Shown: piece by piece, positions 1 through 64,000 of the stretch
Layout of the letters: each line of letters starts with the position of its first letter
Position numbering within the stretch: the first letter of the stretch is position 1
Source: Cupriavidus alkaliphilus
GTDB lineage: Bacteria; Pseudomonadota; Gammaproteobacteria; Burkholderiales; Burkholderiaceae
DNA length: 64,000 bases
Assembly (NCBI RefSeq): GCF_900094595.1
Contig: NZ_FMAD01000006.1
Location: 1-64,000 of the forward strand
Direction of reading: 5' to 3'
The notes under the pieces: generated by a model
Seen by the model: only the letters and a program-made list of their open reading frames with translations
Database searches by the model: none
Told to the model about the DNA's origin: nothing
Position numbers and translations under genes: made by a program

Positions 1-159
1 CGCGGCCGCACCGACGTGCCCAAGATCGTCGACTGGTACATGGAAGGCAAGCTCAATATCGACGACCTGATCACGCACACGCTGCCGCTGGAGCGTATCA
101 ACGAGGGCTTCGACCTGATGAAGCGCGGCGAGTCGATCCGCTCGGTGGTGTTGTACTGA
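1..159 (+). CDS. frmA: S-(hydroxymethyl)glutathione dehydrogenase / class III alcohol dehydrogenase, C-terminal end only
   Basis: The open frame enters from the left edge and stops at 157-159, so only the last 52 residues are present. The tail, with VDWYMEGKLNIDDLITH and GFDLMKRGESIRSVVLY, is the conserved C-terminus of zinc-dependent class III alcohol dehydrogenases (AdhC/FrmA), which oxidise S-hydroxymethylglutathione to S-formylglutathione with NAD. The next gene, 13 bases on, encodes the enzyme that hydrolyses that product, which supports the assignment. The catalytic and zinc-binding parts lie outside the window. Confidence 0.9.
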   Translation, partial: RGRTDVPKIVDWYMEGKLNIDDLITHTLPLERINEGFDLMKRGESIRSVVLY

Positions 160-172
160 GGACGGCGCCGAC

Positions 173-1015
173 ATGGAACTGATCTCTCAACATGGCTGCC
201 ACGGCGGCGTGCAGCGCTTCTATCGACATGACTCGGTGGCGATCGGGCTGCCGATGCGTTTCTCGGTCTACCTGCCGCCGCAGGCGCAGGCTGGCGCACG
301 GGTGCCGGTGCTGTTCTACCTGGCCGGCCTGACCTGCACCGAAGAGACTTTCATGATCAAGGCCGGCGCGCAGCGTTTTGCCGCCGAGCACGGCCTGATG
401 CTGGTGGCACCGGACACCAGCCCGCGCGGCGCGGGCCTGCCCGGCGAAGCGGATGCGTGGGACTTCGGCGTGGGCGCGGGGTTTTATGTCGATGCCACCG
501 AAGCGCCGTGGCAGAAGCACTGGCGCATGGAAAGCTACGTCGCCGAAGAACTGTTCGAACTCGTGACCAGCGCATTGCCGGGCGATGCCGCGCGCGTCGG
601 CATCTTCGGGCATTCGATGGGCGGGCATGGCGCCCTGGTGCTGGCGCAGCGCCATCCGCAGCGCTTCCGCTCGGTATCGGCATTCGCGCCGATCGCCGCG
701 CCGTCGCGCTGCCCGTGGGGCGAGAAGGCCTTTACCGGCTACCTCGGCAGCGACCGCGCCGCCTGGGCGCAGTATGACGCGAGCGAGCTGATGGCGCGCC
801 AGCAGGGGGCGCCGTTCCCGGCCGGCATCCTGGTCGACCAGGGCCTGGACGACCAGTTCCTGCAGAGCCAGCTGCATCCGGACGCATTCGCCGCGGCCTG
901 CCAGGCCGTCGGCCAGCCGCTGACGCTGCGCCGGCACAGCGGCTACGACCACGGCTACTACTTCATCACCAGCTTTATCGCCGACCACATCCGGCACCAC
1001 GCAACGCAGCTGTAG
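173..1015 (+). CDS. fghA: S-formylglutathione hydrolase
   Basis: 280 residues, the usual length for the esterase-D family. It hydrolyses S-formylglutathione to formate and glutathione, the second step of glutathione-dependent formaldehyde detoxification in the cytoplasm. The alpha/beta-hydrolase nucleophile motif GHSMGG is visible at about residues 146-151 (Ser148), after the LFYLAGLTCTEETF strand typical of this family; the C-terminal HSGYDHGYYFITSF segment carries the catalytic His. It starts 13 bases after the dehydrogenase, so the two form one operon. It ends 8 bases before the convergent AraC-type gene. Confidence 0.95.
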   Translation: MELISQHGCHGGVQRFYRHDSVAIGLPMRFSVYLPPQAQAGARVPVLFYLAGLTCTEETFMIKAGAQRFAAEHGLMLVAPDTSPRGAGLPGEADAWDFGVGAGFYVDATEAPWQKHWRMESYVAEELFELVTSALPGDAARVGIFGHSMGGHGALVLAQRHPQRFRSVSAFAPIAAPSRCPWGEKAFTGYLGSDRAAWAQYDASELMARQQGAPFPAGILVDQGLDDQFLQSQLHPDAFAAACQAVGQPLTLRRHSGYDHGYYFITSFIADHIRHHATQL

Positions 1016-1023
1016 CCACGCGC

Positions 1024-2037
1024 TCAGCCGTCCGCCAGGCGGCGGTACGCCCCGGGGCGCGATCCGGTCCAGCGCCGGAACGCCCGGTGGAACGCACCGG
1101 GCTCGGCAAAGCCGAGCTCGGCCGCGATATCGGCGACCGGGCGCCCGGAATGGCTGAGCGCCTCGATCGCCAGGTCGCGCCGCAGCGCATCCTTAAGGTC
1201 CTGGTAGCTCACGCCCTCCTCCATCAGCCGGCGCCGCAATGACGATGCCGACAGGTTCAGGCCGACGGCCAGGTCTTCGAACGTTGGCCACAGGTCCGGC
1301 CTCTGGTTGCGCAGCAGCCGGCGCACGCGCGCACCCATGCTGCTGCGGTCCGAATACTTGACCACCACGTTGTGCGGCGCGTCGCGCAGGAATGCCTTCA
1401 GGCTGCGCTCATCGTGGCGCACCGGCTGCTCCAGCAGCGCCGCGTCGAACACCAGCGCCGTGGCCGGCTGCGCGAACGCCAGCTGGCGCGAATACATGAC
1501 GCGATACTCAGCGCTGTACGGCGGTTCCGCATAGGCGAATGCCGCCAGCCGCACCGGCACGCGCCGCCGCAGCAGCCAGCTCATCAGGCCATGCAGCATG
1601 ATCAGCATGGTTTCCTGCGCAAACACGCCGGGCTGCCGCCCGAGGTGCGCCCTCGGCGCCGTCAGCACCAGCGCGGCCTCGTCGCCATGGCGCTCCAAGC
1701 GCACACCGATATCGTCGAGCAGCAGCCGGAAGTACCGCGTGATGCGCTCCAGTGCCTGCGCCAGCGTGCGGCTGCCCGCCACCGCATGGCACAGCATGGC
1801 AAAGCTGCCGCACTTCATGCTGCGCGAATCCTGGCCGAAGAACTCGTCGTCCAGCGCCGCGGCCACCGCCAGCCACAGTTCGCTGTAGCTGGCGGTAGAG
1901 ACCCGCGCCTGCGGCACCGCCAGCAGCGCGGGCGCAATGCCGGCGCCGCGCAGCACCGGCTCCGGGTCGATGCCGCGCGCGCGCAGCCCCGCGATGGCGT
2001 GGTGGACGAAACAGATGGCGACACTGCCTTTTTCCAT
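1024..2037 (-). CDS. AraC-family transcriptional regulator (arabinose-binding-type N-terminal domain)
   Basis: 337 residues from the ATG at 2037; a TTG 30 bases upstream is an alternative start, and neither has a clear ribosome site. The N-terminal 200 residues resemble the ligand-binding domain of OruR/ArgR-like AraC regulators (GSFAMLCHAVAGSRTLAQAL). The C-terminal 100 residues hold the double helix-turn-helix (SASSLRRRLMEEGVSYQDL, then PVADIAAELGFAEPGAFHRAFRRWTG). It is divergent from the isobutyryl-CoA/valine operon at 2201, so it probably controls that operon, as MmsR does for mmsAB in Pseudomonas. That role is inferred from position. Confidence 0.85.
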   Translation of the reverse strand: MEKGSVAICFVHHAIAGLRARGIDPEPVLRGAGIAPALLAVPQARVSTASYSELWLAVAAALDDEFFGQDSRSMKCGSFAMLCHAVAGSRTLAQALERITRYFRLLLDDIGVRLERHGDEAALVLTAPRAHLGRQPGVFAQETMLIMLHGLMSWLLRRRVPVRLAAFAYAEPPYSAEYRVMYSRQLAFAQPATALVFDAALLEQPVRHDERSLKAFLRDAPHNVVVKYSDRSSMGARVRRLLRNQRPDLWPTFEDLAVGLNLSASSLRRRLMEEGVSYQDLKDALRRDLAIEALSHSGRPVADIAAELGFAEPGAFHRAFRRWTGSRPGAYRRLADG

Positions 2038-2200
2038 GGTGCTGAGGGTGGCAAGCGATGGTGGCAAACGAGTTCACGAAGATTGGCGGATTTTGGCATA
2101 GGAGCCGGCCCCGGGCCTTCCTACACTGCCCGCAGGTCAACCGCCGAGCGCGCATTCTGCCTGAGTTGCAGCGCCGCTCCAAACGCCCACCCAATCTGCC

Positions 2201-3334
2201 ATGCACAGCGACTACACCGAAGAGCAAACCATGATCCGCGACAGCGCGCGCGCCTTTGCCACCGAACGGCTGGCCGGCGGCGCCGCGCAATGGGACCGCG
2301 ACGGCCGCCTTCCCGACGAGATCGTCGCCGAAATGGGCGCGCTCGGGCTGCTGGGCATGATCGTGCCCGAGGAATGGGGCGGCACCTATACCGACTATGT
2401 CGCCTACGCGCTGGCCATCGAAGAGATCGCCGCCGGCTGCGCCGCCTGCGCGACCATGATGAGCGTGCACAACTCGGTCGGCTGCGGGCCGATCCTGCAC
2501 TACGGCACCGAGGCGCAGAAAGAACGCTACCTGGCGCGGCTGGCCAGCGGCGAGCTGATCGGCGCGTTCTGCCTGACCGAACCGCAGGCCGGCTCCGAGG
2601 CGCACAACCTGCGCACCCGCGCCCGCTTTACCGACAACGGCTGGGTGCTCAACGGCAGCAAGCAGTTCGTCACCAACGGCCAGCGCGCGGGCGTGGCGGT
2701 GGTGTTTGCCGCCACCGAACCGGAACGCGGCAAGAAAGGCATCTCGGCGTTCCTGGTGCCCACCGACACGCCCGGTTTTATCGTCCACGCCCCGGAAAAG
2801 AAGCTGGGCATCCGCGCCTCGGACACCTGCGCCATCACGCTGGAAGACTGCGTGGTCCCGCATGACGCGTTGCTGGGCGAGCCCGGCGAAGGCCTGCGCA
2901 TCGCGCTGTCCAACCTGGAGGGCGGACGCATCGGCATCGCCGCGCAGGCGATCGGCATCGCCCGCTCGGCATTCGAGGCCGCATGCCGCTACGCGTCCGA
3001 GCGCATCCAGTTCGGCCGCGCGCTACGCGAGCATCCTCCCATCGCCAACATGCTGGCCGACATGGCCACCGAACTGAATGCCGCGCGGCTGCTGGTGCAT
3101 CGCGCCGCGCGCATGCGCAGCGACGGCGTGCCGTGCCTGTCCGAAGCCTCGCAGGCCAAGCTGTATGCGTCGGAGCTGGCCGAGCGCGTGTGCTCCAAGG
3201 CGCTGCAGATCCACGGCGGCTATGGCTACCTCGAAGACTACCCGGTCGAGCGCCATTACCGCGACGCCCGCATTACCCAGATCTACGAAGGCACCAGCGA
3301 GATCCAGCGCATGCTGATCGCGCGCAGCCTCTGA
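2201..3334 (+). CDS. acyl-CoA dehydrogenase, probably isobutyryl-CoA dehydrogenase
   Basis: 377 residues, normal for the FAD-dependent acyl-CoA dehydrogenase family. Visible family signatures are the [15 protein letters not shown] segment near residue 125, [11 protein letters not shown], and the C-terminal [41 protein letters not shown], where the Glu in YEGTSE is the catalytic base position. It begins a codirectional run with mmsA, mmsB, an enoyl-CoA hydratase and a 3-hydroxyisobutyryl-CoA hydrolase. Its likely substrate is therefore isobutyryl-CoA, giving methacrylyl-CoA in valine breakdown. Substrate choice is inferred from context; short-chain and branched-chain members are hard to separate by eye. 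Confidence 0.92.
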
Positions 3335-3374
3335 CCCCGCTTACCCTGCAAAACAACACCCTCCGGAGACAACC

Positions 3375-4898
3375 ATGACTGCCGTGCCCAACACCGCCAC
3401 TGCCGTGCCCACCGTACCGCTGCTGATCAACGGCGAATGGGTGGACTCGTCCGCCACCGAATTCCGCAACGTGGTCAATCCCGCGACGCAGGAAGTGCTG
3501 GCGCGCGTGCCGCTCGCCACCGCCAGCGAAGTCGCGGCAGCCGTGGGCGCCGCGCACCGCGCCTTTGCCACCTGGCGCCACACGCCGATCGGCGCGCGGC
3601 TGCGTGTCATGCTGCGCTTCCAGGCGCTGATCCGCGAGCACAGCAAGCGTATCGCCGCGATCCTGACCGCCGAGCAGGGCAAGACCCTGGCCGATGCCGA
3701 AGGCGATATCTTCCGCGGGCTGGAGGTGGTCGAGCACGCCTGCTCGATCGGCACGCTGCAGCAAGGCGGCTTTGCCGAGAACGTGGCCGCCACCGTCGAC
3801 ACCTACACGCTGCAGCAGCCGATCGGCGTCTGCGCCGGCATCACCCCGTTCAACTTCCCGGCGATGATCCCGCTGTGGATGTTCCCGATGGCGATCGTCT
3901 GCGGCAATACCTTCGTGCTCAAGCCGTCCGAGCAGGATCCGCTGTCGACCATGGAACTGGTCAAGCTGGCGCTGGAAGCCGGCGTACCGCCGGGCGTGCT
4001 GAACGTGGTGCACGGCGCCAAGGACGTGGTCGATGCGCTGTGCACGCACCCGGACATCAAGGCGGTGTCGTTCGTGGGCTCGACCGCCGTCGGCACCCAT
4101 GTCTACAACCTGGCCGGCGCGCACGGCAAGCGCGTGCAGTCGATGATGGGCGCCAAGAACCACGCGGTGGTGCTGCCCGACGCGCACAAGGAGCAAACCC
4201 TGAATGCGCTGGCGGGCGCCGGCTTCGGCGCGGCCGGGCAGCGCTGCATGGCCACTTCGGTGGTGGTGCTGGTGGGCGCGGCGCGTGACTGGGTGCCCGA
4301 CCTGGTGGCGCGCGCCAAGACGCTCAAGGTCGGCGCCGGCGCCGAGCCGGGCACCGATGTCGGCCCGGTGGTTTCGGTCGCGGCAAAGGAGCGCATCCTC
4401 GGCCTGATCGCCGCCGGCGAGCGTGAAGGTGCCACGCTGGTGCTGGACGGCCGCGGCGTGGACGTCCCGGGATATCCGCAGGGCAACTTCATCGGCCCGA
4501 CCATCTTCACCGACGTGAAGACCGACATGTCGATCTACACCGAAGAGATCTTCGGACCGGTGCTGGTGGTGATCGGCGTAGACACGCTGGACGACGCCAT
4601 CGCGCTGGTCAACCGCAACCCGTTCGGCAACGGCACCGGCGTGTTCACGCAGAGCGGCGCCGCGGCGCGCAAGTTCCAGAGCGAGATCGATGTCGGCCAG
4701 GTCGGCATCAACATCCCCATCCCGGTACCGGTGCCCTACTTCAGCTTCACCGGCTCGCGCGGCTCCAAGCTGGGCGACCTGGGGCCGTACGGCAAGCAGG
4801 TGGTGCAGTTCTACACGCAGACCAAGACGGTGACGGCGCGCTGGTTTGATGATGCGACGGTCAATGATGGGGTGAATACGACGATCAGCCTGAAGTAA
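3375..4898 (+). CDS. mmsA: CoA-acylating methylmalonate-semialdehyde dehydrogenase
   Basis: 507 residues, aldehyde-dehydrogenase superfamily. It converts methylmalonate semialdehyde, CoA and NAD to propionyl-CoA and CO2, the last step of distal valine degradation. Features seen are [21 protein letters not shown]-like sequence at about 150-170, the NAD-binding [17 protein letters not shown], and the catalytic cysteine in [15 protein letters not shown] near residue 290. The usual ALDH glutamate motif (ELGG) is replaced by MGAKNHAVV, which is diagnostic of the CoA-dependent MMSDH subgroup. A gccgg-type hairpin follows before mmsB. Confidence 0.96.
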
Positions 4899-4927
4899 AG
4901 ATTCATCGCCGCAGCGCTTCCCGTCCC

Positions 4928-4975
4928 GCCGGTTTGCTCCCCCCGCCCGCTTGCGGGAGAGGGGAGCAAACCGGC
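4928..4975. repeat. 15-bp perfect inverted repeat with nested hairpin between mmsA and mmsB
   Basis: The arm GCCGGTTTGCTCCCC (4928-4942) is perfectly complemented by GGGGAGCAAACCGGC (4961-4975). The 18-base loop itself contains CCCGC-TT-GCGGG. No T-tract follows, so it is a poor intrinsic terminator. It could be an RNA-stabilising or attenuating stem between mmsA and mmsB, or one copy of a dispersed palindromic repeat. I see no second copy in this window. Confidence 0.8.
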
Positions 4976-5006
4976 ATCCGAAACGCCTCATCGAAGGAGA
5001 CACCCC

Positions 5007-5912
5007 ATGCATATCGCCTTCATCGGCCTGGGCAACATGGGCGCGCCCATGGCGCGCAACCTGCTCAAGGCCGGCCACACGCTGACCGTATTCGACCTGA
5101 ACACCGCCGCGGTGGCATCGCTGTGCGCCGAGGGCGCCGCCAGCGCCGACTCGGCGCGCAAGGCCGTGGCCGAAGCGGATTTCGTCATCACCATGCTGCC
5201 GGCGGCCGCCCATGTGCGTAGCGCCTACCTCGGCGAAGACGGCGTGCTGGCCGGTGTGCGGCCCGGCGTGCCGCTGGTCGACTCCAGCACCATCGATCCC
5301 GCCACCGTACGTGAACTGGCCGCCGCGGCCGAGGCACACGGCAATGCGCTGGCCGATGCGCCGGTCTCCGGCGGCACCGTTGGCGCGCAGGCCGGCACGC
5401 TGACCTTCATGGTCGGCGCCAGCGAGGCGTTGTTCGCGCAGGTGCGACCGGTGCTGGCCGGCATGGGCCGCAACCTGGTCCACTGCGGCGGCACCGGCAC
5501 CGGCCAGGTCGCCAAGATCTGCAACAACCTGATCCTGGGCATCTCCATGATCGGCGTCTCCGAGGCCATGGCGCTGGGCGTCAAGCTCGGCATCGATGCC
5601 AATGTGCTGGCGGGCATCGTCAATACCTCCACCGGCCGCTGCTGGGCTTCCGATACCTGCAATCCGTGGCCCGGCGTGATCGAGACCGCGCCGGCCAGCC
5701 GTGGCTACAGCGGCGGCTTCGGCGCCGACCTGATGCTCAAGGACCTGGGCCTGGCCGCGGACGCCGCGCGCAGCGTGAAGCAGCCGCTGTTCCTGGGCGC
5801 GCTGGCGCAACAGGTCTACCAGGCCGTGAGCCATGCCGGCGATGGCCATCTCGACTTCTCCGGCGTCATCCGCCAGTACCTGTCCGCCGCGGACAAGGAG
5901 AGCAAGCAATGA
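5007..5912 (+). CDS. mmsB: 3-hydroxyisobutyrate dehydrogenase
   Basis: 301 residues, beta-hydroxyacid dehydrogenase family. It oxidises 3-hydroxyisobutyrate to methylmalonate semialdehyde with NAD. The N-terminal Rossmann motif IAFIGLGNMGAPMARNL occupies residues 3-19. The substrate motif DAPVSGGTVGAQAGTL is near residue 120, and the catalytic lysine region GQVAKICNNL is near 170. A good ribosome site (aaggaga) precedes the ATG. Its stop overlaps the start of the next gene in ATGA, showing translational coupling. Confidence 0.96.
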   Translation: MHIAFIGLGNMGAPMARNLLKAGHTLTVFDLNTAAVASLCAEGAASADSARKAVAEADFVITMLPAAAHVRSAYLGEDGVLAGVRPGVPLVDSSTIDPATVRELAAAAEAHGNALADAPVSGGTVGAQAGTLTFMVGASEALFAQVRPVLAGMGRNLVHCGGTGTGQVAKICNNLILGISMIGVSEAMALGVKLGIDANVLAGIVNTSTGRCWASDTCNPWPGVIETAPASRGYSGGFGADLMLKDLGLAADAARSVKQPLFLGALAQQVYQAVSHAGDGHLDFSGVIRQYLSAADKESKQ

Positions 5913-6679
5913 TCGAATTCGCCCTGCAGGGCCACGTCGCCACGCTGACGCTGAGCCGCCCGCCCGCCAACGCGTTCACCGCCGCAGGCCTGCAGCAGCT
6001 GCGCGAGCTGGTTGCCAGGATCGACGCCAACCCGGAAGTGCGCGCCGTGGTCGTCACCGGAGCCGGCGAGAAGTTCTTCAGCGCCGGTGCCGACCTGAAC
6101 GGCTTTGCCGAGGGCGACCGCGCGCATGCGCGCGTGATGGCGCAGCAGTTCGGCAGCGCCTTCGAGGCCCTGCAGAATGCGCGGCCGGTGGTGATTGCCG
6201 CGATCAACGGCTATGCCATGGGCGGCGGGCTGGAATGCGCGCTGGCCTGCGATATCCGCATCGCCGAGGAACAGGCCCAGATGGCGCTGCCCGAAGCCGC
6301 CGTGGGCCTGCTGCCCTGCGGCTGCGGCACGCAGACGCTGCCCTGGCTGGTGGGCGAAGGCTGGGCCAAGCGCATGATCCTGACCAACGAGCGCGTCGAT
6401 GCGGCCACCGCGCTGCGCATCGGACTGGTGGAAGACGTGGTGCCGCGCGGCCAGGCCCTTGCCACGGCGATGGCGATGGCCGAACGCGCCTGCAAGGTCA
6501 GCCCGCGGGCCGCCGCGCACAGCAAGCGGCTGGTGCACCTGGCGCGCCAGGGCGTGCCGCGCCAGGCGGCGCTGGCGCTGGAGCGCGAGCGCTTTGTCGA
6601 CCTCTTCGACGATGCCGACCAGCGCGAGGGCGTCAACGCCTTCCTCGAGAAACGCGCGCCGCAATGGCGCAACGCCTAG
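5909..6679 (+). CDS. enoyl-CoA hydratase/isomerase, probably methacrylyl-CoA hydratase
   Basis: 256 residues from the ATG overlapping the mmsB stop; a longer upstream frame exists but runs out of phase through mmsB and is not real. The crotonase signature is clear: FSAGADLNGFAEGD near residue 60, the oxyanion-hole segment INGYAMGGGLECALACDIRIAEEQAQMALPEAAVGLLP at about 97-135, with the second catalytic acid in LPEAAVG. In this operon it most likely hydrates methacrylyl-CoA to 3-hydroxyisobutyryl-CoA. A broader short-chain enoyl-CoA hydratase role is possible. Confidence 0.92.
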   Translation: MIEFALQGHVATLTLSRPPANAFTAAGLQQLRELVARIDANPEVRAVVVTGAGEKFFSAGADLNGFAEGDRAHARVMAQQFGSAFEALQNARPVVIAAINGYAMGGGLECALACDIRIAEEQAQMALPEAAVGLLPCGCGTQTLPWLVGEGWAKRMILTNERVDAATALRIGLVEDVVPRGQALATAMAMAERACKVSPRAAAHSKRLVHLARQGVPRQAALALERERFVDLFDDADQREGVNAFLEKRAPQWRNA

Positions 6680-6688
6680 GAGCCCGCC

Positions 6689-7828
6689 ATGCGCCTGACT
6701 GAAGCGACCAAGGCCGCCAACCTGGATGTGGCCGAGCCGGAGGTGCTGTTCCAGGTGGTCAACGGCGTCGGCATTGCCACGCTGAACCGGCCGCGCCAGC
6801 TCAATGCCCTGTCGTATCCCATGATCGTCGCGCTGGGCGCTCAGGTGGAAGCCTGGTCGCGCGATGATGCCATCCGCGCGGTGGTGCTGCGCGGCGCGGG
6901 TCCCAAGGCCTTCTGCGCCGGCGGCGATATCCGCGCGCTGACCGACAGCTACCGCGACGGCACGCCGCTGCACCGGCGCTTCTTTATCGACGAGTACACG
7001 CTGGACTACCGCCTGCACCGCTATCCCAAGCCGCTGGTGGCGCTGATGGACGGCATCGTCATGGGCGGCGGCATGGGCCTGGCACAGGCCGCGCACCTGC
7101 GCCTGGTCACCGAACGCTCGCGCGTGGCCATGCCCGAGACCGGCATCGGCCTCGTGCCGGATGTGGGCGCCAGCCACTTCCTGTCGAAGCTGCCGGTGCC
7201 GCTGGCGCTCTACCTGGGGCTGACCGGCGTGAGCATCGGCGCGGCGGACGCACTGCTATGCGGACTGGCCGATGCGGCGGTGGACAGCGCCACGCTGGCC
7301 GGGCTGGAACAAACCCTCGCCGGCATCGACTGGGGCCACGACACGCTGGCGGACCTGCGCCACGCGCTGGTGCGCGAGCCCGTTGCCAGCGCTGCCGAAG
7401 CGCCGCTGCTGCAAGTGCTGCCGGCCCTGCTGGAGCATTTCCCGGCGCATGCGACGCTGCCGGAAATCCTGGCCAGCCTGGCTGGCGAGGACGATCCCGC
7501 CTACACCGCGTGGGCCAGCCGGACCATCGACGTCCTGCGCACCCGTTCGCCGCTGTCCGCGTGCGCCACGCGCGAGCTGCTGCTGCGCGGGCGCAGGCTG
7601 GACCTGGCCGACTGCTTCCGCATGGAACTGGCGGTGGTGGTCAACACCTTCACGCAAGGCGATTTCGTCGAGGGCGTGCGCGCGCTGATCGTCGACAAGG
7701 ACAACGCCCCGCGCTGGCGCGTCACCAGCTATGACGCGGTGGACGAGGCCGGCATCCACGCGCTGTTCCGGCCGTGGTGGGCGCCGGGCGAGCAGCCGCT
7801 GCCCCTGCCTCCGATCCCGCTCGGCTGA
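6689..7828 (+). CDS. 3-hydroxyisobutyryl-CoA hydrolase
   Basis: 379 residues, longer than a plain crotonase and typical of the HIBCH branch (ECH_2). It releases 3-hydroxyisobutyrate from its CoA ester, pulling toxic methacrylyl-CoA forward. Family features are LNRPRQLNALSYPMI, GAGPKAFCAGGDIRAL at about 70-85, the MDGIVMGGGMGLAQAAHLRLVTERSRVAMPETGIGLVPDVGASHFL block at about 115-165, and the C-terminal FVEGVRALIVDKDNAPRW, which is diagnostic for HIBCH. It starts 9 bases after the hydratase and completes a full isobutyryl-CoA to propionyl-CoA set in one operon. Confidence 0.94.
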   Translation: MRLTEATKAANLDVAEPEVLFQVVNGVGIATLNRPRQLNALSYPMIVALGAQVEAWSRDDAIRAVVLRGAGPKAFCAGGDIRALTDSYRDGTPLHRRFFIDEYTLDYRLHRYPKPLVALMDGIVMGGGMGLAQAAHLRLVTERSRVAMPETGIGLVPDVGASHFLSKLPVPLALYLGLTGVSIGAADALLCGLADAAVDSATLAGLEQTLAGIDWGHDTLADLRHALVREPVASAAEAPLLQVLPALLEHFPAHATLPEILASLAGEDDPAYTAWASRTIDVLRTRSPLSACATRELLLRGRRLDLADCFRMELAVVVNTFTQGDFVEGVRALIVDKDNAPRWRVTSYDAVDEAGIHALFRPWWAPGEQPLPLPPIPLG

Positions 7829-7842
7829 GCGGATGCACGGCC

Positions 7843-8508
7843 GTGAGCCTCGACGCGCTGCTGGCGCGCAGCCCCTGGGCCGCGGCACTGACCCCGGCGC
7901 AACGCGACCGCGTCCGCGCCGAACTGCGCGAGCGCGCAGTGCCGCAAGGCGCCTATGTCATCCGCAAGGGCGACCGGGCCGACAGCTGGCTGGGCGTTGC
8001 CGAGGGCCTGGTCAAGGTGCATTGCGCCTCGCCCTCCGGCAAGCGCGCCACGCTTACCGGCGTGCCGGCCGGAGGCTGGCTCGGCGAAGGCTCCCTGCTC
8101 AAGCGCGAGGCGCTGCGCTATGACGTGGTGGCGCTGCGCGATTCACGCATTGCCTGCATGCCGGGTGCCACCTTCCGCTGGCTGCAGGAAACCAGCCTGC
8201 CCTTCAACCGCTACCTGCTCGACCAGCTCAACGAACGGCTCGGCCTGTTCATCGCCACCGTCGAGCATGAGCGGCTGCATGGCATCGAGGGCCGCGTGGC
8301 GCGGGCACTGGCGACGCTGTTCAATCCGGTGCTGTGTCCTGGCCTGGGTCCGGCACTGCATCTGACGCAGGAAGAAGTTGGCCTGCTGGCGGGGATTTCG
8401 CGCCAGCGGGCCAATGCGGCGCTCAAGGTGCTGGAAAGCGAAGGCTTGCTGGCGGTCGAGCACGGCGCCGTGCATGTGCTCGACCTGGAGGCGCTGCGCC
8501 GCTACTGA
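7843..8508 (+). CDS. Crp/Fnr-family transcriptional regulator
   Basis: 221 residues from the GTG at 7843, which lies just after the preceding stop; an ATG 69 bases earlier would overlap the hydrolase gene. The N-terminal half is a cyclic-nucleotide-type effector domain (GAYVIRKGDRADSWLGVAEGLVKVH; GGWLGEGSLLKREALRYDVVALRDS). The C-terminal winged helix contains LTQEEVGLLAGISRQRANAALKVLESEGLLAVEHGAVHVLD. No Fnr-type N-terminal cysteine cluster is seen, so it is not an oxygen-sensing FNR. The effector and targets are unknown; its place at the end of the valine operon hints at a link to that pathway. Confidence 0.88.
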   Translation: MSLDALLARSPWAAALTPAQRDRVRAELRERAVPQGAYVIRKGDRADSWLGVAEGLVKVHCASPSGKRATLTGVPAGGWLGEGSLLKREALRYDVVALRDSRIACMPGATFRWLQETSLPFNRYLLDQLNERLGLFIATVEHERLHGIEGRVARALATLFNPVLCPGLGPALHLTQEEVGLLAGISRQRANAALKVLESEGLLAVEHGAVHVLDLEALRRY

Positions 8509-8521
8509 ATGCGGCGCACGT

Positions 8522-9754
8522 TCATGCTTGCGCCGGCGATGACGACGGCTTGACCAGCCCGTCCGCCCGGAACATTGCCTTGATGCCGCGCACCGCCTGC
8601 CGGATGCGCGATTCATTCTCGATCAGCGCAAAGCGCACGTACTCGTCGCCATAGTCGCCGAAGCCGATGCCGGGCGAAACCGAGACCTTGGCCTTGGCCA
8701 GCAATTGCTTCGAGAATTCCAGCGAGCCCAGCGCGCGGTAGGGTTCGGGAATCCGCGCCCAGATATACATGGAGGCCTTGGGGATTTCCACCGGCCAGCC
8801 CGCTTCGATCAGCCCGCGCGCCAGCACGTCGCGGCGCGACTGGTATTGCGCGGCAATCTCGCTGACGCATTGCTGGTCGCCTTCGAGCGCGGCAATGGCC
8901 GCGATCTGCAGCGGCGTAAAGGTGCCGTAGTCGTGATAGCTCTTGATGCGCGTCAGCGCCGCCACCAGGTCCGGGTTGCCGACCATAAAGCCCACGCGCC
9001 AGCCCGCCATGTTGTAGCTCTTGGACAGCGTGAAAAATTCCACCGCGATGTCCTTGGCGCCCGGCACCTGCATGATCGACGGCGCCTTCCAGCCATCGAA
9101 GACGATATCCGCGTAAGCCAGGTCGTGCACCACGAAGATATCGTGCTTGCGCGCCAGCGCAATCACACGCTCGAAGAAGTCCAGCTCCACGCATTGCGCG
9201 GTCGGGTTCGACGGAAATCCCAGCACGATCATCTTGGGCTTGGGATAGCTGCCGCGGATGGCGCGCTCCAACTCGGCAAAGAAATCGATGCCCGGCACCA
9301 GCGGCACCGAACGGATGTCGGCGCCGGCAATGACCGCGCCGTAGATGTGGATCGGATAGCTGGGGTCGGGCACCAGCACGGTGTCGCCGCGATCCAGCGT
9401 GGCCAGCATCAGGTGCGCCAGGCCCTCTTTCGACCCGATGGTGACGATGGCCTCGGTATCCGGATCGATCTCGACGTCATACCGTTCGCGGTACCAGTGA
9501 GAGATCGCGCGGCGCAGCCGCGGAATGCCCTTGGATGCCGAATAGCCGTGCGTATCGGGGCGCTGCGCCGCCTCGGTGAGCTTGGCCACGATATGCGCCG
9601 GCGTGGCACCATCGGGATTGCCCATGCTCATGTCGATGATGTCCTCGCCACGGCGGCGGGCGGCCATCTTCAGCTCGGCGGTGATATTGAAAACGTACGG
9701 GGGAAGGCGATCGATGCGCGCAAATCGGCGCTTGCCGGAGGAAGCGGCAGTCAT
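8522..9754 (-). CDS. alaC: PLP-dependent class I/II aminotransferase, AlaC-like
   Basis: 410 residues. The fold-type I aminotransferase motifs are clear: [29 protein letters not shown] near 75-95, [19 protein letters not shown], the YADIVFDGW aspartate region, and the PLP lysine in [20 protein letters not shown] near residue 240. The closest family I know is AlaC/YfdZ, a glutamate-pyruvate transaminase that makes alanine; related members act on other amino acids. It is convergent with the Crp-type gene and single. Confidence 0.85.
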
Positions 9755-9885
9755 GAAGAGGTCCTTTACGTAAGCGCCCGGAACCGTCCGAGCGACGTCG
9801 GCAGCTTTTGTCTCGGCTGCCGGGGACTCATGTTAGCGGGGATGCGGCGATTGCACAACGGCCATATGCGGCCGCCCGCGACCGA

Positions 9886-10278
9886 TCAGAGCAGCTTGCC
9901 GCCCGGCGGATGCGTCGGCCGATCCGCCGGCAGGTTGCGCACGATGCAGTCCAGCGCGCGCGCATCGGACTTGCCGCCAAGCGCCGCGCTGACCGAATCG
10001 CGATACTGGGCCGGCGATATGCGGCGGTAATACAGCCGCGAAGTCTGGTCCAGCCAGTAGACGTAGTTGTCGTCGTCCCGGCTGCCACTGGTGCGCAGCC
10101 AGTCGCTGATATTGCTGGAGCCGACCACCATATCGGGGCATGCGGCCTGCAACGAATCGAGATAGGCGTTGAAGCCCCTGGCCTCGAGATTGCGCACGGA
10201 GTCCGGTGCGCAGGCGGCCAGCATGGCCGCGGATACCGCCGCGGCGGCGAGGCGCAATGGCTTGATGGCAAACGGCAC
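9886..10278 (-). CDS. small predicted lipoprotein, unknown function
   Basis: 130 residues. A type II signal peptide is visible: a short basic N-terminus, a hydrophobic stretch, and the lipobox LAAC ending at Cys23. The mature part has two further cysteines (AACPDMVVG and LDCIVRNLP) and an aromatic patch, NYVYWLDQTSRLYYRRISPAQYRDSV. I do not recognise the family. It is codirectional with the aminotransferase upstream region and the siderophore-reductase gene, but the gaps suggest separate transcription. Confidence 0.75.
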   Translation of the reverse strand: MPFAIKPLRLAAAAVSAAMLAACAPDSVRNLEARGFNAYLDSLQAACPDMVVGSSNISDWLRTSGSRDDDNYVYWLDQTSRLYYRRISPAQYRDSVSAALGGKSDARALDCIVRNLPADRPTHPPGGKLL

Positions 10279-10351
10279 GGCGCTGCTCCTGGCAATGGCG
10301 ATGCCGCCATCTTATGGCATGAGCGCGCGCGCGTACACCGCGCTGCCGCGC

Positions 10352-11179
10352 TCAGTCATCCAGGGTCTCGTGGACCGCCGACGCCCCGCGCTTCCAGTAG
10401 GCGGAGGCCCGGATGCGCTTCTTGTCGATGCCGCGTTCCGTGACCAGGTACTGGCGCACCGCCTTCATCGCAGCGCCCTCTCCAGCAGCCCACACATAGC
10501 CCTCGCCACGCGGCAGCGCCAGCTGGCGCAGCGCGCCTTCCAGCAGGCTGCCTTCCGGCGCATCGCCGCGATGCAGCCAGTGCAGGTCCACCTGCGCGGC
10601 GCTCGGCAGCGGGATCTGCGCGGCGGCATCGCCCACCTCCGCCACCACGATGGCATGGGTGCCGGCGCCAAGCTCTTCCAGCCGGCGCCCGATGGCCGGC
10701 AGCGCCGTATCGTCTCCGACCAGCAGGTGCCAGTCGAAGCCCGTCGGCACCACGAACGAGCCGCGCGGCCCGCCCACGCCGAGGTACTGGCCCGTCCGGG
10801 CCTGCGCCGCCCATGTGGATGCGGGGCCGTCACCGTGCAGCACGAATTCGAGGTCCAGCTCCTGCCTTGCCGCATCGAAGCGGCGCGGCGTGTAGTCGCG
10901 TGCGGCCGGCCGCGGCTGGCCTTGGGGGAATGCAATGCCGTCCGCGGTGACCTGCGGCAACACCGGCTTGTCATCGCCGTCAGCCGGGAAGAACACCTTG
11001 ACGTGATCGTCGAACGACGCCGAGACAAAGTCCTGCAGGTCGGCGCCGCCCAGCGTCACGCGCAGCAGCTGCGGCGAAACCTGCGTGGTGCGCACCACCT
11101 GCAGCAAGCGCATCTTCAGCGGATGGCGCACGCGCTCGACGGTCAGGTTGCGTGCGGGTTCTGTCGTGTTTTGGGTCAT
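10352..11179 (-). CDS. siderophore-interacting protein / NADPH-dependent ferric-chelate reductase (YqjH-like)
   Basis: 275 residues from the ATG at 11179, preceded by AAGGAA; a start 75 bases upstream is possible but adds a non-family N-terminus. It belongs to the SIP/FAD-binding-9 family: RVTLGGADLQDFV near the start, RDYTPRRFDAARQELDLEFVLHGDGPAS for FAD binding, then the C-terminal NADPH domain (HLLVGDDTALPAIGRRLEEL; YVWAAGEGAAMKAVRQYLVTERG). It reduces ferric chelates to release iron in the cytoplasm. It lies just downstream of a PadR regulator with a histidine-rich start, the same gene pair as yqjI-yqjH of E. coli. Confidence 0.92.
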   Translation of the reverse strand: MTQNTTEPARNLTVERVRHPLKMRLLQVVRTTQVSPQLLRVTLGGADLQDFVSASFDDHVKVFFPADGDDKPVLPQVTADGIAFPQGQPRPAARDYTPRRFDAARQELDLEFVLHGDGPASTWAAQARTGQYLGVGGPRGSFVVPTGFDWHLLVGDDTALPAIGRRLEELGAGTHAIVVAEVGDAAAQIPLPSAAQVDLHWLHRGDAPEGSLLEGALRQLALPRGEGYVWAAGEGAAMKAVRQYLVTERGIDKKRIRASAYWKRGASAVHETLDD

Positions 11180-11257
11180 ATCGGGATTCCTTGTATGCGT
11201 GCGCTGCGCCTGCGCGGCACGATTGCCGAAGGCCGATGCCAGGGTCAGCGCCATGGT

Positions 11258-11968
11258 TCAGGCCCGCGGGCCCGCTTCGATCTCTGCCGCCGCGCGCGCC
11301 AGGATCGCGGCAATGCGGCGCTGCTCGTCGGCACTCGCTTCGCTGCGCATCACCAGCGCCTGCTTCAGCGCGGCCCGCGCCTGCATCAGCTCGGGCAGCC
11401 AGCCGCCCTGCTCCGGCTCAGGCTGCTGCTCGCCACGCATGGCCCGGCGCATCCACTCCATCTTGCGCGCCACGTGGCGCAGCCGCGCCACCATGACATC
11501 GACCCGCTCGCGGTTGGCAGCCAGGTGCGCCTTGCCGGTCTCCGACAACTGGTAGCGCTTCCTGTTGCCTTCGGTGTCGACGGTGGCATAGCCGACTTCT
11601 TCCAGATACGTCAGCGCGGGATAGACCACGCCGGGGCTCGGCTTGTAGAAGCCGTTGGTGCGTGTCTCCAGCGCCTTGATCAGTTCGTAGCCATGGCAGG
11701 GCTTTTCCTCCAGCAACGACAGCAGCAGCAATTGCAGGTCGTCGGCGCTGAACTTGCGGCCGCGGCGCCAGCCTTCTTCGTCGAAGCCGCCCGGGCCGCC
11801 GGGTCCGAAACCGTCATCGTCGCGGCCGCCCCAGAAGCCGCCGCCGTGGCCGCGGCCCATGGCGTGATGAACCAGGTGCGGGGCGAAGCGCATCATGAGA
11901 TGACGGGCCCGGCCATACAGGTCCGGATGCGGACCAGCGCCGAAGGGATGCGAGTGGTGGTGCAGCAT
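11258..11968 (-). CDS. PadR-family transcriptional regulator, YqjI-like metal-responsive repressor
   Basis: 236 residues with AGGAGAGG before the ATG. The first 15 residues (MLHHHSHPFGAGPHP) and the following Gly/Asp-rich tract FGPGGPGGFDEEG form a likely metal-binding tail. The winged-helix PadR domain spans about residues 72-160: LQLLLLSLLEEKPCHGYELIKALE and YKPSPGVVYPALTYLEEVGY. E. coli YqjI has the same build, with a His-rich tail, and represses itself and yqjH until nickel or iron is in excess. A perfect 16-bp palindrome sits about 30 bases upstream of the start. The metal specificity here is inferred. Confidence 0.88.
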   Translation of the reverse strand: MLHHHSHPFGAGPHPDLYGRARHLMMRFAPHLVHHAMGRGHGGGFWGGRDDDGFGPGGPGGFDEEGWRRGRKFSADDLQLLLLSLLEEKPCHGYELIKALETRTNGFYKPSPGVVYPALTYLEEVGYATVDTEGNRKRYQLSETGKAHLAANRERVDVMVARLRHVARKMEWMRRAMRGEQQPEPEQGGWLPELMQARAALKQALVMRSEASADEQRRIAAILARAAAEIEAGPRA

Positions 11969-11999
11969 GAGCCTCTCCTACATATCACAAGACATATCT

Positions 12000-12015
12000 T
12001 ACGATATATATCGTA
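12000..12015. promoter_or_regulatory. perfect 16-bp palindrome, probable PadR (YqjI-like) operator
   Basis: TACGATATATATCGTA is its own reverse complement. It lies 32 bases upstream of the PadR start, inside an AT-rich pocket in otherwise GC-rich DNA, flanked by ATATCACAAGACATATCT. PadR repressors bind AT-rich palindromes over their own promoters, so autoregulation together with the ferric-reductase gene is likely. Confidence 0.75.
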
Positions 12016-12207
12016 CGATCTAAAGTCAAGTCCGCATCTCGCCATGGCCGCCGCGGCGCCCGCCATGCCATCCGTGCGCTGGCGTACCAAGCCGGGTTGT
12101 CTATCGCCGCGCCGCTTTCCAACATTCATTTAACGCCAAGCATCGCGACAGACGGTGCCACGGCCGGCACGACAGTGAACAACAACAAGGCCAACCGGGG
12201 GGACGAG

Positions 12208-13257
12208 ATGGACGCCAGGATTCAGCGCAGGCTGAGGGCCTGCATCGGCGCCATGATGCTGGCGCCAATGGGAGCAGCGTTCGGCGCGATGGAGGACGCG
12301 TTGCTCAGTGCGGAACCGGTGGGACCGGCGGCGCGGGGCTATTACGCTGAACCGGCGTATGACGTGGGCAGCCATTACCAGGGCGGACATCTGCGGCTTG
12401 GCTACAAGCTCTCGCCGGCCTGGTCGCTCGAGGCGGGCTACTGGCGCCGCCATGTCAGCCATGGCGACGACTCCGCCGGGATCGACAGTTGGCTGGCGTC
12501 GACCAGCTACGGCCTGATCTCGACGCCCGATGCCGGCCGCAAACTGACGTTGCGCCTGTCGGCCTGGGGCAATTACACCGGCAGCCTGCGCAAATCGGGC
12601 GCGATGCCGGGCAACAAGCTTGCCGACTACAGCATCGCCCACCCGAACGACACGCAGGTGCAGGCCGACCTCATCTACACCGGCCGCCCCTGGCCCGGCC
12701 AGGCACTGACCGGCTTTATCAGCGGCGGCTATAGCTGGGTCCGGGCCGGCGACATCCAGGGCACGCTCAAGCAAGGCTCTTGCCTGTACAACGTCAGGGT
12801 CAGTGCCGACAACATGGCGACCGGTACGCTTGCGGCGCCCTGCCGCATGGGGCGCGCTACCGTCCCAAGCGGCGGCTTTCGCCTCAATGCCGCCGATCTC
12901 GGTGTCGACGCCGGCAACAGTTTCAATGACAGCGGCGCGTTCATCGGCGCGGGCGGCTCATGGCGCTGGGGCCATGGCGCCTGGAGCCTGACCGCGGGCT
13001 ACCACGTCCAGTACTTCTTCCGCGAACTGGACAATCGCTACATGGCCTATGGCTCCGCCAGGACCCAGTTCAACCAGACCGTGCTGCTGCAGGCGTCGTA
13101 CGCGATCAACCGGCACGTCGACGTCTTCGTGCGCGGACAAGGCGCGCAGAACAGCCTGATGGGCTATGTGCCGTTGCTGTACAACCCCGTCACCGCAAGC
13201 CGGCTCGACCGGACCTACGGGCTGTTTTCGCTCGGGTTGCGGATCAGCGGGTTCTAG
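12208..13257 (+). CDS. predicted outer-membrane beta-barrel protein, unknown function
   Basis: 349 residues from the ATG at 12208, preceded by a G-rich ribosome site (GGGGGGACGAG). The N-terminus is a plausible signal peptide ending in GAAFGAMED. The rest has the alternating aromatic pattern of barrel strands (GGHLRLGYKLSPAWSLEAGYWRR, WSLTAGYHVQYFF, TYGLFSLGLRISGF) and ends in a terminal Phe, the BamA recognition residue. Two cysteines (CLYNV and APCRMG) could form a loop disulfide. I do not recognise the family; it may be an OmpA/OmpW-type or autotransporter-like barrel. It is convergent with the P450 gene. Confidence 0.7.
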   Translation: MDARIQRRLRACIGAMMLAPMGAAFGAMEDALLSAEPVGPAARGYYAEPAYDVGSHYQGGHLRLGYKLSPAWSLEAGYWRRHVSHGDDSAGIDSWLASTSYGLISTPDAGRKLTLRLSAWGNYTGSLRKSGAMPGNKLADYSIAHPNDTQVQADLIYTGRPWPGQALTGFISGGYSWVRAGDIQGTLKQGSCLYNVRVSADNMATGTLAAPCRMGRATVPSGGFRLNAADLGVDAGNSFNDSGAFIGAGGSWRWGHGAWSLTAGYHVQYFFRELDNRYMAYGSARTQFNQTVLLQASYAINRHVDVFVRGQGAQNSLMGYVPLLYNPVTASRLDRTYGLFSLGLRISGF

Positions 13258-13275
13258 CCGCAGCGGGCACGCCGG

Positions 13276-14637
13276 TCAGCGGCGCCGCAGCCTGACGCGT
13301 ACCCCGTTGCCCGAACGGATCGTCACGCGCCCCACCACTTTCGGCACGTGCCCCGGATCCGCTTCGACGCGATATCGACGCACGATGCTGGCGAGTATGA
13401 GCACGGCTTCCTGCGTCGCATAGGCAGCGCCGATGCAAACGCGCGGCCCCTTGCTGAACGGGATATACGCACACTTCGACGACTCCTTGCCCTCAGGCGT
13501 GTCGAAACGACCCGGATCGAACTCGTCCGGCCGCTCCCACAGCGTGCGGTGCCGATGCAGCAGCCACGGCGAAATCAGGATCGGCGAGCCTTCCTTCACC
13601 GACTTGTCGCGGATGCACTGCGACTGCGCGGCCTCGCGCACGAAGAACCCCACGGGCGGGTACAGGCGCAGCGTTTCACGGAACACGTTGCCCACGGTCG
13701 GGAGGCTCTTGATATCGCTCAGTTCGAAATCCCGGTCGCCCACCGCGGCCTGGATCTCCACCAGCATCTGGTCCTGCAAGTGCGGGCATTGCGAGATCAG
13801 GTAAAGCGCCCACGTCAGCGCGCTGGCAGAAGTCTCGTGACCAGCCAGGAACAGCATGCAGACCTGGTCCACCAACTCTTCATAGGTGAAGCGATCACCG
13901 CTGACCGGATCGACAGCGTCCATCATGGCGGCCAGGATGTCCTGCCTTGCGCTGCCCAGCCCGCTGTCGCGCTCTGCCATCCGCCGCGCAATGATCCCGG
14001 ATAGAATCGTCCGGATCTTCTTCGCCGCGCGCTTGCTCGCCCACGCCGAGAACACCGGCGGCAGCCGGTAGATCATCAGGATCATCGCCCGTTGCGCGTG
14101 ATGCTGGAATTCAAGGAAGGCGTCGTAGATCTCCTTAGCCGCCGACTCCTCGAGGTTTTCGGACAGGATGGTGCGGAAAATGATGTCGGCCGTCACGTAA
14201 GTCATCTCACCGTCGACCTCGTAAGAGCGCCCATCCGCCACGGCATCCATGCGCCCGGTCATGCCCGCCACCGAATCGGCCATCAGCGCGAACACCAGCT
14301 TGAGCCGCGCCTGCGCGAACGCCGGCTCCACCAGGCGGCGCTGCCGCTCCCACAGCTCACCGTTGGTGGTGAAGATGCTGGTTCCCAGCAGCGGCTCCAG
14401 CATCCGGTGCATCAGCTTGTGCTTGGGATACGCATGCGCGTCCCCCAGGATCCGGCGCACCCAGTCGGCATCGTTCACCATGAAGATGTCCATGCCGGGC
14501 TGGGAGATCTTGCCCATCTTCATCGAATAGCTGCGCTCGAACAGGACATCGATCCAGGAATTCCAGCCACGCAAAAAGCGCAACAGGAACGAGCTCTTGC
14601 GCACATGCGGCTTGGGATACGGGGGCTGGAAATTCAT
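13276..14637 (-). CDS. cytochrome P450 (CYP4/CYP102-like group)
   Basis: 453 residues. All key motifs are present: the I-helix oxygen-binding FLAGHETSASALTW near 270, the K-helix ETLRLYPP (ExxR) near 325, and the haem-binding FSKGPRVCIGAAYATQEA with Cys near 400. No reductase domain is fused, so it needs separate electron carriers, none of which is encoded nearby. It starts 17 bases after an alpha/beta-hydrolase gene, probably one operon with it and the small membrane protein. The general resemblance is to fatty-acid or alkyl-chain hydroxylases, but the substrate is unknown. Confidence 0.93.
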   Translation of the reverse strand: MNFQPPYPKPHVRKSSFLLRFLRGWNSWIDVLFERSYSMKMGKISQPGMDIFMVNDADWVRRILGDAHAYPKHKLMHRMLEPLLGTSIFTTNGELWERQRRLVEPAFAQARLKLVFALMADSVAGMTGRMDAVADGRSYEVDGEMTYVTADIIFRTILSENLEESAAKEIYDAFLEFQHHAQRAMILMIYRLPPVFSAWASKRAAKKIRTILSGIIARRMAERDSGLGSARQDILAAMMDAVDPVSGDRFTYEELVDQVCMLFLAGHETSASALTWALYLISQCPHLQDQMLVEIQAAVGDRDFELSDIKSLPTVGNVFRETLRLYPPVGFFVREAAQSQCIRDKSVKEGSPILISPWLLHRHRTLWERPDEFDPGRFDTPEGKESSKCAYIPFSKGPRVCIGAAYATQEAVLILASIVRRYRVEADPGHVPKVVGRVTIRSGNGVRVRLRRR

Positions 14638-14654
14638 GGGGCGAAGCGCGGATA

Positions 14655-15836
14655 TCAGAAAGGCTGGATGCGGCGCGGTCCCGCCGTCATCCGGAAATAG
14701 TCGTACTCGTTAGGCAAGGCGCTTGCCATCAGGTACTGGAAATGCAGGCGCTGCTTGCTGCGCTTCATGCGCGCGTATTCCTGCTGGCCGAACATGCGGA
14801 ACGGCCGCACTACCTGTGCGGTCGGCCGGCCCGCGGCAGCGCCGGCAATGCCCGAAATATCGAGCGGATTGGCCTGCGAGAAACACAGCGAATCGGCACG
14901 CGCATTCATGTCGAGCCATTGCATGTCCCGCTCCGCGGACAAGCGCTGCAGGTCCCTGCGGAACGCGGTGGCCGACGGCATCAGGCTCAGCAGCGGAATG
15001 CACTGCCCAAGCGTTACCAGCGTCAGGCCGCGCCGCTGCTCCGGCGTCAGCAGATCCGCAAGCCGGGCCGCCAGCGACACGCCGACGATCGAACCCACGC
15101 TATGGCCCACCACCAGCGCCTCGTCGCAGGGAGATGCCTCCAGGTCACGGCGGATCCAGTCGGCAAACGCATCGATGCGCCGCCGGACATCCTCGGGCTC
15201 ACGCTCGCCCCACGCCTGTACGAAGCGGTAGATCCGCAGCAGCCAGAACACCGCCAGACGGTTTGCCAACGCCACCCCGCCGCCGAACAACACGGCGCCG
15301 GCGGCAAGCCCGCTCGCTCCCGCCAGCCATCCCTGCGCACCCATGGCGGACAGGGCCGCCCAGGCCCCAACCCCACCCCCCACCGCCAGCACCAGCAGCA
15401 GCGCCAGGTAAGCCAGCGGATACAACGCACTGAAGAAAGGCCCGCGGAAGGTCTTGCTGAGGCGGCCGAACGCACCGCAACCGATATAGCGCGCATAGCT
15501 GGCAAGCGTCGCCAACACCAGCCGCGGCACGCTGGGCTGCCAGTGCCGGCGCACCAGGTCATCCCAATGCAGGAACTGGTATTCAGTGCGAACGGTATGG
15601 CCTTCCCAGTCACCGTCAACGTTCCAGGCGCTCACATGCTCACCCAGCCGCGAGCGCCCGCCTACGGTGACCGAACCACCATGATGGATCGCCTGCTTTG
15701 CCGATTCCTCTCGGTACAGGCGGTGATAAAACGCCGCGCCTCGCGGATCGAAGCCGCTGACGTAATAGACCTTGCGACGCCCTACACGACCCGCAGCGGC
15801 CTGCGCAGGTTTCTCCTGAACCACTGTGCTCATCAT
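14655..15836 (-). CDS. membrane-associated alpha/beta-hydrolase-like protein, unknown substrate
   Basis: 393 residues from the ATGATG at 15836, which overlaps the stop of the upstream gene; the longer upstream frame overlaps that gene and is unlikely. After RKVYYVSGFDPRGAAFYH there is a membrane region at about 140-205 (two hydrophobic segments, YPLAYLALLLVLAVGGGV and AAGAVLFGGGVALAN). The nucleophile elbow VVGHSVGSIVGVSLAARL follows near residue 250, typical of a serine hydrolase or lipase. A His late in the chain is not obvious by eye. It is translationally coupled to the 113-residue gene and followed by the P450, so a lipid-like substrate is plausible. Confidence 0.75.
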   Translation of the reverse strand: MMSTVVQEKPAQAAAGRVGRRKVYYVSGFDPRGAAFYHRLYREESAKQAIHHGGSVTVGGRSRLGEHVSAWNVDGDWEGHTVRTEYQFLHWDDLVRRHWQPSVPRLVLATLASYARYIGCGAFGRLSKTFRGPFFSALYPLAYLALLLVLAVGGGVGAWAALSAMGAQGWLAGASGLAAGAVLFGGGVALANRLAVFWLLRIYRFVQAWGEREPEDVRRRIDAFADWIRRDLEASPCDEALVVGHSVGSIVGVSLAARLADLLTPEQRRGLTLVTLGQCIPLLSLMPSATAFRRDLQRLSAERDMQWLDMNARADSLCFSQANPLDISGIAGAAAGRPTAQVVRPFRMFGQQEYARMKRSKQRLHFQYLMASALPNEYDYFRMTAGPRRIQPF

Positions 15837-16174
15837 TGCGTCCGGTGGTGCAGCTTTTTCTTCAGCACCAGATCCACGATCGGCTGCTCGCGCTTGTTGG
15901 CGCGGCGGCAGTGATCCTGCTGAAACTTGTCGGTAAACCAGATGATCGCCCGCGCCCACCAGCGATGCTGTTCGCGCCAGGCGTGCGAAGACACCGACTC
16001 CCAGGCGTAGCCGTTGAAAAGCGTCGCATTGACGAAATGATCGAGCGCCCGCACCCCTGCCCGGCCGCGTTCGGTCTTGCCGAAAAAGCCGATATAGACA
16101 ATCAGGAGGTATCCGAGGACGGCCAACGGGACGATAAAGACCATCAGCAGGAAGCCGGCGATGCGTTCTCTCAT
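15833..16174 (-). CDS. small membrane-anchored protein of unknown function
   Basis: 113 residues. One strong membrane segment spans about residues 7-30 (FLLMVFIVPLAVLGYLLIVYIGFF). A Trp/His-rich amphipathic part follows, with AWESVSSHAWREQHRWWARAIIWFTDKF, and a basic tail KKKLHHRTQ. I do not recognise it. Its last codons overlap the start of the hydrolase gene (AATGATGA), so it is the first gene of the hydrolase-P450 operon and may anchor or partner one of them. Confidence 0.72.
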   Translation of the reverse strand: MRERIAGFLLMVFIVPLAVLGYLLIVYIGFFGKTERGRAGVRALDHFVNATLFNGYAWESVSSHAWREQHRWWARAIIWFTDKFQQDHCRRANKREQPIVDLVLKKKLHHRTQ

Positions 16175-16536
16175 GGCGATGAGCGGGGGCGAAGAATGGG
16201 GGCTGGGGGCGCAGCGGGGTAATGCGGTGGAACTGCTATCTGCCGGCGCTGGCGGCGCCAGGGCGCCCGACAGTATAGCGACAGATCAAACCAGGGACAG
16301 CCGGTTATCCGGCCGATCGCACCAGCGCGGGAACGTCACCGTCTCGACTGTTGTAGTTTTGAAACAAGATCCCGATGGGGCTCGTACGCAGACGCCAACG
16401 CTGACGTTCCCGGCACGAACAGGCTCGGATTCACTTATGCCTAAGCTTGCCTGGCATACGGGTTTCCTCCAATTTGTGACCGGCATGCGCCAGCCGTTGA
16501 ATAGAACACAGAGCGGGACGCTCGAGAAAGGACTGC
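16175..16536. other. intergenic region before the small ORF at 16537
   Basis: No convincing gene. It contains the promoter region of the minus-strand P450 operon on its left. On its right is a possible plus-strand sigma-70 promoter TTGTGA (16474-16479), 17-bp spacer, TTGAAT (16497-16502), 35 bases upstream of the small ORF. The -10 match is modest. Confidence 0.4.
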
Positions 16537-16632
16537 ATGCTGATCCTCAGCCTTGTTCTACTTGCGATGGTTGGCCTTGCCGCCTTTGTGATGGCATCCG
16601 CTGCGCAAGACTGGCGCGACGAACACGTATGA
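16537..16632 (+). CDS. possible 31-residue single-span membrane peptide
   Basis: ATG preceded by AGAAAGGA at 4-5 bases. The 31-residue product begins MLILSLVLLAMVGLAAFVMAS, one clean hydrophobic span, and ends AAQDWRDEHV, a charged tail. The size, ribosome site and amphipathic tail resemble known bacterial membrane miniproteins. It stands alone between the divergent P450 operon and kpsS, with no family I can name. Confirmation would need conservation or expression data. Confidence 0.45.
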   Translation: MLILSLVLLAMVGLAAFVMASAAQDWRDEHV

Positions 16633-16692
16633 CGGAGGCAGGGAAATGACATCCGTCATGCAAGGCCTCAGCCGACCGGACGGCCGTATCAC

Positions 16693-18123
16693 CTATCCGA
16701 CCAGCAGCGCCGCGAGCAGGTTAACCGTTGCGGTGATATCCCAGACCCGGCCGCTATACGCATCCGCGGTCACGAGTCCGGCGACAAACAGAAGCCGCGC
16801 CAGTTTTCGCCTTTGCAGATCCTTGCGACGCTGCTCCGGAACGGGCACCAGCATGTCGTCGGCATAGAACGACGAGTTGATTTGCGACACCCGCACCAGA
16901 TAGTTGCGAAAGCGCGAATAGACCCGCATGTCGACTGCGCCGGGATCATTCCAGAACGCATCCAGTGACCCCTGATATGTCAGGCCCGGCTTGGCGTAGA
17001 AGCAGCGACCGAGCGCAATAACTGGGACACGGTGAAACAAGGCCTGCAAACCGGTCGTCGAGTTCACCGTCACCAAGCCCATGCATCGGTGCAGCAGCGA
17101 TGGCAGATGGGCGTCGTGAATATAGACGATGCGCCCGCTGGCACCAAAGCGGGCGGCGCATGCCTCAATAAACGCTGCGTAGTCGGTATGGCCCCGATCC
17201 ATCGGATGGTGCTTGAACACCAGCACGCTGTCGGCGGGTGCATGCTCTGCGAACGAATGCGCGGTCCATTCGATGAAATCCTCGATCCGGCGCCACGGGC
17301 TGTGCACGCGAATCTGGCTGTCGTTGTAGACCTGTAGCGGCGCCAGGAAGAAGTGTGGATGGTCGTTCGCCAGCAATTGCTCGCGCAGCGGCCGTTCCTG
17401 CCAGCGATAAAGCTGCTTGCGGTATGCCGCCCGAATCCATTGCCCCAGCTCGTGCAGGCCGAACGGCTTGTGATGCTGGTAGTGCGGATAGCGACGCGCA
17501 CCGGCCATGCCACCGGCGAAGTACCAGAACGAATACAGCGCCATCTTCCGGAACGAATGCCGGAACTTGCGGGGCTTCGCCGGCACCCTGACCTTCGGAA
17601 TATCGGCGATGGCAAGTGGGGCCAGTGGCGAGTCCGCATTCACGCCGCCACACTCCAGCGTGATGTAGTCCGGGCGCACGTAACCCTCTTCGAACGCCCA
17701 GAACGCAATCCCCAAGGCTTCCGCCACGCGCGCGGCAATGCGGTGGTGGCGACGGCTGGAGCCGAATACCACGATGGCGTCGATGCGGCGTTCCGCAACC
17801 AGGGTCCGGAGTACCGACTCCCACAGCACCATCGGCTGCATGAAGCGGACAATATCGCCGCGGCGATAGAAGGCATCGTCGCCGCCATTGAAGTTGACTT
17901 TGGTGACTTGGCAGCCCTTGGCAGTCAACAAGTCGCGCAGGCGCGCCAGGAATGGGCCATTCGGCCCCTGCAGCAGCAGGATGCGGCGATGCCGGGCAAT
18001 CTGGTCCAGGCATGCCGGCTCTGTCGCGACAGGCACCGCGAGGTCCTGCGGCGTGGCACTTCCGCTTCCCTGTGTCAGACTGGGGATGTCGATGCTTCCG
18101 GATGGCTTCCTGAACGACAACAT
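16693..18123 (-). CDS. kpsS: capsule polysaccharide beta-Kdo transferase KpsS
   Basis: 476 residues, Capsule_synth (PF05159) family. With KpsC it builds the poly-beta-Kdo linker on lysophosphatidylglycerol that anchors ABC-exported capsules, on the cytoplasmic face of the inner membrane. Seen: ILLLQGPNGPFLARL near 50, the acceptor-domain FWAFEEGYVRPDYITLECGGVN at about 145-165, VFKHHPMDRG near 300, and the donor-site VTVNSTTGLQALFHRVPVIALGRCFYAKPGLTYQG near 355-390. It is the last gene of the kps run, 65 bases after kpsC. A C-terminal hydrophobic stretch (ATVNLLAALLVG) is less usual. Confidence 0.93.
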   Translation of the reverse strand: MLSFRKPSGSIDIPSLTQGSGSATPQDLAVPVATEPACLDQIARHRRILLLQGPNGPFLARLRDLLTAKGCQVTKVNFNGGDDAFYRRGDIVRFMQPMVLWESVLRTLVAERRIDAIVVFGSSRRHHRIAARVAEALGIAFWAFEEGYVRPDYITLECGGVNADSPLAPLAIADIPKVRVPAKPRKFRHSFRKMALYSFWYFAGGMAGARRYPHYQHHKPFGLHELGQWIRAAYRKQLYRWQERPLREQLLANDHPHFFLAPLQVYNDSQIRVHSPWRRIEDFIEWTAHSFAEHAPADSVLVFKHHPMDRGHTDYAAFIEACAARFGASGRIVYIHDAHLPSLLHRCMGLVTVNSTTGLQALFHRVPVIALGRCFYAKPGLTYQGSLDAFWNDPGAVDMRVYSRFRNYLVRVSQINSSFYADDMLVPVPEQRRKDLQRRKLARLLFVAGLVTADAYSGRVWDITATVNLLAALLVG

Positions 18124-18188
18124 TTCCTCGACCCTCTTGCTGCTCTTGTATTCAGTTATTTGTGATTCTGTCTTTGTTCTGCAGCGGC

Positions 18189-20309
18189 TTATTGCTCTGG
18201 CGCAGATACCCGTCGTTGCGCCGCACGGCTCTGTGGATTCACAGGACTGCCACTGCTAAATCCGGGCAACCTGTGCCCGTTTTGTCCGGCAGCGGCGTCG
18301 CGCCAGCGGATCCACGGGCGCAACAGCGACTTCACGAAATGCCGCCGGATTCCCGAGGCACGGGCGGGCGCCTCGTCCCGCCACGACAAGATGTGGTCGA
18401 CCACAATCTCCGGGGTCGCGAAGCCGTTCTTGCCATCGCGCAAGACATAACGCGGGTACAGAATCAGCGCCCCCGCGACGAGCATGTCGAGCGAGAGACG
18501 ACGATGCCGGCGCGGCATCTCGCAACGGTCGTCCGTGAGGCCCCAACCTGCATAAAACGGCGCCCCATGCGTCGTGACAGGCTTGCCTCGCAGCAAGGCC
18601 TCGAAGCCCGCAAGGGATGTCAGCACGTGGACGCCATCGACAGCAGCGATAAGCCGGTCCATCGGACAGTCCGGCACAAGCTCGTCGCACAGCGCCGCGA
18701 GCGCCTGCTCCTCGTCGCGGTTGCCACGCAGCCCGGTCATGACGTCGGGATGCGGCTTATAGACCAGATACGCGTCCGGTGCCTCGGCGCGAACCGCCTC
18801 AAGCAGCGCGCGGTTGGTGCGGATACCAGGTGCGCCAAAACGCAGCGAGGCATCCGCCTCCACCTGGCCAACTACGAGGATCACGCGGCCAATGCCAGGG
18901 GGCCGGGTCCAGCTGCCTGAACCGACGTTGTACTTGGTCAACCCGGCATGGATGATGGATTCGCGCAATTGTGCTGCGCGCGCGAGGGTGGCGACATCAA
19001 ATTCCGCATTGGCCAACAATCGCTCGAGGTCGGACTCGCCGGTCGCGTCGTAATAGATGCCCGAGCGATCAAACACCCACGACAGCGGGCGGACCAGTTG
19101 CGCGCCAAGACCGACTGATCGCAGAAAGCCATCCTCGACCGTGACCACGGACAGATCGGGACGAGACGTTGCGTCGACGCTCTGGCCCCAGCGCAGCAGC
19201 GTTGCGCCGCGTGGCACAGCGCGCAGGCGGCGATGGAAAATCACCTCGTGACCTTGCAGGAAGTCCTTAAGGATCTTCCGTTTCCAGCGGGAAAAGCCGG
19301 CCGCATGCAGACGCCGCGGAAACTGCTGGCTCATCCGGCGTTGCAGCGCCAGGTACTCGATGGCGTCTTCCACCTCGCAGCGATTGCCCGTATGCGGCTG
19401 GACATAGCGTGTGTATCGGACCAGCGCGGCAAAGGCCAGCTGCTCCAACGAGACAGGATGCCGCCTGCCAGGGGCCTGCAATGCGTCAATTGTCAGGCCC
19501 CAGCCGGCATAGAAAGGCATGCCGAACGTATGCACCGTCTTGCCGTGCAGAAGCGCTTCGAAGCCGACCTGCGAGGTAACCGCGAAGACGGCGCGTGCGC
19601 CGCGGATCAGCGGCACGACGTGGACGTCGTCCTGGAGCCGCTCCACGCGCGGATAGCCACCGTGATCGAGAATTCGTCCGAGATATCCACGCTTGCGCCC
19701 GAGCGCGACCTCTGGATGCTCCTTGACCACGATCCTGCAATCCGGATAAGTCTGCAAGGCAGACTCGAGCATGCGACGGAAACTGTCGCCGCCCGCCAGG
19801 CCAAACTGCACCGAGGCATCGTTCGCGGTCTGGTCTACGACCAGCACGTAAGGCTGCGCCGGCAGCGATGCCGGGGCTGGCGCATAGTTGTATTTGGAAA
19901 CTCCGGCGCAGCGCCACCGTTCGATAAGTTGCCGCGCCCTGGCCTGCTCTGCCGGCTGCAACGGCGCGGACACCAGTTCCTCCAGCCGCGAAGGCTGCGA
20001 GGCGTCGTAATAGATGCCGCGATCATCGACGACCAGCGAGCATGTCTGGGAGGACGCTCCGGGATACAGCGAGCGCAGGAAACCGTCTTCGAGGCACAGG
20101 AAGCGCGCGATGCCACGGGATTGCGCGAACGCCCGGGCTTTGCGGGCGGTAGGCCGCCGCCCCCATGCGGCAACGCCGGACAGGGGTACCGCTGCGCCTC
20201 GCAATGGATGCACCGGGGCCACCGGCGCGCCCAGGAAGGCGGACAGGTGTTCAATCCGGCGAATGCCATGGGAAAGAACGCCGATTGCGCCCTCAGACGG
20301 CAGGCTCAT
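18189..20309 (-). CDS. kpsC: capsule polysaccharide dual beta-Kdo transferase KpsC
   Basis: 706 residues from the ATG at 20309; an upstream start would overlap kpsF further. It carries two tandem copies of the Kdo-transferase unit, as in E. coli KpsC. The first has FLCLEDGFLRSLYPG and TSQVGFEALLHGKTVHTFGMPFYAGWGLT. The second has VTVEDGFLRSVGLGAQLV, VYKPHPDVMTG and TSLAGFEALLRGKPVTTHGAPFYAGWGLTDD. The two active units add alternating beta-2,4 and beta-2,7 Kdo to the lipid linker. The start lies 17 bases inside kpsF, so translation is coupled. Confidence 0.95.
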   Translation of the reverse strand: MSLPSEGAIGVLSHGIRRIEHLSAFLGAPVAPVHPLRGAAVPLSGVAAWGRRPTARKARAFAQSRGIARFLCLEDGFLRSLYPGASSQTCSLVVDDRGIYYDASQPSRLEELVSAPLQPAEQARARQLIERWRCAGVSKYNYAPAPASLPAQPYVLVVDQTANDASVQFGLAGGDSFRRMLESALQTYPDCRIVVKEHPEVALGRKRGYLGRILDHGGYPRVERLQDDVHVVPLIRGARAVFAVTSQVGFEALLHGKTVHTFGMPFYAGWGLTIDALQAPGRRHPVSLEQLAFAALVRYTRYVQPHTGNRCEVEDAIEYLALQRRMSQQFPRRLHAAGFSRWKRKILKDFLQGHEVIFHRRLRAVPRGATLLRWGQSVDATSRPDLSVVTVEDGFLRSVGLGAQLVRPLSWVFDRSGIYYDATGESDLERLLANAEFDVATLARAAQLRESIIHAGLTKYNVGSGSWTRPPGIGRVILVVGQVEADASLRFGAPGIRTNRALLEAVRAEAPDAYLVYKPHPDVMTGLRGNRDEEQALAALCDELVPDCPMDRLIAAVDGVHVLTSLAGFEALLRGKPVTTHGAPFYAGWGLTDDRCEMPRRHRRLSLDMLVAGALILYPRYVLRDGKNGFATPEIVVDHILSWRDEAPARASGIRRHFVKSLLRPWIRWRDAAAGQNGHRLPGFSSGSPVNPQSRAAQRRVSAPEQ

Positions 20310-21255
20310 CACTTCCCAGATCGTGGATTTGCAGGATGCCGACGACCCGGTCCGCATCATCCTTCACCACCAGTGCGCCAATCCTGGCGGCATGGATCCG
20401 CGCTTCGGCGTCGGCAAAGCATTCGCCCGGCGATGCGGTCTTGGGATCGGTGGACATGATGTGCCTGGCCACGATCGCCTTGTAGTCCCGGTCGGAGTCG
20501 AACGCACGACGCACGTCGCCGTCCGTGATGACGCCCTGCAGTTGCACGCCTTCCATCACCAGCGCCATGCCAAGGCGGCCACGGTTGATCACATGCACCA
20601 CGTCGCGGAAGGACGCGTCCGGGCGACAAACCGGCAGATTTTCCTTGTGCATGACATCCGCGACGCGGGTCAGCAGCTTGCGGCCGAGGCTTCCGCCCGG
20701 ATGGAATCGCGCGAAATCTTCGGGCTGGAAGTCCCGCTTGACAGAAAGGACCACAGACAGCGCATCGCCCATCACCAGCGTAGCGGTGGTGGAACTGGTC
20801 GGCGCCAGGTTGTTGTTGCAAGCTTCGCGTTCGACCGAGATATCCAGCACGACATCCGCGTGCCGCGCCAGCGTCGAATCCGCCTTGCCGGTCATCGCGA
20901 TTACCGGATTCTGCTGGTGTTCAAGAAAGGGCAGGATGCGGATCAGTTCTTCCGTCTCCCCGCTGTTCGAGATCATCAGCACGACATCAATCGGCTTGAT
21001 CATGCCGAGATCGCCATGGAACGCTTCGCCCGGATGGACGGAAAACGCCGGCGTACCGGTCGACGCCATGGTCGCGGCAATCTTCTTGCCGATCAGACCG
21101 GACTTGCCCATGCCAACCACCACCACGCGGCCGCGTGCGCTCAAGATGATCTCGACCGCCTCTTCGAATCCCGCATTGATCCGGCCCGCCATGCGATCCA
21201 ATGCCTGGACCTCGGTGGCAACGACGTTGCGTGCCAATGCAATGACATCAGTCAT
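20293..21255 (-). CDS. kpsF: D-arabinose 5-phosphate isomerase KpsF/KdsD
   Basis: 320 residues from the ATG at 21255. It interconverts ribulose 5-phosphate and arabinose 5-phosphate, the first committed step to Kdo. An N-terminal SIS domain is visible (VVVGMGKSGLIGKKIAATMASTGTPAFSVHPGEAFHGDLGMI, then SNSGETEELIRILPF), with the catalytic His near residue 80-90. Two CBS domains follow, beginning VADVMHKENLPVC and IMSTDPKTASPGE. Together with kdsA downstream it gives the capsule locus its own Kdo supply, separate from the housekeeping lipopolysaccharide set. Confidence 0.95.
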   Translation of the reverse strand: MTDVIALARNVVATEVQALDRMAGRINAGFEEAVEIILSARGRVVVVGMGKSGLIGKKIAATMASTGTPAFSVHPGEAFHGDLGMIKPIDVVLMISNSGETEELIRILPFLEHQQNPVIAMTGKADSTLARHADVVLDISVEREACNNNLAPTSSTTATLVMGDALSVVLSVKRDFQPEDFARFHPGGSLGRKLLTRVADVMHKENLPVCRPDASFRDVVHVINRGRLGMALVMEGVQLQGVITDGDVRRAFDSDRDYKAIVARHIMSTDPKTASPGECFADAEARIHAARIGALVVKDDADRVVGILQIHDLGSDEPAV

Positions 21256-21317
21256 CGTGCTTTTACATCCCATGCTTGTTGTACGTGCCGGTCATTGCGT
21301 ACCAGAGCCCGCACCTG

Positions 21318-22923
<1,606 letters not shown>

Positions 22924-22929
22924 CAACTA

Positions 22930-24471
22930 TTACAGAAACCTTGAGATCGACCTCAGCAAGGGATTCTTAGCATCACGAAAAAAAGCCTTCGGATTATTTT
23001 TGAGCTTTCGCAGCTTTTTCTTCGTCAGCCCAGAGCGCTCGACCGCAACTATATCTGCGGTCGGTTTCGGCACGACAATTTCTGCATGCGTCGGGATTTT
23101 TACGATATTCTGCTCCAATTTAGGCGGCGCAGCCTTTGGCGTTGTGACCCTCTTTATCGCGCCAAGCCGCTTTTCCAACCGAGGAACACCGACAGCAGGC
23201 GACTCTGGGATTAGCCATTCATCCAAAGCCTTGAGCAAAAATGTCTCCAAATCATGATATTCATCTATTGTAAGATAGGACCCGGGCCTCGCATTAATCA
23301 GCGAAACAATTTCTGAAATTGACAACCCATCGTGAGTGAACCCGCGGTTTGCATAAAATGCATTCCCACATTGAATCGGCTTTACGCCACCAAATGCGGC
23401 CTCTATCAAACTCTGCGAATTAATCCCAATAACGAAATCCGCCTCTTTAATAAGATCAGCGATTGGATAGTCCTCGACAATTATCAATCTATCGTTACAA
23501 CCAAATCTCCTTACCAACTGCTCTTTAGTTAAAGCAGTTCGAATATTTGCTTTCTTTTGCTCCCAAGGGTGCGCCTTGAAAATCACACACGCGTTGGTTT
23601 CTCCGAGAATCTTCTCTATGCATTGACAGTAAAAATCAACGCTATGGAAACCGGTGTCCCCATAATTTAGGAGCGAAAAATCGTTCAGAACTTGACCAAA
23701 TATTGCAACTACCTTTGCATCGATCGGAAACAAGCGTTGCCCGGTTGCATCCGGCTGCTTAACGTTCTTGTTTTCCATCCCCGCGAGCTGTGCTACCAAC
23801 GCCGCCCGCTTGGCCCGCCGAGCCCCGCCAGAGATTGCCACGTCGAGGCTCTTGTACACGCCGGAAGATCTCAACGATGAATTGTTCGGAAGTGGACTAT
23901 GACGCGCTTCCAGATAATAGTCTTTTCCCGTGAAGAAGCTTTCGCAAATGTAAAGCATTCCTTGTCGCCGCCGCATCAGAACTGAGAAGACACGCGCGTA
24001 AATTAAGCTGCCGGAGAATAGAAATGCGAGATCAAAAACGGGATAATCTTCCAAAATACTGCGCCAGCGCTCAAACCAAAACTGAACGGCCGCAATATTA
24101 TTAAGTAATTCATCCCGATTTACCTCCCATGCAACATCGAACAACTCGCGCTCAGTTTCCCCATAGTTGCCGCGCCCCAACCAGTACTCGGTAGGGGCGA
24201 GATAGGAAAGCATCTCCGCCTTGCAAAGAGAGAAGCACGAGACCCCCGCATTGGACAAGGCAAAAATCTCATCCGCTTGCAGCAAGTTCAACGACTCTCG
24301 ATATGGAGCAATTTCATCGAAATTTGAGTAGTTACCAAATGCAGCAATCAGACCAGGAGGGTGGGATACAACCATTACCTCATATTGACCCAACTTCAGA
24401 TATTCCAGCAAGCTGGCGAAATTCTTACTTTGAATATGAAGCTGGTCCGCAATCAACGCACGCTTTGCCAT
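22930..24471 (-). CDS. strain-specific capsule biosynthesis protein with a KpsC/KpsS-like transferase core
   Basis: 513 residues from the ATG at 24471, one base after the upstream stop, with GGGGGA as ribosome site. At about 290-400 it has the same core as the KpsC and KpsS donor sites: VIFKAHPWEQ, then FVIGINSQSLIEAAFGGVKPIQCGNAFYANRGFTHDGLS. This places it in the PF05159-like capsule transferase group. A Pro/Lys-rich linker at about 430-480 leads to a basic end, KKKLRKLKNNPKAFFRDAKN, a tail shared by many capsule transferases and perhaps membrane-binding. It is the best candidate for the polymerising or repeat-unit transferase. AT-rich. Confidence 0.75.
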   Translation of the reverse strand: MAKRALIADQLHIQSKNFASLLEYLKLGQYEVMVVSHPPGLIAAFGNYSNFDEIAPYRESLNLLQADEIFALSNAGVSCFSLCKAEMLSYLAPTEYWLGRGNYGETERELFDVAWEVNRDELLNNIAAVQFWFERWRSILEDYPVFDLAFLFSGSLIYARVFSVLMRRRQGMLYICESFFTGKDYYLEARHSPLPNNSSLRSSGVYKSLDVAISGGARRAKRAALVAQLAGMENKNVKQPDATGQRLFPIDAKVVAIFGQVLNDFSLLNYGDTGFHSVDFYCQCIEKILGETNACVIFKAHPWEQKKANIRTALTKEQLVRRFGCNDRLIIVEDYPIADLIKEADFVIGINSQSLIEAAFGGVKPIQCGNAFYANRGFTHDGLSISEIVSLINARPGSYLTIDEYHDLETFLLKALDEWLIPESPAVGVPRLEKRLGAIKRVTTPKAAPPKLEQNIVKIPTHAEIVVPKPTADIVAVERSGLTKKKLRKLKNNPKAFFRDAKNPLLRSISRFL

Positions 24472-24472
24472 T

Positions 24473-25441
24473 TTATAATCCCCCAACGACTTCTCGGGTT
24501 ACATCTCTATATATATCGAAAATGCGCGAAGCATGTTGCCCCCATGTAATCGCACGTTCACGCTGCTCGAAGGCGCCCCTTTTAAGAGAAAGATACTTCT
24601 GTTCATCCAAAGCCCATGCGCTAATATTCTCAGCATCAATCACCGGATCCATGCATAGATGCAATCCGTTAACTCGATCCAAAACTAAATCGTATGCCAT
24701 GCCAATCGGATTACACAGCACGGGCACTGCGGAACCAATCGCTTCCGGTATGTTCGCAGGACCACCCTCAAACCAGGAGGCCATTAACAAAAAGTCGATG
24801 GAACGATATGTCGACGCGATCATTTTATAGGGCAGGCTTTCGTACGCCGTCGCTTCGTAACCATATCGCTCCAGAATCGCAGCATCGTATGTTCGACCTT
24901 TTCCAATGAGGACGAATTCGAAGGCTGCTGGGTCTAGATGCTGGGACAATTCATATATATACGCCTCGCCCTTAACTTTGCGGGGATACCGTCTGGAAAT
25001 CAAGCCGATGCGGATCTTCCGATGCCGCCCACTCTCCGCATCAATCTGATGATCATCCGGGGCACCAGGAAATACATATTTTTGATTATAGCCATGAGGA
25101 ATAACAATGGTATTCGTAATTCCTCGATCTGCAAGATATTTCTGCTGCAGCGTGTTTAAGCAATGGACTCTGGTTGCTTCGCGATAACGATCCAGAAACT
25201 TATCGACAGCCAACGAGGTATCATCATCCTCAAGATCGTGGTGAACTGTAACGATACATGGGGCGATAAGTTCCTTCTCCAAGTTCGGTCGATGATAGTG
25301 GCGCAGAAAATGCCCTGGCAGAGGACTTTCCGACGCCACCTGCATCATTTCCGCAGGCGAGAACGATTTATAGTAGCCGAGAATATCTGTAAATATCCCA
25401 CTAGCCACGGAATTGGACATCACGTGATTGATTGTAATCAT
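24473..25441 (-). CDS. glycosyltransferase family 4-like protein
   Basis: 322 residues, slightly short for GT4 with a reduced N-terminal half. GT-B features seen: the hinge CLNTLQQKYLADRGITNTIVIPHGYNQKYVFPG, IRIGLISRRYPRKVKGEAYIYEL, and the C-terminal donor-binding FLLMASWFEGGPANIPEAIGSAVPVLCNPIGMAYDLV, with the EGGPANIPEAIG motif in place of EGxxxxxxEA. It probably adds a sugar to the capsule chain. It ends one base before the next transferase gene and starts three bases from kpsD in a tight, AT-rich block. Confidence 0.87.
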   Translation of the reverse strand: MITINHVMSNSVASGIFTDILGYYKSFSPAEMMQVASESPLPGHFLRHYHRPNLEKELIAPCIVTVHHDLEDDDTSLAVDKFLDRYREATRVHCLNTLQQKYLADRGITNTIVIPHGYNQKYVFPGAPDDHQIDAESGRHRKIRIGLISRRYPRKVKGEAYIYELSQHLDPAAFEFVLIGKGRTYDAAILERYGYEATAYESLPYKMIASTYRSIDFLLMASWFEGGPANIPEAIGSAVPVLCNPIGMAYDLVLDRVNGLHLCMDPVIDAENISAWALDEQKYLSLKRGAFEQRERAITWGQHASRIFDIYRDVTREVVGGL

Positions 25442-25443
25442 CC

Positions 25444-27198
25444 TTATAACCCCAAAACCACTTTCGCACTAATCGCAATCTGATAAAGAATCTGAAACAC
25501 ATCCTTAGCAAACTGCCGCGTCTTGAAATCAACCTTCGGCAACACCATAATCTCGTCGCCCGCCTTCACCGCATCATCCTTCTTGCCATCCGAGAAACTC
25601 CCATCCCGGTGCGCGATGATGATTCGCGAGGTATCCGCGTTCTGCGAGAAACCGCCCGCCTGCTGGATAAAGTCATCCAGGTCCAGGCTCTTGTCATACG
25701 CCACGGCATTGGGGAACAGCACTTCCCCGCTGACCAGGACCAGGCCGTCCTTGACCGGCACGCGCAGGATGTCGCCGTTTTCCAGCAGCAAGTCATTGCG
25801 GGTGGTTGATTTCGCGATCAGCGTCTGTCCTGACGGCTCGATCTTCTTGGCCCGTTCCACCCACTGCAACACCAGCGCGGCTTCTTCCTTGCGCAACTGG
25901 GCTTCTTCCGCCGTCCCGGAACGTGCCGTCAGGACGCTCGATTCCAGAGTCTTGAGCGTGGTACCCAGCAGCGTCTTCTGGCGCGTCTTCACGCTCTGGC
26001 GGAAAAGCTGGATGCTTTCGGTATCGGACTCCTGCGTGTAATGCACCTGGCTGAGCAGCTGACCCATGCGGCTCCCATACGGCAATACGTATTCCTGCGG
26101 GCCGGTGTGCTCGCCTTCGACGCGCACGGTGATGGTGCCCGGCCGCTTGTCGGCGGTGAATTCGATTTCGTCGCCGTTGCGCAGCTCGATCTGGTTGCCC
26201 TGCGAGATCGGGAAGTACTCGACATTGCGGACCGTGCCGGTATTACGCACTACGCGGACGTTGGTGGCTTCGGGCAGCGGCTTGGCCAGGCGCACGATCT
26301 GGTCGAGCCGGGCTTGTTCGCCGAGGAACTCGAAGCGCTTGGCGTTTTCGGCCAGGCCACTGACCTTGACGGTCTTTTTGCGCGACTGGACGAAGATGAC
26401 GTCGCCGTTGTTCAGCTGCTTCGAGGTCAGGTCGCCCTTGAGCAGGAAATCATAGAGATTGACGACTTCCAGCGTCTGGTTGCCCCGCTTGATCGCGACG
26501 TCCAGGAAGGAGCCGCGGTCAGGGTCGATGCCGCCGGCCTGGTCGAGGTAGCGCAGCACGCTGTCGCTGGAGGTGCCGTCGTACATGCCGGGACGGCGCA
26601 CCGCGCCGGTGACGTAGACCCGCACGGGCTGCGCGGCCAGCAGGCTGGCGTAGATCGACACCTTGCTGGCGAACACGCGTCGGAGCGCGTTGCCGACGGC
26701 GGTCTGGAGATTGCCATTGGTGATGCCCTGCACGCGGAATGGGCCTACTTCCGGCAAGACAATGTTGCCTCCGGCGTCAACGGTCAGCACGGTGTCGACG
26801 TTGTATCCGTTCCAGATGCGCAGCTGGATGCGATCACCGACGGAGATGACATGGCTGGGATTGAAGACGGAAGCACTGTCGCGGCTGAAAGCGCCGGTGA
26901 ACAGCTGCGCGCCGAAGGCGTCGCTGGCCATGTTGGCGGTGTAGTCGTTGTTCTGCGGCGCGCTGTCGGGCAGCGGCGTGTCAGCACGTGCAGGAATGGT
27001 GGCAACGGCGCCCATCGCAGCGGGATTGCCGACCACTGCGCCACCGGGAGTGGTAGCGCCCTGTGCCGCCAGCGCGGCGTATTCCATCTGGCCGACGGCG
27101 GCCGATTGCGGCAGTCGCGTGCCGCTCTGGGCATGCGCGCCATGGGCGCCGGCCAGGCTGGCCGCGGCGACCGCGATAGCAAGGATTCTTCGAAGCAT
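25444..27198 (-). CDS. kpsD: capsule polysaccharide export outer-membrane/periplasmic protein KpsD
   Basis: 584 residues with a cleavable signal peptide (MLRRILAIAVAAASLAGAHGAHAQ) and no lipobox, as in E. coli KpsD rather than Wza. The polysaccharide-export domain begins VISVGDRIQLRIWNGYNVDTVLTVDAGGNIVLPEVGPFRVQGI near 120-160. SLBB-type beta-grasp repeats follow (VRVYVTGAVRRPGMYDG; TVRVEGEHTGPQEYVLPYG; GLVLVSGEVLFPNAVAYD). It forms the outer part of the trans-envelope channel with KpsE. Base composition returns to GC-rich here, marking the right-hand edge of the variable block. Confidence 0.93.
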   Translation of the reverse strand: MLRRILAIAVAAASLAGAHGAHAQSGTRLPQSAAVGQMEYAALAAQGATTPGGAVVGNPAAMGAVATIPARADTPLPDSAPQNNDYTANMASDAFGAQLFTGAFSRDSASVFNPSHVISVGDRIQLRIWNGYNVDTVLTVDAGGNIVLPEVGPFRVQGITNGNLQTAVGNALRRVFASKVSIYASLLAAQPVRVYVTGAVRRPGMYDGTSSDSVLRYLDQAGGIDPDRGSFLDVAIKRGNQTLEVVNLYDFLLKGDLTSKQLNNGDVIFVQSRKKTVKVSGLAENAKRFEFLGEQARLDQIVRLAKPLPEATNVRVVRNTGTVRNVEYFPISQGNQIELRNGDEIEFTADKRPGTITVRVEGEHTGPQEYVLPYGSRMGQLLSQVHYTQESDTESIQLFRQSVKTRQKTLLGTTLKTLESSVLTARSGTAEEAQLRKEEAALVLQWVERAKKIEPSGQTLIAKSTTRNDLLLENGDILRVPVKDGLVLVSGEVLFPNAVAYDKSLDLDDFIQQAGGFSQNADTSRIIIAHRDGSFSDGKKDDAVKAGDEIMVLPKVDFKTRQFAKDVFQILYQIAISAKVVLGL

Positions 27199-27201
27199 GG
27201 A

Positions 27202-28335
27202 CTAGTCTCGGTGGTCGCGGATGATGGCGCTGAGCAGTTGCACGACGCCTGCCAGCATCAGCGTCATCAGGACGACCACCACGATGTTGTAGATTCGCCG
27301 GGGCTGGAGCGGGTACTCCGGCCGGGTCGGGCTCTGCACGACCGCTACGTTCTTGAGCTTGCGCGTGGCCTCGATGCGGGCCTTCTCCAGCGCGCCGATC
27401 GCGGTCTTGTAGATGTCGAAGGCAAACTCGGCGGCGGCCTGCAGGCGATCGTGTTCTTCCACCACGCGGTTCAGGCCGCGGCCCTTGGTCGAAACCATGC
27501 GGCCACGCTGCTCCGCCATCTGGCGTTCGACCGCGGCAATCTGCGCGTCGATCTGCTGGATCGCCGGCGACTGCGGCGTGAAGACGTCCTTGAGCGAGTT
27601 GCGCTTGACGTGCAGTTCGGCGAGCGTGGCCTCGGCATTGGCGACCACGGTGGACAGGCTCTCTACCTCGCCGCGCGGGGACACCAGTCCATTGGCATTC
27701 TGGTAGGCAACCAGCGCCTGGCGCGCCGCCTTCAGGCGTTCGCCCTGGTCGTGTACCTGTTTCTCGATATAGACGACCTGCTCGCTGGCGATCCGGTGCG
27801 TCATCTCGTTCATGAAGCGTTCACCGTCGGCGACCAGTTCCTGCGCGATGGCATGCGCCATCTCCGAGGTGTAGCCCTGGACCCGGATCACGAGAACGCG
27901 TGCAAAGTCGTCGTACTCGACGCTGACGCGTTTCAGGTAGTAGTCATGGAAACGCTCGAGCGAAGCATCCTCGAACCACAAGCGCGACAGCGGGTCCCGG
28001 CCGCTGTCCGCGTAGTGCTTGCGCAGCCCCAGCTTCGCGTCGAGCTTTTTGAGCATGTCCGCCGACAGCAGGTACTCGCGCAGCAGCAGCAAGTCCTGCG
28101 GGGCGGTATTGCCGACCAGCAACGAAGTGAAATCCGCCGCGCTGGCGCCCACACCGTCGCTGCGCTCCACCACCACGCGTGCTTCCGACACATACAGGTC
28201 GGACGCGATCACGCTCCAGTACACAACGGCAAGCACGCAGGCGGCCACGGCCACTTGCCAGATGCGGTTCAGGGTATTCACTCGTGTCAGTCGCCCGATC
28301 TGCCCTGCGGCGCCCGACGTAATCGTCTTCATCAT
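27202..28335 (-). CDS. kpsE: capsule polysaccharide export inner-membrane protein KpsE
   Basis: 377 residues, polysaccharide co-polymerase class 3 type. It has an N-terminal membrane span at about 27-47 (WQVAVAACVLAVVYWSVIA), a long periplasmic part with predicted coiled coil at about 180-320 (QVHDQGERLKAARQALVAY; IDAQIAAVERQMAEQRGRM), and a C-terminal span at about 348-370 (IYNIVVVVLMTLMLAGVVQLL). It bridges the KpsMT exporter and KpsD. The start overlaps the kpsT stop in ATGA, and the stop is three bases before kpsD. Confidence 0.93.
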   Translation of the reverse strand: MMKTITSGAAGQIGRLTRVNTLNRIWQVAVAACVLAVVYWSVIASDLYVSEARVVVERSDGVGASAADFTSLLVGNTAPQDLLLLREYLLSADMLKKLDAKLGLRKHYADSGRDPLSRLWFEDASLERFHDYYLKRVSVEYDDFARVLVIRVQGYTSEMAHAIAQELVADGERFMNEMTHRIASEQVVYIEKQVHDQGERLKAARQALVAYQNANGLVSPRGEVESLSTVVANAEATLAELHVKRNSLKDVFTPQSPAIQQIDAQIAAVERQMAEQRGRMVSTKGRGLNRVVEEHDRLQAAAEFAFDIYKTAIGALEKARIEATRKLKNVAVVQSPTRPEYPLQPRRIYNIVVVVLMTLMLAGVVQLLSAIIRDHRD

Positions 28336-28994
28336 GCTGGAATGCTGTCCCTGTACGCGCGCAGGGCCTCTTCAACGGAGTCGAACCAGTGCGCCTGGCC
28401 CTGATGCAGCCAGACTGCCGACTGGCAGAAATTTTTGAGGGTGGATTCGCTGTGGGAGACCATCACCAGGCCCGCACGGCCGGCCAGGTCTTCGAAGGCC
28501 TTCTGCGACTTGCGCTTGAACGCTGCGTCGCCGACGGCCGTCAGCTCATCCACCAGGTAAGTATCGAAATCGAAGGCAAGCGACATGGCGAACGCCAGTC
28601 GCGAGCGCATGCCCGACGAATAGGTCTTGACCGGATCCTCGAAGGCGTCGTGCAGCTCCGAGAACTCGCGCACAAACTCGAGCTTCTCGGCCAGCGCGCC
28701 GTGGATGCCGTGGATGCGGCAGACGAACTTGGTGTTCTGTCTCCCGCTCAGCGAGCCCTGGAACCCGCCGCTCAGGCCCAGGGGCCACGACACGCGGCAA
28801 TTGCGGACGATGCTGCCGCGGTTGGGCTGGTCGATGCCGCCCACCAGCCGCAGCAGGGTCGACTTGCCCGCGCCGTTTGCCCCGATCAGCGCCACCCGGC
28901 TCTTCTGCGGAATCTGGAGCGTCACGCCCTGCAGCACCCACTTCGAGCCGTGGGTGGTGCGGTAGCGCTTATGGACGTCGGTGATTTCGATCAT
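28332..28994 (-). CDS. kpsT: capsule polysaccharide ABC transporter ATP-binding protein KpsT
   Basis: 220 residues from the ATG at 28994, which overlaps the kpsM stop (ATGA); a longer open frame upstream runs through kpsM and is not used. Walker A is GANGAGKST at residues 38-46, the signature is YSSGMRSRLAFAMSL, and Walker B is TYLVDE followed by LTAVGDAAFKRKS. A conserved His switch follows in VMVSHSESTL. It drives export of lipid-linked capsule with KpsM. Confidence 0.95.
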   Translation of the reverse strand: MIEITDVHKRYRTTHGSKWVLQGVTLQIPQKSRVALIGANGAGKSTLLRLVGGIDQPNRGSIVRNCRVSWPLGLSGGFQGSLSGRQNTKFVCRIHGIHGALAEKLEFVREFSELHDAFEDPVKTYSSGMRSRLAFAMSLAFDFDTYLVDELTAVGDAAFKRKSQKAFEDLAGRAGLVMVSHSESTLKNFCQSAVWLHQGQAHWFDSVEEALRAYRDSIPA

Positions 28995-29782
28995 TGCGCG
29001 GTCAGCCGGGTTGCGTACCGCATGTGCATGGCCAGGCCAAGAAACACCGTGGCCAGCGCGCAGAAGCCCAGGTAACCCAGGCTGATATGCGCTTCGCCGT
29101 GGTAGGCGGCAAACCAGCCGCTGCGCATCGCTTCCAGGCCGTGGGTGATCGGGTTGACCAGCACCACCTCGCGCATGGCCCGCGGCATGCTCGAGACCGA
29201 ATACATGACCGCGGAAAGAAAGTAGAGCGGCGTGAAGACGATGCGGATGAGCTTGCCCAGGCCGGGCAACAGCGTGCCGATGACGGAGAACATCAGGCCC
29301 AGGCCCAGCCCGAACGCCCACAGCAAAAAAGCCGACCACATGACGAGCAGCGGATCAGCGGGCCGCACATCGATGTCGAGCAGCGCCAGCGCGGCTAGCA
29401 GCACGGCGCCGACGATGACATACAGGAAGGCCTCTACCGTGGCGCGTACCAGCACCGTGTCGACCGGCTGTACCTGGCGGTACGAGAACAAGGCCTGGTT
29501 CGCGTTGATGGCTTCCATGCCCCGTTGCGCGATATTGCGCACGAGGAAGAATCCCCACACCCCGACGAGGATGAACACTTCGATGTTGGCATCCTGCCTG
29601 ACCTGATGCCTGATCACGCCGAACACCACCATCAGGAAAACGATGTGCGCCGCGGGCTCGAGCAGGATCCAGATCCAGGCCGCGCGCGCGCCGGCCAGGC
29701 GAGCGCTGGCCTCGCGCAGGAACAGTGCTCGCCATACGGAAACTGCGATGGAGACGTCCGACCGGACCGAAGTCCGGCTCAT
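28991..29782 (-). CDS. kpsM: capsule polysaccharide ABC transporter permease KpsM
   Basis: 263 residues of the ABC-2 permease family, with about six membrane spans. Typical segments are WIWILLEPAAHIVFLMVVFGVI near 35-57, FLVRNIAQRGMEAINANQALFSYRQVQPVDTVLVRA near 80-115, and FTPLYFLSAVMYSVSSMPRAMREVVLVNPITHGLEAMRSGWF near 185-225. It pairs with KpsT to flip the Kdo-linked polymer across the inner membrane. It is the first gene of the capsule operon and is preceded by a 1-kb non-coding leader. Confidence 0.94.
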   Translation of the reverse strand: MSRTSVRSDVSIAVSVWRALFLREASARLAGARAAWIWILLEPAAHIVFLMVVFGVIRHQVRQDANIEVFILVGVWGFFLVRNIAQRGMEAINANQALFSYRQVQPVDTVLVRATVEAFLYVIVGAVLLAALALLDIDVRPADPLLVMWSAFLLWAFGLGLGLMFSVIGTLLPGLGKLIRIVFTPLYFLSAVMYSVSSMPRAMREVVLVNPITHGLEAMRSGWFAAYHGEAHISLGYLGFCALATVFLGLAMHMRYATRLTAQ

Positions 29783-30800
29783 TGCAGGCGGTGGCGACTA
29801 TCTGAGATGTCGACGCAAAAGTGTACGCGGCTGCGCACGGCAACCGTTTGCTGCCTATGGGCGACCTGTACCGCCCCCGGCATGACCTGATGAAGTATTC
29901 CCGCCATGGCGCTGGCCCGGTGTAGACACATGCCTCCCACCAAACCTCCTGCCGCTGCGCGCCCAACGCTTTCCCGAACCGCTGCGCTCATTATCCGCTT
30001 CTGTTTTTTTGCTGACCCTGGCCACTTTTCTGCGGCCACTTACTTTTTGCAGGGCGCAATAATAAGCGTCCGAAGCGCGTTACGCAACATCCGGTAACAA
30101 AATACGACTTCTCCCCCACAAGGGGGATGACGCCGCTTGAACAATGACTTTGTGGCCTTTGGTCGACTATTTTCGGCGCCAAGTGCGGCCTATCGTTCAC
30201 CCGGGAACCCGCGACGGAGAAGGGTTCCAGGGACAATGTAACAAAATTTAGTTAATCACTTATTTTTCCAAGAGAGCATTAACTTTGCGGCAGATCAAGT
30301 TTAATCCACGCAAATTCGTTCATGTCATTTATAAAATACAATGATTATCCAAAGAGATAATCAAAAACATTGCAAAGCTGCGCTATTGGAAAATGTGCGT
30401 TGACAGGAGAGGGATTCGTCGGCTGCACTTGTTTCTGTAGAAACAAAGCCATCGAGATTCTTCTCGGGAACGAAACTCGGGTGACCGGAACGGAGGAGTC
30501 CTTCGATGGGGAAGAGATGCAGGGCGGGTGCCGATAAGTGGAGGCACCGTTGGTTCCTTATGCCCATGCGCCAGCACCGCACCAGCAATGCCCCGCAACA
30601 CCGCTATTGTTGACGGTAATGAAACTGGTATGGCATTGCAATGTGATTCGCATCGACACGTTGGGGCCGCTTCAGAGCAATTGGGCCCTCGGCAATGAAG
30701 ACGTCAACCTCTGTATTGTCGCGGCGCGTTGCGCGTCGCCAACACTGCGGGTGAAGAGCGGCACGCGGATGGCACTCCGCATCAACCAGACCGCACTCGC
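29783..30800. other. 1-kb non-coding leader upstream of kpsM, AT-rich in its centre
   Basis: No gene supported. The stretch from about 30230 to 30370 is strikingly AT-rich for this chromosome and holds a candidate leftward promoter with an embedded inverted repeat. A short hairpin TCCCCC-ACAA-GGGGGA lies at 30112-30127. An open frame at 30538-30822 (94 codons, plus strand) has no recognisable family and is probably noise or a gene remnant. Long transcribed leaders are known upstream of kpsM in E. coli group 2 loci. Confidence 0.6.
30336..30364 (-). promoter_or_regulatory. candidate capsule promoter with operator-like inverted repeat in the spacer
   Basis: Read leftward: TTGATT (30359-30364), a 17-bp spacer, TTGTAT (30336-30341). 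The 22-bp element TGATTATC-N6-GATAATCA (30342-30363) fills the spacer and overlaps the -35. It would give a leader of roughly 550 bases before kpsM. The -10 is only a partial match, so this is a candidate; the inverted repeat itself is certain. Confidence 0.45.
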
Positions 30801-31889
30801 TCAAGTCATGCGGTACCAGTAGCACTGCCCCACCCCAACCTCCCGCACCACCTCCCCCCGCGCCAGCAAGTAGTTCAAATGCGCAATACTCTCCCCCGTC
30901 GCCATCCCCAGCAGCCCGCCGCTCCCCGTAATCGGCCGCGAAAACAATTCTCCGAACACGTCGACCGCGCGCCTGGGTTCAGCCAGGGCGCCGCGCAGCC
31001 GGTCCAGCGCCTGCATCTGGCTGGCCCGCAGATAATCGATCCGGGCGTGCAGCCCGCGGAACGGTTCGTTGTGCGCCGGCAGCACCAGCACATCGTCCGG
31101 CACGGCGGCGCGGACCTTGTCGAGCGAGGCCAGCCAGTCGGCCATCGGGTCGGCGTCGGGCTCGGTCGGGAACACGGATACGTTGGACGAGATGCGCGGC
31201 AGCACCTGGTCGCCCGATACCAGCAGCTTCAGCGCCGGGCAGTACAGGCAGGCATGTTCGGGGGAATGGCCGGTGCCGACGATGACCTGCCAGTCGTGCG
31301 CGCCGATGCGGACGGTATCGCCGTCGGAGAGCCGGTGGAAGCTTTCGGGCAAGGCGTGGACATATTTGCCGAAGCCGCCGAAGCGGGTGCGGTACACCTC
31401 GATCGCTTCGTCATCCCAGCCGGCCTTGCGATAGAACGCGATGGCGTCGTCCGGCGCGGCGCGTCCGGTATCGGCGGCGAGCACGCGGCACATCAGGTAC
31501 TCGAGCCGCGTCATCCACAGTTGGCAGTCGAACTTGCCGGTCAGCCAGCCGGCCATGCCGATGTGGTCGGGATGCATATGGGTCACGAACAGCCGGGTCA
31601 GCCCGCCGTCGAGCGCGCCGCCGGCGGCGAACAGCGCGCGCCAGGCCTGCGCGGTTTCCGGGGTCTGCAGGCCTGCATCGACCGCGGCCCAGCCGCTGCC
31701 GTCGCGGATGGCCCACAGGTTGATATGGTTCAGGCCGAGCGGCATCGGCATGCGCAGCCACAGGACGCCGGGTGCGACTTCCCGGGCGTGGCCGGGTTCG
31801 GGGGCGTCGCCGCAGGGGTAGTCGAGTTCGGGCTTTTGGAGGGAGATGGGGGCAGCAGCGAGCGCGATGTCGGGGGATTGGGCGGTCAT
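30801..31889 (-). CDS. MBL-fold metallo-hydrolase
   Basis: 362 residues. The metallo-beta-lactamase motif HMHPDH appears in LFVTHMHPDHIGMAGWL near residue 108, with later ligands in GTGHSPEHACLY and LVSGDQVLPRISSNV, and LPAHNEPF near 255. A C-terminal extension of about 80 residues (RASQMQALDRLRGAL; LARGEVVREVG) is the winged-helix-like tail found in GloB/LACTB2-type hydrolases. The substrate is unknown; thioesters or phosphodiesters are typical of the fold. It is a single gene between the capsule leader and the sugar-acid cluster. Confidence 0.88.
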   Translation of the reverse strand: MTAQSPDIALAAAPISLQKPELDYPCGDAPEPGHAREVAPGVLWLRMPMPLGLNHINLWAIRDGSGWAAVDAGLQTPETAQAWRALFAAGGALDGGLTRLFVTHMHPDHIGMAGWLTGKFDCQLWMTRLEYLMCRVLAADTGRAAPDDAIAFYRKAGWDDEAIEVYRTRFGGFGKYVHALPESFHRLSDGDTVRIGAHDWQVIVGTGHSPEHACLYCPALKLLVSGDQVLPRISSNVSVFPTEPDADPMADWLASLDKVRAAVPDDVLVLPAHNEPFRGLHARIDYLRASQMQALDRLRGALAEPRRAVDVFGELFSRPITGSGGLLGMATGESIAHLNYLLARGEVVREVGVGQCYWYRMT

Positions 31890-32046
31890 CGGTGTCTGGG
31901 CCGGTGGGCCGGCCGTGCTGTGCGCCGTGGCCGCGGGCAGCGATGCCCCGGTCCGGCGCGTTATGGATAGCTGACACCTTAGCCCAGATGGGCGATTCCT
32001 GCCACGCGCGCCCCGCCCGCGTTCCAGCCCCTGAAACGATCCCCGG

Positions 32047-33492
32047 CTAGCGCGTCGGTGCCGGCAGGACTTTGCCCGGATTGAGCAGGTTCAGCGGATC
32101 CAGCGCCTGCTTCACCTGCCACATCAGTTCCAGCTCCACCTGCGACTTGTAGCGCGTCAGGTCATCGCGCTTGGCCACGCCGATGCCATGTTCGGCGGAG
32201 ATCGAGCCGTTTTCCGCGTTCGCCATGCCGTCAACCAGCGCGGACACGGGCTCATACCATTGCGCCAGGAAATCCTTGGCAGGCTGGTCCCTGGGCCGCA
32301 GCGGGTTGAAGTGGACGTTGCCATCGCCCATATGGCCATAGATCACCATGCGCGCGTCTGGCACCCGTTCCAGCACCCGGGCCGAGGCCTCTTCCACGAA
32401 CGCTGCGATGCGCGACAGCGGCACCGAGACATCGCACTTGATGCTGCCGCCGGTGCGGGTCTGGGCGTCGGAGATCTCTTCGCGGATGCGCAAGAAAGTC
32501 TGCGCGTCCGCCAGGCTCGCGGCCACGGCTGCGTCCTGCACCAGGCCCTGGCTGAAGCCGGATTCGAGGATCTCCATCAGCGTGGCATTGAGGCTTTCGG
32601 CGTCGGTGCCGGAGGTCAGCTCGACCAGCACCATCCAGTCGTGCCGCTCCTGCAGCGGCGATGCGACATTGCCAAGGTATTCCAGCACCAGGTCCAGCGC
32701 CGGCCGCGAAATCAGTTCGAACGCGGTCACCGCCTGGCCGGACAGGCGCTTGGCTTCGCCAAGCAAGGCCACGGCAGCGGCTGGGTCCCGCACCGCGACG
32801 AAGGCCACGGCGCTGCTGCGCGGCTGGGGCATCAGCTTGAGCACCGCGGCGGTGATGATGCCCAGCGTGCCTTCCGCACCGACGAACAGCTGCTTGAGGT
32901 CATAGCCGGTATTGTCCTTGCGCAGGCCGCGCAGAGACGAATAGATGCGGCCGTCGGGCAGCACCACCTCGAGGCCCAGCACCAGGTCGCGCATATTGCC
33001 GTAGCGCAGCACCGCGGTGCCGCCGGCATTGGTCGACAGGTTGCCGCCGATCTGGCATGAGCCTTCCGAGCCGATACGCAGCGGAAACAGGCGCTGCTCC
33101 GCTTCGGCGGCGCTGCGAGCCGCGCTCAGCGTGACGCCGGCCTGCACGGTCATGGTGTCGTTGACCGGGTCGATGCCCAGCACGCGGTTCATGCGGCTCA
33201 GGTTGACGACGACAGCGGTGCCGCTGTCGTCCGGCACGGCGCCGCCCATCAATGAGGTATTGCCGCCCTGCGGCACCACCGGCACCCGCTGCGCATGGCA
33301 CCACGCCAGCACGCGGCTGACTTCTTCCGTCGACGATGGCAGCACCACCACCTGCGCCTGGCCGCGATAGATGCCGCGATAGTCGGTGACGTAGGCCTGC
33401 GTGTCGGCCTCGCCGCTGCGGCAGGCGTTGGCGCCGACAATGGCCTGCATCGCGCGCAAGGTGGTTTCCGGGGTGGGTAGCTCGACGGTCAT
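32047..33492 (-). CDS. FAD-linked D-2-hydroxyacid dehydrogenase / glycolate-oxidase GlcD-like
   Basis: 481 residues from the ATG at 33492; a longer frame upstream has no family similarity. The PCMH-type FAD domain is at about 40-215 (VVLPSSTEEVSRVLAWCHAQRVPVVPQGGNTSLMGGAVP; GGNLSTNAGGTAVLRYGNMRDLVLGLEVVLPDG). The C-terminal domain ends MIYGHMGDGNVHFN and SAEHGIGVAKRDDL, where the HGIG motif is typical of D-lactate and D-2-hydroxyglutarate dehydrogenases. It oxidises a D-2-hydroxyacid and passes electrons to a quinone or carrier. It is the last gene of the minus-strand catabolic run. Confidence 0.9.
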   Translation of the reverse strand: MTVELPTPETTLRAMQAIVGANACRSGEADTQAYVTDYRGIYRGQAQVVVLPSSTEEVSRVLAWCHAQRVPVVPQGGNTSLMGGAVPDDSGTAVVVNLSRMNRVLGIDPVNDTMTVQAGVTLSAARSAAEAEQRLFPLRIGSEGSCQIGGNLSTNAGGTAVLRYGNMRDLVLGLEVVLPDGRIYSSLRGLRKDNTGYDLKQLFVGAEGTLGIITAAVLKLMPQPRSSAVAFVAVRDPAAAVALLGEAKRLSGQAVTAFELISRPALDLVLEYLGNVASPLQERHDWMVLVELTSGTDAESLNATLMEILESGFSQGLVQDAAVAASLADAQTFLRIREEISDAQTRTGGSIKCDVSVPLSRIAAFVEEASARVLERVPDARMVIYGHMGDGNVHFNPLRPRDQPAKDFLAQWYEPVSALVDGMANAENGSISAEHGIGVAKRDDLTRYKSQVELELMWQVKQALDPLNLLNPGKVLPAPTR

Positions 33493-33517
33493 GGCGATAA
33501 GGCGAAGAGAACTCGGG

Positions 33518-34324
33518 TCAGTACGCGGCGGAAGGCTTGCCGGCAGCGGCGTCCGCCTGCGGCTCACGGAACGACGCGGCAAGCTTGCGTGCGGCATTGG
33601 CATACAACATCACGTCCACACCCGTGGCGACGAAGGTACAGCCCAGGTCGAGGTAGCGGCGCGCGAGCGCGGGGTCCGACGTCAGCGTGCCGGCGGCCTT
33701 GCCGCTGGCGATGATGGTGCGCATTGCGCCTTCGATGGCGGCCTGCACGTCCGGATGGCCGGGGCGGCCGCGGTAGCCCATCGAGGCGGCCAGGTCGGCC
33801 GGACCGATGAAAACGCCGTCGACGCCGTCCACCGCGCAGATCGCTTCCAGGTTCTGCAGCGCGGTGACGGTTTCGGCCTGCACCAGCAGGCAGATTTCGT
33901 CGTCGGCCACATCGAGGTAATCGGTGCGCGCGCTCCACTGCGATGCGCGCGCAATGGCGCTGCCCACGCCGCGGATGCCGTTCGGCGGGTAGCGCGTGGC
34001 GCTGACCAGCGCGCGCGCCTGCTCGGCGGTATCCACCATCGGCACCAGCAGGCTGCGCGCGCCGATATCCAGCAGCTGCTTGATCAGCGGCACTTCGCCG
34101 GCCACGGCGCGCACCACGGGCTGGACCGGATACGGCGCCACGGCCTGCAGCGCGTGCAGCGTCGAGCGCAGGTCGTTGGGCGCGTGCTCGCCGTCGATCA
34201 GCAGCCAGTCAAAGCCGGCGGTGGCCGAGACTTCGGCCAGGTACGGCGTCGCCATCGACAGCCACAGGCCGATCTGCGCCTGGCGCGCGGCCAGTGCGGT
34301 CTTGAAGGGATTGTTTGCGGGCAT
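33518..34324 (-). CDS. HpcH/HpaI-family class II aldolase (2-keto-3-deoxy acid aldolase)
   Basis: 268 residues. The metal-dependent HpaI/GarL fold is indicated by [43 protein letters not shown] (His/Glu metal site), [52 protein letters not shown], and [36 protein letters not shown]. Such enzymes split 2-keto-3-deoxy-type acids into pyruvate and an aldehyde. With the dehydratase and aldehyde dehydrogenase upstream, it probably cleaves a keto-deoxy acid made from a sugar acid. The C-terminal PSAAY tail follows a small DAAAG linker. Confidence 0.9.
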
Positions 34325-34361
34325 GAGGAATTCCTGGTGCGAACGGGCTACGCCTGGCGCT

Positions 34362-35834
34362 TCAGCCGAGCTGGCCCTGGCAAAGGTACTTGGTATGCAT
34401 GTAGTCGTCCAGGCCGTGGCGCGAGCCTTCGCGCCCGTAGCCGGACTCCTTGACGCCGCCGAACGGCGCCGCCTCGGCCGCGATCGCGCCTTCGTTGATG
34501 CCGACCATGCCGGTCTCCAGCGCCTGCGCCACGCGCCAGATGCGGCGGATGTCGTTGGAGTAGAAGTACGCGGCCAGGCCGAACGGAGTGTCGTTGGCGT
34601 CGCGGATCACTTCGGCTTCGTCGCGGAAACGGAAGATCGGTGCGACCGGGCCGAAGGTCTCTTCACACGACAGTTCCATTGCCGGCGTGGCATCGACCAG
34701 CACCGTCGGCGCGTAGTAGTGCGGGCCGTCGGCGCTGCGCACGCGCTTGCCGCCGGTGACCACGCGCGCGCCCCTGGCGACCGCGTCTTCGACATGGCGC
34801 GCGATCTTGTCGACGGCGCGGGCATTGATCATCGGCCCGATCTGTGCGGCGTCTTCGGTTGCTGGGCCGACATGGAGCGCCCCCACGCGCTGCGCCAGGC
34901 GCTCGACAAACGCGTCGTGCACGGCGTCATGCACATAGACCCGGTTCGGGCACACGCAGGTCTGCCCGCCGTTGCGGAACTTGGATGCCATCAGGCCATC
35001 GACCGCGGCATCGAGGTCGGCATCGTCGAAGACGATGAAGGGCGCGTTGCCGCCCAGCTCCAGCGAGAGCTTCTTCAGCGTGGCAGCGGATTCGCGCGCC
35101 AGGTGCTTGCCGACCGGCGTGGAGCCGGTAAACGTGACCTTGCGCACGCGGCTGTCTGCCAGCCAGGCATCGACTACGCCGGGCGTGCGCTCGCGCGAGG
35201 CCGTGACGATGTTGACCACACCCGCCGGCATGCCGGCCTGTTGCGCCAGCCAGGCCAGCGCCAGCGCCGTCAGCGGCGTGTCTTCGGCGGGCTTGGCCAC
35301 GACCGTGCAGCCGGCGGCCAGTGCGGGCGCGATCTTGCGGGCGATCATCGCCAGCGGGAAATTCCAGGGCGTAATGGCGGCGACGACGCCTACCGGTTCC
35401 TTCAGCACCAGCAGCTTGCGGCCCGGCACCGCTTCCGCAACGATGTCGCCGCAGATGCGCGTGGCTTCCTCGGCAAACCACTCTACGTAGGACGCGCCGT
35501 ACTGCACCTCGCCGCGCGCTTCCTTCAGCGGCTTGCCCTGTTCGGTCGAGATGATGCGCGCCAGGTCTTCCTGGTGGTCAAGGATCAGCGCATGCCAGCG
35601 CTTGAGCAGCTGCGCACGTTCGCGCGCGGGCCGGCGGCTCCATGCCGGGAACGCCGCGGCGGCGGCGTCGACGGCCAGGCGCGCATCGCCGGCATCGCTG
35701 TCGGCCACGTTGGCGAAGGCCTCCGCGTTGGCCGGATCGGTGACGGGAAAGCGCGCACCCAGGCCGGCATCGCGCCATTGGCCGTCAATCAGGTTCTGGC
35801 TGCGCAGCAGCGTTGGCTCGGAAAGCGTCGGCAT
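34362..35834 (-). CDS. NAD(P)-dependent aldehyde dehydrogenase, succinate-semialdehyde dehydrogenase-like
   Basis: 490 residues from the ATG at 35834, the normal GabD length; the frame upstream is not family-like. Motifs: [86 protein letters not shown] with the catalytic Glu in ELGG, and the catalytic Cys in [14 protein letters not shown]. The double-cysteine TCVC is typical of redox-regulated succinate-semialdehyde dehydrogenases. Given its neighbours, it may instead oxidise the aldehyde from the aldolase, such as tartronate or 2-ketoglutarate semialdehyde. Confidence 0.9.
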
Positions 35835-35868
35835 CGATGAGTGTGGAGAGAGATTGGTTGAACGCGGC

Positions 35869-37416
35869 TCAGCTGACAATGCCGAGGTGCCACGGCACGA
35901 ACTCGTTGTCGCCCAGGCCAAGCAATTCGCTCTTGGTGGGCTCGCCCGAGGCCGCGCGCAGGATGTGTTCGAAGATCCGCTGGCCCATCTGCGGCACGCT
36001 CAGCTCGCCATCGAGCACCAGGCCGCAGTTGATGTCCATGTCTTCTTCCAGACGGTGGTACATCGCCGAGTTTGAAGCCAGCTTGATCGTCGGCGCCGGC
36101 TTCGAGCCGAACATCGAGCCACGCCCCGTGGTAAAGCAGATCAGGTTGGCACCGCTGGCGATCTGGCCGGTGACTGCCACCGGGTCATAGCCGGGCGAGT
36201 CCATGAACACAAAGCCGGCCTGGTCGATCGGCTCGGCATACTCATAGACCGCCTGCAGCGGCGTGGTGCCGCCCTTCATGGCCGAGCCCAGCGACTTCTC
36301 GAAGATATTGGCAAGGCCGCCCTGCTGGTTGCCGTGGCCGACCACACCGTTGAACTGCGCGTTGTGGCCCGCGGTGTAGCGCTCCCACCAGGCGAGGCGG
36401 TCCAGCAGCTTCTGCCCGACTTCCGGCGTTACCGCGCGGCGCGTCAGCATGAACTCCACGCCGTGGATCTCCGGGGTCTCGGACAGGATCGCGGTGCCGC
36501 CATGCCGCACCAGAATATCCATCGCGGCACCCAGCGCGGGGTTGGCGCTGATCCCGGAAAAACCATCAGAGCCGCCGCACTCAAGGCCGATCTTCAGGTG
36601 GCTGGCGGGCACGGGCTGGCGCACCGCGGCGTTGGCCGCCGGCAGCATCGACTCGATGGCTCGGATGCCGGCCGCAATGGTAGCGCGTGTGCCCCCGGCG
36701 TCCTGCATCACCAGCGTATGCACCGCGGGCCCCGGCTCCAGGCCTTGCGACGCCACCAGCGACGCGACCTGGTTGCGCTCGCAGCCCAGCCCCACGATCA
36801 GCACGCCGGCCAGGTTGGGATGGCGCGCATAGCCGGCCAGCGTGCGCCGCAGCACGTCGAAATGCTCGCTCGGTGATGACATGCCGCAGCCGCTGGTTTG
36901 CGCAAAGGCAACCACGCCGTCGACATTCGGATACCCGGCGAGCCGCTGCGGTGTGAAATGCGCCGCAATCTGGCGGATCACGGTGGACGAGCAGTTGACC
37001 GACGACAGGATGCCGATGAAGTTGCGCGTGCCCACGCGCCCATCCGCGCGCACAAAGCCGTTGAAGGTGGCGCGCTGCGCCTGCGGCACGTAGTCAACCG
37101 GACGCACGTCCTGACAGAAGGCCGGATCACGGTAAAAATCGACCAGCGTCAGGTTGTGCGCATGCACGTGGTCGCCCGGCGCGATATCGCGCGCGGCCAC
37201 GCCGATGACGGTGTCGAACTTGCGCACCGGCGTGCCGGCCGCGATGGCGCAGGCCGCGATCTTGTGGCCGGCCGGCACCTGCGCGCGCACGCGCATGGCG
37301 GGATCGGCCAGCTGCTGGCCCAGGCCGAGGTCGCTGCGCGCGACCAGCACGTTGTCATTGGGGTGGAGCCGGATGACGGGATTGGAGTTCACTGGGTCTT
37401 GGCCTTCGCGTGCCAT
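35869..37416 (-). CDS. UxaA-family dehydratase (altronate/galactarate dehydratase type)
   Basis: 515 residues, the fused SAF plus catalytic-domain form. The N-terminal SAF domain covers about 1-90 (HPNDNVLVARSDLGLGQ...AARDIAPGDHVHAHN). The catalytic part begins FVRADGRVGTRNFIGILSSVNCS and includes QTSGCGMSSPSEHF, LGLECGGSDGFSGISANPALG-like sequence, NQQGGLANIFEKSLGSAMKGG and FTTGRGSMFGSKPAPTIKLASN. It dehydrates an aldonate or aldarate to a 2-keto-3-deoxy acid using iron. Start overlaps the Bug gene stop by one base (TGATG). The exact sugar acid is not clear from sequence. Confidence 0.9.
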   Translation of the reverse strand: MAREGQDPVNSNPVIRLHPNDNVLVARSDLGLGQQLADPAMRVRAQVPAGHKIAACAIAAGTPVRKFDTVIGVAARDIAPGDHVHAHNLTLVDFYRDPAFCQDVRPVDYVPQAQRATFNGFVRADGRVGTRNFIGILSSVNCSSTVIRQIAAHFTPQRLAGYPNVDGVVAFAQTSGCGMSSPSEHFDVLRRTLAGYARHPNLAGVLIVGLGCERNQVASLVASQGLEPGPAVHTLVMQDAGGTRATIAAGIRAIESMLPAANAAVRQPVPASHLKIGLECGGSDGFSGISANPALGAAMDILVRHGGTAILSETPEIHGVEFMLTRRAVTPEVGQKLLDRLAWWERYTAGHNAQFNGVVGHGNQQGGLANIFEKSLGSAMKGGTTPLQAVYEYAEPIDQAGFVFMDSPGYDPVAVTGQIASGANLICFTTGRGSMFGSKPAPTIKLASNSAMYHRLEEDMDINCGLVLDGELSVPQMGQRIFEHILRAASGEPTKSELLGLGDNEFVPWHLGIVS

Positions 37417-38420
37417 CAGCTTTGCTGCAGCAGTTCTTTCAGCTTGAGGCGCTGGATCAGCTGGGTTTCCTGTTCATAGACGCTGGCGACGTACTTCTTG
37501 TAGTCGGGCCCGTCCAGGTACATCACCGGCGCGTCCAGCCGCGCCGCGATCTGCCTGAACTCGTTGCTGGCGACCGCGGCGCGGAAGGCATCGCGCAGCT
37601 TCTTTTCCACGGCAGGCGGCAGGCCCTTGGGCGCGCCGATGCCGTTGGGCGCTTCCACCACCACGTTGTAGCCCAGTTCCTTGAGCGTGGGCGTGTCCTT
37701 GAAGCGGGTCGCGCGCTGTTCGCCCCACGTCGCCAGCAGCCGCAGCTTGCCGGCTTCGACGTGCGGCGCCCATGAGCTGGAATCGGCCAGCAGCTCCACC
37801 TGTCCGGCCAGCACGTCCTGCAGCGCGGCGGCACCGCCCTTGTAGGCGATGGCATTGAACTGGATGCCCGCTGCCAGCGCGAACTGTTCCATGCCGACAT
37901 GGGTGGCGCCGCCGATGCCGGCGTGCGCATAGGTGACCTTGCCCGGGCTGGCCTTGGCGGCGGCGACCACGTCCTGCAGCGTCTTGTAGCGCGAGTTGGC
38001 CGGCACCGCGATGCCGAAGGTCTGTCCCGAGGTGCGGGCCAGGTAGGTCAGCTCGGTGCGCGGGTCCAGCTGCAGCATGCCGAGCTGCGCGAAGCGCGTG
38101 ACCGAGATCGGGATCTGGCCGATGGTGTAGCCATCGGGATTGGCGCGCGCCAGCGCCTTGGTGCCGATCATGCCCGACGCGCCGGCACGGTTCTCCACCA
38201 CGATCGACTGCTTGAGGATGCCGCCTGCCACCTGGCACAGCGCGCGCATCGACTGGTCGGCGGTGCCGCCAACCGGCCACGGGCAGATAAAGGTGATGGG
38301 ACGCTCGGGATAGTCGGCGGCCAGCGACCGCGCAGCCGGCAACAGCACGCCGGCGGCACCCGCCGCGGCTCCGATGAGCAGGCGGCGGCGCTTGGCATCG
38401 ATGGGAAACGATTGAGTCAT
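37416..38420 (-). CDS. Bug-family tripartite tricarboxylate transporter receptor
   Basis: 334 residues with a Tat-like or Sec signal (RRRLLIGAAAGAAGVLLPAARSLA). The mature protein has the Bug/TctC pattern: YPERPITFICPWPVGGTADQSMRALCQVAG, VENRAGASGMIGTKALARANPDGYTIG, and VLAGQVELLADSSSW. These periplasmic receptors bind carboxylates; no TctA/TctB membrane subunits are nearby, as is common for Bug proteins. It is first in the minus-strand catabolic operon and divergent from a LysR regulator. Its ligand is likely the sugar acid that the cluster degrades. Confidence 0.93.
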   Translation of the reverse strand: MTQSFPIDAKRRRLLIGAAAGAAGVLLPAARSLAADYPERPITFICPWPVGGTADQSMRALCQVAGGILKQSIVVENRAGASGMIGTKALARANPDGYTIGQIPISVTRFAQLGMLQLDPRTELTYLARTSGQTFGIAVPANSRYKTLQDVVAAAKASPGKVTYAHAGIGGATHVGMEQFALAAGIQFNAIAYKGGAAALQDVLAGQVELLADSSSWAPHVEAGKLRLLATWGEQRATRFKDTPTLKELGYNVVVEAPNGIGAPKGLPPAVEKKLRDAFRAAVASNEFRQIAARLDAPVMYLDGPDYKKYVASVYEQETQLIQRLKLKELLQQS

Positions 38421-38563
38421 TTGCGGGTGTCTCCGATGTTTTGATTATCGGCGGGACCGGCGCTGCCAGCCTCGTCATGCCCGCATTCTGTTGTCTCCCT
38501 CCATAACAATCCAATCGAAAATTGGCATTGCTTCATAACCTTCAGGTTAGATAGACTGCCAGC

Positions 38564-39499
38564 ATGGTACAGATCGACCGCGCCCTGCGCTCCAATATCA
38601 AGCTGCGCCACCTGCAACTGCTGGTGGCGCTGGACGAGTTCCGCCATCTCGGCCGCACCGCGGAATTCCTGTCGGTGAGCCAGCCGGCGGTGTCCAAGGT
38701 GCTGACCGAAGTCGAGAAAATGATGGGGCTGACGCTGTTCACGCGCTCTACCCGCGGCACCGAGCCGACTCCCGCGGGCGAGTCGCTGGTGCGCTTTGCG
38801 CGCTCGGTGCTGGCGCAGTACGAACAGACCCGCGACGAGATTGCCGCGGTGCAGAGCGGCGCGTCCGGGCGCATCCGCGTGGGCTCGATGGGCGCGGCCT
38901 TGCCGGTGCTGCTGGCGCAGGCCGTCGGCACGCTCAAGCAGCGCCACGCGCACGCCACCGTGCTGGTGGAGGAAGGCGACCTGACCCACCTGCTGCCCAA
39001 GCTGCGCCTGCGCGAACTCGACCTGATCGTGGGCCGGCTCGAGCCTGGCTATGCCGCCCCCGACCTGCTGACCGAAGCGCTCTATGAAGAGCCGATGGTG
39101 GTGGTGGTGCGGCGCGGCCACAAGCTGGCGCGCAAGGCGCGGCCGGGTTGGGCCGACCTGGCCGCGATGCCGTGCGTGCTGCCGCCGCCGTGGGCTTCGC
39201 TGCGCGTAAAGATCGAACAGGCCTTCTTCCGCTACGGCCTGCACCCGCCGCAGGACGTGATCGAGACCTCCTCGTACCTGGCGCAGGCTACTTTCGTCGG
39301 CCAGCGTGGGGCGGCGGCCTTCATGGCGGAATCGGTCGCACTGTCGCTGCAGCAGGAAGGCCGCCTGCAAGTGCTGAAGATGGAGGTTCCGGTCGAGCTG
39401 CCACCGGTAGGCATCATCACGCTGCGGGAACGCGCGCCGTCGATCGGCACCGACCAGCTGGTGGCATGCCTGCGGCAAGAGGCGGCGGGACGGGAATAG
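38564..39499 (+). CDS. LysR-family transcriptional regulator (GbpR/PcaQ-like)
   Basis: 311 residues. The N-terminal helix-turn-helix is IKLRHLQLLVALDEFRHLGRTAEFLSVSQPAVSKVLTEVEKMMGLTLFTRSTRGTEPT at about 12-68. The effector domain follows (GRIRVGSMGAALPVLLAQAV). The IKLRHLQLL and PAVSKVL features match the GbpR/PcaQ branch, which often controls sugar or aromatic acid uptake. It is divergent from the Bug-dehydratase operon with 143 bases between, so it is the likely activator of that operon. An AT-rich stretch at 38505-38550 may hold its site. Confidence 0.92.
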   Translation: MVQIDRALRSNIKLRHLQLLVALDEFRHLGRTAEFLSVSQPAVSKVLTEVEKMMGLTLFTRSTRGTEPTPAGESLVRFARSVLAQYEQTRDEIAAVQSGASGRIRVGSMGAALPVLLAQAVGTLKQRHAHATVLVEEGDLTHLLPKLRLRELDLIVGRLEPGYAAPDLLTEALYEEPMVVVVRRGHKLARKARPGWADLAAMPCVLPPPWASLRVKIEQAFFRYGLHPPQDVIETSSYLAQATFVGQRGAAAFMAESVALSLQQEGRLQVLKMEVPVELPPVGIITLRERAPSIGTDQLVACLRQEAAGRE

Positions 39500-39598
39500 G
39501 TGCCGCGGCCGGGTCCGGCGCGCTTGCGCCATCGCTGTTAGGATCATGCTCCGGGACCCCCGTGCCCGCCAGGCGGGGCACCAAGCCAGGAGACACCC

Positions 39599-40327
39599 AT
39601 GCCCGAAAAGAAGGCCGTCCTCGTCGTCGGGGCTGGCGACGCCACCGGCGGCGCCATTGCACGGCGCTTTGCCCGCGAGGGCTACATTGCCTGCGTGACG
39701 CGCCGCCATGCCGACAAGCTGCAGCCGCTGGTGCAGCAGATCCGCGCCGATGGCGGCGAAGCCCATGCCTTTGGCTGCGATGCGCGCAAGGAAGACCAGA
39801 CCGTCGAGCTGATCGCGCGCATCGAGCGCGAGATCGCGCCGCTGGAGGTGGCGGTCTTCAATATCGGCGCCAACGTGCAGTTTCCCATCACCGAGACCAG
39901 CGCGCGCGTGTACTACAAGGTCTGGGAGATGGCGTGCTTCGGCGGCTTCCTGATGGGCCGCGAGGCCGCGCGCGCGATGCTGCCGCGCCAGCGGGGCTCG
40001 ATCTTCTTTACCGGCGCCACCGCCAGCCTGCGCGGGCGCGAGAACATGGCCGCGTTTGCCGGCGCCAAGCACGCGCTGCGGGCGCTGGCGCAAAGCATGG
40101 CGCGCGAACTGGGGCCAAAGAACATCCACGTCGCGCACCTGGTGATCGATGCCGCCATCGACACCGACTGGATTCGCGAGAACTTCCCGGAGCGCTACGC
40201 GGCCAAGGCCCAGGACGGCATCGTCAATCCCGACCATATTGCCGATACCTACTGGATGCTGCACCAGCAGCCGCGCGACGCGTGGACGCATGAGCTGGAC
40301 CTGCGTCCATGGATGGAACGCTGGTAG
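39599..40327 (+). CDS. SDR-family oxidoreductase
   Basis: 242 residues. It has a Rossmann start AVLVVGAGDATGGAIARRFAREGYIACVTRR, in which the usual TGxxxGIG is changed to VGAGDATGGAI, as in some short-chain dehydrogenases of this branch. The NNAG position is NIGANV. The catalytic Tyr of YxxxK is absent: the segment reads FAGAKHALRALAQSMAREL, with Phe in its place, so the protein may lack classical activity. A fair ribosome site (AGGAGA) precedes the ATG. Substrate unknown. Confidence 0.85.
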   Translation: MPEKKAVLVVGAGDATGGAIARRFAREGYIACVTRRHADKLQPLVQQIRADGGEAHAFGCDARKEDQTVELIARIEREIAPLEVAVFNIGANVQFPITETSARVYYKVWEMACFGGFLMGREAARAMLPRQRGSIFFTGATASLRGRENMAAFAGAKHALRALAQSMARELGPKNIHVAHLVIDAAIDTDWIRENFPERYAAKAQDGIVNPDHIADTYWMLHQQPRDAWTHELDLRPWMERW

Positions 40328-40390
40328 GCAAAGCGCGCCGCCAGCGCACAACACGCAGCGCATACCGACCACCACGACAGGAGACCGGCC

Positions 40391-40987
40391 GTGACCAGGC
40401 AAGTGGAATTCTTCTTTGATTTCGGCAGCCCGTACTCATACCTGGCATGGAAGGAATTGCCGCGCGTGGCCCAGCGCACCGGCGCCACCATCGTCTGGCG
40501 TCCGATTCTGCTCGGTGGCGTGTTCAAGGCCACCGGCAACCACAGTCCCGCCGAGGTGCCCGCCAAGCTGGACTGGCTGCACGCCGACACCGCGCGCTGG
40601 GCCGGGCGCTATGGCGTGCCGTTCCGGCAGAATCCGCATTTCCCGGTGAATACGCTGATGCTGATGCGCGGCGCCACCGGCTACCTGCGCCAGGACGAAG
40701 CCACCTTCCTGCGCTATGCCGACGCCATCTTCAGCGCAATGTGGGAACAGGGCCGTAACCTCAACGACCCGGCCGAGATCGGCGCGGTGCTGGCCGCCGC
40801 GGGCTTCGACCCAGGGGCCGCGCTGACGCTGGTGGACGACCCGGAAGTCAAGCAGGCGCTCAAGCGCGACACCGAGCACGCGGTCACGCGCGGCGTGTTC
40901 GGCGCGCCCAGCTTTATCGTCGGCGACGAGCTGTTCTGGGGCAACGACCGTCTCTTGTTCGTGGAAGAAGCGCTGGCGCGGCCCTAG
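40391..40987 (+). CDS. 2-hydroxychromene-2-carboxylate isomerase family protein (DsbA/GST-kappa fold)
   Basis: 198 residues from a GTG start with AGGAGA upstream. FFFDFGSPYSYLAWKELPRVAQRTGATIVWRPILLGGVFKATGN at 6-50 is the family's glutathione-binding start, with the catalytic Ser in GSPYSYL. FGAPSFIVGDELFWGNDRL near the end holds the cis-proline. Relatives isomerise 2-hydroxychromene-2-carboxylate in naphthalene breakdown, but most genomic members, like this one away from aromatic genes, have unknown glutathione-dependent roles. It follows the SDR gene and may share its operon. Confidence 0.88.
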   Translation: MTRQVEFFFDFGSPYSYLAWKELPRVAQRTGATIVWRPILLGGVFKATGNHSPAEVPAKLDWLHADTARWAGRYGVPFRQNPHFPVNTLMLMRGATGYLRQDEATFLRYADAIFSAMWEQGRNLNDPAEIGAVLAAAGFDPGAALTLVDDPEVKQALKRDTEHAVTRGVFGAPSFIVGDELFWGNDRLLFVEEALARP

Positions 40988-41748
40988 CCCGCGCCGCGCG
41001 CCACCAGCACCGGCACGGAAGTGGCGAGCAGCGCCACTCCTGACACCGTCAGCAGCGTCAGCACGATCTTGCGGAAGGCGGCTTCGCTGATGCCGAGGTA
41101 AAGCCGGGTGCCCAGCAGCGTGGGCACCAGCATCGCCGGCGCCACCACCAGGAACATGGGCAGCATCTCGCGCGTGACAATGCCCTTGCCGACATAGGCG
41201 GCCATGGTCATGGCCAGGGTGGCGAGGTTGAAGTTCTGGATCACGGCGCGCTGCTCGTCCTTGTCGAATCCGCGCAGCGTGCACCACAGCGTGGGGATCA
41301 CGCCGGTAAAGCCGCCGATCCCGCCCATCACGCCGCCGGCGGCGCCGGCCACGCCGTCAGCCACGCGCCCGCCCACGCCGATATGCGGCAGCCGGCGCGC
41401 CATCAGCATCACCGGGCACCATAGCGTCAGGAACGCGCCCAGCACCGCCTTGAACCACTGCGCGTCGAGCAGCGGCAGCACCGCCACGCCCAGCGGGATG
41501 CCAGCCACGCCGCCGGCGACGAAGGGCCACAGGCGCCGCCACGACAGCCCGCGACGCACCGACGCGGCGGCCAGCAGCTGGCCGGTGAGCGCGCCGAACA
41601 CCGTCATCGCCGCGGCCAGCCGCGGTTCGATGGCCCAGGCCCAGAACGACATTGCCACCATGCCGAAGGCAAATCCGGAAAGGCCCTGGACGAAGCCGGC
41701 CACGGCGGCACCGGCAATGACGATCAGCAAGGTGGAATCGAAGGACAC
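40984..41748 (-). CDS. TSUP-family (TauE/SafE) membrane permease
   Basis: 254 residues with about seven or eight membrane spans, for example LLIVIAGAAVAGFVQGLSGFAFGMVAMSFWAWAI and GVAGAAGGVMGGIGGFTGVIPTLWCTLRG. The repeated GxxxGxGGF pattern is typical of TauE/SafE proteins, which move sulfite, sulfoacetate or other organosulfur anions out of the cell. Its stop codon overlaps the stop of the convergent isomerase gene. Substrate unknown. Confidence 0.9.
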   Translation of the reverse strand: MSFDSTLLIVIAGAAVAGFVQGLSGFAFGMVAMSFWAWAIEPRLAAAMTVFGALTGQLLAAASVRRGLSWRRLWPFVAGGVAGIPLGVAVLPLLDAQWFKAVLGAFLTLWCPVMLMARRLPHIGVGGRVADGVAGAAGGVMGGIGGFTGVIPTLWCTLRGFDKDEQRAVIQNFNLATLAMTMAAYVGKGIVTREMLPMFLVVAPAMLVPTLLGTRLYLGISEAAFRKIVLTLLTVSGVALLATSVPVLVARGAG

Positions 41749-42157
41749 AGGGAAGGACGCGAGAGGCGGACGATGCAGGGCGCATAACTATGCACTTCCC
41801 TGCCCCGGTTGTCAGCCTTCATCCCTGCTGCAATGCGCCAAGCTGATACGGTATTTTTCCGCGGAGTTGATTCTGTTTCGCCGCGCGAGGCTCCGCTACG
41901 ATTTGCCCATCAGCAATGGCCTGCGCGGCGCGACCAGCGCTCCCGCGCGCTCGCAGGTGCGGCGATTTGTCGCCGGGCCGCCGGCGCGGGCGACGCTGCC
42001 CTTGGCGGCCCGCGCGGCGTACACTACGCTTACCGCACGCGCCTGCGCCCCCGCGCCCCCGGCGCGCTTCTGCCTGCGTGTAGGACCTGTCCCGGCTTTT
42101 TGGGCGGGCCGCACCCGACCAAGGCACGCGCCAGGCCAGCGCCACGGAGAACACGAC
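41749..42157. other. 409-bp intergenic region upstream of cioA
   Basis: No gene seen; the open frame that runs into cioA from the left is out of character before the ATG at 42158. The left part must carry the promoter of the TSUP gene and the right part that of cioAB. I found no clear sigma-70 match and no convincing FNR or ANR box. Confidence 0.5.
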
Positions 42158-43591
42158 ATGTTTGGTTTGACCGCGCTCGACCTCGCCCGCATCCAGTTTG
42201 GCTTCACCATTTCCTTCCACATCGTCTTTCCCGCCATCACCATTGGCCTGGCCGCCTACCTGGCGGTGCTGGAAGGCTGCTGGCTGCGCACGCAACGGCC
42301 GCTGTACCGCGACCTCTACCACTTCTGGTCCAAGATCTTTGCCGTCAACTTCGGCATGGGGGTGGTGTCGGGGCTGGTGATGGCCTACCAGTTCGGCACT
42401 AACTGGAGCTTCTTCTCGGAGTTTGCCGGCAGCATCACCGGGCCGCTGCTGACCTACGAGGTGCTGACCGCCTTCTTCCTGGAAGCGGGCTTCCTGGGCG
42501 TGATGCTGTTCGGCTGGAACCGCGTCGGCCCGGGGCTGCATTTCTTTTCAACGGTGATGGTCGCGCTGGGCACGCTGATCTCCGCGACGTGGATCCTGGC
42601 CTCGAACAGCTGGATGCAGACGCCGGCGGGCTTCGAGATCATCGATGGCCGCGTGGTGCCCACCAACTGGTTCGAGGTCATTTTCAATCCGTCGTTCCCG
42701 TACCGCCTGGCGCATATGAGCGTGGCGGCGTTCCTGGCTACGGCGCTGTTTGTCGGCGCGTCCGCGGCCTGGCACCTGCTGCGCGGGCGGGACAACCCCG
42801 CCATCCGCAAGATGCTGTCGATGGCGATGTGGATGCTGTTGATCGTCGCGCCGATCCAGGCGGTGATCGGCGACTTCCATGGCCTCAATACACTCAAGCA
42901 CCAGCCCGCCAAGATCGCCGCGCTGGAGGGGCATTGGGAAAACAAGGGCAACGAGGCCCTGCCGCTGCTGCTGTTCGGCTGGCCCGACATGGAGCGCGAG
43001 GAAACCCGCTTCGCGGTCGAAGTGCCGCACCTGGGCAGCCTGATCCTGACCCACAGCTGGGACGGGCAGATCCAGGGCCTGAAGGAGTTTGCGCCGGAGG
43101 ACCGGCCCAATGCGACGATCCTGTTCTGGTCGTTCCGGGTGATGGTGGGCCTGGGGCTGCTGATGATCCTGCTGGGCGTGTGGAGCCTGATATTGCGGCG
43201 CCGCGACCGGATCTATCGCGTCCGTCCGTTCCTGCATATGGCCTTGTGGATGGGACCCGCGGGCGTGATTGCGATCCTGGCTGGGTGGTACACCACCGAG
43301 ATCGGCCGCCAGCCGTGGGTGGTGTACGGGCTGCAGCGCACCGCGGACGCGGTGTCGCCGCACGGCGTGCCGGAACTGGCGACGACGCTGGCGATCTTCG
43401 TGGTGGCGTATTGCTTCGTGTTCGGCGTCGGCATCGCCTACATGATGCGGCTGGTGCGCAAGGGCCCGCTGCTGGAAGAGCCCAAGCCGCATGGCGGCCC
43501 GGGCCGCGAGCACACGCCGGCGCGGCCCCTGTCGGCCGTGGACGACGATGAAGTGCTCGCCCCCACCCCCACCGCACGCACCCGGAGCTGA
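42158..43591 (+). CDS. cioA: cytochrome bd-type (cyanide-insensitive) ubiquinol oxidase subunit I
   Basis: 477 residues from the ATG at 42158, preceded by GGAGA. Haem b ligands are visible in FGFTISFHIVFPAITIGLAAYL (His near 19) and MSVAAFLATALFVGASAAWHLL; GWNRVGPGLHFFSTVMVALGTLISATWILASNSWMQTPAGFEI is the conserved core. The quinol-binding loop after HSWDGQIQGLKEF is short, which marks the CioA rather than the E. coli CydA type. It oxidises quinol and reduces oxygen at high affinity with cyanide tolerance. Confidence 0.95.
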   Translation: MFGLTALDLARIQFGFTISFHIVFPAITIGLAAYLAVLEGCWLRTQRPLYRDLYHFWSKIFAVNFGMGVVSGLVMAYQFGTNWSFFSEFAGSITGPLLTYEVLTAFFLEAGFLGVMLFGWNRVGPGLHFFSTVMVALGTLISATWILASNSWMQTPAGFEIIDGRVVPTNWFEVIFNPSFPYRLAHMSVAAFLATALFVGASAAWHLLRGRDNPAIRKMLSMAMWMLLIVAPIQAVIGDFHGLNTLKHQPAKIAALEGHWENKGNEALPLLLFGWPDMEREETRFAVEVPHLGSLILTHSWDGQIQGLKEFAPEDRPNATILFWSFRVMVGLGLLMILLGVWSLILRRRDRIYRVRPFLHMALWMGPAGVIAILAGWYTTEIGRQPWVVYGLQRTADAVSPHGVPELATTLAIFVVAYCFVFGVGIAYMMRLVRKGPLLEEPKPHGGPGREHTPARPLSAVDDDEVLAPTPTARTRS

Positions 43592-43595
43592 CACC

Positions 43596-44603
43596 ATGGG
43601 CATCGATCTCTCGCTTCTCTGGATCGTCATCATCTTCTTCGGCGTGATGATGTACGTGGTGATGGACGGCTTCGACCTGGGCATCGGCATGCTGTACCCG
43701 TTCGTGCCCGACCGGCATGACCGCGACGTGATGATGAATACCGTCGCACCGGTCTGGGACGGCAACGAGACCTGGCTGGTGCTGGGCGGCGCCGGGCTTC
43801 TGGCGGCGTTCCCGCTGGCGTATTCGGTGGTGCTGAGCGCGCTCTACCTGCCGCTGATGCTGATGCTGCTGGGCCTGATTTTCCGCGGCGTGGCGTTCGA
43901 GTTCCGCTTCAAGGCCAATGACCGCGAACGCCCGGTGTGGGACGCCGCCTTTATCCTCGGCTCGGCCACGGCGACCTTCTTCCAGGGCGTGGCGCTCGGC
44001 GCCTATATCGACGGCATCAAGCTCGAAGGCCACCGTTTTGCCGGCGGCCCGCTCGACTGGCTGGCGCCGTTCCCGCTGTTCTGCGGCGTGGGGCTGATCG
44101 TGGCCTACGCCGTGCTGGGCAGCACCTGGCTGATCATGAAGACCGAGGGCGACCTGCAGCAGCGCATGATCCGCCTGACCGGCACGCTGGCATGGCTGCT
44201 GCTGGCGGTGATCGCCGTGATCAGCCTGTGGACGCCGCTGACCCATCCCGAGATTGCGGATCGCTGGTTCAGCCTGCCCAACCTGTTCTGGTTCTCGCCG
44301 GTGCCGATCCTGGTGGCGCTGTGCATGTTCATGCTGATGCGCGCGCTGCGCCGCGAGCCCGATATCTCGCCCTTCCTGTATGCGCTGGGGCTGGTGTTCC
44401 TGGGCTACAGCGGCCTGGCGATCAGCGTCTGGCCCAATATCATCCCGCCCGGGATCTCGATCTGGGAAGCCGCGGGACCGCCGCAAAGCCAGGGCTTTGC
44501 GCTGGTGGGAGCGCTCTTCATCGTGCCCTTCATCCTGATGTACACGGTGTGGGCCTACTACGTGTTCCGCGGCAAGGTCCGCCACGGCGAGGGCTATCAC
44601 TGA
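43596..44603 (+). CDS. cioB: cytochrome bd-type (cyanide-insensitive) ubiquinol oxidase subunit II
   Basis: 335 residues from the ATG at 43596, four bases after the cioA stop. The CydB start is clear: LLWIVIIFFGVMMYVVMDGFDLGIGMLYPFVPDRHDRDVMMNTVAPVWDGNETWLVLGGAGL. Eight or so membrane spans follow. It supports haem insertion and stability of subunit I. Its stop overlaps the start of the next small gene by one base. Confidence 0.96.
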   Translation: MGIDLSLLWIVIIFFGVMMYVVMDGFDLGIGMLYPFVPDRHDRDVMMNTVAPVWDGNETWLVLGGAGLLAAFPLAYSVVLSALYLPLMLMLLGLIFRGVAFEFRFKANDRERPVWDAAFILGSATATFFQGVALGAYIDGIKLEGHRFAGGPLDWLAPFPLFCGVGLIVAYAVLGSTWLIMKTEGDLQQRMIRLTGTLAWLLLAVIAVISLWTPLTHPEIADRWFSLPNLFWFSPVPILVALCMFMLMRALRREPDISPFLYALGLVFLGYSGLAISVWPNIIPPGISIWEAAGPPQSQGFALVGALFIVPFILMYTVWAYYVFRGKVRHGEGYH

Positions 44604-44758
44604 TGAGCGCGCCGCATACCGAAAGCGGCACCCGCACCGGCACCTGGCTGCGCCGCGTCGGCTGGCTGGTGCTGATCTGGGCCGCGAGCGTGGCGGCGCT
44701 AGGCGTGGCCGCGTGGGTGCTGCGGCTGATCATGCGGGGCGTGGGCTTCCACAGCTGA
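44603..44758 (+). CDS. DUF2474-family small membrane protein, probable CioAB accessory subunit
   Basis: 51 residues. The start overlaps the cioB stop (TGATG). One membrane span covers about residues 17-42 (RRVGWLVLIWAASVAALGVAAWVLRLIM), after a polar N-terminus. Family DUF2474 is found next to cioAB and resembles the CydX/CydS single-span subunits of bd oxidases in size and place. Its role as a small subunit is inferred. It is too short to appear in many automatic annotations. Confidence 0.85.
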   Translation: MSAPHTESGTRTGTWLRRVGWLVLIWAASVAALGVAAWVLRLIMRGVGFHS

Positions 44759-44783
44759 CGCCCCGCGCACCGGTGCGTGGGCC

Positions 44784-45548
44784 TCAGAGCTGGACCGAGG
44801 CCTCGCCCACACCATCGAACGCCACCGTCACCAGGTCGCCCGCTGACGCATCGAGGATGCCGACCCAGGTGCCAGTGGTGACCACCGTGCCGGCTTCGAC
44901 GCACACCCCGTCGCGCGTGGCATGGCGCAGCCACGCAACCAGTCCATAGGCCGGATCGCCCAGCGCGTGGGTGCCGCGGCGCTCGAAAGTCTGCGCGCCG
45001 ATCTGCACCACGCAGCGCTGGCTGGCCCAGTCGCGCGCGGCATAGTCGCGCCACGCCCCCAGTACCAATGCGCCATGCGCCTGCAGATCCGCCAGCTTCA
45101 GCAAGGCGGGTGCCTGCACGTACTGCTGCCAGCGCGAATCGACGATCTCGATGGACACCGCCATCGCCTCGACCAGTGCCGCTGCGTCGGCATAGTCAAG
45201 GCTGGCCGCTTGCGCCGCGTCCACGCCCTGCCCCAGCCGCAGCGCGATCTCCGCCTCGATGCCGCGCCATGTAAAGGGCCAGTCGCCGGCATGCGCCGGG
45301 CTGTTCCAGACCCCGGCCGCCGGCAGACGCGCATGGGTCAGCGTGGCGTCGCGCGAGGGCCCGCCAGATTTCCAGTACGCGGCGCCGGGCTCTTGCCAGC
45401 CCAGCGACTGCGCGACGATGCCTTGCACCGCGTAGGCCTGCCCGGCGTTGTCGAGCGCCGTGGCGAATGCTTGCGCATCGGCGCAGCGGTGTTCGCGCCG
45501 CGCGCTGAGCAGGGCCTGGGCGACGCGGTCGATATCGGTGGTTGTCAT
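44784..45548 (-). CDS. fumarylacetoacetate-hydrolase-fold 2-keto-4-pentenoate hydratase family protein
   Basis: 254 residues from the ATG at 45548; the longer frame upstream has no family features. Typical hydratase/decarboxylase segments: AYAVQGIVAQSLGWQEPGAAYWKSGG, GIEAEIALRLG near 115, VEAMAVSIEIVDSRW near 140, and GTWVGILDASAGDLVTVAFDGVGEASVQL at the end. The family hydrates 2-hydroxypenta-2,4-dienoate-type products of aromatic meta-cleavage. No other meta-cleavage gene is seen here, so the substrate is open. It follows an MFS transporter divergent-free block on the same strand. Confidence 0.85.
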   Translation of the reverse strand: MTTTDIDRVAQALLSARREHRCADAQAFATALDNAGQAYAVQGIVAQSLGWQEPGAAYWKSGGPSRDATLTHARLPAAGVWNSPAHAGDWPFTWRGIEAEIALRLGQGVDAAQAASLDYADAAALVEAMAVSIEIVDSRWQQYVQAPALLKLADLQAHGALVLGAWRDYAARDWASQRCVVQIGAQTFERRGTHALGDPAYGLVAWLRHATRDGVCVEAGTVVTTGTWVGILDASAGDLVTVAFDGVGEASVQL

Positions 45549-45624
45549 GACTCGGGTGATTCCTTGTGGATCAAGAATATTGCCTGGCAAGCCGCGCCCG
45601 CACGCTGGCGGGCGCACCCAGGCT

Positions 45625-47073
45625 TCAGGAAGCGCTGGCGTTGGCCGTTTCGCCGCGGACCTCGCGCTGGCCTTCGGCGTCATCGTCGGTCTCGCCCATG
45701 GCGCGGCCGAAGGTCTCGGGCGCAAACTGCACGGCCAGCGCAAAGACGCCATACATGGCCGCCAGCATGCTGAACATGCCGCCGACGCCGTAGGTCTCGA
45801 ACACGCGCCCGCTGACCAGCGGCGTCAGCGCCCCCGCCAGCGTGCCAAGCGCCAGGATCAGCGAGGTGCCGAAGGCGCGCACATGGGTAGGATACTGTTC
45901 CGGCGCAAAGATCCAGATCGAGGTATTCAGCAACACCACGCAGAACGTAAAGGCCGCGCCGAACAACAGCACCAGCGCAACGTTATACGTCAGGAAGCCG
46001 AAGCACAGCCCCGCTGCGCAGGCCAGGCCCGCGCCGACGGTCAGCACCCGCTTGCGCGGGATGTGATAACCGCAGTACGACGCCGCCAGCGCGCCGAACA
46101 GGCTGCCGCTCTGCATCACCATGGTGAAGAGAAAGCTCTTGGAGATGGTATAGCCCTGCGCCATCAGGATGGTCGGCATCAGCGTCAGCACCGAGATCTG
46201 CGCCCCGTAGGTCATCGCCACCGCAATGCCCAGCGCGATGGTGCGCCGTCCCAGCCGGCCCTTGAAGATATCGCTCAGCCGCACTTTGGCGCGCGGTGCC
46301 TCGTCCTGCACCGCCCCCTTGATATAGGGCGTGGGCTCGCCCTCGAGCTTGCCCAGCCGCCCCGATGCCAGCACCGACAGCACGCGGTTGGCCTCGTCCA
46401 CGCGGCCCTTGGACAGCAGGAAGCGCGGCGTCTCCGGGATAAAGCGCCGATAGAAGATGACGAAGAACGCCGGCAGCACCAGGCAGGCAAAGAGCCAGCG
46501 CCAGCTGTCCGGTCCCGGGAACATGGCGAAGACCGCCAGGCCGAACGCCGGCGCCAGCATATTGCCGAGGCCGCCGCTGCCGACGCTGACCAGGCCCACC
46601 GCCGTGCCGCGGAAGCGGGTCGAGCACAGCTCCGCCAGCATGGTCACGGCGATCGAGATCTCGCCGCCCAGGCCGATGCCGACGATAAAGCGGCCCGCCG
46701 CCAGCACCCAGTAATTCGGCGCCAGCGCGCAGATGATGGCGCCCAGCGTGAACAGCAGCAGGTTGGCGCTCAGCATCGCGCGCCGGCCGTAGCGGTCGGC
46801 GATATAGCCCGAGCCGATGCGCCCGAGCGCGGCGGCGCTGAACGTCAGCGTGTTGAGAAAGCCGATTTCCGCCACCGAAATCCCCCACTGCTCGCGCAGC
46901 ATGGGACCGATCAGGCCGACGGCGTTCTGCTCGAACACATCGAACATCACGCCCAGCATGATCATGAAGATGATCTTCTTGTGCGAGGCGGTCACCCCGA
47001 TGCCGTCCATGGCCCGGTCCAGCTCCTGCTGCTGGGGGGAATTCGGCGATTGAACTACAGTTTCTGCGCCCAT
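45625..47073 (-). CDS. MFS transporter, sugar/aromatic-acid symporter type
   Basis: 482 residues from the ATG at 47073; the long upstream frame overlaps the amidase and is not coding. Twelve membrane spans are expected. Markers: IGPMLREQWGISVAEIGFL, the A-loop GRIGSGYIADRYGRRAMLSANLLLF, IVGIGLGGEISIAVTMLAELCSTRFRG, and PETPRFLLSKGRVDEANRVL after span 6, as in the SP (MFS sugar-porter-like) branch. Several bacterial members take up aromatic acids such as 4-hydroxybenzoate. Substrate here unknown; next to a hydratase gene, an organic acid is likely. Confidence 0.9.
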   Translation of the reverse strand: MGAETVVQSPNSPQQQELDRAMDGIGVTASHKKIIFMIMLGVMFDVFEQNAVGLIGPMLREQWGISVAEIGFLNTLTFSAAALGRIGSGYIADRYGRRAMLSANLLLFTLGAIICALAPNYWVLAAGRFIVGIGLGGEISIAVTMLAELCSTRFRGTAVGLVSVGSGGLGNMLAPAFGLAVFAMFPGPDSWRWLFACLVLPAFFVIFYRRFIPETPRFLLSKGRVDEANRVLSVLASGRLGKLEGEPTPYIKGAVQDEAPRAKVRLSDIFKGRLGRRTIALGIAVAMTYGAQISVLTLMPTILMAQGYTISKSFLFTMVMQSGSLFGALAASYCGYHIPRKRVLTVGAGLACAAGLCFGFLTYNVALVLLFGAAFTFCVVLLNTSIWIFAPEQYPTHVRAFGTSLILALGTLAGALTPLVSGRVFETYGVGGMFSMLAAMYGVFALAVQFAPETFGRAMGETDDDAEGQREVRGETANASAS

Positions 47074-47182
47074 CTTTGTCTCCTCCTCGTCTAGAGGTCG
47101 CCGCGGTGTGTCCGCGAGCGGGGTGCCGCCGTGAGCGGCGGGCATTTGTCGAGCAGCGATAAAACTTCGTTCCGGCGCGCCG

Positions 47183-48709
47183 TTACTCCAGGGCGGGCGT
47201 CGAGTGCGGCGGCCGCCGCGCGAGCAAGGCCTGCTCGGCCGCGAACGCCAGGCGCAGCAGCACCGGCTCCGTGAAGGGCAGGCCGAAGAATTCCAGCCCC
47301 ACCGGCACGCCTTGCGGCGCATTGCGCTCCGGCGCGGAAAACCCGGCCGGGATGACGATGGCGGGGAAGCCGGTGGCCGACGCGAGCACGCCGTTGCGCT
47401 CGGCCTGGATCTCGCCGACCGGCACCACCAGCCGCCGCTGGTGCGGAAACACCAGCGCGTCAAGGCGATGCCGCGCCATCAGGTCCCGCAGCCATTGGCG
47501 CAGGGTGTGCTGGCGCTGCATGCGCTCGCGGTATTCGGCCTGCTGGTCGTTCAGCGTGACCGCGGTGGCCAGCGTTCCGGCCACGCTGGGATGCACGCCG
47601 CCCGCGGCGATGACGTCTTGCATGGACCGCACCGGCACGCCGGGGGGCAACTGCGACAGGTAGGCGTCGAGATCGCGCGCCATCTCGTAGTGGTGCACCA
47701 GCGTGGAAGCCAGCAGTTCGTCGGGGCTGATCGCGTCTTCGATGTCGACCAGCCCGGCGCCCTGCGCGGCGATGACGGCCAGCGCCTGCTGCATCACGGC
47801 GTTGACCGGTCGATGCAGGTCCTGGGCGCCGAAGAAACTGCGCAGCACGCCGATGCGCGCGCCCCTGAGTCCGTCGCGGTCGAGGCTCGCCGCATAGCTC
47901 GCCGGGACATGGCCGGCAGCTTCGCTGGTGACCGGATCGGCTGGGTCATAACCGGCGATGACATCGAGCATCAGCGCGGTATCGGCAACGGTGCGCGTGA
48001 TCGGGCCGATGGTGTCCTGTGTCAGCCCGCACGGGACCAGTCCGGCCCGGCTGATCAGTCCCATGGTGGGGCGCAACCCGACCAGGCAGTTGGCAGAGGC
48101 TGGCGAGCGGATCGAATTGACGCCGTCGGTGCCGATCCCGAGCACGCCGAAGCTCGCGGCGATGCCGGCGGCGGTGCCGCCGCTGGACCCGCCCGGCGTG
48201 CGCGCCAGGTCATAGGGATTCAGCGTCTGGCCGCCCAGCGTGCTGACGGTCTCGCCACCGGACGCAAGCTCGTGCAGGTTGGTCTTGGCCAGCACCACCG
48301 CCCCCGCCTCGCGCAGCCTGCGGATGACGAAGGCATCGTTGCTGGACTGGTTGCCGCGCAGGCATTCGGCGCCCGCCGTGGTGGCCATGCCGGCGCATTC
48401 GATGTTGTCCTTGACCAGCACCGGGACGCCCTGCAGCGGCGCCAGCGCCTGCGAGGGATTGCGCGCAGCGACGGCGTCGATGCGGTCCGCTTCTTCCAGC
48501 GCCTGCGGATGGACCTGAAGGATGCTGCGCAGCGCTGGGCCGCGCTGGTCATAGGCGGCGATGCGGTCCAGGCAGCGGCTGGCCAGTTGGCGCGCCGTCA
48601 GCGTGCCGTCCCGCATCGCGGCATGCGCGCCGGCAACGGTGGCTTCCACCACGCTGAACGGCGCGTGCTGGCCCGGGCCGTGCGGCACCGGTTGGTACGA
48701 GGTTTTCAT
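47183..48709 (-). CDS. amidase (amidase-signature family)
   Basis: 508 residues from the ATG at 48709; a GTG 24 bases upstream is an alternative. The Ser-cisSer-Lys triad is visible: Lys in GVPVLVKDNIECAGMATTAG near 95, and the Ser pair in ARTPGGSSGGTAAGIAASFGVLGIGTDG near 170-195. In the usual GTDTGGSIRxPA motif this protein reads GTDGVNSIRSPASANC, so GG is replaced by VN. The last part has VFPHQRRLVVPVGEI. It hydrolyses an amide of unknown identity, perhaps taken up by the neighbouring transporters. Confidence 0.9.
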   Translation of the reverse strand: MKTSYQPVPHGPGQHAPFSVVEATVAGAHAAMRDGTLTARQLASRCLDRIAAYDQRGPALRSILQVHPQALEEADRIDAVAARNPSQALAPLQGVPVLVKDNIECAGMATTAGAECLRGNQSSNDAFVIRRLREAGAVVLAKTNLHELASGGETVSTLGGQTLNPYDLARTPGGSSGGTAAGIAASFGVLGIGTDGVNSIRSPASANCLVGLRPTMGLISRAGLVPCGLTQDTIGPITRTVADTALMLDVIAGYDPADPVTSEAAGHVPASYAASLDRDGLRGARIGVLRSFFGAQDLHRPVNAVMQQALAVIAAQGAGLVDIEDAISPDELLASTLVHHYEMARDLDAYLSQLPPGVPVRSMQDVIAAGGVHPSVAGTLATAVTLNDQQAEYRERMQRQHTLRQWLRDLMARHRLDALVFPHQRRLVVPVGEIQAERNGVLASATGFPAIVIPAGFSAPERNAPQGVPVGLEFFGLPFTEPVLLRLAFAAEQALLARRPPHSTPALE

Positions 48710-48799
48710 GAGGGGATTTCCATGCGCCGGCACGGGCGCGTAGGGTTGGTGGGAGTGCGGCGGGGCCGCGGCAAGTGGCCGCGGCCTCGCCTTGCCCGG

Positions 48800-50104
48800 C
48801 TATCGGTTGACCAGCCTGGCGGGGATGGTCCAGATCGCGAAGGCGCCGAGGACCAGCATGCCGGCGATCATGTAGTAGGCGCTGTTGCCGCTCTGGGTCA
48901 CGTCGCGCAGGTAGCCGATCATGTAGCCGCTGGTGAACCCGGCCAGGTTGCCGATCGAATTGCTCATGGCGATGGCCGTGGCCGCCGCCGCGCCGCTGAG
49001 GAATGCCGTCGGCAGGGACCAGAACAGCGGTGTGCAGGTCAGGATGCCGGCGGCGGCGATCGACAGGAACACCAGCGACAGCGCGGTGTTGTGCATCACC
49101 CATGGCAGCGCCAGGAAGCCGATCGCGCCCATCATGCAAGGGATGATCAGGTGCCAGCGCCGTTCGCGGTGCTTGTCGGCGCTACGGCCGAAGAAATACA
49201 TCGCGACAATGGCGGCCATGTATGGAATCGCGCTCAGCAGGCCGATATTGAGCGGGTCGCTGACGCCGGTCGACTTGATGAAGGTCGGCAGCCACAGCGT
49301 GATGCCGTACTGGCCCGTGACATAGCAGAAGCAGATCAGGCTGATCAGCCAGACGCGCGGATCGGTGAACACCTTGCCGACGCGGGCCTGCGGGTCCGCC
49401 GCCTTGACGTCCTCCGCCTTGGCCTGCTCGAGCACGCGCTTCTCGTCGCTGGTGAGCCACTTGGCCTTGGCGATGGAGTTGTCGAGGTAGTAGAAGCAGA
49501 AGGCACCCAGCAGCACCGCCGGCACCGCCTCGATGATGAACATCCATTGCCAGCCGCCCCACCCTCCGACGCCGGCCATGCTGCCCATCAGGAAGCCGGA
49601 CAGCGGATTGCCGATGATGCCGGACAGCGGCGAGCCCATGCAATAGATGGCCATGATCTTGGCGCGCCGGTGCGACGGATACCAGCACGACAGGTAGTAC
49701 ACGATGCCGGGCGTAAAGCCCGCCTCCGCCAGGCCCAGCAGGAAGCGCAGCGTGTAGAACTGGGCTGGCGTCTCCACGAAGGCAAAGCCCGCGGACAGTA
49801 TCCCCCACGTGATCATGATCCGGCCGATCCATACCTTGGCGCCGAACTTGTGCAATGCCAGGTTGCTCGGCACTTCGAACAGGAAGTAGCCGATAAAGAA
49901 AATCCCGGCGCCCAGCCCATAGACGGTTTCGCTGAAGCCCAGTTGCTGCGACATCTGTAGCTTGGCAAAACCTACGTTGACGCGGTCGAGATAGGCGATC
50001 AGGAAGCAGACCATCAGGAATGGCACCAGCCTCCAGCTCACCTTGCGATAGGTCGCATCCTCGAACGTCCTGATCTTTGTTCCCGCCTGCAGGGTCGTAT
50101 CCAC
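48800..50104 (-). CDS. MFS transporter, anion:cation symporter (tartrate/phthalate-like)
   Basis: 434 residues, about twelve spans. The ACS-family signature is strong: YRKVSWRLVPFLMVCFLIAYLDRVNVGFAKLQMSQQLGFSETVYGLGAGIFFIGYFLFEVPSNL near 20-85, then RFLLGLAEAGFTPGIVYYLSCWYPSHRRAK. Members bring in organic anions such as tartrate, phthalate or glucarate. It lies between the amidase and the GntR-controlled aminotransferase on the same strand, so all may serve one nitrogen-containing substrate. Confidence 0.93.
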   Translation of the reverse strand: MDTTLQAGTKIRTFEDATYRKVSWRLVPFLMVCFLIAYLDRVNVGFAKLQMSQQLGFSETVYGLGAGIFFIGYFLFEVPSNLALHKFGAKVWIGRIMITWGILSAGFAFVETPAQFYTLRFLLGLAEAGFTPGIVYYLSCWYPSHRRAKIMAIYCMGSPLSGIIGNPLSGFLMGSMAGVGGWGGWQWMFIIEAVPAVLLGAFCFYYLDNSIAKAKWLTSDEKRVLEQAKAEDVKAADPQARVGKVFTDPRVWLISLICFCYVTGQYGITLWLPTFIKSTGVSDPLNIGLLSAIPYMAAIVAMYFFGRSADKHRERRWHLIIPCMMGAIGFLALPWVMHNTALSLVFLSIAAAGILTCTPLFWSLPTAFLSGAAAATAIAMSNSIGNLAGFTSGYMIGYLRDVTQSGNSAYYMIAGMLVLGAFAIWTIPARLVNR

Positions 50105-50218
50105 AGCGTCTCCTCTGTATTTTTGTCAGGTACGGCAGTGCTGCGCTGATCCGTTGCGATCAGTTTCCGGCCAGGGCGGCGCACGCGCCTGCCCCGGTGC
50201 CGGATGGAAAGGGCTGCG

Positions 50219-51439
50219 TCAGGCGGCAGCCTTGAGCGACAGCGGCACGGTATGCGCGGCGAGATAGTCCATGGCGGCAACGGTGCCGCTGGCGGCGACC
50301 GGCACGCCCGAGATCTTCAGCCCCATCTCGCAGCCCGCCAGCGTGGCCATCAGCGTGAGGTCGTTGCAGTCGCCCAGATGGCCGATGCGGAACATGCGGC
50401 CCCTGACCTTGCCCAGGCCGGCACCCAGCGACATGTTGAAGCGCTCGTAGATATGCCGGCGCACCACGTCCGCGTCGACGCCGTCGGGCATCATCACGCC
50501 GGTCAGCACCGGGCTGTACACCGCCGGATCCGCGCACTGGATCTCCAGGCCCCAGGCCCTGACCGCGCGGCGGCAGGCCTCGGCCAGGCGCTGGTGGCGG
50601 GCAAAGACGTTGTCCAGCCCTTCCTCCAGGATCATGTCGAGCGCTTCCGACAGCCCGTACAGCAGGTTGGTGCTGGGGGTGTAGGGCCAGTAGCCGGTCC
50701 GGTTCATCTCGATGATTTCATTCCAGCCCCAGAAGCTGCGCGGCAGCCGGGCCGAGCGCGAGGCTTCGATGGCCTTGGGCGACACCGCGTTGAAGCTGAT
50801 GCCCGGCGGCAGCATCAGGCCCTTCTGCGAGCCCGACACGGTCACGTCGACGCCCCACTCGTCGTGGCGATAGTCGGCGGAGGCCAGCCCGGAGATGGTG
50901 TCGACCAGCAGCAGCGCCGGGTGCCCCGCCGCATCGATGGCGCGGCGCACCGCGGCGATATCGGAGGTCACGCCGGTCGAGGTTTCGTTGTGCACCACGC
51001 ATACGGCCTTGATGGCATGCGTGGCATCGGCGCGCAGGCGGGCCTCGATCATGTCGGCCTGCACCCCGTTGCGCCAGCCTTCGACGCCCGGCAGGCCGAG
51101 GAACTCAGGGCGGATGCCCAGGTTCTCGGCCATCTTCTTCCACAGCGTGGCGAAGTGGCCGGTTTCGAACATCAGCACGGTGTCGCCGGGGCTCAGCGTG
51201 TTCGACAAGGCGGCTTCCCACGCGCCGGTGCCCGAGGCGGGATAGATCACCACCGGGTGTTCGGTCTTGAAGATTTTCTTGATGCCGTCCAGCACCTTCA
51301 GGCCCAGCGCGCCGAATTCCGGGCCGCGATGGTCGATGGTCGGATAGCTGATGGCGCGCAGGATGCGGTCCGGCACCGGGCTGGGACCGGGGATTTGCAG
51401 GAAGTGGCGGCCGGCGGGATGAAAGTTGAGATTCAGCAT
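50219..51439 (-). CDS. class V aminotransferase, alanine/serine-glyoxylate aminotransferase family
   Basis: 406 residues from the ATG at 51439 with a strong GGAGGAGTT site; an upstream start is possible. Motifs: GRHFLQIPGPSPVPDRILRAIS at the start, VVIYPASGTGAWEAALSNTLSPGDTVL near 65-90, VVHNETSTGVTSDIAAVRRAID, and the PLP lysine in VTVSGSQKGLMLPPGISF near 200. Family members use serine, alanine, pyridoxamine or ureidoglycine with glyoxylate or pyruvate. A TTGNATNCAA operator lies 20 bases upstream, shared with the divergent GntR regulator gene, so it is probably substrate-induced. Confidence 0.92.
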   Translation of the reverse strand: MLNLNFHPAGRHFLQIPGPSPVPDRILRAISYPTIDHRGPEFGALGLKVLDGIKKIFKTEHPVVIYPASGTGAWEAALSNTLSPGDTVLMFETGHFATLWKKMAENLGIRPEFLGLPGVEGWRNGVQADMIEARLRADATHAIKAVCVVHNETSTGVTSDIAAVRRAIDAAGHPALLLVDTISGLASADYRHDEWGVDVTVSGSQKGLMLPPGISFNAVSPKAIEASRSARLPRSFWGWNEIIEMNRTGYWPYTPSTNLLYGLSEALDMILEEGLDNVFARHQRLAEACRRAVRAWGLEIQCADPAVYSPVLTGVMMPDGVDADVVRRHIYERFNMSLGAGLGKVRGRMFRIGHLGDCNDLTLMATLAGCEMGLKISGVPVAASGTVAAMDYLAAHTVPLSLKAAA

Positions 51440-51459
51440 GGAACTCCTCCGTTTGAGTT

Positions 51460-51469
51460 TTGAATGCAA
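51460..51469. promoter_or_regulatory. TTGNATNCAA operator upstream of the aminotransferase gene
   Basis: TTGAATGCAA, flanked by T and A runs, lies 21-30 bases upstream of the aminotransferase start. The same sequence recurs at 51627-51636, and its reverse complement TTGCATTCAA lies at 51600-51609. The pseudo-palindrome TTG-N-AT-N-CAA is of the type bound by FadR-subgroup GntR proteins. Confidence 0.75.
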
Positions 51470-51599
51470 AATACTCTATCAAAGGAGCGGCAAAAAAACA
51501 GGGGCAACCAGCGCCTTTTTAGCTAGCGTTTACCCGGCAAAACCCCGTGAAACTGGGGTTTACGATCAATCTGGCGTTCCTGTTAAGCGGCTGCTAAAC

Positions 51600-51636
51600 T
51601 TGCATTCAATCTGTCCACCGGACGAATTGAATGCAA
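51600..51636. promoter_or_regulatory. paired GntR operators over the regulator's own start codon
   Basis: TTGCATTCAAT (51600-51610) and ATTGAATGCAA (51626-51636) form a perfect 11-bp inverted repeat with a 15-bp spacer. The second arm covers the ATG of the GntR gene at 51631. Centre-to-centre spacing is 26 bp, about two and a half turns. A repressor bound here would block both transcription and, at the DNA level, the gene's own start, pointing to autoregulation. Confidence 0.8.
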
Positions 51637-52356
51637 ATCCAGACCGATTCCAACCCCGACCTGCCGCGCCAGCTGCCTCCGGTGGAACGCCAGCGCCTGC
51701 ACGACACCGTGGTCACGCATCTGCGCACCCTGATCATCGAGGGCGCGCTGGAGCCGGGGCGCAAGCTCAACGAGCGCGAGTTGTCCGAGACCCTGGGCAT
51801 CTCCCGCACGCCGCTGCGCGAAGCGCTGAAGGTGCTGGCGGCCGAAGGGCTGATCGAGATCTCGCCCAACCGCGGCGCCAGCGTCGCGCGCCTGTCCGCG
51901 ACGGAAATCCGCGATACCTTCGAGCTGTTGAGCAACCTGGAGGCGTTTTCCGGCGAACTGGCGTGCGAGCGCATCACCGCCGTGGAGCTGGCCGAGCTCA
52001 AGGCCCTGCACTACGCGATGCTGGCATGCCGCGCCCACGAAGACCTGCCGGGCTATTACCGCCTGAACCACCAGATCCATGACCGCATCAACCTGGCGGC
52101 CCGCAATGCGGCGCTGCGCCAGACTTACCTGGCGGTGAACCGGCGGCTGCAGGCGCTGCGCTTTCGCTCCAACTACCGCAAGCCCAAATGGGACAGCGCC
52201 ATCCACGACCATGAGGAGATGCTGGCGGCACTCGAAGCCCGCGACGGCAAGCGCATGGCCGAGATCCTGCGCCAGCACCTGCTCGACAAGCGCGACGCCG
52301 TGCTGTTGATGCAGGCGGGCGTGGGCGGCGAAGCCGGCGGCACGCCGCAGGCCTAG
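51631..52356 (+). CDS. GntR-family (FCD/FadR subgroup) transcriptional regulator
   Basis: 241 residues. The N-terminal winged helix is VTHLRTLIIEGALEPGRKLNERELSETLGISRTPLREALKVLAAEGLIEISPNRGASVARL at about 28-88. The C-terminal FCD domain has the metal-binding histidine pattern (YYRLNHQIHDRINLAARN; HDHEEMLAALEARDGKRMAEILRQHL), so it senses a carboxylate-type ligand. It is divergent from the aminotransferase-transporter-amidase run, and matching operators lie before both genes. A second possible ATG is not needed. Confidence 0.93.
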   Translation: MQIQTDSNPDLPRQLPPVERQRLHDTVVTHLRTLIIEGALEPGRKLNERELSETLGISRTPLREALKVLAAEGLIEISPNRGASVARLSATEIRDTFELLSNLEAFSGELACERITAVELAELKALHYAMLACRAHEDLPGYYRLNHQIHDRINLAARNAALRQTYLAVNRRLQALRFRSNYRKPKWDSAIHDHEEMLAALEARDGKRMAEILRQHLLDKRDAVLLMQAGVGGEAGGTPQA

Positions 52357-52535
52357 CCCGCGCTCGCCAGGTCCCCGCCTCAAGAATCCGAATAGCCCCA
52401 TCAGCATTCTTTGCCCCGCTGTCACCACGGTGACAACCCCGCTTCTTACTCTGCGAGCGCATTGCGGCACACGCAATCCGCCGCGCGGCCATTGCCGCCG
52501 GCGCACAACAACGCAGATGAACAGGGGAATGAACG

Positions 52536-54590
52536 ATGGCAGGGAACCTTGCACCGGGCTGGCTGGCGGGGATGGGGCGCGCGCGCGCGCTGGCCGGCAC
52601 CGTCGCAATCATGCTGGCCGCGACGCTGGCAGGCTGCGGCGGCGGCGACGGCGCGCCGTCCGGCGCGCCCAACGATACCGACACCAGCAAGCCCGCGCCG
52701 GAGCCTGACCGCGCCAGCGGCCCGCGCGTGCTGCTGGTCGGCGTCGACGGCGCCACCTATGCACAGGTGCAAGGCGCGGTGCTGCGGCGCGAACTGCCCA
52801 ACCTGGCCAGCCTGAACCTGGTGCCGACCGCCACCGGCGGCATGCCCGGCACCATCACCGCCCAGCCCCCGCTCGACGCACCCAGCTGGGCCACGGTGCT
52901 GACCGGCGCCTGGGCCAACCGCCATGGCATCGGCGACGACACCGGCAGCACCGCGCTGCGCGCGCCGACCGTGTTCCACTACCTGCGCGCAGCCGGCAAA
53001 CCCGGCGGGCAGCAAGGCGCCGTGGTCAGTGCGCCGGCACTGCCGGTGCTGCTCAAGACGGACCAGGATGCAGGCGTGCTCGATACGCTGGTCGATTGCG
53101 CGGGCGTCGACCGTTGCGTCACGCAGAATGCCGTGCGCCAGGTGCAGTCCGGCTATGGCGTGGTGTTCGCGCAGTACAGCGCCCCGGCGCAGGCCGCGCA
53201 AGCCGGCGGCTTCGGCAACGGCGCCTATGCCGCCGCGCTCGGCGAGACCGACCAGGCGCTGGGCGAACTGCTGGCCGCCGTGGCCGCGCGCCGCCAGGCG
53301 CAGCCGGGCGAGGACTGGCTGGTGCTGGTCACCACCAGCCACGGCCTGGATGCCACCGGCGCCACCACCACGGTGCCGACGGTGGAGAACCGTACTGCGT
53401 TCCTCGCCACCAACAAAACCCTGAACGGCGCCCTGGCCCGGCCCGGCGCCGCGGCCCCCGACACTCCGGCGGACCTGTCCGCGCTGCCGACCGAGGCCGA
53501 TATCGTCCCGACCGTGCTGGCCCACGCCGGTGTCGCGCTTGACCCCGCGGCAACGCGCCTCGACGGCTCCGCGCTGACCACCGCCACCGCCGGCGTGCGC
53601 GCCATCGGCGCCAGCATCGGCCAGTACAACGACGCCATCACGCTGACCTGGCAGAACCCGAGCCCGGCTTACGGCGTCACGCGCGTGCTGCGTGACGGCG
53701 TGCAGATCGCCGCGCTGGGACCCGAGGTACGGACCTTCACCGACAAGGCCTTCGACATGCCCACGGGCCTGTATCAGTTCAACTACACGCTGGTGCGCAA
53801 CGACGTGCCGGTGTCGTACCTGGCGCAGATCCACTATGTCAAACCCGTGACGCTGATGCCGTCGCTGCTCACTGGCCTGGCGTCGTATTTCAGCCTGGAC
53901 AGCAAGCCGTTCGCCGACGCGAAGAACGCGGCCACGCTGGGCCCGTGGGTGGCAAGCCTTGACGGCGGCACGCTCGGCGCCGACAACTTCGGCGGCCAGT
54001 CGCTGCAGCTGGACTCGCGCATCGACAGTTACCAGCTCAGGCACAACGCGGCCGATATCGCGCAAAGCCCGCAGTTCACCATCGGCCTCTGGTTCCGCAC
54101 CGACTGCACCCAGGGCAACAGCACCGGCGAGCCGATCCTGTCGAACAAGAACTACATCTCGGGCGGCAATGCCGGCATTGCCATCGCCTTGTTCGGCAGC
54201 TGCGAGATCCGTTTCAACCTGGGCAGCGGCAGCGGCAAGCGCGACGACATCAATGGCATGAAGGTATCGGCCAACCAGTGGGCCTATCTGGCGCTGTCGG
54301 TCGACGCGGCGGCGAAGCGCTTCAGCGCCTACGTCATCGACCCGGTGCTCGGCCTGCAGAAGACCGAGAACAAGGCGATCGCCAATACCGACGTGACCCG
54401 ACTCGCCGGCCTCGGCACCGGCTGGGGCGTCAACGACGACGCCACCCACAACTACGTCGGCAACAACCCCGGCGCGCTCAAGGGCGTGATGGGCCTGAAC
54501 GACCTGGCAATGTGGACGCGCGTGCTGACGCTCGACGAGCTGAAGGCCATCACCGGCGCACGCCAGCCCCTGTCGACGCTGAATCCCTGA
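52536..54590 (+). CDS. exported lipoprotein: alkaline-phosphatase-superfamily domain plus LamG-like domain
   Basis: 684 residues. The N-terminus is a lipoprotein signal ending in the lipobox LAGC, followed by a flexible Pro/Ser/Thr tract. At about 60-340 is a phosphodiesterase/phosphatase-like domain: RVLLVGVDGATYAQV, APSWATVLTGAWANRHGIGDD and VTTSHGLDATG. Many of the usual metal-binding residues differ or are missing, so activity is uncertain. The last 230 residues form a concanavalin/LamG-like fold (FTIGLWFRTDC; LGTGWGVNDDATHNYVGNNPGALKGVMGLNDLAMWTRVLTLDELKAI). Two genes downstream is a phospholipase C, so it may act on phospholipid or surface glycan. Confidence 0.82.
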   Translation: MAGNLAPGWLAGMGRARALAGTVAIMLAATLAGCGGGDGAPSGAPNDTDTSKPAPEPDRASGPRVLLVGVDGATYAQVQGAVLRRELPNLASLNLVPTATGGMPGTITAQPPLDAPSWATVLTGAWANRHGIGDDTGSTALRAPTVFHYLRAAGKPGGQQGAVVSAPALPVLLKTDQDAGVLDTLVDCAGVDRCVTQNAVRQVQSGYGVVFAQYSAPAQAAQAGGFGNGAYAAALGETDQALGELLAAVAARRQAQPGEDWLVLVTTSHGLDATGATTTVPTVENRTAFLATNKTLNGALARPGAAAPDTPADLSALPTEADIVPTVLAHAGVALDPAATRLDGSALTTATAGVRAIGASIGQYNDAITLTWQNPSPAYGVTRVLRDGVQIAALGPEVRTFTDKAFDMPTGLYQFNYTLVRNDVPVSYLAQIHYVKPVTLMPSLLTGLASYFSLDSKPFADAKNAATLGPWVASLDGGTLGADNFGGQSLQLDSRIDSYQLRHNAADIAQSPQFTIGLWFRTDCTQGNSTGEPILSNKNYISGGNAGIAIALFGSCEIRFNLGSGSGKRDDINGMKVSANQWAYLALSVDAAAKRFSAYVIDPVLGLQKTENKAIANTDVTRLAGLGTGWGVNDDATHNYVGNNPGALKGVMGLNDLAMWTRVLTLDELKAITGARQPLSTLNP

Positions 54591-54688
54591 ACCCGAGCAT
54601 CCGGCGGCGCACCCGTTCCCCGGGGGAACGGGTGCCGGCCGGCCTTCACCCTCCCCGCACCCCGATCCCCCTGCAGGAGATTGACACC

Positions 54689-54922
54689 ATGACCTTTCGA
54701 CCTTCCACCCTGGCCCGGCCGCACTGGCTGGCCGCCTTGCTGCTGAGCGCGGCGCTCGCCGGCTGCGGCGGCGACTCTGGCGAGGGCGCCAGCGGCACTC
54801 CCTCCGCGGCGCCGACCACGCCCGGCGCGCCGGGCACCGGCGGCAACCCCGGCCAGGGGAACGGCAGCGACCGGCCTGGCGAGACCCCGGCGGTCAAGCC
54901 GCAGCTGCGCTGCGCGCCCTGA
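54689..54922 (+). CDS. 77-residue predicted lipoprotein
   Basis: The ATG at 54689 is preceded by AGGAGA. The signal peptide is PHWLAALLLSAALAGC, with lipobox LAGC. The mature peptide is Gly/Pro/Ser/Thr-rich (GTPSAAPTTPGAPGTGGNPG) and ends in QLRCAP with one cysteine. No family recognised. It lies between the phosphatase/LamG lipoprotein and phospholipase C genes, all codirectional, so a small accessory or secretion role for one of them is possible. Confidence 0.75.
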   Translation: MTFRPSTLARPHWLAALLLSAALAGCGGDSGEGASGTPSAAPTTPGAPGTGGNPGQGNGSDRPGETPAVKPQLRCAP

Positions 54923-54972
54923 ACCCGGCCCGGCCTGTCTACCCTCCCCGCAACCATCCGGCACCGAATCCC

Positions 54973-57129
54973 ATGAACCCCCAAAGCAGACGCAACTTCC
55001 TCAAGCTCGCCGGCGGCAGCGCCGCCGCCACCGCCGCGCTGGCGGCCTTTCCGCCGTCGATCCGCCGCGCGCTGGCGATCCCGGCCAACAACGCCACCGG
55101 CACCATCCGCGATGTCGAGCACGTGGTCATCCTGATGCAGGAGAACCGCTCGTTCGACAACTACTTCGGCACCCTGCGCGGCGTGCGCGGCTTTGGCGAC
55201 CGCTTCCCGATCCCGCTGGCGGGCGGCCTGAACGTCTGGCAGCAGACCTATACCAACGGCAGCACCACCCGCACCGTGCTGCCCTACCACCTCGACAGCA
55301 GCGCCGGCAATGCGCAGCGCGTCAGCGGCACCCCGCACTCGTATCCCGACGCGCAGAACGCCTGGGACCTGGGCCGCATGAACAAGTGGCCCACCTACAA
55401 GCAGACCCAGTCGATGGGCTTCTACACCGAGGCCGAACTGGATTTCCAGGTGGCGCTGGCCAATGCCTTCACGCTGTGCGACGCCTATCACTGCAGCTTC
55501 CATGGCGGCACCAACCCCAACCGCCTGTTCCACTGGACCGGCACCAACGATCCGGCCGGCGCCTTTGGCGGCCCGGTGATCGACAACAGCGGCGACTCGT
55601 TCACCGGCTCGGCCGCGCCCTACACCTGGAAGACCTACCCGGAGCGCCTGGAAACCGCCGGCGTGAGCTGGAAGGTCTACCAGAACATGCCGGACAACTT
55701 TACCGACAACCCACTCGCGGGCTTCAAGCAGTACCGCGATGCCAACGCCGCGCGCGGCAACCAGGCCAACGGCAGCCCCTATCCGCCGTACACCAGCGCC
55801 GACGACGCGGTCAGCCCGCTGCTCAAGGGCGTGTCCAACACCATGCCTGACGGCGGCTTCCTGCAGGCGCTGCGCGACGACGTCGCCGCCGGCAAGCTGC
55901 CGCAGGTGTCGTGGATCGTGGCGCCGGCCACGTACTCGGAGCACCCCGGGCCGTCCAGCCCGGTGCAGGGCGCCTGGTACACGCAGGAAGTGCTCGACGC
56001 ACTGACCGCCAATCCCGCGGTCTGGAGCAAGACCGTGCTGCTGATCAACTTCGACGAGAACGACGGCTATTTCGACCACCTGCCGCCGCCGTGCGCGCCG
56101 GCCTATGACGGCGACACGCTGGCTGGCGCCACCACGCTCGACCCGGAACAGCTCAAGCCCGAATACCACGTCGACAAGCGTCCCTACGGCCCCGGCCCGC
56201 GCGTGCCGATGTACGTGGTCTCGCCCTGGAGCCGCGGCGGCTGGGTCAACTCGCAGGTGTTCGACCACACCTCCGTGCTGCGCTTCCTGGAAGCGCGCTT
56301 CGGCGTGGCCGAACCCAATATCAGCGGCTTCCGCCGCGCGGTAGCGGGCGACCTGATCTCCGCCTTCAACTTCGTCAGTCCCAACACCAACCCCCTGCCG
56401 CAACTGCCCAGCCGCGACAAGGCCAGCGCCGACGCCATCCGCACCGCGCAGGGCGTGCTGCCGCAGGTGCCGCTGCCGCCGGCCGGCAGCCAGCAGATGC
56501 CGCAGCAGGACCCCGGCACGCGCCCGTCGCGCGCCCTGCCCTATGAACTGCACGTCAGCGCGCGCGAAGACGCCCGCGACCAGCGCGCGGTGTGGCTGCT
56601 GTTCAGCAACACCGGCACGGCGGCGGCGGTGTTCCACGTCTACGACCGCCTGCACCTGGACCGCGTGCCGCGCCGCTATATGGTCGAGCCGGGCAAGGAG
56701 TTGCATGGCAGCTGGGACGTCTTTGCCAGCGACGGCGGCAAGTACGACCTGTGGGTGCTGGGCCCGAACGGCTTCCACCGCGCCTTCCGCGGCGACGTGG
56801 CGGCGGTGACCGCGGCAGGAGCCAGCGCGCCGGAGATCCGCGTCTGCTATGACATCGCCAACGCCGCGGTGTACGTGGACATGATCAATACCGGCAGCGC
56901 CCCCTGCACCTTCACCGTCCAGGCCAACGCCTACCGCACCGACGGCCCGTGGACCTACGAAGTGCCCGCCGGCATGCAGCTGCAGCAGCACTGGCCGGTG
57001 GCGCGCCAGGGCAACTGGTACGACTTCACCGTCACCACCGCGCAAGGCGGCTTTACGCGCCGCTTTGCCGGGCGCATCGAAACCGGCAAGGACGGCGTGT
57101 CCGACCCGGCGATGGGCGCGGCCGGCTGA
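54973..57129 (+). CDS. plcN: phosphocholine-specific phospholipase C (PlcN/PlcH type)
   Basis: 718 residues. A twin-arginine signal (QSRRNFLKLAGGS) shows Tat export. The phosphoesterase domain contains VEHVVILMQENRSFDNYFGTLRGVRGFGDR near 38-68, FTLCDAYHCSFHGGTNPNRLFHWTGTND near 165-195, and NFDENDGYFDHLPPPCAP near 355, with metal-binding acids. Two C-terminal DUF756 domains follow from about 515. It cleaves phosphatidylcholine to diacylglycerol and phosphocholine outside the cytoplasm. Haemolytic or non-haemolytic type cannot be told by eye. Confidence 0.93.
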   Translation: MNPQSRRNFLKLAGGSAAATAALAAFPPSIRRALAIPANNATGTIRDVEHVVILMQENRSFDNYFGTLRGVRGFGDRFPIPLAGGLNVWQQTYTNGSTTRTVLPYHLDSSAGNAQRVSGTPHSYPDAQNAWDLGRMNKWPTYKQTQSMGFYTEAELDFQVALANAFTLCDAYHCSFHGGTNPNRLFHWTGTNDPAGAFGGPVIDNSGDSFTGSAAPYTWKTYPERLETAGVSWKVYQNMPDNFTDNPLAGFKQYRDANAARGNQANGSPYPPYTSADDAVSPLLKGVSNTMPDGGFLQALRDDVAAGKLPQVSWIVAPATYSEHPGPSSPVQGAWYTQEVLDALTANPAVWSKTVLLINFDENDGYFDHLPPPCAPAYDGDTLAGATTLDPEQLKPEYHVDKRPYGPGPRVPMYVVSPWSRGGWVNSQVFDHTSVLRFLEARFGVAEPNISGFRRAVAGDLISAFNFVSPNTNPLPQLPSRDKASADAIRTAQGVLPQVPLPPAGSQQMPQQDPGTRPSRALPYELHVSAREDARDQRAVWLLFSNTGTAAAVFHVYDRLHLDRVPRRYMVEPGKELHGSWDVFASDGGKYDLWVLGPNGFHRAFRGDVAAVTAAGASAPEIRVCYDIANAAVYVDMINTGSAPCTFTVQANAYRTDGPWTYEVPAGMQLQQHWPVARQGNWYDFTVTTAQGGFTRRFAGRIETGKDGVSDPAMGAAG

Positions 57130-57286
57130 CGCAACCCGTCGACCCGGCGCCACGCCAGTCCCGCCCCGGCCGGTCCCAAGCGGACCGGCCCGGGCGGGCG
57201 TAGCCGTTTTGTCATATTGGGCCGCTAGACTGCGCGGTCGTCCGGCCCGGTCCGGACCCTTTCCCCAAAACTCCGCGCGGACGACC

Positions 57287-58171
57287 ATGCTAGGCGACTT
57301 GCTGATGACCTTTTTCGAAGTGGCGCGCCAGGGCAGCATCACCATGGCGGCGCGGCAGTTGCGCGTGAGCCAGCCCACGGTCACGGGGCGCATCCGCCAG
57401 CTGGAGGAAACCTACGGCGTGGAGCTGTTCCATCGCCGCGCCAGCCGCGTCGACCTGAGCGATGTGGGCGTGGCCCTGATGCCGGTGGTCGAGCAACTGA
57501 TGCAGCAGGAAGGCAATGCCGACTACCTGCTGCGCAACGCCGGCAACCTGCGCTTTGGCAACCTGCGCATCGGCGCGACCGGCCCGTACTACATCCTGCG
57601 CGCGGTGGCGGCGTTCCGGCAACGCTACCCGGCGATCGACGTGAGCCTGGATATCGGCAACTCGCAGCAGATGCTCGAAGCGCTGTTCGAATACCGCATC
57701 GACGCGGCGGTGTCCTCGCATCCGGTGGACGATGACCGTCTGGCCTGCATCCGGCTGGCGAGCGACCCGATGGTGCTGGTGGTCCATCCCGACCATGCGC
57801 TGGCACGGCTTGCGCAGATCGAGCTGCCGCAGTTGCACGGCTATCACCTGCTGGTGCGCGAGCACGGCTCGATGACACGCAAGACAATCGAAACCGCGCT
57901 GGCAGCATGCGGGCTAGAGCTGCCGCCGCACACCGTAATCGGCAGCCGCGAGGCCATCTACGAGGCGATCCGCCAGGGCCTGGGCGCCAGCGTGGTGCCG
58001 CTGGGCGAGGTGCCGCGCGACCCGCTGCTGCGCGTGGTGCCGTTTGCGTCGGGGGCGCCGGTGCTGCACGAATACCTGTATTGCCTGCAGAGCCGGCGGC
58101 AGACCCGGCTGGTCGGCGCCTTCCTGGACTGCGTGGCGCTGGACGAGCCTGCCGCGGCCCAGGCCGCCTGA
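57287..58171 (+). CDS. LysR-family transcriptional regulator
   Basis: 294 residues from the ATG at 57287; a longer frame upstream is not family-like. The helix-turn-helix is LMTFFEVARQGSITMAARQLRVSQPTVTGRIRQLEETYGVELFHRRASRVDLSDVG at about 6-62. The effector domain follows (NLRIGATGPYYILRAVAAF). Relatives in this branch regulate phosphonate or choline-related genes. It is just downstream of the phospholipase C gene and codirectional, so it may sense a product such as phosphocholine; that is a guess from position. Confidence 0.9.
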   Translation: MLGDLLMTFFEVARQGSITMAARQLRVSQPTVTGRIRQLEETYGVELFHRRASRVDLSDVGVALMPVVEQLMQQEGNADYLLRNAGNLRFGNLRIGATGPYYILRAVAAFRQRYPAIDVSLDIGNSQQMLEALFEYRIDAAVSSHPVDDDRLACIRLASDPMVLVVHPDHALARLAQIELPQLHGYHLLVREHGSMTRKTIETALAACGLELPPHTVIGSREAIYEAIRQGLGASVVPLGEVPRDPLLRVVPFASGAPVLHEYLYCLQSRRQTRLVGAFLDCVALDEPAAAQAA

Positions 58172-58311
58172 CCCGACGTATGCTGGTGAAAACGACGGGG
58201 TATGCCGCGATGCAGGCGCCGATGCCGGCATCGGAAAACTTCGGTCCTTCATCACCGCGCGGTCACCGCGCCGCGCCAAGCTTGGCGGTTTCGCCTACGG
58301 AGCCCTCCCGC

Positions 58312-59013
58312 ATGCCTGCCGCACCCCGCCTCGCCCTGTTCGACCTGGACCACACCCTGCTGCCGCTGGACAGCGAGTACGAATGGGCGCGCTACCTGGT
58401 CGCCGTCGGCGGCGCCGACGCGGCCGAGATCGACGCGCACAACGCGCGCTGGCTGGCCGCCTACCAGGCCGGGCGCCTCGACTTCGCCGCCCATGCGCGC
58501 TTTGCGCTGGGCCTGCTGGCACGCCATCCGCGCCAGCGCCTGACGCAATGGCGCGCGGACTTCATGCGCGACGTGATCGTGCCCGCGATCCCGCCCGCCA
58601 CGCGCAACCTGCTGGCGCGCCATCTCGGCGCCGGCGACCTGTGCTGCATCGTGACCGCCACCTGCCGCTTCATCACCGAGCCGATCGCGCGCGAACTGGG
58701 CGTGCCGCACCTGCTGGCGGTGGAGGCCGAGCACGACGTGCACGGCGAATTCACCGGCGCGCTGGCCGGGGTGCCCGCCTATGGACCGGGCAAGGTGCTG
58801 CGCGTGCTGGCCTGGCTCGATACGCTCGGCCTTGCGCACGCGGAACTGGCGCACGCCACGTTCTACAGCGACTCGCGCAACGACCTGCCACTGCTGGAAA
58901 GCGTCGGCCACCCCGTCGCCGTCAATCCCGACCCGACCCTGCGCGACGCAGCCGGGGCGCGCGGCTGGCCGGTCATGCAGCTGTTCGCGGCGGCAGGCGT
59001 GCCGGCCGCCTGA
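58312..59013 (+). CDS. HAD-superfamily IB phosphatase (SerB-like)
   Basis: 233 residues from the ATG at 58312; the frame extends upstream through the LysR gene but without family features. The nucleophile motif LFDLDHTLLPLDSEYEWA is at 8-25, motif II is CIVTATCRFITEPIARELG near 115, and motif III/IV is ATFYSDSRNDLPLLESVGHPVAVNPD near 185-210. It belongs to the HAD-IB group of phosphoserine-phosphatase-like enzymes; substrates include phosphorylated small molecules. It is the first of a tight three-gene run, 3 bases before the peptidase gene. Confidence 0.9.
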   Translation: MPAAPRLALFDLDHTLLPLDSEYEWARYLVAVGGADAAEIDAHNARWLAAYQAGRLDFAAHARFALGLLARHPRQRLTQWRADFMRDVIVPAIPPATRNLLARHLGAGDLCCIVTATCRFITEPIARELGVPHLLAVEAEHDVHGEFTGALAGVPAYGPGKVLRVLAWLDTLGLAHAELAHATFYSDSRNDLPLLESVGHPVAVNPDPTLRDAAGARGWPVMQLFAAAGVPAA

Positions 59014-59016
59014 CCC

Positions 59017-60036
59017 ATGCACCCGCGCGCCGACTTCCCGGAATATGACCAGTTGCTGACCTTGCTGGATGCCGGCAGCCACGTGCTCGATACCCAGGTG
59101 GTGTGCGAGACCACCGTCCAAGGCCACCGCTTCGGCGTGCATGTCGCCACGCTCGGCAGCCGCGACCCGGGTGCGCCGGCCATCGGCATCTTCGGCGGCA
59201 TTCACGGGCTGGAGCGCATCGGCACCCAACTGGTGCTGGATTATCTGCGCTCGGTGCTGTCCCGCCTGGCCTGGGACGAACTGCTGCACCGCGAGCTGCA
59301 ATCGGTGCGGCTGGTGTTCATGCCCATCGTCAATCCCGGCGGCATGTGGGCCGGCACGCGCGCCAACCCCAACGGCGTCGACCTGATGCGCAACGGCCCG
59401 CAGGATGCCGACGCGCGCGTACCCTTCCTGGCCGGCGGCCAGCGCCTCGGCGCCTGGCTGCCGTGGTACCGCGGCGCGGCCGGCGCGCCGATGGAGATCG
59501 AAAGCAGCGCCCTGCTGCGCGTGGTCCGGCAGGAACTGCTGCCGCGTCCGCTCAGCTTTGCGGTGGACTGCCATTCCGGCTACGGCTGGCGCGACAGCAT
59601 CTGGTTCCCGTACGCGCGCACGCGCCGGCCGATGCCGCACCTGGCCGAGATGTACCTGCTCAAGACCTTGTTCGAGCAGGCCCACCCGCACCATGGCTAT
59701 ACCTTCGAGCCGCAGAGCCACCAGTACCTGCTGCACGGCGACCTGTGGGACCATGCCTATGACCTGGCCCCGCGCGGCAACCTGTTCCTGCCGATGACGC
59801 TGGAGCTGGGCTCGTGGCTGTGGATCAAGAAAAACCCGCGCCAGCTGTTCTCGCGCGAGGGCATCTTCAACCCGATCAAGGCGCACCGCACCGCGCGCGT
59901 GCTGCGCCGGCACGTCAGCCTGTTCGACTTTCTCGGCCGTATCGCCTTTGCGTCGGACCGCTGGCTGCCCCGCGGCGCGCAGCGCGACGAACTGCTGCAG
60001 CAGGCGCGCGCGCACTGGCACACGGAGCCGCCATGA
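59017..60036 (+). CDS. M14-family zinc carboxypeptidase-like protein
   Basis: 339 residues, no signal peptide. The zinc ligands fit the M14 pattern: His and Glu in FGGIHGLERIGTQL near 65-78, a second His in DCHSGYGWRDSIWFPYA near 188, and the probable catalytic Glu in MTLELGSWLWIKKNP near 268. A substrate-binding Arg in NPNGVDLMRNG also fits. It probably trims a peptide, perhaps murein-derived, in the cytoplasm. It is coupled to the hydrolase gene (ATGA overlap). Confidence 0.86.
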   Translation: MHPRADFPEYDQLLTLLDAGSHVLDTQVVCETTVQGHRFGVHVATLGSRDPGAPAIGIFGGIHGLERIGTQLVLDYLRSVLSRLAWDELLHRELQSVRLVFMPIVNPGGMWAGTRANPNGVDLMRNGPQDADARVPFLAGGQRLGAWLPWYRGAAGAPMEIESSALLRVVRQELLPRPLSFAVDCHSGYGWRDSIWFPYARTRRPMPHLAEMYLLKTLFEQAHPHHGYTFEPQSHQYLLHGDLWDHAYDLAPRGNLFLPMTLELGSWLWIKKNPRQLFSREGIFNPIKAHRTARVLRRHVSLFDFLGRIAFASDRWLPRGAQRDELLQQARAHWHTEPP

Positions 60037-60785
60037 GCCGATGGGTGTTCTTGCGGGGACTGACGCGCGAATCGCGCCACTGGGGAACGCTGCCGGCGCG
60101 CTGGGAGGCAGCCGGGCTGGGACGCCCGCTGTTGCCTGACCTGCCCGGCAATGGCGCGCTGTCGGCACAGCCAGCGCCGTGGAGCGTGCGCGACATGGTG
60201 ACGGCGGTGCGGCGCCAGCTGACCGCCGCCGGCGTGCCGGGACCGTATCGCGTGCTGGCCATGTCGCTTGGGGCGATGGCCGCGACCGAGTGGGCCAGTA
60301 CGCATCCGGAAGAAGTGAGCGGCCTGGTGCTGGTCAACACCAGCATGCGACCCTTCTGCACGCCGGCGCAACGCCTGCGTCCGCGCAACTGGGGCAGCCT
60401 GCTGCGCGTGGCGCAGCGCTGGCGCGATCGCGCGTATTGCGAGCGGACCATCCACGCCATCACCTGCGCGCGCACCGACACGCTCGCCAGCGACCTTGCG
60501 CAGTGGCAGGCCATCGCGGCGGACGCACCGGTCAGCCGGCAGGCCGCGCTGGCGCAATTGCTGGCCGCCGCGCGCTACCGGGCGCCGGCCGAGCCGCCGC
60601 GCTGCCCGGTATTGCTGCTGGCCTCGGCGGCGGACCGGCTGGTCAACCCGGCCTGTTCGGCGCGCATCGCGCAGGCCTGGGACGTGCCCTTGCTGACGCA
60701 CCACTGGGCCGGCCATGACCTGCCGCACGACGACCCGCAATGGGTATGCGATGCGGTCGCACGCGCCGGATCACGCTTCGGCTAG
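60033..60785 (+). CDS. alpha/beta-fold hydrolase
   Basis: 250 residues from the ATG at 60033 overlapping the peptidase stop. It has FLRGLTRESRHWGTLPARW at the N-terminus, LLPDLPGNGALSAQPAPWSVRDMV, a nucleophile elbow reading LAMSLGAMAATEWA near 73-86, and the late acid/His region LLLASAADRLVNPACS and HHWAGHDLPHDDPQWV. The elbow is MSLGAM rather than GxSxG, but Ser is kept. The substrate is unknown. Its last 15 bases overlap the convergent tetR gene. Confidence 0.87.
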   Translation: MSRWVFLRGLTRESRHWGTLPARWEAAGLGRPLLPDLPGNGALSAQPAPWSVRDMVTAVRRQLTAAGVPGPYRVLAMSLGAMAATEWASTHPEEVSGLVLVNTSMRPFCTPAQRLRPRNWGSLLRVAQRWRDRAYCERTIHAITCARTDTLASDLAQWQAIAADAPVSRQAALAQLLAAARYRAPAEPPRCPVLLLASAADRLVNPACSARIAQAWDVPLLTHHWAGHDLPHDDPQWVCDAVARAGSRFG

Positions 60786-61358
60786 CGCCTCTTCTACCGG
60801 CATGGCGCTGACCAGCAGCGCTGCCGCGGCATCGACGCGCTCCCACGTACCGAACAGCCGCGCGCTGATCAGACCATTCTGCAGCGCACCGAATATCACC
60901 TGCGCCAGCTGTTGCGGCGGCAGCGAAAACGGCGCCGCGCCCCGGGCGCCGGCCTGCTCGAGCAGGCGCGCCAGCCATTGCTCGTTAAGGCGGGTGAAGT
61001 CCTGCATCGCGGCGCGCACGGTGTCAGGCATGGCCAGCACATCGGCCGACAGCATGCCGACCACGCAGGCCTGGTCGGTGCAGGCGCCGTCGCGCAGTGG
61101 CTGCAGGTATTGCCGCGCCTGCTCGGCGCACGGCAGGCTGGTATCGATGGCTTGCAGCCGCGCCCGCTTGCGCGCGCTGTATTCGCGCACCGCCTCGAGC
61201 ACCAGGTCGTCCTTGGACGGGAAGTAATAGTGGATGCTCGAGGTCTTGACGCCGACCAGTTCGGCCAGGTCGCGGTAGCTGAAGCCGTTGAAGCCCCTGC
61301 GGCGGATCAGCACCAGCGCGTGTTCGACCAGTTGCTCGCGTACGGTTGGGGTATTCAT
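60771..61358 (-). CDS. TetR-family repressor, copy A of the tandem module
   Basis: 195 residues from the ATG at 61358. The helix-turn-helix region VREQLVEHALVLIRRRGFNGFSYRDLAELVGVKTSSIHYYFPSKDDLV is nearly identical to that of copy B at 62584, while the ligand domains differ much more. Cysteines at CTDQACVVG in the middle could be redox or metal sensitive; copy B has a similar cluster CGSDQICLCG. Unlike copy B it has no own promoter or operator: it starts 32 bases after the miniprotein stop and should be cotranscribed. Its 3' end overlaps the convergent hydrolase gene by 15 bases. Confidence 0.93.
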   Translation of the reverse strand: MNTPTVREQLVEHALVLIRRRGFNGFSYRDLAELVGVKTSSIHYYFPSKDDLVLEAVREYSARKRARLQAIDTSLPCAEQARQYLQPLRDGACTDQACVVGMLSADVLAMPDTVRAAMQDFTRLNEQWLARLLEQAGARGAAPFSLPPQQLAQVIFGALQNGLISARLFGTWERVDAAAALLVSAMPVEEALAEA

Positions 61359-61390
61359 GGCATCGACTCCTCGGCTTGCCGCCGGACCAT

Positions 61391-61492
61391 TCAGGCCGGC
61401 AGCGTTTGTGCGATCAGCGTGATGAGGGACCCGCTTGCAAGGCAAAGTCCAACCCATCCGCCCAGGATCAGCGCAGTGTCACGCCAACGCAT
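61391..61492 (-). CDS. 33-residue membrane miniprotein, module copy A
   Basis: ATG preceded by AGGAG at seven bases. The product, MRWRDTALILGGWVGLCLAS then GSLITLIAQTLPA, is one hydrophobic span after a basic start. It aligns along its full length with the copy B miniprotein (shared RDxxLxxGGW, LC, SGSxIT and AQxLP). Conservation between two diverged copies, with ribosome sites kept, shows it is real. Function unknown; it may sit in the inner membrane as a sensor or partner of the exported repeat protein. Confidence 0.8.
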   Translation of the reverse strand: MRWRDTALILGGWVGLCLASGSLITLIAQTLPA

Positions 61493-61508
61493 GATCGACT
61501 CCTGAAGC

Positions 61509-61532
61509 AGGGCCGCACCGTGGCGGCCCTGT
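61509..61532 (-). repeat. hairpin between repeat-protein gene and miniprotein gene, copy A
   Basis: CAGGGCCGC (61509-61517) pairs with GCGGCCCTG (61524-61532), a 9-bp perfect stem with a 6-base loop. It ends 17 bases before the miniprotein start. Copy B has an analogous stem in the same place with a different sequence. It could stabilise the upstream message or limit read-through. Confidence 0.7.
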
Positions 61533-61566
61533 GGTTTTCGGTGGCCGGCGCCAGGCCGGCCGGCTC

Positions 61567-62187
61567 TCAGGCGATGGCGCCGTCGGTGTAGGGATCGACC
61601 TTGCCAACGCGCGCACCGTCGGTGTACGGGTCGAAGCTGCGGGCCGGTTCGGCCGACACACCGCTGCGGTCCAGACCGGCTACCGTGCGGGCGCCGTCGG
61701 TGTACGGATCAGCCTTGCCGACGCGCGCACCGTCGGTGTACGGGTCGAAGCTGCGGGCCGGTTCGGCCGACACGCCGCTGCGATCCAGGCCGGCTACCGT
61801 GCGGGCGCCGTCGGTGTACGGATCAGCCTTGCCGACGCGGGCACCATCGGTGAACGGATCGACCTTGCCGCTGCGGTAGTTGTAGCCGTAGCTGTCGGCC
61901 GGCACCGTGGCTGCGAGCGTCCGCGCGCCGTCGGTGTACGGGTCAGGCTTGCCGACGCGTGCGCCTTCGGTGAACGGGTCGAACTTGCCGCTGCGCGCGC
62001 CTTCCGTGAACGGGTCGAACTTGCCGGTGCGGGCACCGTCGGTGAAGGCATCGGCGTTGCCGACGCGATAGCTGTAGCCGTACTTGTCGCCAGCGTTGGC
62101 GTTCACGCTGGCGGCCTGCGCGACACCGCCTGCGAGCGCGGCGGCAAGGGTGGCGGCGGTGATCAGGGTCTTGGCGGTCTTGGTCAT
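61567..62187 (-). CDS. exported DPYTDGAR-repeat protein, copy A
   Basis: 206 residues with a Sec signal peptide (TKTAKTLITAATLAAALAGGVAQA) and AGGAG before the ATG. The mature part has ten copies of an octapeptide D-P-[FY]-T-[DE]-G-A-R, joined by short linkers [ST]GKF, VGK[APV] or TVAGLDRSGVSAEPARSF. It contains no Cys or Trp and has balanced Asp/Glu and Arg. Two YGY-type segments (DKYGYSYR, DSYGYNYR) break the array. I know no characterised family for this repeat. Its first 80 codons are nearly identical to copy B. Confidence 0.85.
   Translation of the reverse strand: MTKTAKTLITAATLAAALAGGVAQAASVNANAGDKYGYSYRVGNADAFTDGARTGKFDPFTEGARSGKFDPFTEGARVGKPDPYTDGARTLAATVPADSYGYNYRSGKVDPFTDGARVGKADPYTDGARTVAGLDRSGVSAEPARSFDPYTDGARVGKADPYTDGARTVAGLDRSGVSAEPARSFDPYTDGARVGKVDPYTDGAIA
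61601..61828. repeat. 114-bp tandem duplication inside repeat-protein gene A
   Basis: Two near-identical 114-bp units (61601-61714 and 61715-61828) encode a 38-residue block each: octapeptide, TVAGLDRSGVSAEPARSF linker, octapeptide, VGKA. Copy B has only one such block, which explains most of the length difference (206 versus 128 residues). Confidence 0.9.
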
Positions 62188-62265
62188 GATGGGCTCCTGG
62201 GTGCGATGGTTCGGTATCGCGTCAATTCGGTATCAGTGGCTGTTGCAGTCTTTCTTCCGATTCCG

Positions 62266-62283
62266 CATCTATCAGTAGATAGA
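62266..62283 (-). promoter_or_regulatory. TetR-type 18-bp operator A1, in the leader of repeat gene A
   Basis: Read on the minus strand: TCTATCTACTGATAGATG. It matches the shared pattern TCTAYCT-N4-RTAGAT seen at three other sites in this module. It lies 79-96 bases upstream of the repeat-protein start, just inside a TTGAGA that could be a -35 element. The equivalent position in copy B (63890-63907) holds the same operator. Confidence 0.75.
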
Positions 62284-62385
62284 TAACCGGTCTCAAAAAA
62301 ATGACCGCTTCCGGTCGTGCAATGGGACCGCCGTGTGCCGCCTGGTCTTGCTTGTTGGTGGCGGTGCAGCGCTTCCATGGACTGG

Positions 62386-62414
62386 ATACTATCTACTGCT
62401 AGGTAGAGAGTCAA
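62386..62414 (-). promoter_or_regulatory. sigma-70 promoter of module A with TetR operator filling the spacer
   Basis: Minus strand: TTGACT (62409-62414), exactly 17 bp, TAGTAT (62386-62391). The 18-bp operator TCTACCTAGCAGTAGATA (62390-62407) occupies the spacer and touches the -10. This is the classic position for a blocking repressor. The leader to the repeat-protein start is about 190 bases. The matching promoter of module B would fall just past the right window edge. Confidence 0.8.
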
Positions 62415-62516
62415 GGAAAAACGTTTCTATGGGTGCGATAGTCATTCCCGATGAAGCGTTAAGTTCTTGTTTTTGAACCAGCTTTCTGGATCGGCGTGGC
62501 CATGCCGCAGGCAAAT

Positions 62517-62551
62517 AAAAAAACCGCCATGCGGCTTGCGCCACACGGCGG
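62517..62551 (-). terminator. intrinsic terminator after tetR copy B
   Basis: On the minus strand, CCGCCGTGTGGC pairs with GCCGCATGGCGG (12 bp, two G-U pairs) around a GCAA tetraloop and is followed by seven T. It begins 32 bases after the stop of tetR copy B and separates it from the module A promoter. Confidence 0.92.
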
Positions 62552-62583
62552 CTTCAGACGCGCCACTGATATCGCGCGCAAAT

Positions 62584-63150
62584 TCAACCGGATACGGCCG
62601 CCATCAGGGTGTCGGCGGCGGCTTCAACACGGTCCGACGTGCCGAACAGGCGTGCCGCGATCAGCCCGCTCTGCAGCGAGCCGAATACCACCTGTGCCAG
62701 CCGCGCCGGCGGTACCGGGAACGGCGTGCTGCGATAGGGCTGGGCCCGCTCCAGCAGCCCGGCCAGCCATTGCTCGTTCAGCAGGAAGAAGCCCTGCAGC
62801 ATCTTGTGCACGGATTCTGGCAGGCACAGCGTCTCGGTCGACAGCATGCCGCACAGGCAGATCTGGTCCGAGCCGCAGCTCGCGCGGAATGGCGCGAGGT
62901 AGATGGCAGCCTGCTCGGTGACCGGCAGGCTGGTGTCGATGGCGTTGATGCGTTCGGCCAGGCGGGCGCTGTATTCCTTCACCGCTTCCTGGACCAGGTC
63001 TTCCTTGGTCGGAAAGTAATAGTGGATGCTGGAGGTCTTCACGCCCACGAGCTCCGCAAGGTCGCGGTAGCTGAAGCCGTTGAAGCCGCGCCGGCGGATC
63101 AGGATCAGGGTGTGCTCGAGCAATTGCTCGCGTACGGATTGGGTCTTCAT
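62584..63150 (-). CDS. TetR-family repressor, copy B of the tandem module
   Basis: 188 residues. The DNA-binding domain VREQLLEHTLILIRRRGFNGFSYRDLAELVGVKTSSIHYYFPTKEDLV is almost the same as in copy A, so both should read the same operators. The ligand half has diverged, with a Cys cluster CGSDQICLCG near residue 85. It has its own promoter with a built-in operator. The predicted transcription start falls at or next to the ATG, so the mRNA may be leaderless. It ends with a strong intrinsic terminator. Confidence 0.94.
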   Translation of the reverse strand: MKTQSVREQLLEHTLILIRRRGFNGFSYRDLAELVGVKTSSIHYYFPTKEDLVQEAVKEYSARLAERINAIDTSLPVTEQAAIYLAPFRASCGSDQICLCGMLSTETLCLPESVHKMLQGFFLLNEQWLAGLLERAQPYRSTPFPVPPARLAQVVFGSLQSGLIAARLFGTSDRVEAAADTLMAAVSG

Positions 63151-63156
63151 GCAAGC

Positions 63157-63185
63157 AGTTTATCTACGCGAAGATAGACGCTCAA
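63157..63185 (-). promoter_or_regulatory. autoregulated promoter of tetR copy B
   Basis: Minus strand: TTGAGC (63180-63185), exactly 17 bp, TAAACT (63157-63162). The spacer holds operator TCTATCTTCGCGTAGATA (63161-63178). The -10 ends only 7 bases before the ATG at 63150, so a start about 7 bases downstream gives a transcript with essentially no leader. Confidence 0.78.
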
Positions 63186-63192
63186 GTTGAAA

Positions 63193-63229
63193 TGCCCCGG
63201 GGCTGGGGTAATTCCCTAGCCTCGGGGCA
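63193..63229 (-). terminator. hairpin between miniprotein B and the tetR B promoter
   Basis: TGCCCCGGGGCTGGGG (63193-63208) and CCCTAGCCTCGGGGCA (63214-63229) form a 16-bp stem with two mismatches and a 5-base loop, 19 bases past the miniprotein stop. The T-tract after it is weak. It most likely ends or attenuates the repeat-miniprotein transcript just before the tetR promoter. Copy A lacks it. Confidence 0.65.
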
Positions 63230-63247
63230 CTGTGCACTACATGGGCG

Positions 63248-63349
63248 TTAGCCAGGCAGGACCTGCGCGGCGAAGGTAATCATCGAGCCACTCGTCACGC
63301 AAAGTACCAGCCATCCGCCAACTAACAGGATGCTGTCACGCAAACTCAT
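63248..63349 (-). CDS. 33-residue membrane miniprotein, module copy B
   Basis: ATG preceded by GGAG. The product begins MSLRDSILLVGGWLVLCVTS and ends GSMITFAAQVLPG, one membrane span after a short polar start. It is the same length as the copy A miniprotein and shares about half its residues. It lies 72 bases after the repeat-protein stop, behind a hairpin. Function unknown. Confidence 0.8.
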   Translation of the reverse strand: MSLRDSILLVGGWLVLCVTSGSMITFAAQVLPG

Positions 63350-63366
63350 GATGGACTCCATCGGAC

Positions 63367-63383
63367 GGCGGCCACGGGCCGCC
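63367..63383 (-). repeat. hairpin between repeat-protein gene and miniprotein gene, copy B
   Basis: GGCGGCC (63367-63373) and GGCCGCC (63377-63383) form a 7-bp perfect stem with a 3-base loop, 17 bases before the miniprotein start. It is the positional equivalent of the copy A stem, with the pairing kept although the sequence differs. Confidence 0.65.
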
Positions 63384-63421
63384 ATCGTAAGTTGTGGGCC
63401 GCCGGCCGGTGCCGGCAGCAA

Positions 63422-63808
63422 TCAGGCCAGGGCGCCGTCGGTATAGGGGTCAGCCTTGCCGACGCGCGCACCGTCCGTGTACGGGTCGAAGCTGCGGGCC
63501 GGCTCGGACGAGACGCCGGTGCGGTCCAGGCCCGCCACGGTGCGGAAGCCATCGGTGTACGGGTCGGTCTTGCCGACGCGTGCGCCTTCGGTGAACGGAT
63601 CGAACTTGCCGCTGCGCGCGCCTTCCGTGAACGGGTCGAACTTGCCGGTGCGGGCACCGTCGGTAAAGGCATCGGCGTTGCCGACGCGGTAGCTGTAGCC
63701 GTACTTGTCGCCGGCGTTGTCCTGCACGCTGGCGGCCTGCGCCACACCGCCGACGAGCGCGGCGGCAAGGGTGGCGGCGGTAATCAGGGTCTTGGCGGTC
63801 TTGGTCAT
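63422..63808 (-). CDS. exported DPYTDGAR-repeat protein, copy B
   Basis: 128 residues with the same signal peptide as copy A and AGGAG before the ATG. Six octapeptides follow: DAFTDGAR, two DPFTEGAR, DPYTDGFR, DPYTDGAR and a final DPYTDGAL. It carries one TVAGLDRTGVSSEPARSF linker. The first 80 residues differ from copy A at only three positions. The mature protein has no Cys or Trp. It should be periplasmic or secreted; no lipobox or sortase-type anchor is seen. Function unknown. Confidence 0.85.
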   Translation of the reverse strand: MTKTAKTLITAATLAAALVGGVAQAASVQDNAGDKYGYSYRVGNADAFTDGARTGKFDPFTEGARSGKFDPFTEGARVGKTDPYTDGFRTVAGLDRTGVSSEPARSFDPYTDGARVGKADPYTDGALA

Positions 63809-63889
63809 GATGGGCTCCTGGGTGCGATGGTTCGGGATCGCGTCAAATTCGATGTCGGTGGCTATTCGGCGGGTCGCTTTTCAGTCTCG

Positions 63890-63907
63890 CATCTACTAGT
63901 AGATAGA
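63890..63907 (-). promoter_or_regulatory. TetR-type 18-bp operator B1
   Basis: Minus strand: TCTATCTACTAGTAGATG, containing the 14-bp perfect palindrome ATCTACTAGTAGAT. It lies 82-99 bases upstream of repeat gene B, at the same place as A1 in the other copy. A TTCAGG with 17-bp spacing to TAGTAG nearby could be a weak promoter. Confidence 0.78.
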
Positions 63908-64000
63908 TTGCCGGGCCTGAAAAAATGACCGCTCAGGTCATGCAATGGAATCGCCACATTTCCGTGCCTTCTTGCTTTCGTTGGCAGTGCAGCGGTGCCA

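Follow-up and report, generated by a model that had tools for sequence, protein, structure and literature searches.

Two three-gene modules lie side by side at 60771-63808 of the window, by which we mean the whole 64,000-nucleotide stretch of Cupriavidus alkaliphilus DNA that was analysed. Their six genes all lie on the minus strand, and each module consists of a repeat gene, then a 33-codon single-span ORF, then a TetR gene, just as the earlier note had described (Table 1). We consider it somewhat probable that each module is a stress-inducible operon for periplasmic protection, the pair combining two diverged thiol-type repressors, one operator and one disordered output. The earlier note had placed the repeat protein in no known family. 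This must be corrected: judged by its sequence, it is CopQ-like, a published metal-induced family of Cupriavidus and Ralstonia (PMC2864759).

Table 1. Features of the two modules. Positions are those of the window unless marked otherwise.
Feature	Position	Strand	Remarks
CopQ-like repeat protein, copy A	63422-63808	-	128 aa, N-terminus signal-peptide-like
Single-span miniprotein, copy A	63248-63349	-	33 aa
TetR A	62584-63150	-	188 aa; Cys at 92, 98, 100, 109
CopQ-like repeat protein, copy B	61567-62187	-	206 aa
Single-span miniprotein, copy B	61391-61492	-	33 aa
TetR B	60771-61358	-	195 aa; own start without operator
Operator of repeat A, promoter-proximal	63892-63907	-	TCTATCTACTAGTAGA
Operator of repeat A, promoter-distal	contig 64015-64030		past the window end
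Operator of TetR A, at -28	63163-63178	-	TCTATCTTCGCGTAGA
Operator of repeat B, promoter-distal	62392-62407	-	TCTACCTAGCAGTAGA; within sigma-70-like promoter
Operator of repeat B, promoter-proximal	62268-62283	-	TCTATCTACTGATAGA
Sigma-70-like promoter of repeat B, TTGACT-17-TAGTAT	62386-62414	-	spans distal operator
Terminator-like hairpin and T-run, leader of repeat A	63925-63941	-	ahead of proximal operator
Terminator-like hairpin and T-run, leader of repeat B	62303-62316	-	
Terminator-like hairpin directly after TetR A	62520-62555	-	end of module A

The conservation that the earlier note had claimed for the trio is borne out across the genus. Of 60 genomes of the genus, 59 carry such TetR genes, 122 in all; a CopQ-like gene precedes 119 of these genes within 410 nt, and a miniprotein ORF lies immediately upstream of 106. 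The ORF is absent at the other 16 loci, among them the mmtQ-position locus of CH34. Chance ORFs do not account for the miniprotein: the 106 loci score at least 50, against a maximum of 33 in 122 shuffled regions, and the reading frame is under purifying selection (median dN/dS 0.26 over 927 pairs of 70-95% DNA identity, drawn from 87 distinct 33-codon ORFs; differences by codon position 43029/32498/58018). The start nearest to the consensus was chosen at each locus, which favours a length of 33. The trio is more than a chance arrangement, because it recurs across the genus, its miniprotein ORF is under purifying selection and its operators are conserved. A hydrophobic 33-residue single-span peptide that adjoins a regulator, in a tandem duplication, could also suggest a toxin-like or bacteriocin-like product, the trio being a selfish or toxin-antitoxin-like unit kept through addiction. 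We regard this as highly improbable: the trio is conserved across the genus, CH34 carries one repeat-miniprotein copy that has an operator but no TetR gene in the 4.4 kb examined, and some loci retain the repeat gene and the TetR gene without the miniprotein.

The operators proved to be the module's own, as the earlier note had proposed. The palindrome TCTA-N8-TAGA is present in 115 of 116 repeat promoters of the genus (three of the 119 were dropped because their starts could not be parsed). Across the 6.1-Mb genome, the refined form of the palindrome has five sites, all of them at this locus, ahead of the CopQ-like genes and TetR A. We rejected a wide regulon, given this confinement and the result from eight other genomes, where seven matches lay elsewhere versus 17 control matches. 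DNA looping was set aside as the reason for the paired operators; their spacing is about 123-126 bp in the tandem group and variable elsewhere. Two sites separated by 60 nt or more are present in 110 promoters, of which 80 have sigma-70-like hexamers comparable to those of repeat B around the distal operator, and 75 have a terminator-like hairpin in the leader, versus 3 of 110 shuffled sequences. Copies A and B are unequal, because TetR A alone carries an operator at its start; 12 of 59 genomes have two TetR genes without an operator of their own.

The assignment of the repeat protein to the CopQ-like family rests on tblastn similarity, which links it to a place on CH34 chromosome 2 (E 4e-49) and, on pMOL30, to the CDS that occupies the czcJ position (E 2e-4). 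The octapeptide DPYTDGAR, for which we found no match in the literature, occurs once in copy A and five times in copy B, and the looser motif D-x-x-T-[DE]-G occurs six and ten times, respectively. Published descriptions give the family a signal sequence, three to four RDXXTDG motifs and a range confined to Cupriavidus and Ralstonia (PMC2864759). The strict motif occurs four times in the CDS at the CzcJ position and in neither copy here, where the motif arginine is absent. Named members in C. metallidurans are CopQ, CzcJ, MmrQ, MmmQ, MmtQ, MmsQ and PrsQ1/2 (PMC2864759, PMC7380067, PMC7563307); 21 homologs are reported from CH34, and a 2020 paper still terms the family poorly characterized. These proteins resemble ours in small size, D-x-x-T-D-G repeats, significant sequence similarity and abundance of paralogs. 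They differ in that, where these reports take them up, they are treated singly or within metal loci, with no mention of a TetR, a miniprotein or a shared operator. If the mapping by interpolated locus numbers holds, mmtQ and mmsQ are the TetR-linked genes of CH34, and the metal data on these two would then apply to TetR-linked copies.

Outside these modules CopQ-like genes are common without the TetR gene, which goes halfway towards the refutation that the earlier note had set out for itself. This genome has 16 CopQ-like loci (E<=1e-3), 14 of which lack a TetR gene, and CH34 supplies the copy described above, with no TetR gene in the 4.4 kb examined; the TetR genes themselves almost always follow CopQ-like genes. 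The earlier note's view of a self-contained inducible envelope system stands in part: the trio is conserved and dedicated, its products are probably exported or membrane-bound, and it is probably repressor-controlled, but it is not self-contained as a rule. In a search of 150 genomes of the bacterial family, CopQ-like matches were found in 2 of 25 genera, Cupriavidus and one other, and none was found in 24 genomes from other families of the order; all 21 matching plasmid records are from Cupriavidus. These counts agree with the published range of the CopQ-like family.

The repeat protein is probably exported, to judge from a Lys-bearing, hydrophobic N-terminus that ends in AQA/A and is modelled by AF2 as a helix (residues 3-26, low confidence). 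A folded repeat domain was considered and rejected, since the model (pLDDT 51.4, pTM 0.17) has no confident fold; the protein is probably unstructured, although it may fold with a partner. Cut by rule at residue 26, the mature proteins are nearly devoid of Cys, Met, His and Trp, in a comparison with control ORFs that were not selected for export. This loss may be a mere by-product of disorder and repeat expansion.

TetR A is modelled with a TetR fold (AF2 pLDDT 93.4), and its DNA-binding region is almost identical to that of TetR B. Structural neighbours nearer than NemR are 3on4, 2g7s and 3bru, for none of which do we know a function. Cys98 and Arg167 are invariant in 62 of 62 aligned rows and align with Cys106 and Lys175 of the bleach sensor NemR. 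In E. coli, NemR is a bleach and electrophile repressor in which Cys106 is the redox switch and Lys175 its partner (PMC7464077). The likeness extends to the TetR fold, the invariant equivalent of Cys106 and a basic residue at the position of Lys175. The proteins differ in that Arg replaces Lys175, identity is about 20%, and our operators do not point to nemA/gloA; because of the Arg, the sulfenamide of NemR cannot be assumed here. In the TetR tree, the 122 Cupriavidus sequences form one clade (96/87) among outgroup relatives. Clades A and B both have support (100/99), but the order among the Cupriavidus paralog clades is not settled by the tree, and a single ancestral duplication was not retained as an explanation.

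Relatives outside the genus bear on the signal that these regulators sense. We examined 18 outgroup loci in other Burkholderiaceae, mostly high-scoring, picked from 62 places outside the genus. The related TetR gene adjoins ohr, an organic-hydroperoxide-resistance gene, at nine of them; no Ohr ORF follows it at the remaining nine. The same palindrome stands at -25 to -53 of the TetR gene in 14 of the 18. Next to the TetR gene, that palindrome goes with ohr in some relatives and with an exported gene of DUF4148 type in others. A Burkholderia TetR-Ohr-lipase operon (BCAS0084-0086 type) is reported to be strongly induced by H2O2 and hypochlorite (PMC2830190); BCAS0084 was assigned to our TetR group by gene order and another B. 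cenocepacia record rather than by its own sequence. By sequence comparison, the Cupriavidus TetRs share an operator and ancestry with the TetR of the Burkholderia ohr operon: identity is about 45-50%, and the same 16-bp palindrome precedes both the TetR gene and the target gene. The targets differ, being Ohr peroxidase and lipase in Burkholderia and CopQ-like protein and miniprotein in Cupriavidus. Copy number also differs, with one TetR in 60 of 61 matching genomes outside the genus and usually two in Cupriavidus. At the Collimonas locus, a TetR of about 52% identity is accompanied by two palindrome sites and a small exported repeat-bearing target; unlike the Cupriavidus module, that target is of the DUF4148 family (PF13663) and lies in divergent orientation, and PF13663 has no match among the window proteins up to E 1. 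Judged by these relatives, the repressor probably senses oxidants or thiol-reactive metals, and oxidants or thiol-reactive stress are our candidate for the inducer that the earlier note had left open.

Two other kinds of signal must be weighed. The TetRs could bind Cd, Hg or Pb directly through Cys92, Cys98, Cys100 and Cys109, with the repeat protein buffering periplasmic metal, in a heavy-metal system. TetR A does have all four cysteines, CopQ-like relatives are metal-induced and in some cases lie within metal-resistance loci, and one source names Cd, Hg and Pb as inducers of mmtQ but does not display the data. Yet we find this unlikely: Cys98 alone is invariant (Cys92 is present in 28, Cys100 in 29 and Cys109 in 24 of 62 rows), a check of two genes next to module B gave one of carboxypeptidase type and one of hydrolase type and no metal gene, the same TetR and operator adjoin ohr elsewhere, and the repeat proteins almost lack Cys, His and Met ligands. 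Alternatively, an organic ligand (acrylate, fatty acid, solvent or electrophile) could occupy an ordinary TetR pocket, the module being a response to solvent or membrane stress. The best-scoring NCBIfam model for the TetRs is indeed AcuR (NF051457; E 9.2e-10 for TetR B), TetR_C_13 is above cutoff in TetR B, and some outgroup relatives adjoin a hydrolase-like or, by eye, aldehyde-dehydrogenase-like ORF. Membership in AcuR was nonetheless rejected (38.1 bits for TetR B and 36.4 for TetR A, against a cutoff of 247), and the invariance of Cys98 and Arg167, the ohr linkage and the response to H2O2/NaOCl published for the induced Burkholderia operon with the same gene order make the organic ligand distinctly improbable.

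Under the thiol-stress reading that we favour, both TetRs, with their nearly identical DNA-binding regions, would bind the same operators and keep a strong promoter off. Peroxide, hypochlorite, organic hydroperoxide or thiol-reactive soft metals would modify Cys98 in the manner of NemR, and the TetR would let go of the DNA. The derepressed cell would then make a disordered exported protein without oxidisable or soft-metal-binding side chains, which the single-span membrane peptide would assist; the likeliest role of the repeat protein would be that of a shield or holdase, in the periplasm or at the membrane surface. A test of 26 tandem pairs found the repeat genes homogenised in their 5' parts and the sensor domains and miniproteins still diverged. 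Tandem duplication would have yielded two sensors for different signals and one output whose copies gene conversion keeps similar, and two sensors with one output is our candidate reason for the two copies. On this reading, nature offers here a compact example of diverged sensors, two in number, that act on one homogenised output.

More tentatively, it is possible that an undescribed group of thiol-redox TetRs, with a private 16-bp operator, swapped outputs by lineage. In Burkholderia the group would control Ohr peroxidase and in Collimonas an exported protein of DUF4148 type; in Cupriavidus its output would be a periplasmic protein that is disordered and oxidant-proof and has a membrane miniprotein as partner, and duplication there would have given two sensors with one gene-converted output. 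The locus supplies the CopQ-like family with a candidate regulator, an operator, a conserved membrane partner and, because of the link to the Burkholderia peroxide/hypochlorite operon, a candidate class of inducer. If the swapping of outputs is true, CopQ-like proteins would be general periplasmic shields against oxidant and thiol stress, and metals would induce them by way of thiol damage.

The two neighbouring trios, modules A and B, share one gene order and one strand, as the earlier note had proposed: both lie on the minus strand of 60771-63808. TetR_N was recognised in TetR A and TetR B (Pfam/NCBIfam) and TetR_C_13 above cutoff in TetR B only, and neither the repeat proteins nor the miniproteins reached the cutoff of any Pfam or NCBIfam family. 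Adjoining module B on the opposite strand are a Peptidase_M14-type gene (59017-60036) and then an alpha/beta hydrolase gene (60036-60785).

Features of the tandem locus and its candidate regulatory elements
Feature	Position	Strand
Copy A repeat protein	63422-63808	minus
Copy A miniprotein, 33-aa ORF	63248-63349	minus
Copy A TetR	62584-63150	minus
Copy B repeat protein	61567-62187	minus
Copy B miniprotein, 33-aa ORF	61391-61492	minus
Copy B TetR	60771-61358	minus
Terminator-like hairpin with T-run separating the repeat-promoter operators, copy A	63925-63941	
Terminator-like hairpin with T-run separating the repeat-promoter operators, copy B	62303-62316	
Terminator-like element, end of module A	62555-62520	

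The three genes are conserved together. At E<=1e-30, a search with TetR A found 122 places in 59 of the 60 genus genomes, two per genome in 54 of the 59. In the upstream DNA fetched, a CopQ-like ORF precedes TetR on the same strand at 119 of the 122 places, and one of the three remaining is truncated by a contig end; a stop-to-stop reading raises the count to 120 of 122, the gaps measuring 104-410 nt. Scores of 50 or more (the null never exceeded 33) mark a miniprotein-like ORF within 420 nt upstream of TetR at 106 of 122 places; it is 33 codons long in 99 of them. Its median dN/dS is 0.26 (below 0.5 in 91% of 927 pairs), and 87 distinct ORFs retain Gly12 (86), Gly21 (81), Trp13 (80), and Cys17 and Ser20 (77 each). 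The conserved trio of the earlier note is borne out across the genus. Miniprotein and CopQ-like ORFs also stand together with no TetR nearby, at six of 11 extra places (L176, L328, L329, L330, L332, L335). At two others (L331, L333) the ORF directly upstream of the miniprotein is, read by eye, a short or degenerate repeat ORF, and at the last three (L334, L336, L337) no repeat ORF precedes the miniprotein. The miniprotein was present in all seven Cupriavidus genomes searched and in none of four from the second CopQ-bearing genus. At L336 (G000:C28:184500-188500), positions 1715-1892 encode a peptide akin to the miniprotein (MNWHDVALIAIGWVGLCLGVGW...), and the 4 kb fetched showed no CopQ-like gene; L337 has a counterpart. 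GW-C-G single-span peptides may form a wider family.

The repeat protein, which the earlier note assigned to no known family, proved to be CopQ-like. It matches 16 own-genome loci at E<=1e-3 (24 matches, grouped by hand). At E<=1e-6, copy A matched 36 of 60 genomes, its own and 35 congeneric, and none of the 24 genomes representing other families in the order; a 150-genome family search at E<=1e-5 found it in 27 genomes and two of 25 genera. All 21 matching plasmid records are from Cupriavidus, and one match is a pMOL30 CDS adjoining czcE and a porin, i.e. at the czcJ position, whose protein carries RDxxTDG four times. PMC7563307 counts 21 copQ homologs in C. metallidurans CH34, and PMC7380067 cites earlier work in which PrsQ1 and PrsQ2 were important for a silver-resistant phenotype. 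The strict CopQ-like motif has an arginine that is missing from both window proteins, which are therefore taken as a probable divergent branch of the family. Fifteen further paralogs in the own genome have mixed neighbours, among them peroxiredoxin-like, old-yellow-enzyme-like, RND-pump and ECF-sigma-like genes.

Structure prediction gave no confident fold for the repeat protein. Cys, Met, His and Trp together make up 0.28% of the mature repeat proteins, versus 7.62% of the 46 window ORFs used as controls, and 53 of 73 repeat proteins contain none of these residues; twelve unlinked own-genome paralogs contain 1.99%, and three of them contain none. Such side chains are among the most hypochlorite-reactive and are the usual soft-metal ligands. 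From this composition we infer that the repeat protein would be a periplasmic protectant working while oxidants are present, and not a metal chelator.

Of 116 repeat promoters, 115 carry the palindrome TCTA-N8-TAGA, mostly at two sites (shuffled mean, 0.35); it also lies near the start of TetR in 46 of 116 TetR promoters, mostly at -28. The 6.1-Mb own genome contains TCTAYCTNNNNRTAGA exactly five times, every time in this locus (reversed control, once), and 41 of 48 rows from an operator search of eight other genomes were assigned to TetR, CopQ-like or ohr loci (controls, 17 in total). Exactly one of the two TetRs has its own operator site in 40 of 59 genomes, and neither in 12. The distal operator of copy B sits within a sigma-70-like promoter, and sigma-70-like hexamers surround the distal site in 80 of 110 promoters. 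A terminator-like hairpin and T-run before the proximal operator in 75 of 110 promoters, versus 3 of 110 shuffled, suggests that a conserved leader hairpin may add an attenuation or roadblock step. The miniprotein start has another strong hairpin upstream of it, with a median of -32.4 kcal/mol and a z of -2.65 relative to 20 mononucleotide shuffles of each sequence. One locus, L135 (G001:C6:139527-146587), has two CopQ-like copies with two operator sites each, yet a single TetR match nearby.

Tandem module pairs number 26 and come from 25 of the 59 genomes. Over their first 150 nt, repeat genes A and B have a median identity of 93.3% within a genome, versus 83.3% (A) and 82.6% (B) for the same copy between genomes. 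The 230-nt repeat promoters have no such effect (81.9% within; 83.8% and 83.6% between). Within-genome identity is 56.7% for TetR ligand domains (90.6% and 73.1% between), 87% for TetR DNA-binding regions (96% and 92%) and 57.6% for miniproteins (97% and 87.9%), and TetR A and TetR B form separate supported clades. Judged by these identities, the output, the repeat gene, is homogenised, and sensors and miniproteins are kept apart.

Outside the genus, the regulator keeps other company. The family search placed the TetR group (E<=1e-30) in 75 of 150 genomes, spread over 12 of 25 genera with Cupriavidus included, and with a single copy in 60 of 61 matching genomes outside the genus. Among 18 outgroup loci picked from 62 places, an Ohr ORF follows TetR in nine; 15 have the palindrome, 14 of them at -25 to -53 of TetR. 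In records of Burkholderia multivorans and B. pyrrocinia the annotated genes are TetR, an organic hydroperoxide resistance protein and an alpha/beta hydrolase, and Pfam confirmed the Ohr and hydrolase domains of the Burkholderia loci. The TetR-Ohr-hydrolase order of ORFs recurs in a B. cenocepacia record that lacks annotation, where palindromes lie at -29, 618 and 685. PMC2830190 reports induction in B. cenocepacia J2315 biofilms of BCAS0084 (TetR), BCAS0085 (Ohr) and BCAS0086 (lipase) by 5.9-, 49.3- and 96.6-fold with H2O2 and 3.8-, 20.3- and 11.3-fold with NaOCl. In all seven Collimonas loci (L312-L318), the TetR group faces a divergent exported DUF4148-type ORF (Pfam run on one locus) across two palindromes.

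A metal link comes from CH34. Contig C4 of genome G031 is taken as CH34 chromosome 2 (NC_007974.2); match coordinates are the same on both records. We assigned mmsQ and mmsQ1 to two matches of equal score, at 1570.9 and 2348.9 kb, and interpolated the others from locus numbers. This arithmetic predicted mmmQ at 1064 kb (found at 1058.9) and mmtQ at 753 kb (nearest match 770.8, TetR-linked). By interpolation, mmtQ and mmsQ would be genes of the TetR module in CH34. Both are described in PMC2864759 as unlinked to any metal locus; mmtQ is stated to be induced by Cd, Hg and Pb, not by Cu or Ni.

These results place the known CopQ-like family in a regulatory unit; we found no description of such a unit in the open-licence literature searched. 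If the mapping of mmtQ is true, the stated response of this gene to Cd, Hg and Pb, and not to Cu or Ni, would fit a thiol-type sensor.
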